Shown one piece after another: positions 1 through 64,000 of a stretch of 64,000 bases of DNA. The stretch is taken from assembly GCF_030996345.1 (NCBI RefSeq), contig NZ_CP118747.1:1982001-2046000 (forward strand), read 5' to 3'. Within the stretch, counting starts at the first letter, position 1. Each line of letters begins with the position of its first letter. The translations under genes and the position numbers were made by a program. The notes beneath the pieces were generated by a model. That model was given only the letters and a program-made list of their open reading frames with translations, searched no databases and was not told where the DNA came from. Source of the stretch: Acidithiobacillus sp. AMEEHan. Lineage in GTDB: Bacteria > Pseudomonadota > Gammaproteobacteria > Acidithiobacillales > Acidithiobacillaceae.

Positions 1-3000
1 AAGCACGTGCCGAGGCTTTGTTGAGTTATGGAGAGCCCTGGATAGGCGCGGGCGGCGCGATGGAGATTGCGGTGGTGCCCCGCCTGGGGACGGTTTCTCC
101 CTGGTCGAGCAAGGCTACGGAAATCGCCCAGGTTTGTGGTCTGCGCAACCTGCGGCGTATCGAACGCGGCATCGCTTATTATGTGGACCATGAAAAAAGC
201 CTGCTGCCGCCAGAACGGGAGAGTTTACTGGCGGTTCTGCACGACCCCCTGACGGAAACGGTACTGGAGGACTGGCAGGCCGCCGATGCCGTCTTTGCGC
301 ATCCGCAACCCCGCCCTTTGCGCCGCATTCCCTTCCTGCGGGAGGGTCTGCCGGCGCTTCTCGCCATCAACGAGGAGCTGGGGCTTGCCCTTTCCGAGGC
401 GGAAATCGCTTATTTGGCGCAGCTCTTTCACGACTTGCAACGCGATCCCAGCGATGCCGAACTGATGATGTTTGCCCAGGCGAACTCGGAGCACTGCCGC
501 CACAAGGTTTTCAACGCCCAATTTCGGCTGGATGGTCAGGAACAAAGCCAGACCCTGTTTGGCATGATTCGTTCTACGCATCGAGCCCACCCACATGGCA
601 CGCTCTCTGCGTATCATGACAATGCCGCCGTCATCGAGGCCTATGCCCCGAGCTACTATTTTTGCGCAGGAAGTGACGGGAACTATCTGAGTCACAAAGA
701 AAATCTGGGCATTCTGATTAAGGTCGAAACGCATAACCATCCGACCGCCATCTCTCCCTTTCCCGGTGCAGCGACGGGCAGTGGTGGGGAGATTCGGGAC
801 GAAGGAGCGACGGGCCGCGGTGGCAAGGCGAAGATGGGGCTCTGCGGTTTTTCCGTATCACACCTGCGCATCCCGGGCTACGAGCAGCGTTGGGAGCGAG
901 AGTTTTACGGGCGTCCGCAGCGCATTCGCTCCGCCCTCGAAATCATGCTCGAAGGACCGATCGGCGCTGCAGCGTTCAACAATGAATTCGGCCGCGCCAG
1001 CGTGGCGGGCTATTTTCGCGTTTTTGAAGGCGAGCACAACGGACGCCACTGGGGCTATCACAAGCCGATCATGCTCGCCGGTGGGGTCGGTCAGATTCGA
1101 CTGACTCTGATTCAGAAACTGCCCTTACCCGTAGGCGCCAAGGTGCTGGTGCTTGGCGGTCCGGCCATGCTCATCGGCCTGGGAGGTGGCGCGGCTTCCA
1201 GTGTGGCGAGTGGTAAGGGCGAAGCGAACTTGGACTTTGCCTCGGTACAGCGCGGCAACCCAGAGATGCAGCGGCGCGCCCAAGAGGTGATCGAGCGCTG
1301 TATTGCCCTGGGAGAAAAATCACCCATTCTTTCCATTCATGATGTTGGCGCTGGCGGTTTATCCAATGCCCTGCCCGAACTCCTACATGATGGGGGCGGG
1401 GCGGTACCTTGCAGCTGCGCGCCGTGCCCAATGACGACCCGGCCATGTCACCCATGGAGATCTGGTGCAACGAGGCGCAGGAGCGCTACGTTTTGGCGGT
1501 GGCAGCCGATCGTCTGGAGGAGTTTCTCGCCCTCTGCCAGCGCGAGCGTTGCCCGGTGGCCGTGCTTGGCACAGTGGAAGAGGGCGATCGCCTGCGCGTG
1601 CAGGATGCGTTGTTGAAAGATCTGCCCGTGGATATGTCTCTCAATGCCCTGCTGGGTTGCCCGCCGCGCATGCTGCGGGATGCGCATAGCGTGCCGCTGC
1701 GTGCGCAAGCCTTGACGGTGACAGACTGGGAGCTGCGCGATCTCGCCTATGCCGTGCTCCGCCACCCCTCGGTCGCCAGTAAGGAATTTCTCGTCACCAT
1801 TGGCGATCGCAGTGTCGGTGGTCTCATCGCCCGCGACCAGATGGTCGGTCCCTGGCAGGTGCCGGTAGCCGATTGCGCCGTCTCTGCCGCCGACTTTTGG
1901 CAATTGCACGGCGAGGCAATGGCCTTGGGCGAGCGCGGGCCGGTGGCGGTGCTCGACGCGCCGGCAAGCGGCCGTCTGGCTCTGGCGGAAGCGTTGACGA
2001 ATCTCTTTGCCGCCGATGTGCAGGAATTGGGGCAGATCAAGCTCTCCGCCAACTGGATGGCGGCGGTCAATGTGCCCGGCGAAGACGCTCGCCTGTTTGA
2101 AACCGTGCGCAGTGTGGCCGAAGAACTCTGTCCAGCGCTGGAGTTGAGTATTCCCGTTGGCAAAGATTCCCTGTCGATGCAGACGGTCTGGCAGGAGGGC
2201 GATGCCCAGAAATCAGTGACCGGGCCACTGAGTCTGGTAGTTACGGCGGTCGCACCGGTAGCGAATGTCGCCGCTACCTGGACCCCGCAGTTGCAGGATC
2301 TGGCAGGCACTGAGCTTTGGCTCCTGGACCTTGGACGTGGCCGACTGGGTGCATCCATTCTGGCGCAGGTGCTAGGACAATTGGGTGCGGAACCCGCCGA
2401 TCTCGATGACCCGGCGCTGCTGCGGGCGGCCTTTGCGTTGCTGCGCATGTTGCGACAGAAGGGTGTCGTTCTGGCTTATCATGACCGCTCCGATGGCGGG
2501 CTTTGGGCCACTGTCTGTGAGATGTCCTTCGCCGGCCGGCGTGGCGTAGAGATCGTCGTTCCTGCAGACGTCGAGATCATGGGCTTTCTCTTTGCAGAAG
2601 AGCCGGGCCTCGTGTTCCAGCTACGTCGCGATGATGCAAACGCGCTGCGGGGTCTTGCCGCTGCGGCGGGACTGGAATCCCGCTTGCATTGCCTAGGGCG
2701 GGTGACGGCGGATTGGCAGCTGCGCATCTTGCAGGGTGACGCCCTCTTGCTGGATGAGGCGGGCAGCGATTTGCTGGCAGCTTGGGCAGAAACCAGTAAT
2801 CGCGTGCAGTCCTTGCGTGATGATCCTGATTGCGCAGCCGAGGCATATGCGCACAGCACGGACCTGCGTCCCAGCCTATTCAGTAATTGGCGGGAGGATC
2901 TGCGTCCCAGCTTTGCCACGCCAGAGATCGGCGTGGCGAAGCCGCGAGTGGCGATCCTGCGTGAGGAGGGGGTCAACGGCCAGGTGGAGATGGCCGCAGC

Positions 3001-3700
3001 CTTTGCCCGCTGCGGTTTTACCGCCGTCGACGTACACATGAGTGACTTGCTCGCTGGCCGCGACGATATCCGCAATTATCCAGTATTTGCCGCTTGTGGT
3101 GGCTTTTCCTACGGCGACGTGTTAGGGGCTGGTGCCGGCTGGGCCAAGTCGATTCTCTACCATGACGATTTGCGCCGGCAGTTTGCCGCCTACTTTGCCG
3201 ATTCGACCCGCCTGGCGCTGGGGGTCTGCAATGGCTGCCAGATGCTGGCGGAACTGCGCGAGCTAATCCCCGGCACGGGGTATTGGCCAGCTTTTCGCCG
3301 CAATCGTTCCGAGCAGTTCGAGGCGCGCCTGGCCATGGTGGAGGTGCTTGCTTCTCCCTCCCCCCTCTTTGCGGGACTGGCGGGGCTGCAAGCGCCGATC
3401 GTCGTGGCGCACGGCGAGGGACGAGCCGAATTTCGCGCGATAGGACATTGCGCCCAGGCACCCGTGACGATGCGTTACATCGATGCCGATGGGCAGGCAG
3501 CCACCTGCTATCCGGCCAATCCCAACGGATCTCCAGATGGAATCACCGGCCTGTGTTCCAGCACTGGACGGGTGAGTATCCTCATGCCGCATCCGGAACG
3601 AGTGGTGCGAACGGTGCAGATGAGCTGGCACCCTGCGGATTGGCAGGCCGAGACCCCTTGGCTGGAGATCTTCCGGAACGCCTACCGCAGCGTATCCTGA
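1..3700 (+). CDS. purL: Phosphoribosylformylglycinamidine synthase, 5'-partial, with one frameshift
   Basis: Large single-chain FGAM synthetase, the ATP- and glutamine-dependent fourth step of purine synthesis. The start lies outside the window; by comparison with E. coli PurL about 50 codons are missing. The first block, read from base 3, carries the [19 protein letters not shown] and GAGGLSNA signatures. The second block continues to a stop at 3700 and ends in a class I glutaminase domain with the nucleophile motif GVCNGCQM (Cys codon at 3227) and a C-terminal PHPER. The two blocks are in different frames. Adding one G to the G5 run at 1392-1396 gives DGGRGG and joins them exactly as in other PurL proteins. 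A break in a purine gene of a probable prototroph is more likely a consensus error than a real loss. The gene converges on the PBP gene with a 27-base gap. Confidence 0.95.
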
Positions 3701-3727
3701 CGAATCGCTGCGGGGCTTCTCCTCTGC

Positions 3728-6214
3728 CTAGAACAGGTTTTTGATCGTTTCGATCAGCTTGCTGCTCTCACTGCTGCTGGTGCTCGCCGTCGAGGAAGTG
3801 ACACTCGCCACCGGCGGGTATCCCGTCAGGTAGTCATTCACGCCGACCGGACTGGCGAAGCTGTCGGTCGGGCCAGACACCGTGCTTGGCCGGGGAAAGG
3901 GCAGATCCGGAGTTTTGCTTAGCGCCGTCTTCATGTAGTGAATCCAGATCGGCAGCGCCTCTCGTGCCCCGGCTGCCCAGTGCCCCATGGTCCGGTTATC
4001 GTCATAGCCCACCCAGACGCTGGTAGTGATCTGCGGGGTGAAGCCGTTGAACCAGGCATTGTTTTCGTTGTTGGTCGTACCCGTTTTGCCGGCGATGTCG
4101 TGGCGTCCGAGGCTTTGCGCGGCCACGCCGGTGCCGATCTTGATCACCTGCTGCATCATTTCGGTCATCAGGTAAGCGACGCCCGCCGGGATCGCTGGCT
4201 CCCTCGGCGGCGCTTCGTAGCCCATCGGGCAACCCAGTAAGGATACCTGGGTACCGTTACTCTTGACGATCTTGCGGATCAGATAGGGCTTGACCAGATA
4301 CCCGCCATTGGAGAAGACCGCGTAGCCGCGCGCCATCTGCAGCGGGGCAAAATCGCCGGATCCCAGCACCATTGAGGGTACCGACGGGATCTGTTTTGCG
4401 GGAAAGCCAAAACGCTGCACATACTGCGCTGCGTAGGGGATGCCAATGTCCATCAGGATGCGCACGCTCGGAACATTGTGCGAGTACGCCAAGTTCGCCC
4501 ACACCGGAATCGGGGTGTTGGAGAATTGGTTGCTGTAGTTGGTCGGACTATAGATCTGGCCGGAGGGCAGGGTAATGGAGAGTGGGGTATCCGGGATCAG
4601 GGTCTGTGGCGTCATGTAGTTGCTGTTGCCAGAGGCGAGAAGCGCTGGCGCATCCATGGCGGCGGCATAGACGAAGGGTTTGAAGCCTGAACCCGGCTGC
4701 CGGTAGGCAAATATCGCGCGGTTGAAATGGCTGAGTTCATAACTGAAGCCGCCACTCATCGCCAGGATCGCCCCTGTATGACTATCAAGGCTGACGATGG
4801 CGCCCTGTACCCTGGGAATCTGGGTCAATTGCCAACCCGCATCAGGGCCCGCCGAGGACCAGACGTTCGCGCCCCATTCCTGGCCAGCACCGGCGGTTAC
4901 CGCCGTCACGTAGGGGCGTATCCAGACCAGGTCGCCGTGCTGCAAGACCGCATCCACCGCCCGTGGCTTGGGCCCACCCAGGCGTGACCGTGCCCAGGCT
5001 ACGTCACGCAAGGTGAGAGTAACGGTTTTTTTGCCCTCCAGAGACAGCTCAGCGCTTTTGGCCGAGCTGGCAATGACCACAGCCCATTTCAGATTGGCGG
5101 GATCATGCGGAGGGAGTTCCTCTGGCCGCTTGCCGGACAGGGCCGCCTGGTAGTTCGCACCATGCAGGCGGGCGATGGGACCGTGATAGATTTTCGGGTC
5201 CAGGCTGGTGAGGCCCATGTCGTAATTTTCCAGACCAATTTCCAGTGCCTGGTTGGCGGCTCGCTGATCCTCAGGATCGATGCTCGTGTAGACCTTCAGC
5301 CCCGAACGGTAGGTGAAATCCGTGCCGAACTGCTGGCTGAGCCAGTTGGCGATCCAGTCCGTCACATAAGGAGCAGTATTGGAGGCCGACTCGTGATAGC
5401 GGGACAAAACGGGTTCCTGTTCGGCAGTTTCCATCTCGGCGCGAGTAATGTAGCCGCGCGCGAACATGCGGCGCAGCACGTAATCCCGGCGCTTCTTGGC
5501 AAGTTGCGGGTTGACCACCGGGTTCAGATAGGAAGGTGCTGGCGGCAGTCCGGCAATGGTTGCCATCTCGCCCAGGGTAAGCTGATCTACCCGCTTGCCA
5601 AAATAGGTCTCGGCTGCCGCCTCCACCCCGTAGGCCCCCTGCCCGAGATAAATCTTATTGAGATAGAGCTCGAGGATCTCGGCATGGGTGAAGTGCTGCG
5701 CGAGCTTGTAGGCAAGCAGAATCTCCGCGACCTTGCGAGTGATGGTCTTCTGCGGGGTTAGATAAAAGTTGCGGGCGACCTGTTCGGGAATGGTGCTGGC
5801 TCCTTGCACCGGCGCCAGATGTGTCAGATCGACAAAGGCGGCGCGCAGGATCCCCGGCACACTGACCGGGTAATAGAGGGGATTGTTACTGTAAAAGTGG
5901 GAGTTTTCAGCGGCGATGAAGGCCTCCTGCAGCTGTTCTGGAATTTGCCGCAGCGGTAGGGCATAGCGCATCTGCGGTCCGATTACCTGCAATAGACTGC
6001 CATTGGCGGCATAGATTCGCAGTGGCTCGTCTGGATGCCATTCCTTCAGCTCGTGTACGGGCGGTAAGGTAGCCCAAATACGGTAGGTGAAGATCGCCGC
6101 ACCAATGAAAATGTTGGCGAAGATCAGCAGCACGATCAGGAGGATCCAGCGACCCATGTGCCGCTGTTTGCGTGTCCCCGTCTTGCCCGCTGCAGAAGAA
6201 TTCCCTTTGCCCAT
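3728..6214 (-). CDS. mrcA: Class A penicillin-binding protein (PBP1A type)
   Basis: Bifunctional peptidoglycan glycosyltransferase and transpeptidase anchored in the inner membrane, 828 codons. A basic N-terminus of about 20 residues is followed by one membrane helix (about 22-44), a GT51 domain (about 60-230) and a transpeptidase domain with SGFK (SxxK, about 505), SHN (SxN, about 579) and KTGT (about 709). The tail is Ser/Thr-rich. The glycosyltransferase is unusual. Motif I reads AENSHFYSNN instead of EDxxFxxHxG, and motif II reads GASTIPEQVARN instead of GGSTITQQ. The motif I glutamate (about 100) and the later ELYLNKIYLGQGAYG segment are kept. The start has an AGGGAAGG ribosome site upstream. 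The gene is divergent from gltX across 72 bases. Assignment to class A is certain; which paralogue it is remains less sure. Confidence 0.93.
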   Translation of the reverse strand: MGKGNSSAAGKTGTRKQRHMGRWILLIVLLIFANIFIGAAIFTYRIWATLPPVHELKEWHPDEPLRIYAANGSLLQVIGPQMRYALPLRQIPEQLQEAFIAAENSHFYSNNPLYYPVSVPGILRAAFVDLTHLAPVQGASTIPEQVARNFYLTPQKTITRKVAEILLAYKLAQHFTHAEILELYLNKIYLGQGAYGVEAAAETYFGKRVDQLTLGEMATIAGLPPAPSYLNPVVNPQLAKKRRDYVLRRMFARGYITRAEMETAEQEPVLSRYHESASNTAPYVTDWIANWLSQQFGTDFTYRSGLKVYTSIDPEDQRAANQALEIGLENYDMGLTSLDPKIYHGPIARLHGANYQAALSGKRPEELPPHDPANLKWAVVIASSAKSAELSLEGKKTVTLTLRDVAWARSRLGGPKPRAVDAVLQHGDLVWIRPYVTAVTAGAGQEWGANVWSSAGPDAGWQLTQIPRVQGAIVSLDSHTGAILAMSGGFSYELSHFNRAIFAYRQPGSGFKPFVYAAAMDAPALLASGNSNYMTPQTLIPDTPLSITLPSGQIYSPTNYSNQFSNTPIPVWANLAYSHNVPSVRILMDIGIPYAAQYVQRFGFPAKQIPSVPSMVLGSGDFAPLQMARGYAVFSNGGYLVKPYLIRKIVKSNGTQVSLLGCPMGYEAPPREPAIPAGVAYLMTEMMQQVIKIGTGVAAQSLGRHDIAGKTGTTNNENNAWFNGFTPQITTSVWVGYDDNRTMGHWAAGAREALPIWIHYMKTALSKTPDLPFPRPSTVSGPTDSFASPVGVNDYLTGYPPVASVTSSTASTSSSESSKLIETIKNLF

Positions 6215-6240
6215 GTACCTTCCCTGTTTTCTTGCTGACA

Positions 6241-6264
6241 GGCCCCGTCAATTGCGACGGGGCC
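6241..6264. other. Inverted repeat between mrcA and gltX
   Basis: A 9-bp perfect inverted repeat (GGCCCCGTC and GACGGGGCC with a 6-base loop) sits between the divergent starts of mrcA and gltX. It overlaps the -35 element of the proposed gltX promoter and, read the other way, falls in the probable 5' leader of mrcA. There is no T-run on either side, so it is not an obvious terminator. It could be an operator or a leader structure. Confidence 0.5.
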
Positions 6265-6280
6265 CCTGGCCTTCTATGAT
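6252..6280 (+). promoter_or_regulatory. Promoter of gltX, apparently giving a leaderless mRNA
   Basis: TTGCGA (6252-6257), a 17-base spacer and TATGAT (6275-6280) form a good sigma-70 promoter. The gltX ATG at 6287 lies only 7 bases after the -10 box, so transcription would start at or within a base or two of the start codon. There is no ribosome-binding site in front of the ATG, which fits a leaderless transcript. Confidence 0.6.
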
Positions 6281-6286
6281 ACCACG

Positions 6287-7681
6287 ATGATTTTTACGAG
6301 TCGCTTCGCACCGAGCCCCACGGGCCATATTCACTTGGGTAACGCCCGCACTGCGTTATTTGCGTTCTGGGCGGCACGCCAGAGCGGCGGCCGCTTCATT
6401 ATCCGTATGGAAGATACCGATCAGGCGCGCTCTCCAGCCGAACTGGCCAAGGCCCTGCTCGAGGATCTCCGTTGGTTGGGGCTGGACTGGGACGAAGGTC
6501 CGGACTGCGGCGGCCCGCATGGACCGTATACACAGATGGAGCGCTTGCCGGTTTACAACGATCTGTTGCAGAGGCTTCTCGATACCGGCCATGCCTATCC
6601 CTGTTTCTGTAAGGCGGACGAGCTGAGTGCCGAGCGGGAAGCGCAGCGGGCGGCGGGGAAGGCGCCGCGTTACTCGGGTCGCTGCCGGGCGATTTCCGCT
6701 GCGGAGGCACAGCGTCGCCTGGTGGTGGGGGAGGAGGCTACGCTGCGTTTTGCCGTGCCACGCTCGGGCACCCTGCGGGTGGAGGATCTGGTCTGGGGAG
6801 AGCGTGCTTACAGCTTGGCCGATCTGGGCGATTTCGTTCTGCGCCGGAGTGACGGCAGTCCGTCGTTTTTCTTTGCCAACGCCGTTGATGATGCCCTGAT
6901 GGGCGTGAATCTGGTGCTGCGGGGCGAGGATCATCTCAGCAATACGCCACGGCAGATCCTGATCCTGCAGGCGCTCGGGCTGCCCGTGCCAGACTATGGA
7001 CATCTGCCGCTGCTGCAGGGCAGTGATGGCCAACCGCTGTCCAAGCGTAATGGCGCGGCCAGCCTGCGCGAGCTGCGCTCAGCGGGTTATCTGCCTGCGG
7101 CCCTGCGCAATTATCTTGGCCAACTTGGCCACCATTACCCCGCCACCCACTGGCGCAGCGATGCAGAGCTGATCGCCGATTTTTCCCTGGCGCGAATCGG
7201 TCGTGCGCCCGCGCAATTCGATCATGAACAGCTGCAATATTGGCAAGAACAGGCATTGCAGCACCTAAGACTGGACGATCTCGTCGCCTGGCTGCGTCCA
7301 CACCTCACCCTGGTCCCGGAGGAGCAGATCAGCGGCTTCGTTGCTGCCATCCGTGGTAATGTTCATCTGCCCGCCGATGCAGGCGCCTGGGCAGAGTGCT
7401 GTTTTCTCCCACTTGTGATCAGCGAGGCAGTGCGGGCAGAACTGGCGGAAAGTGGTGCAGAGTTCTGGTTGCAGGCACAAGCCTGTTATCAGGAACGGCC
7501 CGATGACTTCCGCGCCTGGACCCGCCAGCTGGCGCAGCGGAGCGGGCGCAAGGGACGTTCCCTATATCATCCTCTGCGCCTTGCTCTCACTGGCCGGGAA
7601 CAAGGCCCGGAACTCGCGCAGCTGCTGCCCTTGCTTTCCCACGAGGAAGTACTGCGGCGCCTGGCGCCCATCCCATCCTGA
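6287..7681 (+). CDS. gltX: Glutamyl-tRNA synthetase
   Basis: Charges tRNA with glutamate in the cytoplasm; 464 codons, the usual length for class I GluRS. The HIGH region reads [13 protein letters not shown] near the N-terminus, and the KMSKS-equivalent is LSKRNG at about residue 250. The ATG at 6287 is set by the need for [13 protein letters not shown] at the N-terminus. No Shine-Dalgarno sequence precedes it. Acidithiobacillus ferrooxidans is known to have two GluRS enzymes with different tRNA-Glu and tRNA-Gln preferences; the sequence alone does not tell me which one this is. cysS follows after 22 bases and is probably co-transcribed. Confidence 0.96.
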
Positions 7682-7703
7682 ACGCAAACGGATTCCAAAC
7701 GTC

Positions 7704-9095
7704 ATGCCCAAAGAATTCCCAGTTCTGTACCTTCACGACAGCCTGCAGCGCCAGAAAGTCGTTTTCACGCCCTTGCAGCCTGGCCGGGTGAGCCTCTATG
7801 TCTGCGGGATGACCGTCTACGACTATTGCCACTTGGGTCATGCCCGTGCCATGGTCACCTTCGATACTTGGGCACGCATTTTGCGCCATTGGGGATGGCA
7901 AACCCGGTACGTGCGCAACATTACGGACATCGACGACAAGATCATCCAACGGGCGGCAGAGCGTCAGGAGTCGATTGGCGTGCTTACCGAGCGCTTCATC
8001 GCTGCGATGCACGAAGATGAGGCTGCGCTGGGGTGCCTGCCACCGGATCACGAGCCACGCGCCACGCAGCATATCGCGAATATGCAGACTTTGATCACCA
8101 CGCTTATCGAAAAGGGCCATGCGTACGTCGCAGACAATGGCGACGTCTATTATGCGGTGCGCAGCTTTCCCGAGTACGGCAAGCTCTCGGGGCGCAGTCT
8201 CGACGAACTGCAGGTGGGTGCGCGCATCGAGCCAGGTGAAAGGAAGCGAGATCCTCTGGACTTTGCGTTGTGGAAGGCCGCGAAGCCGGGGGAGCCGGCT
8301 TGGCCGTCCCCGTGGGGGGAAGGACGGCCGGGCTGGCATATCGAGTGTTCGGCCATGTCTACGGAGGCCCTTGGGTGTTCCTTCGACATCCATGGCGGTG
8401 GCCTCGATCTGCAGTTTCCGCATCATGAAAACGAGATCGCGCAGTCGCAGGGTGCTGGCTGTGCCTTCGCTCACTACTGGCTGCATAACGGGCATATTCG
8501 CGTGCGCGACGAAAAGATGTCGAAATCATTGGGAAATTTCGTGACGGTGCGCGATCTGATCCCCAACTATGGTGGTGAAGCCTTGCGCTTTTTTATTCTC
8601 GGCAGCCACTATCGCAGCCCACTGCAGTATAGTGACGATGCCCTGGCCGCGACACAAAATTCCCTCGAACGACTGTATACGGCGCTGCGGGGATTGGCAC
8701 CCCACGAGCTGGTGCCGGAGCTCGGTGCGGATTGGGAGGAGCGCTTCCTCGCCGCCTTGGCCGATGATGCCAATACTCCCGAGGCGCTGGCGGTGCTTTT
8801 CGATTTGGCGCGGGAGATCAACCGCTTGCGTGAGCAGGACAGCGAACTGGCACCACCTCTGGGTACACTTCTGCGTAAGCTCGGCGGAGTTCTCGGCCTC
8901 CTGCAGCAGGATCCTGAACGCTTCTTTCAGGGCGAGGAAGAGGACGTTGACTGGATCGAGGCTAAAGTCGCGGAGCGGCAACGTGCGCGGGCGCAACGGG
9001 ATTTTGCCCGCGCCGACGCCATTCGTGCAGAACTCGATGTGGCGGGGATCCTCGTCGAGGATACCGCCGGCGGTAGCAACTGGCGGCGGCGTTGA
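7704..9095 (+). CDS. cysS: Cysteinyl-tRNA synthetase
   Basis: Class I synthetase charging tRNA-Cys, 463 residues, a normal length. It has the YVCGMTVYD zinc-ligand and substrate region, the HIGH-type motif CHLGHA at about residue 41, a second zinc-ligand region (GWHIECSAM and [10 protein letters not shown]) and KMSKSLGNF at about residue 271. The open frame extends upstream, but the ATG at 7704 gives the expected N-terminus; the upstream part is antisense-like extension through gltX. It ends 4 bases before the phosphatase start, so gltX-cysS-phosphatase probably form one transcript. Confidence 0.97.
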
Positions 9096-9099
9096 GGAG

Positions 9100-9576
9100 A
9101 TGAAGATCTTATTGGTATGCTTGGGAAACATCTGCCGCTCGCCGATGGCCGAAGGGGTGTTCCGCAAGCTCGTGCAGGAGCGAGGTCTGGATTGGCAGAT
9201 CGATTCTGCGGGAACGGCGGATTACCATATTGACGAGGCGCCAGACCGACGGGCACAACGGGCCAGTGCCGAGGTTGGCATCATCATCGAAGATCTCCGG
9301 GGCCGCCAGGTAGAGACCTCCGACTTCACCCGTTTCGATTGGATACTGGCACTGGACCGCGCCAATCTGTGTGCGCTCCGGTCCCTCGCCCCAGCCGGGC
9401 ATTCCGCAAGGATGGGACTGCTCCTCGATCCCTTTCTCGAGGGCCGGGAGCCTGGGGAGGTGGCTGATCCCTACTGGGGGGAGATGGATGATTTTCGTGC
9501 TTGTCGAACGCAGATTCAGCAAGCCGCGGTAGAATTCCTCGGGCGGGTGGGGCAAGCGCAGGAGAGTTCGGGCTGA
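9100..9576 (+). CDS. Low-molecular-weight protein tyrosine phosphatase family protein
   Basis: A 158-residue cytoplasmic phosphatase of the LMW-PTP/arsenate-reductase fold. The P-loop CLGNICRSP (Cx5R[ST]) begins at about residue 8, and the general-acid DP motif occurs near the C-terminus (VADPYWG). The overall pattern fits protein tyrosine phosphatase better than ArsC, whose extra redox cysteines are not seen. GAGGAG just before the ATG overlaps the cysS stop and suggests translational coupling. The substrate cannot be told from the sequence. Confidence 0.88.
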   Translation: MKILLVCLGNICRSPMAEGVFRKLVQERGLDWQIDSAGTADYHIDEAPDRRAQRASAEVGIIIEDLRGRQVETSDFTRFDWILALDRANLCALRSLAPAGHSARMGLLLDPFLEGREPGEVADPYWGEMDDFRACRTQIQQAAVEFLGRVGQAQESSG

Positions 9577-9621
9577 GCAACGAAGGTTTCGCTAGCGATG
9601 TCCCGCCAACCCGAATAGTTT

Positions 9622-9650
9622 CCGCTACGTTCCTTGCCGAGTAGCGGTTT
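9622..9650 (+). terminator. Possible terminator between the phosphatase gene and rne
   Basis: CCGCTAC (9622-9628) and GTAGCGG (9641-9647) form a 7-bp stem with a 12-base loop followed by only three T residues. It lies in the 73-base gap between the convergent phosphatase and rne genes. The stem is clear; the short T-run makes intrinsic termination uncertain. Confidence 0.4.
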
Positions 9651-12105
9651 CAGTCTTCTCCGAGAAGATCTCCTTGTCCTTTGAGTAGGTCATCGTCGCC
9701 TGCCGCTCGGTGCTCATTCGTGCTTGCTATCCCACCCACCACTTCCAGCGTTGCGACTTCCAGATCGGAAATTTCGTTCATATCCTCAGTCGTTACAGGC
9801 GGCGCTTCCGCAACGCTTGCCTGCGGCGTAGCGGGCAGATCCCCGCCTGGGGATGATTCCGGCAGATCTCCATTGGTGCTTTCTGCTACTGGCAGCGCAG
9901 GCACTTCTGCCAGGCCAGAGTCGTTTGTGCCAGTACTGAATTCTCGTTCCCCACTCGCTGCTGCGGAATCCACGCCGACGGATTCTGCGAATGGCGAGTT
10001 GCTGCTGGGTAGAGGATCGATGTGTCCGAGCTCCTGCGTTGCTTCCCGCCGGTCGGCAGGCGCAGCAGAGCGCACCGGGCTCGCAATGGCACTGGCAGGT
10101 ACCAGTAACTGGTGCCAATCGTCGGCTGCAGGTATCGGGCCAGGGTAGCGAAGCTCCTCATCGGTCATTCCCCCCTCCGCCGGGGGTAGAATCGCTGGGC
10201 TGGTCTCCCCTTCTTCCTCGCGCTCGTCGTTGTTTGTCTCGTTGCCCTCGCCGCTGTGCTGGCGCCGCGCCCGGGCTCGTCGTCCACCTCGGCGGCGGCG
10301 GCGACCTCCGGCGCGACCGCCGTCGTCTTGGCTCTCGTTACCGTTGGCCGCTTTTTCACCATTGTCGACGATCTCCACGGCGCCGGTTAAAGCGGCGAAG
10401 GTCTCGGCATCCATCGGTACATAGCGGGATACCAGGGCCCGGACCAAACGCGCAAGGATTCCTTCCTCGCGCGGCAGCGGCGCCGGTTTCGTCTTGGGTG
10501 TCGGTAGTCGCGGCGGTGGCAGTTCGTCCGGTGGTGGCGGCGCAGTAAGCGGAGTGATCGCTGCGCTGCTGCTTGCCGTCGCCTTGCCCGGACGCTGTGG
10601 CACCGCACTGACGCGGCTCTCGACCGGGCGCTCGGGGCTGGCCTCTCCCTTGATACGCTGGATCTCGTAGTGCGGTGTCAGCAATGCCGGGTTGGGGATG
10701 ATGTTGAGCCGCACCCCACTGCGCGCCTCCAGTTCGAGGAGCGCCTGCCGTTTTTCATTGAGCAGATAGACCGCGACATCGAGCGGTACTTGACACTCTA
10801 CTTCGCTGCAATTCCGCTTGAGCGTCTCCTCGTGCAGTAGACGCAGCACATGCATGGCGGTGCCCTCGCAGCCCCGGATCTGGCCGGTGCCGCGGCAACG
10901 TGGGCAGGGTTCGTAGGTGGCCTCGTCCAGACTCGCGCCCAGCCGCTGGCGCGACATCTCCAGCAAGCCAAAGCGGGAGATACGCCCTACCTGCACCCGC
11001 GCCCGATCGATTTTCAGCGCTTCGCGGATGCGGGTTTCGACCTCGCGCTGATGTTTCGGCGATTCCATATCGATGAAATCGACGACGATCAGTCCCCCCA
11101 AGTCGCGCAGGCGAATCTGCCGGGCGATCTCATCCGCTGCCTCCAAATTGGTCTGGAGGGCAGTTTCGGCAATATCCTGCCCCTTGGTGGATTTGCCGGA
11201 GTTGATGTCGATGGCGACCAGCGCTTCGGTATGGTCGATGACAATGGCGCCCCCGGATTCCAGGCGTACCTCCCGGCTGAAGGCTGACTCGATCTGCTGT
11301 TCGATCTGGTATCGGCTGAAGAGGGGGATGTCGTTCTCGTAGAATTTGAGACGGGAAAGCATGCGCGGCATCATTCCGCTCATGAACTGCTGTGCCGCCT
11401 CAAAGGCCGACGCTTCGTCGATCAGGACTTCGCCGATGTCCTCGGAAAAGTGATCGCGCAGGGCGCGCACCACCACATTGCCTTCCTGGTAGATGAGGAA
11501 GGGGGCAGGATGGTCGGCAGCCGCCGCCAGAATTGCCTGCCAAATCTGCTTGAGGTATTCCAGATCGCGTTGTAGTGCCTCGAAATCCTGGCCAATCCCG
11601 GCGGTGCGGGCAATCACCCCCATGTCTTCCGGGATGTCCAGCATCTGCAGGTGTTGACGGATCTGCGCTCGGTCGTCCCCTTCGATGCGCCGCGAAACTC
11701 CACCCGCCCGGGGTTGTTGGGCATCAATACCAGATATCGGCCGGCAAGGCTGACGAAGGTGGTCAGCGCCGCGCCCTTGCTCGAACGCTCCTCTTTGTCT
11801 ACCTGGACGATGACTTCCTGACCTTCGCGCACCAGCTCCTGAATGCGCTTGCGGCCGGATTCCTGTTTTTGAAAATATTCGCGCGAGATTTCTTTGAGAG
11901 GCAGGAAACCGTGCCGTTCGGCGCCATAATCGACGAAGGCGGCCTCGAGACTGGGTTCGATGCGGGTGATCTTGCCTTTGTATACATTGCTTTTTTTCTG
12001 CTCACGGAAGGCGTGTTCCAGATGCAGATCGAGCAGTTTCTGTCCATCCACGAGCGCCACCCGCAGCTCTTCAGCATGGGTGGCATTGATCAACATTCTT
12101 TTCAT
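9650..12105 (-). CDS. rne: Ribonuclease E, with one frameshift
   Basis: Endoribonuclease that starts mRNA decay and processes stable RNA, scaffold of the degradosome. The N-terminal block (start ATG 12105, GGAGAAG ribosome site) matches E. coli RNase E closely: MKRMLINAT, the S1 domain and [13 protein letters not shown]-like sequence. The rest has the DNase I-like catalytic region ([13 protein letters not shown]), the CPRCRGTG zinc link and a long Pro/Arg/Glu-rich tail. The two blocks differ in frame. Restoring one base to the G4 run at 11710-11713 (C4 on the coding strand) joins [16 protein letters not shown]. The repaired protein is about 818 residues, shorter than E. coli RNase E because the tail is reduced. 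It is divergent from rluC, as in E. coli. Confidence 0.94.
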
Positions 12106-12242
12106 TACTGTCTTCTCCGGCGCTCAAACCCGCACGGGGAGCGCAACGTATTCCATGAACTGGGCGGCACATACGGTCGCAGCCGGTGTTTGTACCTGTG
12201 TCTTCGACCGGTGCACTCTCACTGCGACGCGGCCTACGTCGC

Positions 12243-12272
12243 AATATATGACAGATGAGAATAGAATCGCAA
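12243..12272 (-). promoter_or_regulatory. Candidate rne promoter
   Basis: On the minus strand TTGCGA (12272-12267), an 18-base spacer and TATATT (12248-12243) lie in the rne-rluC divergent region. Transcription would start near 12236, leaving a leader of about 130 bases before the rne ATG. E. coli rne has a long structured leader used for autoregulation; a similar role here is an inference. Confidence 0.45.
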
Positions 12273-12294
12273 ACCTTGGCGATGGAGTTGGCAG

Positions 12295-13248
12295 ATGGCA
12301 GAAAGCGGGGTCCGCTACCTGGAGATCGGGGAAGCAGAGGCGGGGCAACGGCTGGACAATTTTTTGTTGCGGGTGATGAAGGGGGTACCGCGCTCCCATG
12401 TCTACAAAATTCTGCGCAGTGGCGAGGTGCGGGTGAACAAGGGGCGGGCCAAGGCGCAATATCATCTGGCGCCGGGCGACCAGGTGCGCGTCCCACCGCT
12501 GCGCCAGGCCGACCCCAGCCCTGCGCCGCAGGTTTCCTCCAGGCTGGCCGATGATCTAAGACAGCGTATCCTTTACGAGGATGATCGGCTCCTCGTTCTG
12601 GACAAGCCAAGTGGTCTGGCTGTGCACGGCGGTTCGGGGATCGCCTGGGGAGTCATCGAGGCGCTGCGCAGCCTGCGTCCGGAATTGCGGGAGCTGGAAC
12701 TGGTGCATCGCCTCGATCGCGAGACGTCGGGCTGCCTGCTGCTGGCCAAGCGCCGCTCGGCGCTGCGCCAACTGCATGCCAACCTGCGCGAGGCTGCCTT
12801 CCAGAAACGTTATCTGGGTCTGGCATGGGGCAAATGGATGGGTGGCGAGCGCCGCGTCGATCTGCCTCTGCGCAAGAATACCCTGCGCTCCGGCGAACGG
12901 ATTGTGCGGGTAGATCAGCAGGAGGGTAAAGCCGCCGCCACGCGCTTCACCCCCCTACAAAGGTTTTCCGACTGCACTCTGGTGGAGGCCGAGCTCGAGA
13001 CTGGACGCACGCACCAGATCCGTGTGCATCTACAAGCCTTGGATCACCCCCTGCTGGGGGACGAAAAATATGGCGATGCGACGGCGAACGGCCGCTTTCG
13101 TGAGCGCGGGCTGCGGCGGCTTTTTCTGCATGCCAGCCTGTTGGCGTTTCCCCATCCACGGGATGAACGCATCATTCGCGTCGAGGCGCCCTTGCCGGCA
13201 GAACTCGCGATGCTGCTGGAGTCCATGGCGAGCACGAAGGGCTCGTGA
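12295..13248 (+). CDS. rluC: 23S rRNA pseudouridine synthase RluC/RluD family
   Basis: Converts specific uridines of 23S rRNA to pseudouridine. The 317 residues contain an N-terminal S4 RNA-binding domain (about 15-75) and a catalytic domain with the HRLDRETSG motif, whose Asp is the catalytic residue, and GRTHQIRVH. GGAG at 12284-12287 is 7 bases from the ATG. Its position next to and divergent from rne matches E. coli rluC, which favours RluC over RluD. Confidence 0.93.
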   Translation: MAESGVRYLEIGEAEAGQRLDNFLLRVMKGVPRSHVYKILRSGEVRVNKGRAKAQYHLAPGDQVRVPPLRQADPSPAPQVSSRLADDLRQRILYEDDRLLVLDKPSGLAVHGGSGIAWGVIEALRSLRPELRELELVHRLDRETSGCLLLAKRRSALRQLHANLREAAFQKRYLGLAWGKWMGGERRVDLPLRKNTLRSGERIVRVDQQEGKAAATRFTPLQRFSDCTLVEAELETGRTHQIRVHLQALDHPLLGDEKYGDATANGRFRERGLRRLFLHASLLAFPHPRDERIIRVEAPLPAELAMLLESMASTKGS

Positions 13249-13386
13249 GCCGGTTGTGGATCTTTAAGCGCCCCACACGGCGCGCGGGCAGGTCCTTACG
13301 GTTGATGACCCGCCGTGATGGTGGTGATGGTTGCCGCTTATTGTCTGCACCGTCGGAAACGCAGATGTACCCCAGCGACTCGACTG

Positions 13387-13719
13387 TCACACGCCGTCGG
13401 GCTCCTGCATCCACGCCGGGATGTCCCGCTGGCCACGCAGCACACGCCAGACGTCGATGTGGCCTGGGTGCTCGACGTAGAACACGAGGTAGGGGTAGCG
13501 CGTCAGCGGCCATGCGCATAGGCCCGGCAGGTTGAGTTCATGGGCGTAGCGCGGAGATCTGGTGGTCGGGTGGTGGCGACCGATGTGCCCGTAAGCCTTC
13601 TCCAGCGCATCGACGAAGCCCATTGCCACGGCTTCGCCAGCCTCACTCAGGTAGTAGGCGACGGACTCGTCGACATCCCGGTTGGCCTGCTCACGCGGGA
13701 TGACTGGCTCGGCCTTCAC
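13387..13719 (-). CDS. ParE/RelE-superfamily toxin
   Basis: A 110-residue protein of the ParE type: short helical N-terminus (DVDESVAYYLSEAGEAVAMGF), then a beta-rich core ending in a YLVFYVEHPGHIDVWRVLRGQRDI segment typical of plasmid-stabilisation toxins. ParE toxins of this family generally poison DNA gyrase and RelE toxins cleave mRNA at the ribosome; the sequence favours ParE. It starts with GTG, overlapping the antitoxin stop by 4 bases (GTGA), so the two are translationally coupled. Antitoxin-first order is the usual arrangement. Confidence 0.85.
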   Translation of the reverse strand: MKAEPVIPREQANRDVDESVAYYLSEAGEAVAMGFVDALEKAYGHIGRHHPTTRSPRYAHELNLPGLCAWPLTRYPYLVFYVEHPGHIDVWRVLRGQRDIPAWMQEPDGV

Positions 13720-13967
13720 GCCCTGGTAGCGGGTTTGGCTGCCTTGCGCACCCGGTCAAGCAGCCCGTCGAAGTAGCTGGCATCGGCGGGGGACGCCGGG
13801 GCCGACGTTGCTCCGGCCAGCAGCAAGCCGCGCAGTTGCAGACGGTCCCGGTCCTTGCGGATCAACTCGCGCACGTACTCGCTGCTCGTGCCATAGCCGC
13901 GCTGGCTGACCTGTTCGTCCACGAAGGGCTTCAGGGAGTCGGGGAGGGAGATGTTCATTGTACTCAT
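13716..13967 (-). CDS. ParD-type antitoxin
   Basis: An 83-residue ribbon-helix-helix antitoxin beginning MSTMNISLPDSLKPFVDEQV and continuing with GYGTSSEYVRELIRKDRDR, the classical ParD pattern: N-terminal DNA-binding RHH (about 4-50) and a C-terminal toxin-binding tail. The ATG at 13967 was chosen because it gives the standard N-terminus; a longer frame exists upstream. The family autorepresses its own operon, and the region just upstream contains repeats that could serve as operator. Confidence 0.88.
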   Translation of the reverse strand: MSTMNISLPDSLKPFVDEQVSQRGYGTSSEYVRELIRKDRDRLQLRGLLLAGATSAPASPADASYFDGLLDRVRKAAKPATRA

Positions 13968-14000
13968 GGCGTAAGTGTGGATCCTTTGGCAAATTTGGCA

Positions 14001-14039
14001 AGACTCATATTCCAGACTCATATTCCAGACTCATATTCC
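14001..14039. repeat. Three perfect tandem copies of a 13-bp unit upstream of parD
   Basis: AGACTCATATTCC occurs three times head to tail without a mismatch, 34 to 72 bases upstream of the antitoxin start. Just beside it (13984-14000) is a shorter direct repeat, TTTGGCAAA followed by TTTGGCAA. The unit length is not a multiple of three and no gene covers it. It may be an iterated operator for the RHH antitoxin, or a recent slippage expansion. Confidence 0.75.
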
Positions 14040-14101
14040 ACCGTACCGAAAGAAGACCTTCGAGCCCAACCCGAACAACTGCCTGTGAGGTATCTGAGTC
14101 T

Positions 14102-14242
14102 TGTGGACACTCCCGATTGGATACAATGGATCAAGGAGGATCTTAGTGAGCAGAAAGTCACTACCCAAAGGAATTTCGGGCAGAAGCTGTCCGCCTCGTT
14201 TTAGAGCAGGGGCTCACGTTGTGAGAGGCGTCTCAGCGCCTA
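14102..14242 (+). pseudogene. Remnant of an IS3-family element: left end and start of orfA
   Basis: An IS-end-like sequence at 14102-14118 is followed by AAGGAGG (14133-14139) and a GTG at 14146. The start MSRKS is in one frame; the continuation SHYPKEFRAEAVRLVLEQGL (from 14156), a typical IS3-group OrfA N-terminus, is in another, then a stop, then EASQRL. The gene is therefore broken by at least one indel and a stop, and is cut off after about 30 codons. It cannot make a transposase. The end resembles that of the second remnant at 47821 (12 of 17 bases). Confidence 0.72.
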
Positions 14243-14368
14243 CCCGCGGGCCAAACGGGGTATAGAGACAGACTTGGAGCCAGTAGCGCTGAAAACTGGG
14301 TCTTTCGGCAGGTCGCCATCCGCAGCACAGGAGGCCGGAACCCCGCGTGGTGCGGGGATTTCAGGCAA
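14243..14368. other. Non-coding stretch between the IS remnant and tmRNA
   Basis: No convincing gene. The only structure I see is a perfect hairpin, CCCCGC-GTGGT-GCGGGG at 14341-14357, with no T-run on either strand. It may be further decayed IS sequence. Confidence 0.4.
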
Positions 14369-14397
14369 GAAAAAGAGCCCGGATATTATCCGAGCCC
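14369..14397 (-). terminator. Intrinsic terminator of ssrA
   Basis: Just downstream of the tmRNA 3' end, the minus strand forms a 10-bp stem (GGGCTCGGAT with ATCCGGGCTC, two G-U pairs, 3-base loop; 14397-14375) followed by TTTTT. Confidence 0.85.
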
Positions 14398-14404
14398 TTG
14401 GGAT

Positions 14405-14771
14405 TGGTGGAGGCGGCGGGAATTGAACCCGCGTCCGCAAGACCTAGACCACCGGATCTACATGCGTAGTTTGTCTATTCGGTTTTAACCCGGAGCGACT
14501 CCGACAAACAGGATGCGCGCCCAGCGATTCGGCTTTATTTTAACGCTCGGCCCACCGACCAGACCCAGCGCGATTCCGTGTTTCGTCGACCCCCCGCAGG
14601 CCTTGCGGCCACCGGACCCGCGGACAAACCCGGGCGGAGGGCTCACTGCTTACGCAGCGAGGGCGTAATTGCTGTCGTTGGCAATTATGAATCGGCGATC
14701 AGTTTTAAGAGCGAACCGCAGCTCTGCATGCACCGAAGGCTTCGCGACCTGCGTCGAAGCCGGTCGCCCCC
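14405..14771 (-). ncRNA. ssrA: Transfer-messenger RNA (tmRNA)
   Basis: Rescues stalled ribosomes by trans-translation with SmpB. The 367-nt gene starts GGGGGCGACC at 14771 and ends with an encoded CCA at 14405; the first seven bases pair with the 3' end to make the alanine-type acceptor stem, and the T-arm GGTTCAATTCCC is present. The tag frame (14682-14650) encodes ANDSNYALAA and then UAA, a proteobacterial-type degradation tag ending in ALAA. The standard one-piece layout is kept, and the gene has its own terminator. Confidence 0.96.
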
Positions 14772-14810
14772 TTGTTACGTCTTAGACTATACCGCTAGCG
14801 GGTGAGTTCC

Positions 14811-14836
14811 GAAAGAGACGCCAAGCCTGGCGTCTC
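14811..14836 (-). terminator. Terminator of mutS
   Basis: A perfect 8-bp inverted repeat, GAGACGCC and GGCGTCTC with a 6-base loop (14815-14836), overlaps the mutS stop codon and is followed on the minus strand by TTTC. It separates mutS from ssrA. Confidence 0.7.
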
Positions 14837-17390
14837 AGTCGCGCTCCTCTACGAGGCGACGCAGTCGGAACAGCGCCTCCAAGGCAGCGCGTGGACTGTA
14901 GTCCTCCGGATCGATCTCCCGCAAGGCCTGAATCGCCGGGTGCGGCGCATCGACAAAGAGGGACAATTGCTGTGTGGTGCTTTGCGGCTCTGAGATTGGC
15001 GCGCGCGCTGGGTCTTCCAGACTCGCCAAGCGCGCTCGCGCGCTCTGCAGCACGACATCCGGCAATCCCGCAAGGCGGGCGACTGCCAGTCCAAAGCTCT
15101 GCGTTGCCGGCCCTTCCTCGATCTGATGCAGGAAGGTGACGCGGTCGTGTGCCGCCAGAGCATCGACGTGGACGTTCGCAAGCAGCGGATGCTGCATCTC
15201 AGTCAGCTCGAAATAGTGTGTGGCGAAGAGGGTGTAACTCCCTTTGCGTAGCAGCTCCTCGGCGGTGGCCCAGGCAATCGCGAGGCCGTCGTAGGTGGCA
15301 GTCCCGCGCCCAATCTCATCCAGAATGATCAGGCTCTGTGCCGTTGCCAGGTGGAGGATCTGTGCGCTTTCCTGCATCTCCACCATAAAGGTCGAGCGCC
15401 CTCCGGCGAGGTCGTCGGCGGCGCCAATGCGGGTAAAAATCTGATCCACTGGACCAAGCCGGGCGGATTGCGCCGGTACCCAGCAGCCGATATGGGCCAA
15501 AAAGACAATCAGCGCCACCTGTCGCATATACGTGGATTTTCCGCCCATGTTGGGACCGGTAATCAGTAGCATGCGCCGTTCGTCGTTCATGTGCAGATCG
15601 TTGGGTACGAAGTGCGCGCCCAGCTCGGCCTCTACCAACGGGTGCCTTCCTGCCTCGATCTCCAGCACCGCCTCGTCGCAAAATTCCGGCGCTGTCCAGC
15701 GCAAGCTATGTGCCCGTTCGGCAAAATTCGCGAGCAGATCCCATTGCGCGATCTCCGCAAGCACTTCCTGCAGGGCCGGAACCCGTTTTGCCACCACGCG
15801 CAACAGCTCCATGTAGAGCGTTTTTTCGCGCGACAGGGCGCGGCTTTCTGCGGACAAGACCCGATCTTCGATTTCTTTCAGGGCGACATTACTGAAGCGC
15901 TCTGCATTTTTGGTGCTTTGCCGGCGGCGGTAGTCGGCAGGTACCGATCCTTCGTAGCTGCGCGGAATCTCGATGAAATAGCCGTGGACGCGATTGAACT
16001 GTACACGCAGCTGGGCGATGCCGGTGCGCTCCCGCTCGGCCGCTTCGAGATCTGCCAGCTCCTGTCCTACATTTTGCTCGGTATGGCGCAGCGCCTCGAG
16101 TTCGACATCGTAATCATCGCGCAGATAGCCGCCATCGCGCTGGCTCAATGGCAGATCGTCGACGAGTGCGTTTTCCAGTAGCCCGCGCAACTGCATGAAG
16201 GATTCCAGATCATCACTGGCGACTGTATGGCTCGCAGACCCATCGACGGCTGCGATGGCGGCAAGAATCCCGGGCAGGCGTTGCAAAAAATGCCGCAACT
16301 GCCCGAGATCGCGCGGGCTGGCACGCTCCAGGGCGACGCGGGTCAGTACGCGTTCGATATCGGCAAGCCCACTCAAGGATTGCTGCAGATTCCGATACTG
16401 AGATCCTTCCGTCAGCTTCGCCACCCGCTGATGACGTACGCGAAGTTCGTCACCCTGGCGTAAGGGACGCAATAAGCAGCGGCGCAAAAGGCGCGCGCCC
16501 ATGGGCGTCTGGCAGTGTTGCAGCAAGCGCCAGAGGCTGGGGCCGTCATTATCCCGTCCGGCAAGAATCTCTAGCGCACGCAGCGCGTTGGCATCGATCC
16601 CCAAAGTCTCCGCGGGTCGTTCCGGAGTGATACGCTGTACCTGGGCGAGGGAGATTTTGAGCCGCGATTCGGCATAGTCGAGCACGGCGGCAGCAGCGCG
16701 CAGCGCGAGGGGATGATCGGCAACCCCAAAACTCCCTAATCGGTTGCCAAAATAGCGCTGCAAAACTCGCTCACTGGTATTTTGCTGAAAAGATTTCCGG
16801 GCAATGTGCTGATAGCGCTCCGGTGCCATGCTGGAGAACGTCTCTTGTCCCTCCGGTAGCAGGATCTCCGCCGGTTGCAGTTGCCGCAGGCGGTCGGCCA
16901 GAGTCGCCTGGGACGCAAAATCCTGCACGCGTAATTCCCCACCGGCCACGGAAAGCAGCGCCAACCCCCAGGCGTCTTCTGATCCGGGACAGAGGGCGGC
17001 CAGTAGTGACTCTTGCTCCGGCTCCAGCAGACTGACGTCAACCAGCGTGCCGGGAGTGAGAACGCGGCTGATGGAGCGTTCCACCGGTCCCTTGGCGAGT
17101 GCAGGATCGCCCACCTGTTCGGCAATCGCCACCTTGAGCCCCGCGCGCACCAGGCGCGCGAGGTAGGCCTCGGCGCTGTGGATGGGTACCCCCGCCATGG
17201 GAATGGGCGCACCGGCGCTCTGCCCGCGGGTGGTCAAGGCAATGCCAAGCAGCTCCGCGACGCGGCTGGCGTCCTCGTAAAACAGCTCGTAAAAGTCGCC
17301 CATACGGAAGAAGAGCAGGGCATCGGGATTTTCGGCCTTGAGCGCCAGATATTGGCGCATGACCGGGGTATGCTCGTGGTTTGCGGTCAT
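14835..17390 (-). CDS. mutS: DNA mismatch repair protein MutS
   Basis: Mismatch-recognition ATPase, 851 residues, the normal length. The N-terminal mismatch-binding domain starts [21 protein letters not shown] and includes [10 protein letters not shown] with the conserved Phe and Glu that contact the mismatch. The ATPase has Walker [10 protein letters not shown] at about residue 613 and Walker [11 protein letters not shown]. The start ATG at 17390 aligns with E. coli MutS. Only about 24 bases separate it from the T-run of the upstream gene's terminator, leaving little room for a separate promoter. Hence mutS may depend on read-through. Confidence 0.97.
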
Positions 17391-17414
17391 CGGGGGCAGC
17401 GTGCGACCTTAGCG

Positions 17415-17447
17415 AAAACAAAAGCCCCGATGGAGAAGCATCGGGGC
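17415..17447 (-). terminator. Intrinsic terminator after the Bax-inhibitor-like gene, just before mutS
   Basis: GCCCCGATG and CATCGGGGC form a perfect 9-bp stem with a 6-base loop (17447-17424 on the minus strand) followed by TTTTGTTTT. It lies between the YbhL-like gene and mutS. Confidence 0.85.
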
Positions 17448-17466
17448 GATTTACGACACTATGCCG

Positions 17467-18165
17467 TCAACTTCGGCTCGTGCCGCCAAAGATCTCCAGC
17501 AGCGCCATGAAGAGGTTGATGATGTCGAGATACAGCCCCACGACCAGCAATACCGGCTCCTGGATGCCCCCCTGTACCATGCGCTGGGTGTCAAAGATGA
17601 TCAGGCCGCTGAAAACGATGACCAGCACGCCAGCGATCGCCAGCTGCAGCGCCGGCATGTGCAGCAGAAAGATATTCAGCAGAGAGACCAGAATGGCGAG
17701 AATCAGGCCCGTCATCAGGAATCCGGCCATGTTGCTGAAGTTTCTGCGGGTGGTCATGGCATACGCAGAAAGGCCGATGAACATGACCGCAGTCGTCCCC
17801 AACGCCGTCGCAATGATCTGCGGCCCGTCGGGCATGCGCAGATAGACGGCAATACCGGGCCCCATCATCATCCCCATTCCCGCGGCAAAGGCGAATACCA
17901 GAGGCACGGCAAAAGGGCTACGATGCGCGCCGGTATACTGAACCGCAAAGAGCAGGATGAAGGAACCGATCATCAGCAGAATGGGGTGCTGGTAGGCGAA
18001 AGGCGAACTCATCCCGTAGATCGAGGCAAGCGCGGAAACCCCGAGGGTGGCAGCGAGCAGGCCGTAGGTCTTGGCCATGAGGCCGCCACGACTCAAGGCC
18101 GGCGCCTGACTCCCGTAGGGATTCATGCCGTCAGGAAACTGATAGGGCTTTTGATCGTAGTTCAT
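17467..18165 (-). CDS. Bax inhibitor-1/YccA-YbhL family membrane protein
   Basis: An integral membrane protein of 232 residues with seven predicted hydrophobic segments. These include AGMGMMMGPGIAVYLR and, near the end, IVFSGLIIFDTQRMVQGG, the conserved acidic-residue segment of the BI-1 (TMBIM) family. Members are thought to be pH-sensitive ion leak channels; the bacterial role is poorly known. The start at 18165 was chosen for the AGGAG seven bases upstream and gives MNYDQKPYQF; the open frame continues upstream without support. It is divergent from ligA and followed by a strong terminator. Confidence 0.85.
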   Translation of the reverse strand: MNYDQKPYQFPDGMNPYGSQAPALSRGGLMAKTYGLLAATLGVSALASIYGMSSPFAYQHPILLMIGSFILLFAVQYTGAHRSPFAVPLVFAFAAGMGMMMGPGIAVYLRMPDGPQIIATALGTTAVMFIGLSAYAMTTRRNFSNMAGFLMTGLILAILVSLLNIFLLHMPALQLAIAGVLVIVFSGLIIFDTQRMVQGGIQEPVLLVVGLYLDIINLFMALLEIFGGTSRS

Positions 18166-18172
18166 CGCGTGA

Positions 18173-20392
<2,220 letters not shown>

Positions 20393-20447
20393 AGGGGGCC
20401 GCGGGTCGTCTGCAACCTGCGGCGAGAGCGTGGCATTGACTTGGGTA

Positions 20448-21239
20448 CTAGGCAATGGATGTGGCCCGCGTTCTGCCGCCTTCGCTGTGGGCAAGACTAC
20501 TTTCTGCGGCCGCAAGGAGCTGCCGGTCTGCACCTTGCAGGCGATGGTTCACGCCACGCAAGGTGTGGATGACCAGCGGCTGGGCCCTTGCCCGGTCGGC
20601 AAATTGAAAGCTCCGTTGCAGGGGAACGGCGTCATCCGCAGAACCGTGCAGAATGGTGACGGGAATCGCCAAGTGCGGAGGATTTTGCAGCAGATCGTGA
20701 CGCGCCGCATCACGCACGGCGTCGAAGCCGAGCTGGTACACCGGGCCGTTGCTGCCGAGCGACCAATCGTGCAACCCGGAACTTTGCCAAGCCTGCTGCG
20801 CCTCTGGAGCAAGGGCAGCAAAATAGTCTTGGATAAAGTTGTATGCCGGGGCAATGAGCAGCAGGGCGCGGATGCGCTCGGGCCAGAGTTGGGCAGCGCG
20901 GGTCGCTACCCAACCGCCCATACTCGAACCGACGAGAAAGATCGGCCGGGACGGCAGCGCGCACAGGACGGCTTCCACGTCCTCCAGATAGCGAGAGATA
21001 CTCAGTTTGGCAAAGCTGCCGTCGGAGATACCCATGCCGCGATAGTCGAAGCGTAGCCAGGACCGTTGATTTTGCTGCGCACAACTGGCGAGAAGCTGCG
21101 ATTTGCTACCGTTCAGGTCGGAGGCAAAGCCCGGGAGAAAGACGCCGATGACTCCCTGCCCGGAGTCCTGAAAGTAACCGCGCAGGACCTCGCCGTCGCG
21201 GACCGGAATTGCGAAGGGATTTTCCGTGGAAAGCTGCAT
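20448..21239 (-). CDS. Alpha/beta-hydrolase
   Basis: A 263-residue cytoplasmic hydrolase. The nucleophile elbow is GSSMGG (Ser about 104), the acid lies in HGSADD and the histidine in GVNHRL, giving a complete Ser-Asp-His triad. The FDYRGMGISDG segment after the oxyanion region resembles serine esterases of the palmitoyl-thioesterase (ABHD10-like) group. The substrate is unknown. The ATG at 21239 has no ribosome-binding site and lies only 17 bases after the T-run of an intrinsic terminator. Transcription from the promoter at 21367 would therefore have to pass that terminator, which suggests attenuation. Confidence 0.82.
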   Translation of the reverse strand: MQLSTENPFAIPVRDGEVLRGYFQDSGQGVIGVFLPGFASDLNGSKSQLLASCAQQNQRSWLRFDYRGMGISDGSFAKLSISRYLEDVEAVLCALPSRPIFLVGSSMGGWVATRAAQLWPERIRALLLIAPAYNFIQDYFAALAPEAQQAWQSSGLHDWSLGSNGPVYQLGFDAVRDAARHDLLQNPPHLAIPVTILHGSADDAVPLQRSFQFADRARAQPLVIHTLRGVNHRLQGADRQLLAAAESSLAHSEGGRTRATSIA

Positions 21240-21255
21240 GTAGCAAGCATGGCAC

Positions 21256-21334
21256 AAAAAAAGGGGCTACTGAAAGCCCCAAAACCACAAAGGAGGAAAG
21301 AAACATGCGCTCGCGGCCAAAGTTGACCGCGAGA
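21256..21334 (-). ncRNA. Candidate small RNA or attenuator leader, copy B
   Basis: About 79 nt on the minus strand. It begins with a 7-bp hairpin (CTCGCGG and CCGCGAG, 21333-21310). An unpaired linker follows (21309-21281) containing UUUCUUUCCUCCUUUG, whose CCUCC core is complementary to Shine-Dalgarno sequences. It ends in an intrinsic terminator, GGGGCT-UUCAGU-AGCCCC plus U7 (21280-21256). A consensus-quality promoter places the start at the 5' hairpin. A sibling copy lies just upstream. Alternatively it is the attenuated leader of the hydrolase gene. No known RNA family was recognised. Confidence 0.6.
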
Positions 21335-21338
21335 GGCA

Positions 21339-21367
21339 ATATTAGCATTTGCTCGATCTTCTTGCAA
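21339..21367 (-). promoter_or_regulatory. Promoter of copy B
   Basis: On the minus strand TTGCAA (21367-21362), exactly 17 bases, then TAATAT (21344-21339). The predicted start is at about 21332-21334, precisely where the 5' hairpin of copy B begins. This is one of the best sigma-70 matches in the window. Confidence 0.7.
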
Positions 21368-21387
21368 GAAACATCCCGACCGGTCGG

Positions 21388-21478
21388 AAAAAAAAGAGGG
21401 CGGTACCGGAAAGGACCGCCCAAAACCACCAAAGGAGGAAGAAACATGCGCTCGCAACCATCACAGCTGCTTGCAACG
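21388..21478 (-). ncRNA. Candidate small RNA, copy A
   Basis: Sibling of copy B, about 90 nt. It has a weaker 5' hairpin (UUGCAA with UUGCGA, one G-U pair). The linker is nearly identical (21450-21422), starting GCGAGCGCAUGUUUCUU and carrying the CCUCCUUUG core. The terminator is strong: GGGCGGU with ACCGCCC, then UCU8 (21421-21388). The linkers differ by two compensating single-base indels, while hairpin and terminator sequences differ but keep their shape. Its promoter is weak (TCTAAA at 21485-21480 without a clear -35), so it may be processed from photolyase read-through. Confidence 0.5.
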
Positions 21479-21528
21479 ATTTAGAACGAGGGTTGCTGGA
21501 AAAGTTCCTGAGCCCCTTACGGAAATTG

Positions 21529-22959
21529 TTACGCGTTGTTTACGGGCTCCGTCTTGATCGCCGCAAAGGCGGCCAAGGCCCGTTCGCGGGCTAGGTGGTG
21601 GTCCACAAGAGGTAGCGGATAGTCTTGCCCGAGCTTGATGCCCTTCGTCTGCACTTGCTCCGGATCGCTCCACGGCGCGGACAACAGGTGGTCTGGCAGT
21701 GCGGCGAGTTCAGGCACCCAACGCCGCTGGTAGCGCCCGTCGCCGTCGAATTTTTGCGCCTGCAACACCGGATTGAAGACGCGAAAATACGGGGCGGCAT
21801 CGGTGCCGCAACCCGCGACCCATTGCCAGGAGGCATTGTTGTTGGCCGGGCAAGCGTCGACTAGGGTATCCCAAAACCAGGCCGCACCCTGTTGCCATGG
21901 CAAGAGAAGATCCTTCACCAGAAAACTGCCCACGATCATGCGCACGCGATTGTGAATATAGCCGGTTTGCCAAAGCTCGCGCATGCCAGCGTCGACAATG
22001 GGGTATCCGGTCTGCCCATGCTGCCACGCGGCGCGCAGAGCCGCGTCATTCGACCAGGGAAACTGCGCAAATTCCGCGCGCAGCGGTGTATGGGGTAATT
22101 CGGGAAAATGATACAGGAGATGCCAGGAAAACTCGCGCCAGCCAAGTTCTGCCAAAAATTTATCGATCGGCCGGCGCAAATCGGGTTGTGCCGCAGCGAC
22201 TTCCTGCAGGCGTTGCCAGATGCGCCGCGGGCTGATCTCGCCGTGCGCCAGGTGGGGCGACAGACGGGATACCTTTTCCGCGGCGGGATAATCGCGGCCC
22301 TCGGCATACTTAGCCAAGTTGTCCGTGATAAATCCCTCCAGACGCGCGATGGCACCTTCCTCGCCGGGTTGCCAGTGCTCAAGAAAACGGCTGGCCCAAT
22401 CCGGAGCCTTTGGTTCCCAGCCCCAGCTATCGGGATCTGCGGAAGAGGGAAGGCGTGCGGCTGCCTGGGCCTGCTGCGGCTGCGCGAAGGGCGCGTCGAC
22501 GGCGATGTCGCGTAGAAAACGTTTCCAGAATGGACTGAAGACCTTGTAGGGGGCGCCATCGCGCAGGAGCCTCCAGGGCTCACACAGGGTGTCACCGGCA
22601 AAAGATTCCGCCTGTACACCGCGTTCCCGCAGGACCTCCTTGAGGCGAGCGTCGTTGTCCCGTTGCCCTTTGGCGTAGCGTCGATTCCAGAGCACCGCCT
22701 CTGCACCGCTTTCGGCGACGAGTTCTGGAACCAACTCCAGACTGTTTCCTCGCCGATATATCAAGGGTAAAGCCAGATTCGCGAGCCGGGCCTCGAGCTT
22801 GTGCAGGCTTTGCCGCTGCCACCATTGGTAGGCCGCGCCCCGTTCGTCGATCGGGTCGCTCACAAACACGGGTAGTACCGGGCCGCGTGCCACCGCATGC
22901 GCAAAGGCGGGGTGATCATCGAGGCGCAGATCATTGCGAAACAAGACAATACTGGTCAC
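21529..22959 (-). CDS. phrB: Deoxyribodipyrimidine photolyase (class I CPD photolyase)
   Basis: Light-driven repair of cyclobutane pyrimidine dimers. The 476 residues include an N-terminal antenna domain (VLFRNDLRLDDHPAF) and a C-terminal FAD domain with TGYPIVDAGMRELWQTGYIHNRVRM and WQWVAGCGTDAAPYFRVFNP. The Trp residues of the electron-transfer chain appear present. The GTG at 22959 was chosen because GGGGGAG lies just upstream and the protein then starts at the canonical position. The two small-RNA-like units lie directly downstream. Confidence 0.94.
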   Translation of the reverse strand: MTSIVLFRNDLRLDDHPAFAHAVARGPVLPVFVSDPIDERGAAYQWWQRQSLHKLEARLANLALPLIYRRGNSLELVPELVAESGAEAVLWNRRYAKGQRDNDARLKEVLRERGVQAESFAGDTLCEPWRLLRDGAPYKVFSPFWKRFLRDIAVDAPFAQPQQAQAAARLPSSADPDSWGWEPKAPDWASRFLEHWQPGEEGAIARLEGFITDNLAKYAEGRDYPAAEKVSRLSPHLAHGEISPRRIWQRLQEVAAAQPDLRRPIDKFLAELGWREFSWHLLYHFPELPHTPLRAEFAQFPWSNDAALRAAWQHGQTGYPIVDAGMRELWQTGYIHNRVRMIVGSFLVKDLLLPWQQGAAWFWDTLVDACPANNNASWQWVAGCGTDAAPYFRVFNPVLQAQKFDGDGRYQRRWVPELAALPDHLLSAPWSDPEQVQTKGIKLGQDYPLPLVDHHLARERALAAFAAIKTEPVNNA

Positions 22960-23079
22960 GGAGCTCCCCCCAAGGCGATGACAGGCCACTACCCTACAAA
23001 GTTGTCTTGGTGCAAACAAGGCCTTGTCAATCCTGCGTCGGGCCGGGACAATGCCGCAAACTCGGTGGGGAGCGAAACC

Positions 23080-23715
23080 ATGAAAACTCTGCGCAGGGTC
23101 GCGTTTTCCGTGATCTTGTTGGCGATGGCCTCCGGCACGTGTGCGGTACTGGCTCCGGCGGACTTGCAAGCGATGCTGCATTCCGCTGGCGAACAACTGC
23201 AGGAAGCCAGCGCAACCCTTCCGCCATCAGCGACAACGATTTCTGCCCAAGGTACGATCGAAGTGTCTTTTTCTCCGCCTCTCGGGACGACGGAGGTAGT
23301 CATCCGCGCCATGAATGAGGCGCAGCGGCGACTCTGGATCCAAGCCTACAGCTTTACCAGTGCGCCCATCGCCAAGGCGGCGTTGGCGGCGCAGAAGCGC
23401 GGGGTGGAGGTCCGGGTGCTATTGGATAAGAGTCAACGCACCCAGAAGTATTCCGAGGCCGATTTCTTCGCCAACCAGGGGGTCGATATCCGCATTGATG
23501 ACCAGCATGCCATCGCCCATAACAAGGTCATGGTCATCGATGATGCTACGGTGATCACCGGCAGTTTCAACTTTACCAAGGCGGCGGAACAGGCCAATGC
23601 CGAGAATCTCCTGGTGCTGCGCGGGAATCCAGCCCTCAATGCCCTGTATGCGCAAAACTTCCTGCACCACTGGTCGCATTCGACGCCGTACTCGCCGCGA
23701 CATGGACTGGATTGA
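23080..23715 (+). CDS. Secreted phospholipase D-family nuclease
   Basis: A 211-residue protein with a signal peptide (MKTLRRVAFSVILLAMASGTCAVLA). A single PLD-type HKD motif, HNKVMVIDD (His about 146) followed by GSFNFTKAAEQANAEN, is typical of the Nuc/EndA subfamily that dimerises to build one active site. The likely role is a periplasmic or exported nuclease for non-specific DNA or RNA degradation. A phospholipase role is less likely given the small size. Its stop lies two bases from the convergent moeA stop. Confidence 0.85.
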   Translation: MKTLRRVAFSVILLAMASGTCAVLAPADLQAMLHSAGEQLQEASATLPPSATTISAQGTIEVSFSPPLGTTEVVIRAMNEAQRRLWIQAYSFTSAPIAKAALAAQKRGVEVRVLLDKSQRTQKYSEADFFANQGVDIRIDDQHAIAHNKVMVIDDATVITGSFNFTKAAEQANAENLLVLRGNPALNALYAQNFLHHWSHSTPYSPRHGLD

Positions 23716-23716
23716 A

Positions 23717-24955
23717 TCAGACCATTCCTTCCAGCAGTTGCACATCGACCAGCGTACCGGCAGGTAGATCACCGCTCTCTGCCGGTATGATCAGAAAACA
23801 CTCTGCCTGCGCCATACCGGTGAGAATGTGCGAGGACTGTGCCTTGACCGGCGCCACCTGCAGTCCATCCGGGCCCGCTAGCAGTCGGCCCCGCTGAAAA
23901 TCGGTACGCCCCGGCTTCTTTTTGATGGGAGTGGCGCAAGGCAATCGCAGTCGCGGCGCCGTCCAGGGCGCACGACAGCCCATGCGTTTGCGCAAAGCCG
24001 GTGCGACGAACTGGTAGAAGGTGACAATGGTCGACACGGGGTTGCCGGGCAGGCCGAAAAAATCCGCCTGCCCGATGCGGCCAAAGGCCAGGGGCCGGCC
24101 AGGCTTCATGTTCATCTTCCAGAATTGCACGCTGCCCAGATTCTGCAGGAGTTCGGCAATGTAATCGGCATCGCCGACCGATACCCCACCACTGGTGATC
24201 AGAATATCGACATTGTTGCCGGCATGGCGCAAGGTATTGCCGATGCGCTCCGGATCGTCCGGCAAGCGACCGAGATCGATGGCCTCTGCACCCAGGCGGC
24301 GGAGCAGGGCGAGCAAGCTGTGGCGGTTGCTATCGTAGATTTCTCCTGCCTGCAGTGTACCGCCGACTGCCCGTAACTCGTCGCCGGTCGAAAAAAAAGC
24401 AACCCGTAGCCGCCGCAGAACCTCGACCTCGGCAACGCCGAGACTCGCCAACACGCCGATCTGACTGGGACGAAGCTGAGTACCGGCGGGCAGGGCGACT
24501 TCCCCTGGTGCCAGATCTTCCCCAACTCCCCGAATATTGGCACCCGGACGAAGCGGACTGGTGAAGTGGATGGTGTCGCCGTCCCGCTGCGTCTGTTCTT
24601 GCGCAACCACGGTGTCGCAGTCTTCCGGCAAGATGGCGCCCGTCATGATGCGGATGGCTTCTCCTGCCATGACCTTCCCGGCAAAGGGGTGACCGGCAAA
24701 GGAAGTGCCGACGACCCGCCGTGGCGTGTCTCCATCCGTGGAACGCAGTGCATAGCCGTCCATGGCGGAATTGGGCCAGGCCGGAATGGGGCTGCGGGCG
24801 ATCTGATCCTGCGCAAGCACCCGGTCGAGGGCCGCGTCCAAGGACAGCCACTCGCTATCCCGCAGGGGGACGGAGGCGTCCAAAATGATTGCCAACGCTT
24901 CTTCGACACTTTTTGCTTTGGGATCGTGCTCGTTGTCCTCACAACAGACAGCCAT
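23717..24955 (-). CDS. moeA: Molybdopterin molybdenumtransferase MoeA
   Basis: Inserts molybdate into adenylated molybdopterin, the last step of molybdenum cofactor synthesis. The 412 residues have the MoeA N-terminal region (SVEEALAIILDA, AMDGYAL), the IMTGAILPEDCDTVV segment and the C-terminal FFGLPGNPVSTIVTFYQF signature. The ATG at 24955 has GGAG nine bases upstream; an in-frame ATG at 24970 overlapping mobB is possible. It is the last gene of mobA-mobB-moeA. Confidence 0.93.
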   Translation of the reverse strand: MAVCCEDNEHDPKAKSVEEALAIILDASVPLRDSEWLSLDAALDRVLAQDQIARSPIPAWPNSAMDGYALRSTDGDTPRRVVGTSFAGHPFAGKVMAGEAIRIMTGAILPEDCDTVVAQEQTQRDGDTIHFTSPLRPGANIRGVGEDLAPGEVALPAGTQLRPSQIGVLASLGVAEVEVLRRLRVAFFSTGDELRAVGGTLQAGEIYDSNRHSLLALLRRLGAEAIDLGRLPDDPERIGNTLRHAGNNVDILITSGGVSVGDADYIAELLQNLGSVQFWKMNMKPGRPLAFGRIGQADFFGLPGNPVSTIVTFYQFVAPALRKRMGCRAPWTAPRLRLPCATPIKKKPGRTDFQRGRLLAGPDGLQVAPVKAQSSHILTGMAQAECFLIIPAESGDLPAGTLVDVQLLEGMV

Positions 24956-24959
24956 ATGC

Positions 24960-25445
24960 CTATTCTCCATACCAATGCAACAAAAACCGGGCGATCGCCG
25001 GCGGGTCATTCAAATCCAGGCAGGGTACGCCAATCTTCAAGGGAGTATCACTGGCCACGGCCAGTACTTCCTCGCCCGCACGCCAGCGCAAATCGCGGCC
25101 CAGTGCGGCGCGGTGCACCAGCAGGCGGGGAATCGGCCAGTCCCGATTGCCCTCGCTCAACACCAGATCCGGCACCGGCTGCAGGGTCGCCAGCATGGCT
25201 TGCCAGTCCTCGGGAGCTGCCGGACGGCTGAGATACCAGCGTTCTGGCCCTACCAGGAGGGTGGGCTCTGCCCCCGCCTGCTGCAGGCGCCAACTATCCT
25301 TCCCCGGCTCATCCCAACGGACATCGTGATGTGTTGCCTTGATTGCCGCCACGCGCAAGCCGGCCTCGCGAAGCAGAGGGACGATAGCGCAGAGCAGGGT
25401 GGTCTTCCCTGAACCGCTATATCCTATAATTGCCAACGTCTTCAA
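24960..25445 (-). CDS. mobB: Molybdopterin-guanine dinucleotide biosynthesis adaptor MobB
   Basis: P-loop GTPase that assists MobA in making the guanine-dinucleotide form of molybdenum cofactor. It is 161 residues with Walker A GYSGSGKTT at the N-terminus and the ATHHD segment typical of MobB. The start is TTG, overlapping the mobA stop by four bases (TTGA), so translation depends on coupling. Confidence 0.92.
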   Translation of the reverse strand: MKTLAIIGYSGSGKTTLLCAIVPLLREAGLRVAAIKATHHDVRWDEPGKDSWRLQQAGAEPTLLVGPERWYLSRPAAPEDWQAMLATLQPVPDLVLSEGNRDWPIPRLLVHRAALGRDLRWRAGEEVLAVASDTPLKIGVPCLDLNDPPAIARFLLHWYGE

Positions 25446-26029
25446 GCAATCGTTCCCTGGAGATCTTCGGGACGATTACAATTCAGGGTTGCCGCAGGGG
25501 CGAGGGGCAAGCGATGCTGGGGGATCTTGGCAAAGAATGCGCCAGCGCGACGCTCGCCGCTATCGAGGTAGTATTGTAACAAACGAGTGAGGCGGCGGTG
25601 CATCAGCCCGATGACGGGAATGGGGGCGTGTTCGTCCTCGGCCAGCACCAGGGGCACACCCTTGCGCCGCACCCAAAGCTGCCAGAGCAGGTCATCCGGC
25701 AATGCGGGCGCGTCGACGGGCACGAAGGCAAGCCAATCCTGCTGCGCAACCGCCAATCCCGCCAGCAGACCATGCAAGGGTCCGGGAAAACCGCTTTCCG
25801 CATCCGCCAGTACCGGATAGCCCAGCGCGCTATAGCGTTCCTGATTGCGATTGGCGCTGATCAGGATCTCCCGCGCATGCCGCTCCAACGGACGCAGGGA
25901 GTGGTGCAGCAAGGGGCGACCCTGGTACTCGACCCAGCCTTTGTCCTGTTGCTGCATGCGGCGTCCCGCGCCGCCGGCCAACAGTAGTCCGGTGAGGGGA
26001 AGCGTCCTGTGGTCGTTCGCTATTGCCAT
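25442..26029 (-). CDS. mobA: Molybdenum cofactor guanylyltransferase MobA
   Basis: Transfers GMP from GTP to Mo-molybdopterin for enzymes of the DMSO reductase family such as nitrate reductase and formate dehydrogenase. Nucleotidyltransferase signature LLLAGGAGRRM near the N-terminus and the FVPVDAPALP metal-binding segment. The ATG at 26029 has GGAG upstream; an ATG at 26047 is an alternative. First gene of a three-gene cofactor operon. Confidence 0.92.
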   Translation of the reverse strand: MAIANDHRTLPLTGLLLAGGAGRRMQQQDKGWVEYQGRPLLHHSLRPLERHAREILISANRNQERYSALGYPVLADAESGFPGPLHGLLAGLAVAQQDWLAFVPVDAPALPDDLLWQLWVRRKGVPLVLAEDEHAPIPVIGLMHRRLTRLLQYYLDSGERRAGAFFAKIPQHRLPLAPAATLNCNRPEDLQGTIA

Positions 26030-26129
26030 ACCGCGATTCTCCGCCATTGTGCTATGCTTGCGCAATTTTCCGTGGAGCGATTGGCACGCAGTGGCAATTT
26101 GGGATTGGCTTACAGGGAAGGGGCAGAGC

Positions 26130-26645
26130 ATGTCGCCGCGCGGGGCGGTGGTGGATGCCGGCGTGCCGCCGCAGGAGCGGGTGGACGAATTGCCTCTGCC
26201 GGAGCCCCTTTTCTATCTCCATCTCCGAGGCTTTGGGCAGTTGCCGGACCATCCGGAATTGCACCAGGCCATGCTGCGCTTTGCGACTCAGGCAGAATTC
26301 CTACGCCTGTTGCCACGGCAGAGCGCACGCAATTTTCTCGCGGCGCATCCGCAGCCGGCCATCGAGGAGAACACCCTGACGGTGTTTTTTCAGGTATTGT
26401 TTAGTGAAATCACCCGTCGTATGTATCTCGATGCGGCGCGTCAGCGTCCGGACGCCGTCGGTCTGCGCTTTACCCTGGCCAAAGCAGAGAGCGCTTCGCC
26501 TGCGGCGCAGACAATCGTGACCACGGATGCCCATGGCCTGGGCGCTGGCGTGTATCCTTTTACCCATGTTCCGGAAAACCCGGATCCAGGCACGGAAAAT
26601 CCCTTCATCATTCGTATTCTCTACCGTAAGGATCTAGAAAAATGA
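26130..26645 (+). CDS. Protein of unknown function upstream of leuB
   Basis: A 171-residue protein that I do not recognise. It has no signal peptide or membrane segment and is mixed in composition, with motifs such as [15 protein letters not shown] and [11 protein letters not shown] near the end. The ATG at 26130 is preceded by AAGGGG. Its stop overlaps the leuB start by four bases (ATGA), so it is translated with leuB and heads the long plus-strand gene run. Coding potential is supported by the overlap and the conserved-looking codon usage, not by similarity. Confidence 0.7.
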
Positions 26646-27724
26646 AGAAAATTGCCTTTTTCCCAGGCGATGGCATCGGCCCTGAGATCAGTGCCGCAGC
26701 GCGCGCCGTCTTGGAGACCGTTGCCGAGCTGGCCGCCATACCGATGCAAATTGAAGAAGGGCTGGTCGGGGGCGCGGCCTTGGATCTTCATGACGATCCG
26801 CTTCCCGAGGTCTCCTTGCAACTTGCCAAAACCGCGGATGCGGTGCTGCTCGGGGCCGTGGGTGGCCCGCAATGGGATGCCCGTCCACCGGCACAACGCC
26901 CGGAACAGGGCTTGCTGCGTCTGCGCAAGGGACTCGATCTCTACGCCAATCTGCGTCCCGCGCAAATCTTCCCGCAGCTCCTCGCGGCTTCGCCTCTGCG
27001 CCCGGAGTTGGTGCAGGACGTGGATATCCTCGTGGTGCGTGAGTTGACGGGTGACATCTACTTCGGTCAGCCGCGGGGTATCGAAATGGTCAATGGACAA
27101 CGGCGTGGCTTCAACACCATGGTCTATGACGAAGGCGAAATCCGCCGCATCGCCCACATAGCTTTTCGCGCAGCAGAAGGGCGTCGGCGCAAGGTTTGTT
27201 CCGTCGACAAGGCCAATGTCCTCGAGACCACACGCTTGTGGCGAGAGGTGGTCACGGAAGTTGCCAACGACTACCCGGACGTGGCCCTCGAGCACATGTA
27301 CGTCGATAATGCCGCGATGCAGCTCATTCGCTATCCCGCGCAGTTTGACGTGCTGCTGACCGGCAACATGTTTGGTGACATCCTTTCGGATGAGGCGAGT
27401 CAGCTCACCGGCTCCATCGGTATGCTGGCGTCGGCGTCTTTGGGGGAGGGGCGCGGCATGTACGAACCCATCCATGGCTCGGCGCCCGACATCGCCGGGC
27501 AGGATAAGGCCAATCCTCTGGCAACGATCCTCTCGGTGGCGATGATGCTGCGTCATTCCTTGCAGCAGGAGGGGTGGGCACAGCGGATCGAGGTTGCGGT
27601 CAACAAAGTTCTCGATCAGGGCTACCGCACTGCGGATATCGCCAGCCCCGGCGAACCGGTGATCGGCACGCGTGCTATGGGCGAGGCAGTGGTGGCGGCA
27701 TTGCGGGCAGGAGCTGCCGCATGA
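26642..27724 (+). CDS. leuB: 3-isopropylmalate dehydrogenase
   Basis: Oxidative decarboxylation of 3-isopropylmalate in leucine synthesis. The 360 residues include [11 protein letters not shown] at the N-terminus, the substrate arginine region, LELYLNL-like [14 protein letters not shown] and [16 protein letters not shown]. Normal length. It overlaps the unknown gene before it and asd after it by ATGA, so all three are coupled. Confidence 0.97.
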
Positions 27725-28743
27725 AGAAAAATGCCTATAGGGTAGCCATTCTCGGTGCCACTGGTGCGGTAGGAGAAGTCATGCGCGAGATTCTCGCCGA
27801 GCGCAATTTTCCGATCAGTGAGCTGTTTCTTTTGGCCAGCGAGCGCTCCGCCGGGGATACCCTGGATTTTGCCGGCAAGGCCGTGCGCGTGCGCGATGCA
27901 GCGACCTTCGATTGGGCGGGAGTAGATATCGGTCTGTTTTCGGCGGGTGCTGCGGCAAGTGAAATCTATGCCCCCAAGGCGGCTGCCGCCGGTGCTGTGG
28001 TCATCGACAATACCTCCCGCTATCGCTACGAGGAAGATATCCCGCTGGTGGTGCCCGAGGTCAATCCGCAGCGCATTGCCGATTACCGGGAACGCAACAT
28101 CATTGCCAATCCCAATTGTTCGACCATCCAGATGCTGCTGGCGCTTAAGCCCATCGCGGATAGCGTCGGCCTGGAGCGGGTGGTGGTCTCCACCTACCAG
28201 GCAGTGAGTGGCGCCGGTAGCCGCGCCATACAGGAGTTGGGACGGCAAACCTTGGGTATTTTCAAGCAGGAAGAGGTTGCGCCGGCGGTATTCCCCAAGC
28301 GGATCGCCTTCAACTGTCTGCCACAGATCGATGTCTTTCAAGAGAATGGCTACACCAAAGAAGAAATGAAAATGCTTTGGGAGAGTCGCAAGATTCTCGA
28401 AATTCCCGATTTGCCTTTGAGTGCTACCTGTGTGCGCGTGCCGGTTTTCTATGGGCATTCCGAAGCGGTCAACGTGGTCACTCGAAAAAAGCTGAGTGCT
28501 GAAGAACTGCGTGCGTTGTTGCGCAACGCCCCTGGCGTGCAGATATGGGATGAGCGGGAGGCGGGTGGGTGGCCCACGGCATTGGATGCGGCTGGCAAGG
28601 ATGCCACCTGGGTGGGGCGGATTCGTGAGGATTGCAGCCATGAGCGTGGGCTCAATTTTTGGGTGGTGGCCGACAACATCCGTAAAGGAGCGGCGTTGAA
28701 CAGCGTGCAGATTGCAGAGATCTTGATTCGCGACTATTTATAA
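27721..28743 (+). CDS. asd: Aspartate-semialdehyde dehydrogenase
   Basis: Makes aspartate semialdehyde for lysine, methionine, threonine and diaminopimelate. The 340 residues have an N-terminal GATGAVG dinucleotide-binding loop and the active-site Cys in NPNCSTIQM. The start ATG overlaps the leuB stop; the longer open frame upstream is inside leuB. leuB-asd-fimV-truA order is as in Pseudomonas. Confidence 0.97.
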
Positions 28744-28814
28744 TCGCGGGCAAACTGTCTGGCGGTGTAGATGATTCTGGCGCGACCTTGGTAATCGCCA
28801 CGAAGGGGAGAAGG

Positions 28815-31100
28815 ATGAACAAGAAAGATTGGATGCAGACTCTGCTTTCCTTGGGTCTTGTGTTACCGGGGGTTGCGCAGGCGATTGGCCTGGGAAACCT
28901 GGTGGTGCTGTCCGGGCCGGGCGAGCCATTCCGCGCGGAAATTCCCATTCATGGTGCTCATCCGAACCAGCTGTCGGATCTGAGCGCGCAACTTGCGGGC
29001 TCCGCCGCTTACGCCATGATCCATTTGCCATTTGCGCAGGCAACGCAGAGTTGGCAGTTCTCGGTGCGAGCCGGGGATTCGCCGGCCATTCTTATCAGCA
29101 GTCCGACACCGCTTGGTCCCGGGGCGACTCCCTTTCTGGTGCAGCTCAACTGGGCGGGTGGACAGATGGTTCGGGAATATCAGGCCTATCCTGGGACCTA
29201 CAATGTGCCACAACAGACCGCGTTGCCTATGCCTGCGCCGTTGGCCAGCAGAACTCCGGCGGCAGCCGCGCCTAGTCCCAGCAGCAGTACGGGTTGGTCC
29301 AAGGCCAGGCACTATGGTCCGGTCCCCCAGGGGTCCTCTCTCTACCAGATCGCACAGCAATTGAACGGCAGTGCCCAAGTCTCGCAACAACAGGCCATGG
29401 CCGCCCTGTTCAGGGCGAATCCCGGGGCCTTTGTGCAGGGTGATCCCTCCCGGCTCCTCGCTGGCGTGATGCTGAAGGTACCGAGCATCCACGAGGTGCG
29501 CGCCCTGAGCCCGCTGCAGGCCGCAACGCTTCTGCATCGGAAGGAACAGGTGGCGCCGGTCACGGCCAAGGCACAGCCGACGGCATCAACCACTGCAGTA
29601 GCGGCACCCAGCGTATCGGCAACGCCTGTCGGTAGCCCCGGCAAGGTCGCGACAGCCCTGAGTCTGACCAGTGCTCCGGCGCTCTCTGCGGCAAAGAGTG
29701 CTGAACTTACTCCGGCGGTCGCTGGCTCTGCGGCGCCGGCAGTCGCGAATCCGGGCCAGGCGGAATTCGAGAGTTTGCAAAAATCGCTCAAGGGAGTCGA
29801 AACGCGTCTTGCAATTGCGCAGCAGCAACTGGCAGCGCAGACCATGGAAATCAGCAAGATGTCCCGCAACCAGGCGTCGAGCTTCCCGCCGTTGCTGTGG
29901 GTATCCCTAGGCGGCAACCTCCTCCTGCTGCTACTGTTTGTCTGGATGTATCGACGGCAGGAACAGGCCGCCAATCGACAACGAGAAATTTCGTCCAAGC
30001 TCACCGCTCTGGGGAGCGCGGCACGCAGCACGCCACCAGCAACCGCGGCGCCCACTCCCATACCAGCGCCATCACCGGTGGCTTCCCCAGCGGCAGAGGC
30101 CACGGCTTTTGCGCCTGTTATCACTCCCTGGGAAGGTCCGGCATCGACTCCGGTAGCGACGCCAGCGCCAGAAGTCTTGCCCGCCGCAGGCGTGGCGTAT
30201 GCTGAGACGCATGCTGCTGCGCCAGAGGAATCTGCATCGGCTTCACCGGTGGCCGCAGGAGCACTGGAAATGGGGGATGATCGCGATGGTTTTGAGGTCG
30301 ATCCCCTCGAGCAGGCTGATCTGTATCAAACCTATGGGAAAACGGAACAGGCCATCAATGTTTTGCAGGAGGCGCTGGAAAGTAATCCCCGTCGCCGCGA
30401 ACTCTATGTGCGCCTGCTTACGCTGTATGCCGATGCTGATCGTCGCGGTGACTTCCTCGATCTTGCTGAGCGTATGCGCAGCCGCTTCGGGCCGAACAAT
30501 CCCGATTGGCAGGAGATTGCCGCGAAAGGCCATGCGCTGTTTCCCGACAACGCTCTCTTCCGAGAAGAAAAGAGTGAGACGGCAGAGCATCCTGCTCCTG
30601 TGGCTTCGACGCCCGAGTTGCGAGAGCCTGAGTCAAGCCTGGAACCGTCGCGTGCCGCAGATACTGACAGCGAAAAATTGGATTTCGATTTCGCTTCCTG
30701 GGGAAATCAGGCGGAAACGCGGGAGTTGGAAGAAGAGCCAGCCTGGACCGATGCGCATCAAAAGATGCTGGACGAAATGAATGAACAGTTCCGTGCGCTG
30801 GATCAGGACACCCGACCTGCCTTACGTCTCGCCGACGATACGGAAACGGCCACGGACGAAAGGGCGCCTGCCTCGGTAGAGGAAACCCCACTGGTAGCCG
30901 CCGGGGAAGAGATGAGGCCACGGCAGGAGCAGATCGCCAATGCCGCAGATTGGGATGCCGTTGGCACCAAGCTGGATCTGGCGAAGGCCTATGTCGAAAT
31001 GGGGGACAGCGAGGCAGCGCGTGAATTGCTCATGGAAGTGCAACGTGACGGTAATCCGGACCAGCAAGACGAGGCCATGAAACTACTCGCCAACGGGTGA
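28815..31100 (+). CDS. fimV: FimV-type inner-membrane hub protein
   Basis: A 761-residue protein with a signal peptide (about 1-23), the FimV N-terminal domain (GEPFRAEIPI), and a LysM-like peptidoglycan-binding region around 170-220 (SLYQIAQQLNG ... LLAGVMLKVP). An Ala/Pro-rich linker and one membrane helix near 357-377 follow. The cytoplasmic part is acidic and carries TPR-like repeats (YQTYGKTEQAINVLQEALE; the end has LDLAKAYVEMGDSEAARELL). In Pseudomonas FimV organises type IV pilus assembly and polar signalling. GGGGAGAAGG precedes the ATG. The gene keeps its classical place between asd and truA. Confidence 0.9.
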   Translation: MNKKDWMQTLLSLGLVLPGVAQAIGLGNLVVLSGPGEPFRAEIPIHGAHPNQLSDLSAQLAGSAAYAMIHLPFAQATQSWQFSVRAGDSPAILISSPTPLGPGATPFLVQLNWAGGQMVREYQAYPGTYNVPQQTALPMPAPLASRTPAAAAPSPSSSTGWSKARHYGPVPQGSSLYQIAQQLNGSAQVSQQQAMAALFRANPGAFVQGDPSRLLAGVMLKVPSIHEVRALSPLQAATLLHRKEQVAPVTAKAQPTASTTAVAAPSVSATPVGSPGKVATALSLTSAPALSAAKSAELTPAVAGSAAPAVANPGQAEFESLQKSLKGVETRLAIAQQQLAAQTMEISKMSRNQASSFPPLLWVSLGGNLLLLLLFVWMYRRQEQAANRQREISSKLTALGSAARSTPPATAAPTPIPAPSPVASPAAEATAFAPVITPWEGPASTPVATPAPEVLPAAGVAYAETHAAAPEESASASPVAAGALEMGDDRDGFEVDPLEQADLYQTYGKTEQAINVLQEALESNPRRRELYVRLLTLYADADRRGDFLDLAERMRSRFGPNNPDWQEIAAKGHALFPDNALFREEKSETAEHPAPVASTPELREPESSLEPSRAADTDSEKLDFDFASWGNQAETRELEEEPAWTDAHQKMLDEMNEQFRALDQDTRPALRLADDTETATDERAPASVEETPLVAAGEEMRPRQEQIANAADWDAVGTKLDLAKAYVEMGDSEAARELLMEVQRDGNPDQQDEAMKLLANG

Positions 31101-31112
31101 ACCGCGACGGGA

Positions 31113-31907
31113 ATGGAATTTTCAGGGCAGCGTTGGGCCCTAGGTATAGAGTATGATGGCGCTGGGTTCTCCGGCTGGCAGTTGCAGGCTGGTCCGCGCA
31201 CCGTTCAGGAAGAGCTGGAGCGGGCCTTGGCCAGTGTTGCCGGGCAGCCGATCCGGGTCAGTGTGGCCGGCCGTACCGATGCGGGGGTGCACGCCGTCTG
31301 CCAGGTGGTGCACTTCGATAGTCCGGTTGTCCGCCCAGAGATTGCTTGGGTGCGGGGTAGCAATCGGTTTTTGCCACGCGATGTCAGTGTTCTCTGGGCA
31401 CGGGCCGTACCGCAGGACTTTCACGCGCGCTTCTCCGCTACGGGCCGAAGCTATCGTTATCTGATTCTCAATCGTCGCGAGCGGCCTGCTTTGGCTGCCA
31501 ATCGAGCGACTTGGGTGCCGCAACTGCTTGATCATCTAGCGATGCAGGGAGCTGCCAATCGCTTGCTGGGTACTCATGACTTTTCTGCCTTTCGCGCCGC
31601 CGGCTGCCAGGCGAAAAATCCCGTGCGCAGCTTGCGCCGCCTAACGATCGAACGTCGTGGCGACTTGCTGATCGCGACCGTCGAGGCAAATGCCTTCCTG
31701 CACCATATGGTACGCAATCTGATGGGTACGTTGCTTTTCGTCGGACGGGGAGAACGTCCAGCCGACTGGGTAGCCGAGGTTCTGGCGAGTCGCGATCGTC
31801 GTTTGGCGGGAACGACCGCCCCGGCGGATGGCTTGTATTTCCTCCGTGCGGCATACCCTGACGAATACGCGTTGCCGGTCTGTAGCGATGTCCTTTTCGG
31901 AGCATAG
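31113..31907 (+). CDS. truA: tRNA pseudouridine(38-40) synthase
   Basis: Modifies U38-U40 of the anticodon arm. The 264 residues show the catalytic Asp in GRTDAGVHA (about residue 54), RSYRYLI and FLHHMVRNLMGTLL. Starts 12 bases after fimV. Confidence 0.96.
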   Translation: MEFSGQRWALGIEYDGAGFSGWQLQAGPRTVQEELERALASVAGQPIRVSVAGRTDAGVHAVCQVVHFDSPVVRPEIAWVRGSNRFLPRDVSVLWARAVPQDFHARFSATGRSYRYLILNRRERPALAANRATWVPQLLDHLAMQGAANRLLGTHDFSAFRAAGCQAKNPVRSLRRLTIERRGDLLIATVEANAFLHHMVRNLMGTLLFVGRGERPADWVAEVLASRDRRLAGTTAPADGLYFLRAAYPDEYALPVCSDVLFGA

Positions 31908-31914
31908 GTAGGGT

Positions 31915-32559
31915 ATGCAAGCACTTTACAGAAATCCAGTGCGCGTCAAGATCTGCGGTATTACTACGCCAGCCGACGCGCAACTCGCCGCGGTGGCGGG
32001 TGCAGATGCCATTGGGATGGTTTTTTATCCCCCGAGCCCCCGCAACGTAGCGATCACAGATGCACAGCAGATCCTCGCTGCTGTGCCGCCTTTTGTTACC
32101 CGTGTGGGTCTTTTCGTTAATCCGCAACGAGCCTGGGTAGAGGAAGTCCTGGCGGCCTGTGCCCTCGACATGCTGCAGTTTCATGGCGACGAAGAGCCGG
32201 AATTTTGCGCCGGTTTTCAGCGGCCCTACCTCAAGGTCCTGCGCGTGAGCGGGGAGTGTGATCTGCGTCCTTGGCGTGATCGTTTTGGCACGGCACAGGG
32301 TCTGCTTCTGGACAAGCGCGACGCACAGGTCTTCGGTGGTTCAGGACAGAGCTTTGCCTGGTGGCGGCTGCCGCAGGATCTGGGCATTCCCCTGATTCTG
32401 GCCGGTGGATTGCATCCGGAAAATGTTGCAACGGCGATCGATGTCGCCCGTCCCTACGCCGTGGATGTCAGCAGCGGAGTCGAGGTTTCGCCAGGACGCA
32501 AGGATCGTGGCAAAATGGAAAGATTCATTGCGCAGGCCCATGCGGCAAGAGAGGCATAG
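31915..32559 (+). CDS. trpF: Phosphoribosylanthranilate isomerase
   Basis: Amadori rearrangement in tryptophan synthesis. TIM barrel of 214 residues: KICGITTPADA with the catalytic Cys, GMVFYPPSPRNV, LQFHGDE, and GGSGQSFAW and LAGGLHPENV forming the phosphate site. It is placed directly after truA, as in Pseudomonas. Confidence 0.96.
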   Translation: MQALYRNPVRVKICGITTPADAQLAAVAGADAIGMVFYPPSPRNVAITDAQQILAAVPPFVTRVGLFVNPQRAWVEEVLAACALDMLQFHGDEEPEFCAGFQRPYLKVLRVSGECDLRPWRDRFGTAQGLLLDKRDAQVFGGSGQSFAWWRLPQDLGIPLILAGGLHPENVATAIDVARPYAVDVSSGVEVSPGRKDRGKMERFIAQAHAAREA

Positions 32560-32562
32560 AGG

Positions 32563-33758
<1,196 letters not shown>

Positions 33759-33762
<4 letters not shown>

Positions 33763-34571
33763 GCCGCTTGGCAGCCATGTTTTCACGCTTGCAGGAATCT
33801 CATCATACCGCCCTGATTCCCTTCCTGACCGCTGGCGACCCCAGCAGCACCGGCGTTGTTGCGCTGTTGCACGGCCTGGTGCAGGCGGGTGCGGATGCCA
33901 TCGAACTGGGCGTGCCCTTTTCCGACCCGATGGCAGATGGTCCGATCATTCAGGGTTCGAGCGAGCGGGCTCTGGCACGTGGCGTGAGTTTGCGGCAAGT
34001 GCTGGCGTGGGTACGCGAGTTCCGGCGGGGAGATGCCAAGACCCCCATCATCCTCATGGGCTACCTCAATCCCATTGAGATCCTCGGCATGCGGCGCTTT
34101 GCTGAAGAGGCGGCGGATGCCGGGGTCGATGCCGTGATTGTGGTAGACCTGACCCCCGAAGAGGCAGAGACGGATAGCTCGCTACTGCGCCAGGCGGGTA
34201 TCGACCCGGTTTTTCTGCTGGCTCCCACCAGTGGCCCGCAGCGGGTTGCTGCGGTCAAACGTCTGGGTAGCGGCTTTGTCTATTATGTTTCCCTGCGCGG
34301 TATCACTGGTGCGCAACAGCAGGATTGGGACGAGGTGGTCACTCGGGTAACGGAACTGCGAAGCGAACTGGCGATGCCCATGGCTATTGGTTTTGGCATC
34401 CGTGATGCGGCGACGGCCAAGCGCCTCGCTGGCAATACGGATGCGGTCGTGATCGGCTCGGCGCTGGTGCAGCTCCTGCAGCAGGCCAAGGATGACCAGG
34501 ACGCGCTGCGCCTAGCCAGCGAGTTTCTGGCGCCCATCCGCGCAGCCCTGAATGAGGAGCCTGGCGAATGA
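33759..34571 (+). CDS. trpA: Tryptophan synthase alpha chain
   Basis: Cleaves indole-3-glycerol phosphate and passes indole to TrpB. The 270 residues include [22 protein letters not shown] with both catalytic acids (Glu about 49, Asp about 60), and GFGIRDA. Overlaps trpB and accD by ATGA. Confidence 0.97.
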
Positions 34572-35449
34572 ACTGGTTCAGCCGCGTTTTGCCGCCCAAA
34601 ATCAATAAAAAAGTGCCAGAGCAGGAAGCAGCTGAAAGCAAGCGCTCCGTACCAGAGGGACTGTGGTCCAAATGTTCTACTTGCCAGGCCGTTCTCTATC
34701 GTAGCGAGCTCGAAGAAAACCAGCATGTATGCCCCCATTGTGGGCAGCACCATCGACTCACGGCACGACAACGTCTGCAATATTTCCTTGATCCCGAGCC
34801 GCGCCTCGAGATCGGTGCAGACTTGCTTCCGGTCGATCCACTCCGCTTCAAGGATCAAAAGCGGTACAAGGAGCGGTTGCAGGAAGCACAGCAGAAGTCG
34901 GGCGAGAAGGATGCCTTGGTGGTCATGCGGGGCTTGCTGGAAGGGCAACCGGTAGTTGCCGCCGCCTTTGCCTTTGAATTCATGGGCGGCAGTATGGGCT
35001 CAGTGGTCGGGGCACGCTTCGTCAAGGCGGCCGAGACTGCTCTGGTGGAGCGCTGTCCGCTCATCTGCTTTAGCGCCAGTGGCGGCGCACGGATGCAGGA
35101 GGGACTGCTATCCCTAATGCAGATGGCCAAAACTGCCGCCGTCATCGAGCGCTTGGGGAAAGCGCGGATTCCTTTTATCTCGGTACTTACTGATCCCACC
35201 ATGGGTGGTGTTTCGGCGAGTCTGGCGACGCTGGGCGATATCCTGATTGCCGAGCCCAACGCCTTGATCGGTTTTGCCGGGCCGCGGGTGATCGAACAAA
35301 CCATTCGCGAAAAATTGCCCGAGGGTTTCCAGCGCGCCGAATATCTGCTCGAGCATGGGGCCATCGATCAAATCGTTGACCGACGCCAACTGCGCTCCAG
35401 CATTGCCCGTCAGATCGGTATGCTGATGCAGGCAGAGCACTCCGCTTGA
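34568..35449 (+). CDS. accD: Acetyl-CoA carboxylase carboxyltransferase beta subunit
   Basis: Beta half of the carboxyltransferase that forms malonyl-CoA with AccA. The 293 residues begin with an N-terminal four-Cys zinc ribbon (CSTC about 36-39, CPHC about 55-58), then [15 protein letters not shown] and SGGARMQEG. Coupled to trpA by a 4-base overlap. Confidence 0.97.
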
Positions 35450-35456
35450 TGCGGGG

Positions 35457-36740
35457 ATGCACGGCATGACCGATGCAGAGGATGCCGAATCGCTGCTGGT
35501 GCGTCTGGTAGGCCCCGCACAGCGGATCGAACTCGGCCTGGACAGAATGCGCGCCGCCATGGAACACCTCGGCATCCCCGAAAATCTGCCATTTCCCGTG
35601 ATCACGATTGCAGGCACCAATGGCAAAGGCTCGGTGTTGGCCTATCTGGAAGCCCTATATCGGCAGTCTGGCTACCGCTGCGTCGCGTATTCCAGTCCGC
35701 ACATCTGGCGCTTTGTCGAACGTCTCCGGGTGTCCGGCGCACCCTTGCCCGATCAGCGTTGGCAAGAAAAATTCGCGGCACTTGCCTCTCTAGCAGAGGA
35801 AATACCGCTCACCTACTTCGAATTGAGTACCCTTGCGGCGTTATCGCTCTGTATGGAAGAGGCGCCGGATCTGGCCATCCTCGAAGTGGGCCTTGGCGGG
35901 CGTCTCGATGCCGTGAATGCGATAGATGCGGATATCGCCATCATCACTTCGATCGATCTCGATCATCAGGCGCTGCTCGGCCCGGATCGTGAGAGCATCG
36001 GCCGGGAAAAAGCCGGTATTCTGCGTCGCGAACGTCCCGTGATTTACGGTGATCGGGAATCCCCCTGCACAAGTGTTTTGACTGCCGCGGATCAGCTCGG
36101 CGCACCGCTGTATTTGCTCGGACGGGACTTTGATCTGGATTCCGAAGGCCACTGGCGGGGGAATGGGCTCCGGATTGCGGCACCGCCGCCGATCTCAGAC
36201 AGCGTAGTGCAGCGGAACAATCTGGCACTCGCCTTGGCGGCTGTTTACCAATTGCGCGCAAGATTGCCGCAGGCCTGGCCGCCAGCAGAGCGGTGGCGCT
36301 TTGCTCCTAAGCTCGTGGGTCGCAGCCAGTGGCTCCGGCCGTGGGGCGAGAGCAGGCCGCGGCTTTTGGTGGATGTCGCCCACAATCCCCAGGCGGTCCG
36401 CGCGCTGGCCGAGACCTTGGCGGGGCAATCCGGGCGGATCATGGCCTGTTGGGGCATGATGGCGGACAAGGATCTTTCCGCCAGCGTTGCGTCTCTACGC
36501 GCCAAGGTCGACGCCTGGGCGTTGCTGGCGATGCCGGATCTGCCCCGCGCAGCTTCCCCTGCGCAGTTGCGCGCGCAATTACCGGGTGCGGATGTCCGTT
36601 GCGAAATATCGTTAATCGACCTTCCCGAACTCTTGCAGCGCTGGGCCGAGGAGCTCAGTGGCGCGGACGTTCTGCTCTGTTTCGGCTCTTTCCATGTTCT
36701 GGCGGCGCTGCCGTCGGAATGGTTCGACAACGCCTCATGA
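35457..36740 (+). CDS. folC: Folylpolyglutamate synthase/dihydrofolate synthase
   Basis: Adds glutamate to dihydropteroate and folates. Mur-ligase fold of 427 residues with P-loop ITIAGTNGKGS, the GLGGRLDAVN segment and the DVAHNPQA motif near the C-terminal domain. Two possible ATG codons lie nine bases apart (35457, 35466); GCGGGG precedes the first. Its stop overlaps the cvpA start. Confidence 0.95.
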   Translation: MHGMTDAEDAESLLVRLVGPAQRIELGLDRMRAAMEHLGIPENLPFPVITIAGTNGKGSVLAYLEALYRQSGYRCVAYSSPHIWRFVERLRVSGAPLPDQRWQEKFAALASLAEEIPLTYFELSTLAALSLCMEEAPDLAILEVGLGGRLDAVNAIDADIAIITSIDLDHQALLGPDRESIGREKAGILRRERPVIYGDRESPCTSVLTAADQLGAPLYLLGRDFDLDSEGHWRGNGLRIAAPPPISDSVVQRNNLALALAAVYQLRARLPQAWPPAERWRFAPKLVGRSQWLRPWGESRPRLLVDVAHNPQAVRALAETLAGQSGRIMACWGMMADKDLSASVASLRAKVDAWALLAMPDLPRAASPAQLRAQLPGADVRCEISLIDLPELLQRWAEELSGADVLLCFGSFHVLAALPSEWFDNAS

Positions 36741-37258
36741 CCTGGCTCGACGTGGCAGTCGTTGCGGTCTTTCTGCTCAGCGCTCTGTGGGGCGTGGCCC
36801 GTGGGATGATACGCGAATTCTTCGCCGTAGTGGGTTGGGTGGGCGGCGTGTACGTTGCCTGGCGCTGGGGCCAAACTCTGGTGGCCCCGCTGCTGGTGGG
36901 GCGTCTACCCGCCGAGTGGGTGTATCCGGTCGCGGATTTTGTCCTGTTCTTTCTGGTTCTTGCAGCGGCTACTGTGCTCTCCTTCGTAGTTCGGGGAATG
37001 CTGTATAGCGTTGGCTTCAGTATCCCCGATCGCGTGGTCGGCGGAGTGTTTGGCCTGCTGCGTGCTGCCGCCATCGTTGCGCTTGTGGTACTTTTGGCCC
37101 AGAGTTTTCACTTGGAGAATGCGGCCTGGTGGCGTCAGTCCTGGCTTGGGCAAGCGCAGGTCGAAGATCTAGCGCATTCGGTGACGGCACCGGCGGTATC
37201 TTTTTGGGAGTTGCACACACGTGAAAAAAGCGTTGCCCCAGTTGTCAGTACTCGATGA
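36737..37258 (+). CDS. cvpA: CvpA family membrane protein
   Basis: Inner-membrane protein of 173 residues with four hydrophobic segments and the family pattern WLDVAVVAVFLLSALWGVARGMIREF. In enterobacteria it is named for colicin V production and always precedes purF; more recent work links it to bile and envelope stress. It overlaps purF by 38 bases, more than other junctions here. Confidence 0.9.
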   Translation: MTWLDVAVVAVFLLSALWGVARGMIREFFAVVGWVGGVYVAWRWGQTLVAPLLVGRLPAEWVYPVADFVLFFLVLAAATVLSFVVRGMLYSVGFSIPDRVVGGVFGLLRAAAIVALVVLLAQSFHLENAAWWRQSWLGQAQVEDLAHSVTAPAVSFWELHTREKSVAPVVSTR

Positions 37259-38666
37259 TGATCACTTCCATGATGAGTGTGGCGTCATCGGGGTGTTTGG
37301 TCATCCGGAAGCGGCCAATCTTGCCTATTTGGGTCTGTATGCCCTGCAACATCGTGGTCAGGAGTCTGCGGGTATTGTCGCCGCGGAGGAAGGAAAACTG
37401 CGCAGCCACCGCGGGATGGGGCGAGTGGCCGATGTTTTCGGTAGCAAAGAGCTTGGTAAGTTACCCGGTACGCAGGCCATCGGCCATGTCCGTTACTCCA
37501 CGGCGGGCGGTTCGGTACTGCAGAATACGCAGCCGCTATTCATCAATTATCGTTACGGTTCTTTTGCGGTTGGCCACAATGGCAATCTGGTGAATGCCCT
37601 GGAGCTGCGTAATCGTCTCGAGCAGGATGGCGCGATCTTCCATACCGACATGGATACGGAGGTGATCGTTCATCTCCTGGCTCGGGTGCCCGGCAAGGAC
37701 GCCGGAGAACGCCTGAGTGCCGCTCTGCAGCAGGTATCCGGCGCCTACTCCTTGGTCTGTCTGACCGAAACCCGCCTGATCGGGGTGCGCGATCCGATGG
37801 GCTTTCGTCCTCTGGTGCTGGGTCGCCTCATCGACTCCGGCGGTTTCGTCTTAGCGTCGGAGACCTGTGCCCTCGATCTCATGGGCGCGGAATTCGTGCG
37901 GGATGTGGCCCCGGGGGAGATGGTCATCATCTCCGCTTCTGGTATCGAAAGTCGCCAGGCTTTGCCGGAGACGGCGCGCCGCATGTGTATTTTCGAGTAC
38001 CTGTACTTTGCCCGTCCCGACAGCGTGCTCGACGGCATCCATGTCTACTCGGCGCGCAAGCGTATCGGGCGCGTCCTCGCGCGTCTGCATCCCCGCGATG
38101 CGGATATCGTGGTGCCGGTGCCAGACTCTGGTGTCGCGGCGGCCATGGGGTACGCCGAGGCCTCGGGCCTCTCCTTCGAACTCGGCTTGATCCGCAACCA
38201 TTATGTTGGCCGCACCTTCATTCAACCGGCACAGCGCGGACGTGATTTCGGCGTTCGCGTCAAGCTCAATGCGCAGCCAGAAATTCTCAAGGGCAAACGC
38301 GTGATTCTGGTGGATGATTCCATCGTGCGCGGTACCACCAGTGCCAAGATTGTCCATCTAATACGCGCAGCCGGCGCCAGGGAAATCCATTTCCTGTCGA
38401 GTTCTCCGCCAACCACCGGCCCCTGTTACTATGGCATCGATACGCCGGACCGGGCGCAGCTCATTGCGGCACAGCACAGCGTGGAGGAAATTTGCAAAAT
38501 GATTGGTGCTGATAGTCTGGGGTATCTAACGGTGGATGCCCTCTACGAAGCCGTGGGTAGTCGCGAGTTGGGTTTTTGTGATGCCTGTTTCAGCGGTGAT
38601 TACCCTATTCCCGTGCCCCATCCGGGCAAAGGCCACCAATTGCATCTACTGAAGGATCTACGATGA
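37221..38666 (+). CDS. purF: Amidophosphoribosyltransferase
   Basis: First committed step of purine synthesis, transferring glutamine amide nitrogen to PRPP. The 481 residues contain an Ntn-hydrolase glutaminase whose catalytic Cys is residue 20 (DECGVIGVFG), implying removal of a 19-residue propeptide, and a PRPP-binding ILVDDSIVRGTTS loop. The start is GTG within the cvpA end; no later ATG would leave a suitable propeptide. Overlaps metZ by ATGA. Confidence 0.96.
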   Translation: MKKALPQLSVLDDDHFHDECGVIGVFGHPEAANLAYLGLYALQHRGQESAGIVAAEEGKLRSHRGMGRVADVFGSKELGKLPGTQAIGHVRYSTAGGSVLQNTQPLFINYRYGSFAVGHNGNLVNALELRNRLEQDGAIFHTDMDTEVIVHLLARVPGKDAGERLSAALQQVSGAYSLVCLTETRLIGVRDPMGFRPLVLGRLIDSGGFVLASETCALDLMGAEFVRDVAPGEMVIISASGIESRQALPETARRMCIFEYLYFARPDSVLDGIHVYSARKRIGRVLARLHPRDADIVVPVPDSGVAAAMGYAEASGLSFELGLIRNHYVGRTFIQPAQRGRDFGVRVKLNAQPEILKGKRVILVDDSIVRGTTSAKIVHLIRAAGAREIHFLSSSPPTTGPCYYGIDTPDRAQLIAAQHSVEEICKMIGADSLGYLTVDALYEAVGSRELGFCDACFSGDYPIPVPHPGKGHQLHLLKDLR

Positions 38667-39858
38667 AGGACGAAGACTGGCTGGCAGGTCTGCACCCAGA
38701 AACCTTGGCGATTCGCGCGGGCACGCACCGCACCGCGGAGGGGGAACACTCCGAGGCGATATTCCCAACCTCCAGCTTTGTTTTTGCCTCTGCTGAGGAG
38801 GCCGCCGAACGTTTCGCCGGTCGTGAGGCGGGTAACATCTACGCTCGCTTCACCAACCCCACTACCCGCGTCCTCGAGGAGCGCCTGGCAGCCCTGGAAG
38901 GGGCGGACGACTGCATTGCCACCGCTTCCGGGATGGCCGCTTGTCTCACGGCATTCATGGGTTCGCTGCAGGCCGGAGACCACATCGTTGCCTCGCGTTC
39001 GCTTTTCGGTACCACGGTGCAGCTGCTGCAAAAGATCCTGGCGCGCTTTGCCGTCGAGACGACCTTTGTGCCGCTCACCGATCTCGCCGCCTGGGAAGCG
39101 GCTATCCGCCCCAATACGCGAATGTTGTTTCTGGAAACCCCCTCGAATCCCCTGACCGAGGTCGGTGATCTAGAGGCATTGGCGCGACTGGCGCACGCCC
39201 ATGGTGCCCTGCTGGTGGTCGATAACTGTTTCTGTACCCCGGTCCTGCAGCAGCCCATGCGCTGGGGGCAGATCTGGTTTTGCATTCCAATACCAAGTAC
39301 ATCGACGGACAGGGGAGAACCCTGGGCGGTGCCGTGTGTGGTCGGCGCGAACTGATGGATGGACCGCGGAATTTTCTGCGCACTGCCGGCCCCAGCCTCA
39401 GTCCTTTCAATGCCTGGGTGCAACTCAAGGGGCTGGAAACCTTGTCGCTGCGCATGGAGCGCCACTGTGCCAATGCCAAGGATCTGGCGGTCTGGTTGCA
39501 GCGTCTGCCGGAAGTGGAAAAGGTGTATTACCCGGGACTACCGGAGCACCCGCAGGCCGACCTGGTGCACAAGCAGCAACGTCTGCCGGGAGGCATCCTT
39601 TCTTTTGTGCTGCGCGGTGGACAGCCGGCAGTCTGGGCCTTGATGGATCGTCTGCGGATCTTTTCGCGCACGGCCAATCTGGGAGATGCCAAAAGCACGG
39701 TAACCCATCCTGCCAGTACCACCCACAGCCGGGTGAGTGCAGAAGAACGCCAGGTGACGGGCATCGAGGATGGCTTGCTGCGCTTGAGTGTCGGCCTGGA
39801 ACATGTGGATGATCTGCGGGAAGATCTGCGGCGCGCCTTGGCCGACTTGCCGCGTTGA
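38663..39858 (+). CDS. metZ: O-succinylhomoserine sulfhydrylase, with one frameshift
   Basis: PLP enzyme of the Cys/Met metabolism family that makes homocysteine directly from O-succinylhomoserine and sulfide. The first part runs through NCFCTPVLQQPMRWG. The second, in another frame, contains HSNTKYIDGQG with the PLP lysine and the conserved C-terminus. Adding one G to the G5 run at 39264-39268 restores WGADLVLHSNTKY and a protein of about 398 residues. As with purL and rne, this looks like a consensus error. purF-metZ adjacency matches Pseudomonas, which favours MetZ over MetB. Confidence 0.9.
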
Positions 39859-39874
39859 TTTTTTCCGCTATGCT
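39847..39874 (+). promoter_or_regulatory. Possible promoter of the CBS-CorC-queA-tgt group
   Basis: TTGCCG (39847-39852), 16 bases, TATGCT (39869-39874), at the end of metZ and upstream of the first sizeable gap (63 bases) after it. Confidence 0.4.
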
Positions 39875-39921
39875 CAAATCAGGAACAGCTCGTCGGGAGC
39901 TCGCTACAGGAGAAAAATAAC

Positions 39922-40515
39922 ATGACCAAATTTCGCCCCCTACAGATTCGTCAATTGCAGCTCGATACGCAGCTGACCTATTTCGACAATGGCCTCCCCG
40001 TCCATGTCTCTCTGGAGGACAGTGCGCTGAAAGTCATGACCGACCTGCGGCGCGTACCAGCGGTCAGCGTGCATCCGGAATCTACCGTCGATGCCGCCCT
40101 GCAGCGCATGGTGCACAGTGGTGTTCGTCTGCTCTTCGTTCTCGATGCCATGGGCGAACTGGTCGGTATGATCACTGCCCGTGACCTCATGGGGGAAAAG
40201 CCCGTGCGCATCGCCGCGCAGGAACAGATCCAGCGGGATCAGGTAAAAGTGGGTGACATCATGATCCGCCGGGGACAGATCGAGGTGCTCGACTTCGATG
40301 AGGTCAGTCGCTCTTCGGTCGGCGACCTGGTGCTCACCATGAAGCAAATGGGGCGGCAGCATGCCCTGGTGGAAGAGAAAGCCGGGCAGCCGCAGGTCCG
40401 TGGCGTTTTCTCTCTGAGTCAAATCGCGCGCCAGCTGGGTGTGCAGATCGAGACCGGTGGTGCGGTGCAGAGTTTCAGTGAGCTGGAGAAGTTGCTCGTC
40501 CATCATGAAAGTTGA
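39922..40515 (+). CDS. CBS-domain protein
   Basis: A 197-residue soluble protein with a CBS pair. The first CBS (about 50-95, VSVHPESTVDAALQRMVHSGVRLLFVLD ... GMITARDLMG) and second (about 110-170) are joined by a linker. CBS pairs bind adenosyl ligands and act as energy or ligand sensors; there is no attached catalytic domain. AGGAG eight bases before the ATG. Its stop overlaps the TTG start of the next gene, an integral membrane CBS protein, so the two may act together. Confidence 0.85.
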   Translation: MTKFRPLQIRQLQLDTQLTYFDNGLPVHVSLEDSALKVMTDLRRVPAVSVHPESTVDAALQRMVHSGVRLLFVLDAMGELVGMITARDLMGEKPVRIAAQEQIQRDQVKVGDIMIRRGQIEVLDFDEVSRSSVGDLVLTMKQMGRQHALVEEKAGQPQVRGVFSLSQIARQLGVQIETGGAVQSFSELEKLLVHHES

Positions 40516-41882
40516 CCGAAGTCGCGGACTCGGGCAGGAAGAGGCCGTTCTTCGTGCCTGAGTCCCTGGCGCTGCTGGTAGCGCTTGTCCTGATCCTGAT
40601 CAACGGTTTTTTTGTGGCGGCGGAGTTCGCGCTGGTTCGCCTGCGCGGCACGCAAGTCCACACCCTCGCGCGTGAGCATGCCTGGCGCGGCAAAGTGCTG
40701 ATGCGTATTCACCGCCATCTGGATATCTACCTTTCCACCACGCAACTCGGTATCACTCTCGCTTCCCTGGCCCTGGGCTGGATTGCCGAACCCGCAGTCG
40801 CCCGGCTCCTGTATCCCTTTTTTCAAGCCCTGGGCATACGGTCGGCAGCGCTCGTGGAGTCCAGCTCTTTCACCCTGGCCTTTGTTCTGGTTGCCTTTGC
40901 TACCATCATCCTCGGCGAGCTGGCGCCTAAATCTCTCGCGATCCGCCGGGCAGAAAAGATTTCCTTGTGGACGGCTCTACCGCTCTATGTCTTTTATTGG
41001 ACGCTATATCCGGCGATTGCCCTGCTCAATGGTGCTACCCGGCTGGTGCTGCGCGCTTGTGGCCTATCTCTGGCGAGGGAGCATGGCGATGCCCCACATA
41101 GCCGAGATGAAATCGCCATGATCCTTGCCATCAGCCAAGCGCAGGGCGTTCTGGGTAACCGCACCGGGGATATTCTCGAGCGTGCACTGGACTTTCATGA
41201 ATTGACCGCGGGGGATCTGGCACGACCGGCGGCAGATATGGTCTGCCTCATGGATGGTGCCCCTGCAGAAGAGACCCAGCGCACCCTGTTGCGCTACCGG
41301 TATACGCGTTTCCCGCTTTGCGCCGGGGATCGCCAGCACGTGCGTGGTCTGGTCCATGTCAAGGATCTCCTGCCCCTCCTTCTGCGGGAGCGAGACAGAC
41401 TCGATCTCCGGCGGGTAGCCCGGCCATTGCCAGCGGTTTCCCGGGATTTACCAGCCATGGAACTGCTGGCGCACTTTCGTTCTGGACAGCCGCATTTTGC
41501 CTTGGTCACCGACGAATTGGGTACGATCACCGGCTTCGTCACCCTGGACCATGTGCTGGAGGCCTTGTTGGGGAGGATTCCGGATGAATTTCGTCATCGC
41601 CATCAGGATTGGCAGCCGCAAGCGGACGGGTCATGGATTGGTACTGGCAGTCTCTCGATTTATTCCCTGGAACAGCTTCTCGACCATGACATCGATGAGG
41701 CAGGCGATGCCGACAGCATCGGCGGACTCCTGATGCAGCGTCTGGACCGTTTGCCAGAAGAGGGCGAGCGGGTCGAATTTCGCGACTTCGATGCCCTGGT
41801 CCTGCGGCGTGAAGGGCCTCGTATTGCCTCGTTGCAGATTTTCCCGCATCCTGCCGCGGATTCTGAGGAATGGTTTGCCTGA
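40512..41882 (+). CDS. CNNM/CorC-HlyC family membrane transporter-like protein
   Basis: A 456-residue protein: DUF21/CNNM membrane domain with three to four helices (about 15-180, including GFFVAAEFALVRLRGTQ and GELAPKSLAIRRAEKIS), a CBS pair (about 215-345) and a C-terminal CorC/HlyC domain (about 365-450, IGGLLMQRLDRLPEEGERVEF). The family includes magnesium and cobalt efflux proteins. The TTG start at 40512 is coupled to the gene before; a GTG at 40554 is an alternative. Confidence 0.87.
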   Translation: MTEVADSGRKRPFFVPESLALLVALVLILINGFFVAAEFALVRLRGTQVHTLAREHAWRGKVLMRIHRHLDIYLSTTQLGITLASLALGWIAEPAVARLLYPFFQALGIRSAALVESSSFTLAFVLVAFATIILGELAPKSLAIRRAEKISLWTALPLYVFYWTLYPAIALLNGATRLVLRACGLSLAREHGDAPHSRDEIAMILAISQAQGVLGNRTGDILERALDFHELTAGDLARPAADMVCLMDGAPAEETQRTLLRYRYTRFPLCAGDRQHVRGLVHVKDLLPLLLRERDRLDLRRVARPLPAVSRDLPAMELLAHFRSGQPHFALVTDELGTITGFVTLDHVLEALLGRIPDEFRHRHQDWQPQADGSWIGTGSLSIYSLEQLLDHDIDEAGDADSIGGLLMQRLDRLPEEGERVEFRDFDALVLRREGPRIASLQIFPHPAADSEEWFA

Positions 41883-44023
<2,141 letters not shown>

Positions 44024-44062
44024 GAACCTTCTCTAATATTCTGATTGATTTAGCAAAGCGCG

Positions 44063-44091
44063 TTGACATCGGCAGTGGCTCTGTGCACACT
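44063..44091 (+). promoter_or_regulatory. Possible promoter of the small membrane protein gene
   Basis: TTGACA (44063-44068) is a perfect -35; the -10 at 17 bases is poor (CACACT, 44086-44091). Confidence 0.35.
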
Positions 44092-44154
44092 CGTGTTGTC
44101 TCCTCAACAATTTGCTGAGAGATGTTTTTGCCGGCCACAAAAAGGAAATTTTCC

Positions 44155-44412
44155 ATGATATTGAACCTCATCGTGTTTTTACTGATTGGCGGAATTGCCG
44201 GTTGGCTTGCTGGACTTCTCATTCGTGGTCGTGGATTTGGCATCATCGGTGACATCGTCGTTGGCGTGGTCGGTGCCTTCATTGGTGGTTTTCTTTTGAC
44301 TGCGGTCGGTCTTGCTGCGCTGTTTGGCGCCGGAATCATAGGTTCCATTATTGTGGCGGTGATCGGCGCCGTAGTTTTGTTGTTCATTATCAAGTTGATC
44401 AAAAAGGTGTAG
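44155..44412 (+). CDS. GlsB/YeaQ/YmgE family small membrane protein
   Basis: Only 85 residues with three hydrophobic segments and a Gly-rich pattern, IGGIAGWLAGLLIRGRGFGIIGDIVVGVVGAFIGG, matching the transglycosylase-associated (YeaQ/YmgE) family. In E. coli and Gram-positive bacteria such proteins are stress-induced; no enzymatic activity is established. It sits between tgt and yajC with an AAGGA site nine bases before the ATG. Confidence 0.85.
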   Translation: MILNLIVFLLIGGIAGWLAGLLIRGRGFGIIGDIVVGVVGAFIGGFLLTAVGLAALFGAGIIGSIIVAVIGAVVLLFIIKLIKKV

Positions 44413-44498
44413 CCCGAGCGGGTGCGACGAGGGAAGCTCGGCAAGCAGATGCGCCGAGCCCGTCGATCCAACGGCTGAGGTTGCGCTTCCCCGGTTCC

Positions 44499-44527
44499 TT
44501 TCCTGCGTGGCGCGTAGCGGCTACAAT
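44499..44527 (+). promoter_or_regulatory. Possible promoter of yajC-secD-secF
   Basis: TACAAT (44522-44527) is a good -10 with a weak TTTCCT 17 bases upstream. It would give a leader of about 24 bases before the yajC ATG. Confidence 0.4.
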
Positions 44528-44557
44528 GGCGCCCTTGGATTCGGACCGGAGGGGTTC

Positions 44558-44896
44558 ATGGATTTTTCGCCCATCGCCACTGCCCACGCCGCCACCACTG
44601 GCGCTGGGGGGGGCACTGACAGCATGATTTTTCAGTTTCTGCCGCTCATCTTCATCTTTGCCATCTTTTATTTCCTCCTGATTCGTCCACAGAGCAAAAA
44701 GGCCAAGGCGCAGCGCGACATGGTGGCAGCCATCAGCAAGGGAGACGAGCTGGTAACCTCTGGTGGATTGGCAGGGCGGGTGATGCAGGCTGGGGAAGAA
44801 TATCTGCATGTGGAAATTGCCGAAAACACCGTCGTAAAAATTCAGCGCAGCGCCGTCAGCATGGTCCTGCCCAAGGGGACCCTGAAAAAACTCTAA
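44558..44896 (+). CDS. yajC: Preprotein translocase subunit YajC
   Basis: A single-helix accessory of the SecDF complex, 112 residues. Membrane segment FQFLPLIFIFAIFYFLLIRPQ, followed by KKAKAQRDMVAAISKGDELVTSGGLAG, the family hallmark. GGAGGGG precedes the ATG at 44558. Confidence 0.95.
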   Translation: MDFSPIATAHAATTGAGGGTDSMIFQFLPLIFIFAIFYFLLIRPQSKKAKAQRDMVAAISKGDELVTSGGLAGRVMQAGEEYLHVEIAENTVVKIQRSAVSMVLPKGTLKKL

Positions 44897-44906
44897 AGGC
44901 GTTGGC

Positions 44907-46691
44907 ATGACCCGTTATCCGTGGTGGAAGTATCTGATTATTCTAGCGGTGGTGCTCCCCGCTATTTTCTATGCCGTGCCTAACTTTTATGGCTGGCATG
45001 CGGCCATTGAGGTGCGTGCCCCGATCGGCACCCAGTTGCCTCCGGTGGCGACAATGCGCGATTGGCTCAGTCAGGCAAAGATTCCGGTGACCCGGCAGGA
45101 AACGGATAGCCACGGGACGACCTTCTATTTTCCAAACGACGACGCCCAAGGATTGGCAGAAACCCTGCTGCAGACCCGTTTGCCGAGCAATGCGCAGGTG
45201 GTCCTCTCGCAAAAATCGGCACAGCCGGCATGGATGGCTGAATTGGGTGGTCGTCCAGTGAATCTGGGGCTCGACCTGCGTGGTGGTGTCTACCTCTTAC
45301 TGCGGGTCGATACCCAAGCACTCATTCATCATCACCTGGAAGAGTATCAGAACGGCATCCGCAATCTGTTGCGCCATAAGGATCTGCAGTATCTCAAGGT
45401 GGAGATCACCGGCCCGGATCAGCTCGGGATCGAGATGGCCCAGGACGATCTGGTCGGCAAGGCCGTGCAGGCCATCAGCCAGCAATATCCCGATCTGGTC
45501 GCCACGGACAAGGGGCAGGGGCAGATTCAGGTCAGCATGCCTGAGACAACGGTGCAGAAGCAGAGCGATGATGCCTTACAGCAGGCCATTGTCGTCATTC
45601 GCAATCGAATCGACGAATTGGGCGTGGCTGAGCCGCAGATTCAACGGCAGGGCAAGGAGCATATCGCCGTGCAGTTGCCCGGGGTGCAGGACACCCAGCG
45701 AGCCAAGGCCATCATTGGTTCTACGGCGCAACTCGAGTTCAAGATGGTCGCCAATGAGAATGATCTGGCTGCGGCTTTGAAGGGGCAGGTGCCCGCAGGC
45801 GATGCGCTGTATTACGGTACTGATGGACAGCCCTACCTGCTGGAAAAGGAAACGGTGCTGACGGGGCGCTACCTCAATGGTGCAACCGCCGGTATCGACA
45901 ACAATACCGGCCAGGCGATCGTCAACATCAGCTTCAATAGTGTGGGATCGACCATTTTTGGCAATCTCACCAGCAAGAATGTCGGTAAGCGCATGGCCAT
46001 CCTGCTCGACAACAAGGTGGTGACGGCGCCCGTCATCCAGGAGGCGATTACCGGTGGTCGGGCGCAAATCAATGGATTCTCCGGTCTGAAGGATGCCAGC
46101 AATGTGGCCATCGAACTGCGGGCAGGCGCCTTGCCGGCGCCGGTGCATATCTCGGAAGAACGTACCGTGGGTCCGACCCTGGGCCAGGATTCCATTCACG
46201 ACGGCATCATGGCGGTGATCTTTGGCATGATCTTCGTCGTTGGCTTCATGACCTTGTATTATCGTCTCTTCGGTTTGATTGCCGATCTAGCGATTCTGGT
46301 CAACATCCTTGCGATCCTTGCCGTGCTCTCGATAATCGGTGGCACGCTGACCCTGCCGGGTATTGCGGGTATCGTGCTGAAAATTGGTCTGGCGGTGGAC
46401 GCCAACGTCTTGGTGTTTGAACGGATTCGCGAGGAGCTGCGCCGGGGTATGAGCCCGCGCGCCAGTATCGATACCGGTTTCAAGAGGGCATTCGCGACCA
46501 TCGTCGATTCCAACATTACCGTGCTTATCGCTGCCCTGACGCTATTTCAGTTCGGCACCGGCGCCATCAAAGGTTTCGCCTTGGTGCTTACCATCGGTGT
46601 GCTGGTGTCCATGTTTACCGCAACCATGATGAGTCGTGGTATCGTCGAACTGGCACTGGGCAAGCGTCGCGTCGCCAAACTTTGGATCTGA
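44907..46691 (+). CDS. secD: Protein translocase subunit SecD
   Basis: Uses proton-motive force to pull proteins through SecYEG. The 594 residues have an N-terminal helix, a large periplasmic P1 domain starting GLDLRGGVYLLLRVD, and a C-terminal six-helix RND-type half (VFGMIFVVGFMTLYYR ... GLAVDANVLVFERIREE). Ten bases after yajC. Confidence 0.97.
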   Translation: MTRYPWWKYLIILAVVLPAIFYAVPNFYGWHAAIEVRAPIGTQLPPVATMRDWLSQAKIPVTRQETDSHGTTFYFPNDDAQGLAETLLQTRLPSNAQVVLSQKSAQPAWMAELGGRPVNLGLDLRGGVYLLLRVDTQALIHHHLEEYQNGIRNLLRHKDLQYLKVEITGPDQLGIEMAQDDLVGKAVQAISQQYPDLVATDKGQGQIQVSMPETTVQKQSDDALQQAIVVIRNRIDELGVAEPQIQRQGKEHIAVQLPGVQDTQRAKAIIGSTAQLEFKMVANENDLAAALKGQVPAGDALYYGTDGQPYLLEKETVLTGRYLNGATAGIDNNTGQAIVNISFNSVGSTIFGNLTSKNVGKRMAILLDNKVVTAPVIQEAITGGRAQINGFSGLKDASNVAIELRAGALPAPVHISEERTVGPTLGQDSIHDGIMAVIFGMIFVVGFMTLYYRLFGLIADLAILVNILAILAVLSIIGGTLTLPGIAGIVLKIGLAVDANVLVFERIREELRRGMSPRASIDTGFKRAFATIVDSNITVLIAALTLFQFGTGAIKGFALVLTIGVLVSMFTATMMSRGIVELALGKRRVAKLWI

Positions 46692-46698
46692 GGTCAGC

Positions 46699-47649
46699 AT
46701 GCAAGTCATCAAATCTGCCACCCACATCGACTTCATGTCGCGCCGCTGGATCTTTCTCGGCATCTCGATGGTTCTTATCGTGGCATCAGTTGCCTTGTTT
46801 CTGGTGCGCGGTCTCAACTATAGCATCGACTTCACCGGTGGCACTCTGGTGGAGCTTGCCTTCAGTAAGACCCCCGATCTGGGGACGGTGCGCCACACCC
46901 TCGAGACCGCTGGCTACGGCGACGCCGTGGTGCAGACCTTCGGCGGCGACAGGGATCTGCTGATCCGCCTGCGCACCCGCCCAGGTGAGAGCAGCGCGGT
47001 GGCGAGCAAGATCCTGAGTGTCTTTAAGAACGACCCCGCGGCCTATCCCGGGGTGCAACTACGGCGCACGGAATATGTCGGCCCGGAAGTGGGCAAAGAA
47101 CTGCGCAACAAAGGCATTCTGGCACTCATCGTGGTCACCATCGGCATCCTCATCTATGTCGGTTTCCGCTTCGAGTGGCGCTTCGCGACTGGTGGCGTAC
47201 TTGCCATGCTGCACGATCCGATCCTGGTGGTAGGGTACTTCGCCATATCCCATCAGGAATTTTCCATGACGGTGATCGCCGCCTTGCTGGTGATCATGGG
47301 TTACTCCCTGAACGATACGGTAGTGGTCTTCGACCGTATGCGGGAGGATCTGCGGACGGCGCGCAACGGCAGTGTGGCGGAAATCTTCAACATCGCCATC
47401 AATGAAACCCTGTCGCGAACCATTATCACCAGCTTCATCACCTTCATGGTGGCTCTGGCTTTGTTTCTTTTTGGTGGGCCGGTCATTCATGGCTTCGCGA
47501 CGGCGCTCGTGATCGGTGTGGTGGTCGGTACCTATTCGTCGATCTTCGTCGCCAGCCCGATTGCCCTATGGTTGGGTTTGAAACGCGAGCACGTCCTCAA
47601 GCGGCAATTCATCAGCGCCAAGGACCGCAAGGATGGTGCGACGTTGTGA
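46699..47649 (+). CDS. secF: Protein translocase subunit SecF
   Basis: Partner of SecD, 316 residues: six helices with IDFTGGTLVELAF, the conserved GYSLNDTVVVFDRMRE in helix 4, and NETLSRTIITSFITF. Seven bases after secD; the longer open frame upstream lies within secD. Confidence 0.97.
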   Translation: MQVIKSATHIDFMSRRWIFLGISMVLIVASVALFLVRGLNYSIDFTGGTLVELAFSKTPDLGTVRHTLETAGYGDAVVQTFGGDRDLLIRLRTRPGESSAVASKILSVFKNDPAAYPGVQLRRTEYVGPEVGKELRNKGILALIVVTIGILIYVGFRFEWRFATGGVLAMLHDPILVVGYFAISHQEFSMTVIAALLVIMGYSLNDTVVVFDRMREDLRTARNGSVAEIFNIAINETLSRTIITSFITFMVALALFLFGGPVIHGFATALVIGVVVGTYSSIFVASPIALWLGLKREHVLKRQFISAKDRKDGATL

Positions 47650-47657
47650 GGAGATAC

Positions 47658-47686
47658 TTGAGCCCCAGCCGGTGATGCAGTACTGT
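47658..47686 (+). promoter_or_regulatory. Promoter of tRNA-Ser
   Basis: TTGAGC (47658-47663), 17 bases, TACTGT (47681-47686), 11 bases before the tRNA 5' end. Confidence 0.5.
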
Positions 47687-47697
47687 AGCGTACCCTT

Positions 47698-47786
47698 GGA
47701 GAGGTACCGAAGTGGCCATAACGGCGCCGACTCGAAATCGGATGGACAGCAATGTCACGTGGGTTCGAATCCCACCCTCTCCGCCA
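47698..47786 (+). tRNA. tRNA-Ser (CGA)
   Basis: 89-nt gene with a complete acceptor stem (GGAGAGG with CCTCTCC), anticodon loop CTCGAAA giving anticodon CGA (reads UCG), a long variable arm typical of class II tRNAs, T-arm GGGTTCGAATCCC and an encoded CCA. Confidence 0.95.
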
Positions 47787-47820
47787 ATAACCCCCCAATA
47801 GTTTGAGATGTACCGGCAAT

Positions 47821-47974
47821 AGTGGGCACTGTTGATTCAGGCGGCTAACTTCCGGTAGGACTGTGCGAAGACGGCTGCTACCACATAGCCAAGACGAGAG
47901 AGGCGGCGCTGGCGATTGTAGAAAATCTCGATATACTCCCGGATCGTCGCGTCAGCTCTGGTTTTAAATCGGCG
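47821..47974 (-). pseudogene. Remnant of an IS3-family element: end of orfB and right end
   Basis: On the minus strand 44 codons end in TGA at 47837. They read FKTRADATIREYIEIFYN and then RQRRLSRLGYVVAAVFAQ before the end, the well-known C-terminus of IS3-group transposases. Upstream the frame is closed by a stop; the catalytic DDE part is missing. The plus-strand sequence at 47821-47837 resembles the IS end at 14102-14118 (12 of 17 bases), so the two fragments probably come from related elements. It lies 34 bases from the tRNA-Ser 3' end. Confidence 0.8.
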
Positions 47975-48250
47975 CTAGTGCACTATTCATTCTTCAGGCT
48001 TCCCCAGAAGCTGGTCAAGCTTTTGTGCCCAAGGTTTACCTCACCACCAACGTCGAGATCGTGGATCGCAAGGCAGCTATGGCCGTCTTTTGGCAGGCAG
48101 AGATCATGCACGTGAGGATGATTGCAGAGTACCGTGGAGAGGCGCGATCTAGGGGGCGGCACCGAGAGAAGTTTGTCCGTTGTTTATCCACGAGGCGCGC
48201 CCATACAAGGGATTCTTTTGCGTCATGCTCTCAACCTATTGATTTTTAAG
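47975..48250. other. No recognised gene between IS remnant and tRNA-Leu
   Basis: A 74-codon plus-strand frame (48025-48249) opens here with GTG, without a ribosome site and with no similarity that I recognise; I do not call it a gene. Its first ten bases, GTGCCCAAGG (48025-48034), repeat the tRNA-Leu 3' end (48253-48262). Confidence 0.4.
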
Positions 48251-48335
48251 TGGTGCCCAAGGCCGGACTCGAACCGGCACGGCATAAGCCGAGGGATTTT
48301 AAGTCCCTTGCGTCTACCGATTTCGCCACTTGGGC
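48251..48335 (-). tRNA. tRNA-Leu (UAA)
   Basis: 85-nt gene with acceptor stem GCCCAAG and CTTGGGC, anticodon loop CTTAAAA giving UAA, a long variable arm, T-arm CCGGTTCGAGTCCGG and an encoded CCA. Confidence 0.95.
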
Positions 48336-48401
48336 AGCATTGCGAGTATAGCAGTACCGCCGATCCTTGTCCTTGATCGATTGCCTGCAATTGGGGTAAG
48401 G

Positions 48402-48794
48402 CTACGCCGCCTGATCGAGCAGGAGACGAGCTTGCTCGGCAATCGCTCGATCGCCATCCTGTGCGGCCTTCCGCCACCAGTGAATGGCTTGATCCATGTT
48501 TTTCTGGACGCCCCACCCGTGCGCGTACGCGGTTCCGAGCTGCAATTGCGCGGCGGCGTCGAGATTTTCCGCGGCCTTCTGCCACCAGAAAGCAGCTAAC
48601 TGCAAGTTCTGCGGCACTCCATCGCCAGCAGCGTAAGCGAGGCCCAGTTCGTATTGTGCGGGTCCATACCCGAGCTTTGCAGAACGCTGCAACTGCTCGA
48701 TCTTTTGCGTGCTGAGAGAGTTGCCTGCAGCAAAACTCCAAAGCGGCGAAACGGCGACGAGAACTGCGGTAAGAACTATGGCGGTTTTTTTCAT
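48402..48794 (-). CDS. Periplasmic Sel1-repeat protein
   Basis: A 130-residue protein with a signal peptide (MKKTAIVLTAVLVAVSPLWSFA) and two to three Sel1-like repeats, GPAQYELGLAYAAGDGVPQN and AAAQLQLGTAYAHGWGVQKN. Sel1 repeats are protein-protein interaction solenoids; no enzyme is present. The gene ends 66 bases before tRNA-Leu on the same strand. Function unknown. Confidence 0.85.
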   Translation of the reverse strand: MKKTAIVLTAVLVAVSPLWSFAAGNSLSTQKIEQLQRSAKLGYGPAQYELGLAYAAGDGVPQNLQLAAFWWQKAAENLDAAAQLQLGTAYAHGWGVQKNMDQAIHWWRKAAQDGDRAIAEQARLLLDQAA

Positions 48795-48854
48795 GGTAAC
48801 TCGGTGTCCGTTACTGACTAAGCTGTCAGAGTATCACAGGATAAAAGAGTTCCA

Positions 48855-48883
48855 GAAAAGCTGTGGGGGCCGATTGGCCCCCA
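48855..48883 (-). terminator. Terminator of the acid-shock-like gene
   Basis: Perfect 8-bp stem TGGGGGCC-AATC-GGCCCCCA on the minus strand (48883-48864) followed by CAGCTTTTC. Confidence 0.65.
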
Positions 48884-48912
48884 TGCATGCTTCTTTCTTT
48901 GCTACGCGGTGG

Positions 48913-49155
48913 TCAGCCCGCCTTGGCTTCGGCTTTCTTCGCCTCTGCCTTTTTTTCCACCTTCTTCGCCGCTACCTTGTGCTCGACGGGCTTTTTCATT
49001 TCCTTCTTCACGGGAGCCTTGTGCACAGGAGCCTTGTGGGCTTCCATTTTGGCGGCTGGCTTTTCGGTGGCAGCGGGGGTGGTGGTGGCGAAGGCGCTGG
49101 AGACGGCAAACAAAGAGGCCAACGTGACGACGATAGCGGAAGTTTTTACAGACAT
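48913..49155 (-). CDS. Secreted Lys/Ala/His-rich protein, acid-shock (Asr)-like
   Basis: An 80-residue protein: signal peptide with probable cleavage after SSAFA, then a low-complexity basic tail (EAHKAPVHKAPVKKEMKK, VAAKKVEKKAEAKKAEAKAG). Length, export and composition resemble the E. coli acid-shock protein Asr, a periplasmic protein that helps survival at low pH; because the similarity is compositional, homology is unproven. AAGGAG precedes the ATG. The gene has its own terminator. Confidence 0.75.
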   Translation of the reverse strand: MSVKTSAIVVTLASLFAVSSAFATTTPAATEKPAAKMEAHKAPVHKAPVKKEMKKPVEHKVAAKKVEKKAEAKKAEAKAG

Positions 49156-49353
49156 GGTACTTCTCCTTGAAAGGTTGGGTTTGACTGCGATGCTTTCTAA
49201 GCAAGCAGCGTGCCAGTTGTTTATGCCAATAAAAAACAGAGAGATACAATTTCATTCCGATAGGTGACGGATTGCTTCTTGTTGGGGTGTCCCGACGGAT
49301 TCTTCGTCCACCCTGCCAACCTTTTGAAAAGATTTTGTAATCTTGTTGTCGGA

Positions 49354-51155
49354 TCACGACGCGGCGATTTTGGGTTGTTGGCGTTCGTCCAGAGATTGCA
49401 GGCTGGCGAAATGGCGATACACGGCGGAGTTGCGCAGCAGACTTGCGTGGTCGCCAATAGCCGTGATGCGTCCGGCCTCCAGCACTACAATACGGTCAGC
49501 ATCGCGAATGGTTGCCAGACGATGCGCGGCAACCAGGGTGGTGCGACCACGAATCAGCTCGGCCAACGCTTCTTGTATCAAGCGCTCATTTTCGGCATCG
49601 AGGGCGCTGGTGGCTTCGTCCAGAATCAGAATGCGCGGATTGCGCAGAAGAGCACGGGCAATGGCAATGCGTTGGCGTTGTCCGCCCGACAAGGTGATGC
49701 CTTTCTCGCCGACATGGGTATGCATACCCTCGGGCAAACGTTCGACAAACTCGTCGACGCGTGCAGCCTGCATGGCGGCCTGCAAGGCAGCTGCCGTGGC
49801 CCGGGTTTGGCGAGTAGGATATTGTCAGCGACGCTGAGCGAGAAAATGGCCGGGTGTTGGGGAACAATCGCAATTTGCTGGCGTAGATCGTGTGCGCGCA
49901 TTCGGCTGATATCTTGGCCGTCGAGTAGTATCTGCCCTTGCGTTGGCGCGTAATGGCGCAGTAATAGATCGAAAAACGTGCTTTTACCGGCCCCGGAGGC
50001 GCCAACCAGGGCTAGGTGTTCGCCTGCCTCGATGGTCAAGTCGATATTTTCAAGGGTGGGAATGTCACTGCGGCTGGGATAAGCAAAATATACATGGGCA
50101 AAACGCAGGCTAGCAGGCGAGGATGATGCCCTCACAGGACTTTCTGTCGCCCGTTGCGCCGGTGGTTCCTCCGGTTCCTCCTCGAGGAGGGCGAGCAGGC
50201 GCTCGATGGCGCCGAGTAGCCGTCCCAATTGTCCCCACAGGCTGCCGAGGGAAGACAGGGCGGAAGTAGCAAACATGGCATAAATGAGGAACGCGGTGAG
50301 CCCACCGATGCTGCCCCGATGATGCAGAATCCGCCAGCCGCCAAGATAGAGCATGCCCGCCAGGAGGAAAAAAATCAGAAATCCGCTCAGTAACGATGCG
50401 CCCGCCTGTACCTTGATGCGCCCGCGTACCTGTTGCAGGACACCGTCAATACCTGCGCCATAGATGTTCTTCGCCTCGTCCTCCCGCGTCAGAGCCTGCA
50501 CGGTGCGGATGGCATTGATGGTCTCCTCGGTGTGGGAGGAGAGATCCGCAAGGTAGTCCTGCTCCAGCCGGCTGTATTTGCGTTGTAAGCGTCCAGAACG
50601 CAGATTGACCCAGACCAGTGGCGGCACCACGATAATCACCGGCAAGACCAGGATGGGCGCGGTGACCAACATCATGATCAGAGATCCGATCAGCGTCAGT
50701 CCGTGTTGCAAGGCGCCACCCAGTACCCCGGCCAGGCCAAAGCGCAGAATGGTGACGTCACTGCTCAGCCGCGAAATCACCTCGCCGGTGCGGAATTTTT
50801 CATAAAATAATGCGGGTAGGTGTACGGCATGGGTAAAAACCCGCTCCCGCAGATCCGCAACCACCTTTTGTCCAATCCAGGTCGCCAGGGCCTCGCGTGC
50901 TGCACGCGCAGCAGTCGTGAAGATTCCCAGCAGCAACAGGGCCAGACTAGCCAAGAGCAAAATCCTGGCGTTGTGAAAGCCGTGGTCCAGGAGGTACCTG
51001 GCACCCTGGGGTAGGGCGAGGGTACCTGCTGCACTCAATAACAGGGCAATGGCATAGAGAATCAACAACCAGAGTCGTGGACGCAGGAAAGGCAGCAGTG
51101 CGAAGAGTGCATGCCAGTTTTTGCTGGTTGGGCGCTGCCATGGATTCGCGGCCAT
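49354..51155 (-). CDS. ABC exporter (MsbA/MdlB-like), with one frameshift
   Basis: A half-size exporter with six membrane helices fused to an ATPase, about 600 residues after repair. Walker A is GASGAGKST (about 387). After the break the frame resumes with [21 protein letters not shown], Walker [10 protein letters not shown] and the H-loop AAHRLAT. Adding one base to the run at 49800-49802 (GGG to GGGG on the coding strand) joins [21 protein letters not shown]. The membrane part resembles lipid and multidrug exporters (MsbA, BmrA); the substrate is unknown. Broken as read, probably by consensus error. Confidence 0.88.
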
Positions 51156-51279
51156 CCTTGCTCCTGCGGGTACACGGAGACGGCATGATAGCCCATTTGC
51201 CGGGCCCTTGCCGCTTCGCGGAACCGCTGGAGTTCATGGTGGTCAAAACCACAGGTTTTTGTGAGAGTGGAGGTTTTTC

Positions 51280-51843
51280 ATGCAGAAGCATACTTCAAGG
51301 GCTATCAAGGCCGCACTTGCTGCGGGTCTCGCCGGCGCTTTGTTGGCAAGTGGGCTTGCTTTTGCCGCACCGTACGTGCTGGTGGATGGTAAAACGGTTC
51401 CAGTCCACGTAGAACAAAAAACCATGCACATTCCTGGCGGCGTCATCCACATTGAAAGCATCAGCTATAGCAGCGGACCGCAGGCGCAGGTGGCCTTTCA
51501 CTCCCTGAACGCCGCTCAGGCGGATGCCTTGATGCAGCAGAATGCCAGGCAGATGCAGGAAATGCAGGTCGCCATGGAGCGGCAGATGGCGATGATGGAC
51601 CAAATGATGCGGGTTGCCTTTGCCATGCCCGGCGTGCCCCTGGTGCAAGCGCCTATGCCGGTTCTCTTCCCGTTGTTCGGTATCCCCTCAGCTCCGCTAG
51701 TTGCCACACAGGCGCCGTCTCCCAAAGCCCAGCAGGTGCAGCCGTCTGGAGTCGCGCCATGGCAGCAGGGGATGTACCAAGTACATTGGCAGAGGCCTGC
51801 CGCGGAGCAGGGTAAGAGCGATAATCCCAAGATTCCGCTCTGA
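51280..51843 (+). CDS. Secreted Met-rich protein of unknown function
   Basis: A 187-residue protein with a clear signal peptide (MQKHTSRAIKAALAAGLAGA ... GLAFA). The middle helix-forming segment (about 85-116) has ten Met residues in 32 positions, with many Gln, and the tail is Pro/Gln-rich. I do not recognise a family. Met-rich periplasmic segments bind copper in some proteins; that is speculation here. The gene ends in a strong terminator and is divergent from the ABC exporter. Confidence 0.8.
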   Translation: MQKHTSRAIKAALAAGLAGALLASGLAFAAPYVLVDGKTVPVHVEQKTMHIPGGVIHIESISYSSGPQAQVAFHSLNAAQADALMQQNARQMQEMQVAMERQMAMMDQMMRVAFAMPGVPLVQAPMPVLFPLFGIPSAPLVATQAPSPKAQQVQPSGVAPWQQGMYQVHWQRPAAEQGKSDNPKIPL

Positions 51844-51877
51844 TTTTCCGCAGCCGTCCTGCGTCACCCCAAACCGA

Positions 51878-51904
51878 AACGGCGCCTTGCTGGCGCCGTT
51901 TTTT
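51878..51904 (+). terminator. Intrinsic terminator after the Met-rich protein gene
   Basis: Perfect 9-bp stem AACGGCGCC-TTGCT-GGCGCCGTT (51878-51900) followed by TTTT. It lies between convergent genes. Confidence 0.9.
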
Positions 51905-51922
51905 GGTGTGCGTGCTTGCCGA

Positions 51923-52663
51923 CTAGCGTCGAGCCACCTTGTCCACGCGGGCCTGATCCCGAGGTTTGATGACCAGACGATCGATGTTCACGTGCTCGGG
52001 CAGAGACACTACCCAACGAATGGCTTCGGCAATGTCTTCCGCGACCAGCGGGGTCATGCCTTCGTATACGGCCTTGGCCGCTTTCGCATCGCCAGCAAAG
52101 CGCACCAAAGAAAATTCCGTCTCTACCAATCCGGGATCGATCTCGGTAATGCGAATCGGCTGTCCCAACCATTCCAGACGCATGGTTTCGCTGATGGCGC
52201 GCACTGCATGTTTGCAAGCGGTGTACCCGGCACCTCCCACATAGGTTTCCTCGCTGGCCACCGAGCCAATGTTGATGACCGTGGCAGCGGGTGACTGCTG
52301 CAGTCGTGGCCAGAGGGCGCGGGTTACCCGAGCCAGCCCGAGAACATTGCTCTGGTACATTTGCAGCCAATGTTCCTCGTCAAAATCGACCACGGGCTCC
52401 TTGCCCAGTGCGCCACCGGCATTGTTCACCAACACATCGACCGGGGTATCGATCTGCGCGGCAAAAGCAGCGACAGAGGCACTAGAGCCAACATCCAGCT
52501 CCAGGGGAATTCCGCCGCATTCCTGGGCGATTTGTTGCAGTCGCTCAAGGCGTCGCGCAGCCAGTATCACGCGATAGCCGGCGGCGCAGAGTACTCGGAC
52601 AGTGGCGGCGCCAATGCCGGAGGAGGCGCCGGTAACCACGGCCGTCTTTTGTCGTTCGTTCAT
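51923..52663 (-). CDS. Short-chain dehydrogenase/reductase (YdfG-like)
   Basis: A 246-residue NAD(P)-dependent SDR: cofactor loop TGASSGIG, NNAGG, catalytic Ser in NIGSVAS and YTACK (YxxxK). The end, EIDPGLVETEFSLVRF, resembles YdfG-type 3-hydroxy acid or malonic semialdehyde reductases. The exact substrate cannot be read from the sequence. Confidence 0.88.
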   Translation of the reverse strand: MNERQKTAVVTGASSGIGAATVRVLCAAGYRVILAARRLERLQQIAQECGGIPLELDVGSSASVAAFAAQIDTPVDVLVNNAGGALGKEPVVDFDEEHWLQMYQSNVLGLARVTRALWPRLQQSPAATVINIGSVASEETYVGGAGYTACKHAVRAISETMRLEWLGQPIRITEIDPGLVETEFSLVRFAGDAKAAKAVYEGMTPLVAEDIAEAIRWVVSLPEHVNIDRLVIKPRDQARVDKVARR

Positions 52664-52851
52664 GGATACTCCTTATGGATTTTCGCTGCGTCGGTGGCGG
52701 CCCCGGCAGTAGAGCCAGATGCGCCTCGGCGCCCTCCGTGTAGTGTAGCACAGGGTAGATGGTGGTCCGTTGCGTCGCAGTCTGGGATCTGCATTTTTCT
52801 GCTGGGATTGGGATGCGCTACCATGCGCGCTTTCCGTTTGACACGTTCGCC

Positions 52852-53463
52852 ATGCATTTTTCCTTGTTTTTGGATGTCTTCAATTTCATCGGCATTTTCG
52901 TCTTCGCCGTGAGTGGCGCCATGCGCGGCGTTCGCGCCGGTCTGGATATTTTTGGGATTGTGGTATTGGCAGTCGTTACGGCGGTGTCCGGAGGAATTGT
53001 GCGGGATGTCCTGATTGGCGCGATTCCGCCGCAATCGATCCGTGACTGGCACGGCATCGCCTTGGCGGTAGTGGCGGGCTTGTTGGTGTTTTTCTTTCAT
53101 CGGCTGTTTGAACGCATGCAGTATCCGGTCTTGCTGTTTGATGCTGCGGGTCTGGGGTTATTTGCCGTTACCGGAACACAAAAGGCGCTGGACTACGGGT
53201 TGGCGCCGGAGATGGCGGCCGTACTGGGCATGATCAGCGGCATCGGCGGTGGCATGGTGCGCGACGTCCTGACGGCACAGGTTCCCGTCGTCTTACGCGG
53301 TGATATCTATGCGTCGGCAGCGCTGCTCGGTGCTGTCCTGTTATTGGGCGGCGACTGGCTGCAGCTTCCCGCGTGGCTCAGTCTCCTGTTGGGGGCTTCC
53401 TGTACCTTCATACTGCGTACTCTCAGCATCTATCGCCACTGGACCCTGCCGCACCCTCGCTAA
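52852..53463 (+). CDS. TRIC-type cation channel family (YicG/UPF0126) protein
   Basis: A 203-residue membrane protein with seven helices in two similar halves, each carrying the hallmark GGxxRDVL (SGGIVRDVLIG and GGGMVRDVLTA). Prokaryotic TRIC proteins form potassium-permeable trimers; the bacterial role is unclear. The ATG at 52852 gives the usual N-terminus; the frame is open further upstream. Confidence 0.85.
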   Translation: MHFSLFLDVFNFIGIFVFAVSGAMRGVRAGLDIFGIVVLAVVTAVSGGIVRDVLIGAIPPQSIRDWHGIALAVVAGLLVFFFHRLFERMQYPVLLFDAAGLGLFAVTGTQKALDYGLAPEMAAVLGMISGIGGGMVRDVLTAQVPVVLRGDIYASAALLGAVLLLGGDWLQLPAWLSLLLGASCTFILRTLSIYRHWTLPHPR

Positions 53464-53495
53464 GTTTTTGCCAGAGTGCTTGCCTTCCTCGCGAA

Positions 53496-53515
53496 TACTG
53501 TATAAAAATACAGTT
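53496..53515. promoter_or_regulatory. LexA (SOS) box
   Basis: CTGT-N8-ACAG with an AT-only centre (core 53498-53513) matches the E. coli LexA consensus at all eight core positions and lies 20 bases before the lexA start. The AT centre includes a TATAAA -10-like element, so bound LexA would block RNA polymerase. It is the only box found in front of the four-gene operon. Confidence 0.92.
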
Positions 53516-53535
53516 ACTGGTTATGGAGGATGCTT

Positions 53536-54144
53536 GTGGAAGCTCTAACACGTCGGCAGCAGCAAATTTTGCAATGGATTCAAGAGCAAATTGCCAAGCA
53601 TGGCCTGCCCCCCACACGGGCCGAGCTGCAGGAGGCCTTTCGCTTCCACTCCCCCAATGCTGCCGAAAGCCATCTGCGTACTTTGGCCCGCAAGGGATAT
53701 CTGGTCTTGCAGGAGGGCAGGGCGCGCGGCATCCGTCTGGTCAGCGAGCTGGTCGAGGAAAGCGGCTTGCCTCTCATTGGGCGGGTACCCGCAGGAGCCC
53801 CCATTCTGGCCGAGGGTCAGCAGGAAGGGCGTTTGCCTATCGCTCCGCAACTCTTTCCGGGTGCGAACTATCTCCTGCGCGTACAAGGAATGAGTATGCG
53901 CGATGCGGGCATCCTCGACGGCGATATTCTTGCCGTACAGCCATGCAGTGAAGCACACAATGGACAAGTGGTGGTGGCTCGTGTGGATGGTGAAGTTACC
54001 GTCAAACGCTGGCGTAAGGATGGACACCAGGTATTTTTATTGCCGGAAAATCCGGATTTTTCTCCCATAGAAGTCGATTTGCGCAAGCAGGATCTCCGCC
54101 TGGAAGGATTGGTGGTGGGCTTGCTTCGTTTAGGAGGTCTGTGA
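53536..54144 (+). CDS. lexA: SOS repressor LexA
   Basis: A 202-residue repressor that cleaves itself when RecA is active. Winged-helix domain MEALTRRQQQILQWI ... PPTRAELQEAF, with NAAESHLRTLARKG for recognition; cleavage site Ala86-Gly87; catalytic Ser120 (GMSMRD) and Lys157 (EVTVKRW), close to E. coli S119 and K156. The GTG at 53536 is preferred to the ATG at 53530, because GGAGG lies six bases before GTG but touches the ATG, and because the protein then aligns with the E. coli N-terminus. First gene of the mutasome operon, under its own box. Confidence 0.95.
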   Translation: MEALTRRQQQILQWIQEQIAKHGLPPTRAELQEAFRFHSPNAAESHLRTLARKGYLVLQEGRARGIRLVSELVEESGLPLIGRVPAGAPILAEGQQEGRLPIAPQLFPGANYLLRVQGMSMRDAGILDGDILAVQPCSEAHNGQVVVARVDGEVTVKRWRKDGHQVFLLPENPDFSPIEVDLRKQDLRLEGLVVGLLRLGGL

Positions 54145-54773
54145 TGAAAACTGCTGTCGAAGAACTGTTGGCCCGTCATCCACAGCGCTTGTGGCGCGCT
54201 GAAACCGGAAAGCCCGTGCATCAGGAGCATCTGCAAGATCCCGGACACAGCGAAGTACGTGATTTGCTGGGTGGCTGGCCACGCGGGGCCATTACCGAAA
54301 TCCATAGTCAGGTAGAGGGGATCGGTGAACTCCGCTTGCTTCTGCCTACCATCGCTGCCTTGAGCCAGCAAGAGAAGCGCTGGGTGCTGTGGTGTCTGCC
54401 GCCTTATATCCCGTATGCTCCTGCCTTGGCTGCGGCAGGCGTACGCTTGGAGCGGATGCTGGTGATCCATCCGCGCCAGCGTCAGGATCAGTTGTGGGCC
54501 CTGGAATCGGCCCTGCGATCCGGCACTTGTAGTGCCGTGCTGGCATGGCCGCCGGCTTTGGAAGAAGCTGCCCAGCGGCGTCTGCAACTTGCTGCGGAGA
54601 CTGGCAACAGCATGGGGTTTTTCTTTTATCGGGATGTCGTGAGCCAGCGCAGCCCGGCTGCCTTGCGCCTACGATTGCAGCCCGCTGGTGAGCATACGCG
54701 GGTACAGGTGGAAAAGCGTCGCGGTGGCACAGTGCCAGCAGCGGCCAATCTGGAGTTGCCTCTGGCGATCTAA
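54144..54773 (+). CDS. imuA: Translesion synthesis accessory protein ImuA
   Basis: A 209-residue protein with the RecA-like ImuA pattern LLGGWPRGAITEIHS near the N-terminus. ImuA works with ImuB and DnaE2 in SOS mutagenesis. AGGAGG lies six bases before the ATG, whose A is the last base of the lexA stop. Confidence 0.9.
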   Translation: MKTAVEELLARHPQRLWRAETGKPVHQEHLQDPGHSEVRDLLGGWPRGAITEIHSQVEGIGELRLLLPTIAALSQQEKRWVLWCLPPYIPYAPALAAAGVRLERMLVIHPRQRQDQLWALESALRSGTCSAVLAWPPALEEAAQRRLQLAAETGNSMGFFFYRDVVSQRSPAALRLRLQPAGEHTRVQVEKRRGGTVPAAANLELPLAI

Positions 54774-54785
54774 GAGGATGCCCTC

Positions 54786-56195
54786 ATGGCAGAGCAGTGG
54801 CTTGCGGTGATTTTTCCCGCTCTGGCTGCGGAGCTGTGGAATCTTGACGGTACTCTGCCCGGCGTCTGCATAGCCGATGCCCGACAGCGTATCTGGCAGA
54901 TGGATGCCGGGGCGGCAAGCCAGGGCATACAGATCGGCATGAGTGTAGCCCAGGCACGTGCCTTGGCACCGCAATTGCGCGTCGTGCAACGGGATGCGGA
55001 ACGCGAATTCAATCTGCTCGACCGTTGCGCCCAACTGCTCTACGCCTGGGGACCGCAGGTGGTAGCCCTGCAGGAATGGCCGCATGCATTGGCCGTTGAG
55101 CTGCAGGGCAATTCACGTTGGCGGGCAAGACCCCAAGCGCTCCTCCAGGCCATTCGTGAATTTGCCGGAACCCGTCTGCGCCTTCGTTTGGGGCTGGCAC
55201 CTACGCCACTGGCAGCGGCGTTATTGGCCTGGCAGGGGGAGGATGGGGAATTGTGCCACTGTCCCGCCGCCCGCCCTTTTGCCGAGTGTTGGCAGAAGAT
55301 CCCTCTGGGATTTCTTCCCGCAAACGACACGTTGCACGCCCGCTGGCGGAGTTTAGGCCTGCGCAATTGTGGCGATTGGCTGCGCCTTGAGCGGCGGGAG
55401 CGGGCGCTTCGCCTTGGGCCGGAATGGGAGAGCTTTTTCGACCGCCTGCGCGGAGCAAGAGCAGACCCGCGTAGTCCTTGGCCCCTGCAGGAAGAGTTTG
55501 CGGTTGCTTTTCCTCTCCCGCAGGAAGTTTCTGATTGGCAGGGATTACGCTTTCTTCTGCGACGTGCCTTTCAGGAGCTGCGTCTGCGCTTGCGTCATCG
55601 TGCCAGCACGCGTTGGGAACTCCTCTTGCAGGGGAGGGATGCACAATATCGCCAGTCATTACATAGTCGTGATCCTCTGACCCGTGCCGAACTCTTTCTG
55701 CAACTTTGGCAAGAGCGTCTGCAGCGGTATCCCTGGGGCTTTGCGGCGCGGCACCTGCAACTGCGTGCCATGGATACAGAGGACTGGGCAGGGGAGCAAG
55801 GCGCGTTCTGGGAGCAGAATCTGACGCGGGAACAGGGGCAGTTGCTGAATCGTTGGCGCGCCCGCTTGGGCGTGGATGATGTTTATCGTGTACAGCCCCG
55901 TGCCGATCATCGTCCGGAATACGCTTGGCATCCCGTCTTGCCGGAAGCGTCGGAGACGATCACTGCTCCTCCCGATCCTCGCTCCCGTCCGCTGTGGCTG
56001 TTACCTGAGCCCATTCCGGTTTCTCTGGGTCATGAGCCGGATACTGGCAAACTAGAGCGGATCGAAGGTGGTTGGTGGGATGGTCGCGATGTCAGCCGGG
56101 ATTATTTCCGTTGGCGACGTAGCGATGGGGCGGTGTGCTGGGTTTTCCGCGATCGCCGCTCTGGTCGGTATTTTCTGCATGGATATTTCGCCTGA
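54786..56195 (+). CDS. imuB: Y-family-like mutasome hub protein ImuB
   Basis: A 469-residue protein of the Y-family polymerase fold (MAEQWLAVIFPALAAEL; SVAQARALAPQLRVV). The catalytic acidic residues of active Y-family polymerases are not seen at the expected places, as known for ImuB, which acts as a scaffold linking DnaE2 to the beta clamp. Ends inside the start of dnaE2 (17-base overlap). Confidence 0.92.
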   Translation: MAEQWLAVIFPALAAELWNLDGTLPGVCIADARQRIWQMDAGAASQGIQIGMSVAQARALAPQLRVVQRDAEREFNLLDRCAQLLYAWGPQVVALQEWPHALAVELQGNSRWRARPQALLQAIREFAGTRLRLRLGLAPTPLAAALLAWQGEDGELCHCPAARPFAECWQKIPLGFLPANDTLHARWRSLGLRNCGDWLRLERRERALRLGPEWESFFDRLRGARADPRSPWPLQEEFAVAFPLPQEVSDWQGLRFLLRRAFQELRLRLRHRASTRWELLLQGRDAQYRQSLHSRDPLTRAELFLQLWQERLQRYPWGFAARHLQLRAMDTEDWAGEQGAFWEQNLTREQGQLLNRWRARLGVDDVYRVQPRADHRPEYAWHPVLPEASETITAPPDPRSRPLWLLPEPIPVSLGHEPDTGKLERIEGGWWDGRDVSRDYFRWRRSDGAVCWVFRDRRSGRYFLHGYFA

Positions 56196-59100
56196 TCCTG
56201 CCTACGCTGAGCTTTATTGCCTGAGCAATCTGAGTTTTCTGCAAGCAACGGCAAATGTGGAGGACTTGCTCGATCGTGCAAAGGCGCTGGGCTATGCGGC
56301 ACTCGCCATTACCGAGGAATGCTCTCTTTATAGCGTGCCGCGCGCCCATGTTCACGCTCAGGCAATCGATTTGCCTTTGCTGATTGGTTGTACCCTGCAA
56401 CTGGAAGAGGGGTTGCGCCTCGTTTTGCTGGTAGAGGACCGAGCAGGATATGCGGCGCTGGCACAGTTGATCAGCCTTGCTCGCAGCCGGGCAGAGAAGG
56501 GGGGGTACCGTGCCTTGCTTGCCGATCTGCTACCTTTGTCTGGACTCTTGGCGATTCTTTTGCCGGAGTATCGCAGCGCAGCAGCAGAAGATCGGGTGAT
56601 AGCGAAGATATGCGCTGCCTGGGGTGGCACGCGCCTGTGGTTTGGGCTCTCCTTGCTCTATGGCGGCGATCAACAACGGCAGTTGACCGATCTGCGCCGC
56701 TGGCAGCGGCATTTTCAGCTGCGCGCTGTCGCTTGTACCGGCGTGCGCATGGCGCGGCGCTCTGAGCGCTTTTTGCTGGATGTCTTTACGGCCATCCGTT
56801 TGCGCAAGCCCGTCTCTGCCGTAGGCTGGGATCTGCCGAGCAATGGCGAGCAGCACTTGCGTACGCGTCAGCAACTGGCGCAGCTCTATCCGACAGAACT
56901 GCTGGCAGAAAGCATCCACATTGTACAGCGCTGTCGATTTTCTTTGCGGGAACTGCGCTACCATTATCCGCAAGGCTCCTGCCCGGCTTCACATAGCCCA
57001 CAGGAATATCTGCAGCAAGAGGCAGAAAAAGGTCTGCAGAGACGCTATCCTCATGGTGTGCCAGAGTCGGTTCGGCAGCAATTGCAGGAAGAATTGCGCA
57101 TCGTCGCCGGGCTGGATTATGCCAATTATTTTCTTACGGTGTACGAGATTGTCTGTTTTGCCAGGGAGCGTGACATTCTCTGCCAGGGACGCGGTTCGGC
57201 AGCCAATTCCGTGCTCTGTTATGCCCTGGGGATCACCGAGGTGAATCCTGTACGTGCGCATCTGCTTTTTTCCCGGTTTTTGTCTCGCGAGCGGGGAGAG
57301 CCGCCCGATATCGATATCGACTTTGAACACGAGCGGCGGGAAGAAGTCATTCAATTTGTCTTTCGTCGTTACGGTCGCCGGCATGCTGCCCTGACTGCCA
57401 GTATCATCCATTATCGCCCGCGCAGCGCCATGCGGGATGCCGCTCGCGCCCTCGGTTTTTCCGCCAGCGAGCAGGAGCAACTCTGTCAGCAATTGGCCTG
57501 GTGGGATGGCCGCCGGGTGCTGCCCGAACGTTTGCAGGAAGCGGGCTTCGATCCGCAAAGCCCCGCTGTGCAGCGCCTCACCATTGTCGTCAATGCGTTG
57601 GTGGGAATGCCTCGACATCTCTCGCAGCATGTGGGTGGGATGGTGCTATCCCAGACGCCTCTCGATGCCTTGGTCCCCATCGAGCCAGCCCGGATGCCGG
57701 AACGTACGGTGTTGCAATGGGATAAGAACGATCTGGATCTGCTGGGTATCTTGAAGGTGGATCTGCTCGCGCTGGGAATGCTGAGTGTTTTGCGTCGCGC
57801 CTTGGCGGATCTGGACATGAGGCTTGCTGATATTCCGGCCGAAGATCCGCAAGTCTATGCCATGCTGCAGCGCGGCGAGAGCCTGGGGGTCTTTCAAGTG
57901 GAGTCACGGGCGCAGATGGGTATGCTGCCGCGTCTGCGGCCGCACTGCTTTTATGATCTGGTGATCGAAGTAGCCATCATCCGCCCCGGTCCCATTCAGG
58001 GGGGCATGGTACATCCCTATCTGCGTCGTCGGGCTGGTCAGGAGGCAGTATCGTATCCCGGCCCCGAGGTCCAGAAGGTTCTGGAGCGCACCTTGGGGGT
58101 GCCGATCTTTCAAGAACAGGTGATGCAGATTGCCATGGAAGCGGCCGGCTTTGATGGTGATGCGGCCGACGGTCTGCGCCGCGCCATGGCCGCTTGGCGA
58201 CGCAAGGGAGATCTGGGACCCTATCAGCAACGTCTGCTGGATGGTCTGGCGGCACGCGGTTATGCGGAGGATTTTGCCCAGCAGCTCTGTGAGCAGATTC
58301 GTGGCTTTGCCGAATATGGCTTTCCCGAATCCCATGCCGCAAGCTTTGCGCTCTTGGTTTATGCCTCTGCGTGGATCAAGTGCCATCATCCGGCAGTATT
58401 CACGGCCGCTCTGCTCAACAGTCAGCCGATGGGTTTTTATGCGCCGGCACAGATCGTCGAGGAAGCAAAGCGTCAGGGCGTGCAGGTATTGCCCGTGGAT
58501 ATCCGCCGCAGTCATTGGGAAACCCGGGCGAAAGGTCGGCGCGTGCGTCTGGGGCTGCATCAAGTCAAGGGGTTGCCGCGCAGCGATGCCGAGCGCTGCC
58601 TTGCCTGGCGTGACGCAGATGGCAATCTCGATCCAGGGACGTTGTTTCAGGACGCCGGAGTAGGGCGGCAAAGTCTGGAAAAGCTGGCACGCGCCGGCGC
58701 TTTCGATGCTCTCCTCGGACATCGGCGCGAGGCCCTGTGGCAGATTCTGGCGCTTTGCAAGAATACGGCACTGGCGCTGCCCGGGGTTTCCCATAAACCT
58801 TCTACGCTGCCTGCGCCGTCTGCCCAAAGTCTCTGTCGCGACGATTATCAACAGTTGGGTTTGAGCCTGGGTCCCCATCCCCTGGCTTTTTTGCGGCCCC
58901 AGTTGGAGCGGGAAGGTTACCGTAGCATTGCGCAATCTCTGCGCCGGCCTTCAGGCACAAAAGTGTGCGTCGCCGGCCTGGTGACCCATCGCCAGCGACC
59001 CGGTACTGCGCACGGTACGGTATTCCTGACCATCGTCGATGAATCGGGCAGCGCTAACCTCATCGTCTGGCCACAACGGGTGCAGGAGTGGCGGCGTTCC

Positions 59101-59241
59101 ATTTTGCACGGCAAACTCCTGGCGGTGCGGGGCCGCCTGGAAAAAAATGGTCCTTACGTCCACAACATCATCGTCGAAGAAGTACAGGACTACTCCATGC
59201 GCCTTTCTGATCTGCGCACGGCCTCACGGGATTTTCACTAA
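56179..59241 (+). CDS. dnaE2: Error-prone DNA polymerase DnaE2 (ImuC)
   Basis: C-family polymerase for induced mutagenesis, 1020 residues, shorter than replicative DnaE as usual for DnaE2. PHP domain at the N-terminus, here AELYCLSNLSFL where most relatives have His in place of Tyr. Catalytic acids in PPDIDIDFEHERR (about 375), then GMPRHLSQHVGGMVLS and a C-terminal OB fold (GLVTHRQRPGTAHG). The ATG at 56179 inside imuB gives the canonical N-terminus. Its stop overlaps that of the convergent putA by three bases. Confidence 0.95.
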   Translation: MDISPDPAYAELYCLSNLSFLQATANVEDLLDRAKALGYAALAITEECSLYSVPRAHVHAQAIDLPLLIGCTLQLEEGLRLVLLVEDRAGYAALAQLISLARSRAEKGGYRALLADLLPLSGLLAILLPEYRSAAAEDRVIAKICAAWGGTRLWFGLSLLYGGDQQRQLTDLRRWQRHFQLRAVACTGVRMARRSERFLLDVFTAIRLRKPVSAVGWDLPSNGEQHLRTRQQLAQLYPTELLAESIHIVQRCRFSLRELRYHYPQGSCPASHSPQEYLQQEAEKGLQRRYPHGVPESVRQQLQEELRIVAGLDYANYFLTVYEIVCFARERDILCQGRGSAANSVLCYALGITEVNPVRAHLLFSRFLSRERGEPPDIDIDFEHERREEVIQFVFRRYGRRHAALTASIIHYRPRSAMRDAARALGFSASEQEQLCQQLAWWDGRRVLPERLQEAGFDPQSPAVQRLTIVVNALVGMPRHLSQHVGGMVLSQTPLDALVPIEPARMPERTVLQWDKNDLDLLGILKVDLLALGMLSVLRRALADLDMRLADIPAEDPQVYAMLQRGESLGVFQVESRAQMGMLPRLRPHCFYDLVIEVAIIRPGPIQGGMVHPYLRRRAGQEAVSYPGPEVQKVLERTLGVPIFQEQVMQIAMEAAGFDGDAADGLRRAMAAWRRKGDLGPYQQRLLDGLAARGYAEDFAQQLCEQIRGFAEYGFPESHAASFALLVYASAWIKCHHPAVFTAALLNSQPMGFYAPAQIVEEAKRQGVQVLPVDIRRSHWETRAKGRRVRLGLHQVKGLPRSDAERCLAWRDADGNLDPGTLFQDAGVGRQSLEKLARAGAFDALLGHRREALWQILALCKNTALALPGVSHKPSTLPAPSAQSLCRDDYQQLGLSLGPHPLAFLRPQLEREGYRSIAQSLRRPSGTKVCVAGLVTHRQRPGTAHGTVFLTIVDESGSANLIVWPQRVQEWRRSILHGKLLAVRGRLEKNGPYVHNIIVEEVQDYSMRLSDLRTASRDFH

Positions 59242-62200
59242 AGGGGCACGGCTGCTCTACTCCGTAATACCGGGAACCAGTCAAAGTACCCAGTCTTGTC
59301 ACCACCTTGACTGGCTGAGCAGACTCGCATTCCCCCCGCTGCCGCCGTGTTGATGCTGATACTTTTTTCCTGGCATAAACGACTCAGGAAGTGTGGTCCT
59401 CCCGCTTTTGGTCCGGTGCCGGAAAGTCCCTCTCCACCGAAGGGTTGTACGCCGACCACGGCACCCGTCATGCCGCGATTGATGTAAATATTCCCGATCC
59501 GGGCGAGGCGACTGATACGCTCTGCACGGCTGTCGATCCGGGTTTGGATGCCTAGGGTCAGACCATAGCCAAAGGCATTGATCTGCTGCACAACGTCCTC
59601 CCAGGAACCCGACCAACGGACCACCTGCAGGACTGGACCAAAGATCTCTTCCACGAGGATCTGTTCCGGAGTGACGACATAGAGGCTGGGCGCAATGAAA
59701 TGCAGTGCTCGGCCCAGACTATCGCGCATGACGGCGGCAATGCCATCGTCGCTGATGCTAGCCGAGGATGGCCAGGGACTGCGCGCCAGCAGCTTTCCGC
59801 CCTGGGATTCCAGACGTTGAGTTTGCGCGACGATGCGTTTTTGGGCATTGATGTCGATGACGGGGCCCACATCGCTGGCGAAATCTTCGGGCTCACCGAT
59901 CCGTAAGAGCGCCATTGCGCCGGCCAGCATGTGCAGGAGTCCGTCGGCGATATCGTCCTGCACGAAAAGCAGGCGTAAGGCAGAACAGCGCTGTCCGGCG
60001 CTCCGAAAGGTGCTCAGTAGCACATGATCTACCACCTGTTCGGGGAGAGCGGTGGAGTCTACGATCATGGCGTTGATTCCGCCGGTTTCAGCAAGCAAAG
60101 GTACGATCGGACCGTCGCTCATGGCCAGACTCCGCTGAATCTGCTTCGCCACGCCGGTAGAACCGGTGAAGAGAACGCCGGCCACCCCCGCCGCCCGCAC
60201 CAATCCGGCACCAAGGCTGGGTCCCGGACCGTGGAACAAATCTACGACATCCGCAGGGACACCGGCGCGCTGCAGTAAGCTGACGAAGGCCTCGGCAACC
60301 GCCGGCGTCTGTTCCGCTGGTTTGACCGCCACGGTGTTACCGCAAACGATGGCAGCAAGCAGTTGTCCGGCAAAGATAGCCAGGGGAAAGTTCCAAGGGC
60401 TGATGCATACCATGCTGCCCCGCCCTTCCATGCGCAGAACATTGGATTCGCCGGTCGGCCCCGGCAGACTGCGCTCCGCCAATTGCTCCTGCGCCAACAG
60501 ACCATAGTAGCGGCAATAATCGATGGTCTCTCGTACCTCAGCAACGGCATCGATCCAACTTTTGTGTCCTTCCCAGACCACCAGAGCGGCGAAGGCATTA
60601 CGCTCTGTTTCGAGCAAATCTGCTGCACGCAGCAGGCAGGCGCAGCGCTCGGCGAGGGGCAAGGAATTCCACCGTTGCTGCGCCTCCTGCAGTTTGCGCA
60701 TGCGCTCGGGAATGACATCGCATGGATCTTCCGTTCGCGATTTCCGTGGCGTCAGGTCGCGCCAGGCTTGCAGCAAGGCAGAGCGCTGGTTTCCTTCTGA
60801 ACCATCCACCCCGCAAGGATTACGGCGCTGAACGCCGGCAATCTCGCCGTATATTTCCGCGGGCAAGGGGAGGGGGGAGTCGTTGTCGCCGAAAAAGGGA
60901 TTGGCGAGAAGTGCGGAAAGAGGTACACGCTTTTGCGCCAATTGGTGCACGAAAGAGCTGTTGGCGCCGTTTTCCAAGAGTCGGCGGACCAAATAGGCGA
61001 GCAGATCGCGATGAGTGCCCACTGGCGCATAGACCCGCACCGGAACGGATTCTGCTGCGAGAACTTCTGCGTACACGGCATCTCCCATCCCATGTAGCTT
61101 CTGCAGTTCAAAAGCGCTTTGCGGCAATCCTTCCGCCATGAGGAGGATCGCGGAAATCGTCGTCGCATTGTGCGTGGCAAACTGCGCGAAAATATGTCCT
61201 GCAGAGGCTGCCGCCAACATTTTTCGCGCGCAGGCAAGGTAGGATACATCAGTATGACGTTTGCGGGTGTATACCGGATATCCTGGCAAACCGAGTTCTT
61301 GCGCCCGTTTGACTTCGCTATCCCAATAGGCCCCCTTCACCAGGCGCAGCATCAGTGGACGTTGAAATTCCTGTGCCAGAACAATTGCTACATCTACGGC
61401 TTCCAAAGCGCGTGTCTGATAGGCCTGGATCGCGATGCCAAGTCCAGCCCACCCAGCGCAGTCGGCATCATCCGCAATCGCCGCGAGGAGCGCCGCCAGA
61501 ATCTGCAGAGTCAGCTCCAGGCGCTCGCTTTCCTCCGCATCGATGGTCAGACCGACCCGCGCCTCGGCGGCCATTTTCGTGAGTCGCACCAACTTGGGGA
61601 GTAATCTTGGCAGCAGAATATCCAATTGCACCGCCTCAAGGCGTGGCTCGAGGGCAGAGAGTTTGATCGAGAGGCCATCGCGCTCCACCGGTCCGCCTTT
61701 CTGCTCCTGCCTCCGTAACTGGGTCAGGACGCGCTGATAGGCTTCGTAGTATCGTTCGGCATCCTCCAGACAGCGAGCACTTTCCCCGAGCATATCAAAA
61801 GAAAATCGCCAGTTACTGGACAAGCGATGCTGACTTGCGGCTCGTTTTTGCGCCTGTTCTATGGTCTCTCCCAAGATGAACTGATGCCCCATGAAGCGCA
61901 CCGCCTGGGTGGCCGCATGGAGGACGCTACGGGCGCCCAAGGTCTGCCTGGGTGTCGTACTCTTCGGGTCTGGAAGCCACTGGGCTGCCATGCGCAGCAT
62001 CGGTGTAATGAGCGAGCGTGTGTTTTCCTGGCGCCAATCCGGCTCGGAGAATCCGCGCCGCAGCTGATCTGCGGCAAGAACACTTGCAGTGGCGCGGTCT
62101 GGAACGCGCAGCAAGGCTTCGGACAGTCGCATGAGGGAAAGGCCGCTTGCACTATCCAACGGGTATTCTGCCAATAGGGCTTCCATACCCAAAAAATTGT

Positions 62201-62405
62201 GGCGTTGCGCCTCACGCGCGCCCTGCACCCAGGGTGCAGCGCGCTCTACGACAGCATCCCAGGAGAGTTCGCCAACACAGTGCTCCGCGGCCATGACGCA
62301 AGTCGGTTCCGAGCGCACCGCCGCAGGCAAAGTGATCTTTTGCACAGCGCTCTGGCAATCGAGTTCTCCACCGTGCGCAATCCTATCGTTTGAGGTATCC
62401 AGCAT
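59238..62405 (-). CDS. putA: Bifunctional proline dehydrogenase/delta-1-pyrroline-5-carboxylate dehydrogenase
   Basis: Oxidises proline to glutamate at the membrane face and in the cytoplasm. The 1055 residues have an FAD proline dehydrogenase barrel (about 130-430, including RLVKGAYWDSEVKRAQ and THNA) and an aldehyde dehydrogenase (about 540-1010; FRSAGQRCSAL with the catalytic Cys about 805). There is no N-terminal ribbon-helix-helix, so unlike E. coli PutA it should not repress its own gene. AAGGAG lies before the ATG. It is divergent from an amino-acid permease, suggesting proline uptake and use. Confidence 0.95.
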   Translation of the reverse strand: MLDTSNDRIAHGGELDCQSAVQKITLPAAVRSEPTCVMAAEHCVGELSWDAVVERAAPWVQGAREAQRHNFLGMEALLAEYPLDSASGLSLMRLSEALLRVPDRATASVLAADQLRRGFSEPDWRQENTRSLITPMLRMAAQWLPDPKSTTPRQTLGARSVLHAATQAVRFMGHQFILGETIEQAQKRAASQHRLSSNWRFSFDMLGESARCLEDAERYYEAYQRVLTQLRRQEQKGGPVERDGLSIKLSALEPRLEAVQLDILLPRLLPKLVRLTKMAAEARVGLTIDAEESERLELTLQILAALLAAIADDADCAGWAGLGIAIQAYQTRALEAVDVAIVLAQEFQRPLMLRLVKGAYWDSEVKRAQELGLPGYPVYTRKRHTDVSYLACARKMLAAASAGHIFAQFATHNATTISAILLMAEGLPQSAFELQKLHGMGDAVYAEVLAAESVPVRVYAPVGTHRDLLAYLVRRLLENGANSSFVHQLAQKRVPLSALLANPFFGDNDSPLPLPAEIYGEIAGVQRRNPCGVDGSEGNQRSALLQAWRDLTPRKSRTEDPCDVIPERMRKLQEAQQRWNSLPLAERCACLLRAADLLETERNAFAALVVWEGHKSWIDAVAEVRETIDYCRYYGLLAQEQLAERSLPGPTGESNVLRMEGRGSMVCISPWNFPLAIFAGQLLAAIVCGNTVAVKPAEQTPAVAEAFVSLLQRAGVPADVVDLFHGPGPSLGAGLVRAAGVAGVLFTGSTGVAKQIQRSLAMSDGPIVPLLAETGGINAMIVDSTALPEQVVDHVLLSTFRSAGQRCSALRLLFVQDDIADGLLHMLAGAMALLRIGEPEDFASDVGPVIDINAQKRIVAQTQRLESQGGKLLARSPWPSSASISDDGIAAVMRDSLGRALHFIAPSLYVVTPEQILVEEIFGPVLQVVRWSGSWEDVVQQINAFGYGLTLGIQTRIDSRAERISRLARIGNIYINRGMTGAVVGVQPFGGEGLSGTGPKAGGPHFLSRLCQEKSISINTAAAGGMRVCSASQGGDKTGYFDWFPVLRSRAAVPL

Positions 62406-62687
62406 TGATGCTCCTTATCTTTTCCGGCAGCGGTACGTGATTTCCCAGCAAAAGTCGTACCCGGATGCCCAAAAAAATGCCAAAGAGAAAATGTGGCTAT
62501 CTTGCAATTTACCATCCCTTTTTATTCCGGTGATCTTAATAAGCAGATTTGATTTGTCTAGTATAGTAGATACTACGATTGCGTGGTGCATAATCACGAA
62601 GATCCCGAGAGATCATTTATCTGATTTGACATAGATTTATTTTTATGACATGGTAAAAATTGTTATCATAAGAACTGGGGACTCGGT
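62406..62687. other. AT-rich divergent control region of putA and the permease
   Basis: No gene. This 282-base region is far richer in A+T than its surroundings. It contains a perfect TTGACA at 62626-62631 pointing toward the permease (no convincing -10 at 17 bases) and an operator-like palindrome at 62559-62575. Confidence 0.6.
62559..62575. promoter_or_regulatory. Operator-like palindrome between putA and the permease
   Basis: TAGTAT-AGTAG-ATACTA, a perfect inverted repeat with 6-base arms and a 5-base centre, about 155 bases from putA and 113 from the permease start. It could bind a regulator of both genes; none is encoded in the window. Confidence 0.4.
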
Positions 62688-64000
62688 TTGCCAAAAAAAC
62701 CACTGCACGATGATAAGGGAGGCTTGCGCCGGGAGGGAGGGCTGCAAGGCCTGATCCTCGCCTGCGTTGGCGCATCCATTGGATCCGGTTGGCTTTTCGG
62801 TCCGTTATACACGGCGAAGATGGCTGGTCCTTACGCGATAGGCTCTTGGGTTATCGGCATGATTGCCATTCTTTTGCTTGCAGTGGTTTTTGCTGAGCTT
62901 GCACCGCTGATTCCGAAAGCTGGCGCTGTGGTACATTTGGCAAATATTGGCAATGGTCCCATCGTGGGTAATATGTGGACCTGGATTTTGTTCTTGTCAT
63001 ACGCCACGATTGCGCCTATCGAAGTGACGGCATTGCTTACCTACGCAAATAATTATTTCCCCCATTTTCTCCAGCCACATAGTAGCTTGCTGAGCAGCCA
63101 GGGGTATTTCTACGCGCTGATTGCTTTGGCATTTTTCGTGGCATTGAATTTTCTCTCCGTACGCTGGGTTTTTCGAATCAATAACGGTGCGACTTGGTGG
63201 AAGATAGCGATTCCAGCGCTCACTGGAATCGCGCTGATCGCTCTTGGCTGGCACTCGGGAAATTTCCACAGTGTTGCGGGGAATTCGGCCAGCAACATTC
63301 AAGGGATGTTCGTTGCCGTGGCCACCGGCGGAGTCATCTTCTCCTTGTTGGGATTTCGCCACGCCATCGACTTAGCAGGTGAAAGTAAAAATCCGAAACG
63401 TGATTTGCCCTTGGCGACAATTCTTTCGGTGCTTATCGCGGGCATTATCTACATCCTTGTCCAGGTTGCGTTCATTGCTGCCGTGCGACCAGAAGATCTG
63501 GCCAATGGGGGCTGGGAGCATTTGCACTTTCCGGGCATCAACGGGCCGTTTGCGGCACTGGCCGCCAGCATTGGAATTTCCTGGCTTGCTGTTCTTCTGT
63601 ACGTGGATGCCTTTGTGTCGCCGGCTGGGACAGCATTGATCTACACGGCCACTTCCGCCCGTGTCACTTTGGCAACGGCAGAAAGTGGAGCGTTCCCTAA
63701 GGTGCTGGGCAAAATCAACAGGCATGGCGTGCCCTGGAGCAGTCTTATTTTGCTCTACATTGTCGGTGCCATTTTCTTTCTGCCCTTTCCGTCTTGGCAA
63801 AAAATGGTGGGATATATTGCTTCCATGACGGTACTGTCTTATGTCATCGGTCCCATTGCTTTGATGCAACTACGCAAAGCGATGCCGAGCCTGGAGCGCC
63901 CCTTCACTCTCCCGGGCGCAAAGGTGATTGCACCGATCGCCTTCATTGTGGGGACCTGGATCGTCTATTGGTCGGGATTGCACACCCTCAATTTTATTTT
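62688..64000 (+). CDS. APC-superfamily amino-acid permease, 3'-partial
   Basis: Membrane transporter open to the window end, about 437 codons visible. It starts at a TTG (62688) with a GGGGA-like site upstream, then a short hydrophilic N-terminus and at least eleven hydrophobic segments. The first has IGSGWLFGP, the substrate-binding loop of APC transporters, and there is a conserved FRHAIDLAGESKNPKRDLP segment in the middle. Pairing with putA suggests proline or related amino acids. GC content is visibly lower than in neighbouring genes, which may mean later acquisition. Confidence 0.85.
   Translation, partial: MPKKPLHDDKGGLRREGGLQGLILACVGASIGSGWLFGPLYTAKMAGPYAIGSWVIGMIAILLLAVVFAELAPLIPKAGAVVHLANIGNGPIVGNMWTWILFLSYATIAPIEVTALLTYANNYFPHFLQPHSSLLSSQGYFYALIALAFFVALNFLSVRWVFRINNGATWWKIAIPALTGIALIALGWHSGNFHSVAGNSASNIQGMFVAVATGGVIFSLLGFRHAIDLAGESKNPKRDLPLATILSVLIAGIIYILVQVAFIAAVRPEDLANGGWEHLHFPGINGPFAALAASIGISWLAVLLYVDAFVSPAGTALIYTATSARVTLATAESGAFPKVLGKINRHGVPWSSLILLYIVGAIFFLPFPSWQKMVGYIASMTVLSYVIGPIALMQLRKAMPSLERPFTLPGAKVIAPIAFIVGTWIVYWSGLHTLNFI

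Follow-up and report, generated by a model that had tools for sequence, protein, structure and literature searches.

Does the intergenic region between a DNA photolyase gene and an alpha/beta hydrolase gene of Acidithiobacillus sp. AMEEHan encode regulatory RNAs, and of which kind? For the window, i.e., the 64,000-nt stretch analyzed here (G000:C1:1982001-2046000), the original prediction had proposed two tandem sibling small RNAs (sRNAs) with an anti-Shine-Dalgarno (anti-SD) core on the minus strand. The pair (21256-21508, minus strand) is real, conserved, non-coding, and absent from Rfam; its build is like that of the neisserial NmsR RNAs, and it is related to RNAs that resemble the betaproteobacterial family RF02278, with scores below both cut-offs. 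The anti-SD sRNA type itself is known; the new points are the split promoters and a lineage linked to rplM. A literature search with little reach into subscription journals found no Acidithiobacillus paper describing the pair.

Architecture of the tandem pair

From 5' to 3', each unit consists of a 5' hairpin, a 29-nt linker, and an intrinsic terminator (Table 1), and all elements of the predicted layout were found, including hairpins that end in GCGAG and tracts of eight and seven U residues. Copy A comprises the hairpin GCAAGCAGCUGUGAUGGUUGCGAGC, the linker GCAUGUUUCUUCCUCCUUUGGUGGUUUUG, and then the terminator with U8, and copy B the hairpin CUCGCGGUCAACUUUGGCCGCGAG, a linker that includes UUUCUUUCCUCCUUUGUGG, and the terminator with U7. 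Both linkers follow the formula GCAUGUUUCUU(U)CCUCCUUUG(G)UGGUUUUG, in which the anti-SD core CCTCCTTTG is present once per copy, and the motif GCGAGCGCATGTTTCTT-N0-2-CCTCCTTTG has exactly two occurrences in the window (0/100 shuffles). The two single-nucleotide linker indels, which had been thought to shift any reading frame, are present but compensate each other, so that a sense frame is displaced in the stretch between them and nowhere else.

The fold z-scores are -4.98 for copy B and -2.12 for copy A. A U-rich stretch (GUGGUUUUG) before the terminator and the U7/U8 tracts are features of Hfq-type sRNAs, and Hfq is encoded in the genome (97.6 bits). Against an exposed linker counts the prediction that the anti-SD core of copy A is partly paired (~0.6 unpaired).

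Table 1. Features of the RNA pair and its neighborhood (window positions); identity is the mean column identity over 24 aligned Acidithiobacillaceae loci
Feature	Position	Strand	Identity	Basis or remark
Copy A -35 GGAACTT, sigma-E type	21502..21508	-	1.00	invariant in 7/7 columns; fixed distance to -10
Copy A -10 TCTAA	21481..21485	-	0.94	compare 0.60 for the spacer
Copy A RNA, ~87 nt	21388..21474	-		predicted start near 21474; fold and conservation
Copy A 5' hairpin	21450..21474	-	0.94	97% of cells paired across relatives
Copy A linker	21421..21449	-	0.99	core CCTCCTTTG at 21430-21438; 30/31 columns invariant
Copy A intrinsic terminator	21388..21421	-	0.72	U8 at 21388-21395; sequence; compensatory changes in stem
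Palindrome CCGACCGGTCGG, candidate copy B operator	21376..21387	-	0.98	single exact copy in genome
Copy B -35 TTGCAA	21362..21367	-	0.84	conserved
Copy B extended -10 TGCTAATAT	21339..21347	-	0.99	conserved
Copy B RNA, ~79 nt	21256..21334	-		predicted start near 21334; fold z-score -4.98
Copy B 5' hairpin	21310..21333	-	0.69	95.9% paired; two-sided changes in 5/8 pairs
Copy B linker	21281..21308	-	0.99	core CCTCCTTTG at 21288-21296; 25/28 columns invariant
Copy B intrinsic terminator	21256..21280	-	0.78	U7 at 21256-21262; sequence; folds in relatives
Alpha/beta hydrolase gene (Hydrolase_4)	20448..21239	-		Pfam; downstream of the pair in 27/27 loci; possible readthrough gene
DNA photolyase gene, upstream neighbor	21529..22995	-		Pfam; adjoins the pair only in genomes of the window's genus and in one genome beyond it

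Conservation and compensatory changes

A BLAST search of 57 genomes with the pair as the query detected strong similarity in 26 genomes besides the own one, all belonging to its genus, family, and order, and the pair occupies the identical position in 26 related genomes of the Acidithiobacillaceae and a sister family. No exact match to the pair was found among viral contigs. Outside Acidithiobacillus, the exact linker pattern has six isolated matches among 84,980 species, without other parts of the RNA, and these are taken as chance because the inspected ones lack a terminator.

The footprint over the 24 Acidithiobacillaceae loci (Table 1) picks out the promoter elements, the palindrome, and above all the linkers, compared with values of 0.55 for the DNA upstream of copy A, 0.60 for its promoter spacer, and 0.55 for the spacer of copy B. 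In the copy A-type stems, 94.5% of the cells are paired across relatives, versus 39 to 53% in slid versions, and the 21 cells changed on both sides are a level reached by 0/500 shuffles. This compensation is carried by the terminator, since changes in the copy A hairpin are confined to one side of the stem; the changes in the copy B hairpin were reached by 3/500 shuffles. The expectation that the stems differ in sequence and yet keep pairing was thus borne out by the compensatory changes in these two elements.

Copy B is the less constrained sibling. Its core reads UCUCC in three relatives, including A. ferruginosus, and CCUCU in one, and in A. ferrianus copy B has decayed while copy A is intact.

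Split promoters and sigma-E

In the relatives, copy A is preceded by GGAACTT-N16-TC[TC]AA, which we take to be a sigma-E-type promoter signature, with the distance kept while the spacer sequence varies. The form GGAACTT-N15-17-TCTAA has a single occurrence in the 2.63-Mb genome, the copy A site, and the relaxed form (TCNAA) adds two further genome sites. RpoE is encoded in the genome (337 bits; cut-off, 236), and rpoE is followed by an RseA-like (anti-sigma-like) and then a DegP-like reading frame, as judged by eye. Copy A therefore has both features looked for in an sRNA of a sigma-E regulon, the GGAACTT-N16-TC[TC]AA promoter and an RpoE factor. Counting against this assignment, the strand of rpoE itself showed no GGAAC-type site in the rpoE locus examined. 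MicA and RybB of Escherichia coli are sigma-E-dependent sRNAs; they resemble copy A in the GGAACTT/TCTAA-type promoter that drives an Hfq-type sRNA, whereas they have other seed sequences and known targets, and no sequence relation with copy A is claimed.

The promoter previously proposed for copy B, TTGCAA (21362-21367)-N17-TAATAT (21339-21344), is present as described. In the sister family, (G)GAAC-N18-TC promoters are found at both copies; in the Acidithiobacillaceae, by contrast, TTGCNN and TGCTAATAT form an extended -10 promoter of the sigma-70 type at copy B. The palindrome CCGACCGGTCGG lies 42 to 43 nt upstream of the copy B -10 element in nearly all Acidithiobacillaceae genomes, whatever the spacer, and in A. 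ferrianus it has decayed together with copy B. These promoter sequences suggest split control of the siblings, of a sigma-E type for copy A and of a sigma-70 type for copy B. The original prediction did not contain the sigma-E-type promoter of copy A or the palindrome of copy B, which resembles an operator; the downstream gene shared by all loci and the relatives found across the class (see below) are likewise additions to it.

As a side observation, one of the two sites of the relaxed form, GGAACTT-N17-TCCAA at G000:C1:1159382-1159410 (minus strand; locus L068), lies directly upstream of an envelope gene identified by eye as D-Ala-D-Ala-carboxypeptidase-like, and this site is a second candidate sigma-E promoter.

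Relation to described RNA families

Neither unit matched an Rfam family at its gathering score, in agreement with the earlier statement that no described family was recognizable. The closest build is that of NmsR of Neisseria (NmsRA/NmsRB, NgncR_162/163, RcoF; RF02877), which likewise consists of tandem siblings in one intergenic region, each with a 5' hairpin, an exposed UC-rich anti-SD stretch, and a terminator; the NmsRb consensus UUUCUCCUUUGUAGACUUGG corresponds to UUUCUUUCCUCCUUUGUGGUUUUGG of copy B. However, copy B reaches 20.1 bits, with the gathering score at 52, and in NmsR a second anti-SD occupies the loop of a middle stem-loop, whereas the pair has one CCUCC core per unit and its middle helix is almost absent (~2 to 4 pairs in folds). 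A further difference is that the Neisseria siblings are not known to have a sigma-E-type promoter. The anti-SD motifs of the NmsR tandem siblings are required for repression of TCA-cycle genes, and fumC is among their putative targets (PMC5362039).

RF02278 (Betaproteobacteria toxic sRNA, bdhR1; S17 of Bordetella) shares a CU-rich anti-SD motif followed by a terminator, but its match in the window scores 19.2 bits against a gathering score of 50, and no RF02278 match was obtained in the own genome. In this family, a CUCCA/UGG-type hairpin precedes the terminator and has the anti-SD in its loop. Of this hairpin, copy A keeps only the remnant GGUGGUUU; the pair differs from RF02278/S17 in having no CCUCCA/UGGUGG hairpin around the anti-SD and in its tandem arrangement with split promoters. 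S17 is Hfq-dependent and represses a sigma-54 activator, with pairing at ribosome sites (PMC11722255). The alphaproteobacterial RNAs ar14 (RF02344), suhB/MmgR (RF00519), and SorY (RF02651) share an exposed CU-rich stretch and a terminator, but the scores are far under the gathering scores for suhB (20.4 versus 41) and SorY (22.2 versus 111), and ar14 was not among the matches listed for the window.

rplM-linked anti-SD RNAs of Gammaproteobacteria

The covariance search proposed with the original prediction was performed with two models, R1 of the copy A-type RNAs and R2 of rplM-linked RNAs only, without any Acidithiobacillales sequence. At an E-value of 0.01, R1 matched 65 of 369 Gammaproteobacteria genomes, and its matches largely coincide with sub-cut-off RF02278 matches in this class. 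Reciprocally, R2 ranked the two units of the window first and second in 864 kb (34.4 and 25.4 bits; E-values of 4e-6 and 0.001, which are rough, as all covariance E-values here come from short calibrations). The reciprocal matches tie the pair to single anti-SD RNAs that are scattered over the Gammaproteobacteria and resemble both RF02278, at scores below its cut-off, and the neisserial NmsR pair. These single RNAs read ACUCCUCCAUCCUCCUUUGGUGGUUU followed by a terminator, with a sigma-70-like promoter in many, and they therefore hold the anti-SD UCCUCCUU in the loop of a CCUCCA/UGGUGG hairpin.

Motifs of rplM (L13) and/or rpsI (S9) were found within ~1.2 kb downstream on the same strand in roughly two-thirds of 53 surveyed loci, some of which were counted twice under different locus ids; Pfam confirmed L13 at one locus and S9 at one. 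A single anti-SD RNA (ACTCCTCCATCCTCCTTTGGTGGTTT and a terminator) was seen just upstream of rplM-rpsI, on the same strand, in many gammaproteobacterial families, e.g., at L142:4997, L143:5056, L145:5122, L146:4965, and ~30 loci among L029 to L098. These RNAs are below the RF02278 cut-off and therefore unannotated by Rfam at these places.

The rplM-linked RNAs thus sit upstream of rplM-rpsI, whereas the tandem pair precedes the alpha/beta hydrolase gene. Genomes of the sister family have, besides the pair, a third copy of intermediate sequence (UUGUUCCUUCCUCCUUUGGUGGUUU) near rplM-rpsI; in the own genome, no rplM-linked third copy was found at an E-value of 0.01. We infer that the tandem pair branched off from the rplM-linked RNA. 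A weak R2 match at L185:11294-11356 (G000:C1, ~1867294-1867356, minus strand) has a CU-rich stretch (CCTCCTCCCCAT) and a terminator directly after a porin-like gene; with 19.1 bits and an E-value of 0.07, it is not claimed as a third copy.

Proposed function and alternative readings

We consider it likely, with a probability of roughly 0.7, that the pair represents two sibling Hfq-type trans-acting sRNAs with their own promoters and terminators. This agrees with the original proposal and is supported by the conservation of the RNA, the compensation in the stems, two conserved promoters, the terminators, the presence of hfq, and the covariance kinship. Transcription of each unit would run from a separate promoter to a separate intrinsic terminator. 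The resulting RNA would present a mostly unstructured linker, in which CCUCCUUU copies the tail of the 16S rRNA. By analogy with S17 and NmsR, the linker would pair with the Shine-Dalgarno (SD) regions of a set of mRNAs and block initiation, and since its GCAUG lies at the SD-to-start distance, start codons may be covered too. Copy A would be made when the envelope-stress factor RpoE is active, adding to the RNA pool, and copy B by the housekeeping factor, probably modulated by a regulator at the CCGACCGGTCGG palindrome.

Target statistics were obtained for a single genome, from evenly spaced stretches (~0.8 Mb) and the window. No gene start in this genome fits the whole linker, and its full complement with up to three mismatches occurs only antisense to the units themselves and at one further site that is unconvincing. 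The 8-mer complement with a start codon identified few real genes; the single non-self site of the 9-mer complement with a start codon was rejected, as it falls out of frame within a TPR-type gene. Duplex energies at 732 predicted gene starts exceed those of shuffles, as SD content alone would give, and the share of exported proteins among the top 40 duplexes (0.23 versus 0.16) is not a clear enrichment.

The main uncertainty is whether copy B, and copy A by readthrough, instead form a 5' leader or attenuator of the alpha/beta hydrolase gene, with the terminator gating entry and the short RNA as a by-product or a dual-use leader. In both families, every one of the 27 loci has the hydrolase gene downstream of the pair, with varying genes on the upstream side; the hydrolase gene starts mostly 8 to 21 nt past the U-tract of copy B (36 to 49 nt in the sister family), which leaves little room for another promoter. 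Given this spacing, readthrough expression is probably at least partial, and copy B may also act as a leader, a role that is compatible with one in trans. As the principal explanation, however, we regard a leader as unlikely: copy A, located further upstream, is equipped with a separate promoter and terminator, the hydrolase gene persists in A. ferrianus beside an intact copy A though copy B decayed, relatives elsewhere precede rplM-rpsI or other genes, the invariant part is the exposed linker identical to the 16S tail, and the folds suggest no strong competing antiterminator.

The core is identical to the 16S anti-SD, and the related RF02278 RNAs were called toxic because their overexpression suppressed growth (PMC11722255), so the RNAs might act on translation generally, as decoys of the 16S tail, and not on chosen mRNAs. 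This is quite improbable in view of the conservation of the whole 29-nt linker and not of the core alone, the reported lack of impairment of exponential growth of E. coli by Bordetella S17S (PMC11722255), and the repression of defined targets by S17 and NmsR (PMC11722255, PMC5362039).

Small-peptide genes (minus strand, starting at GCATG; plus strand, starting at 21305 and 21446) are rejected as extremely improbable. In their favor, the antisense of the linker looks like an ideal ribosome site with a start codon (CAAAGGAGG-N7/8-ATG), and the sense frames start with MFL(P/S)(P/S). However, the CAAAGGAGG site simply mirrors the anti-SD as its complement, the transcript ends without a stop in the sense frame in 26/27 A copies, the antisense products change length and frame between genera, and the stems vary like RNA pairs. 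The original prediction had stated that it would be refuted if relatives conserved only a reading frame of the plus strand beginning at 21305 or 21446; no peptide frame survives across the relatives, and with ~99% conserved linkers and compensating stems it is the RNA that is conserved.

Lineage of the pair

The pair appears to be an undescribed branch of an apparently widespread proteobacterial family of anti-SD RNAs. In a tentative scenario, which we rate somewhat below even odds, one ancestral anti-SD sRNA adjacent to rplM-rpsI spread in the Gammaproteobacteria (beta branch included) and underlies both RF02278/S17 and NmsR; the Acidithiobacillales copy would have moved, been duplicated in tandem, and come under sigma-E. 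Within the Acidithiobacillaceae, one sibling would later have exchanged its promoter for one of the sigma-70 type with an operator, and the copy at rplM would have disappeared; a single translational repressor would thereby have become a stress arm and a housekeeping arm.

For biomining acidophiles, the pair represents a conserved candidate sRNA system, and the sibling promoters offer a direct test of the division of labor between duplicated sRNAs. Separately named anti-SD RNAs are joined in a class-wide lineage, and since many of its members lie beside a ribosomal-protein operon, a link of translation to ribosome supply or stress is now testable.

Tandem pairs of the rplM-type RNA were also seen in other gammaproteobacteria (L054:1133 and 1286; G174:C83:5201-5393), so that tandem duplication of anti-SD RNAs seems to recur. 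At L144:4896 (G178), such an RNA lies just upstream of a fumC-like gene and not of rplM.
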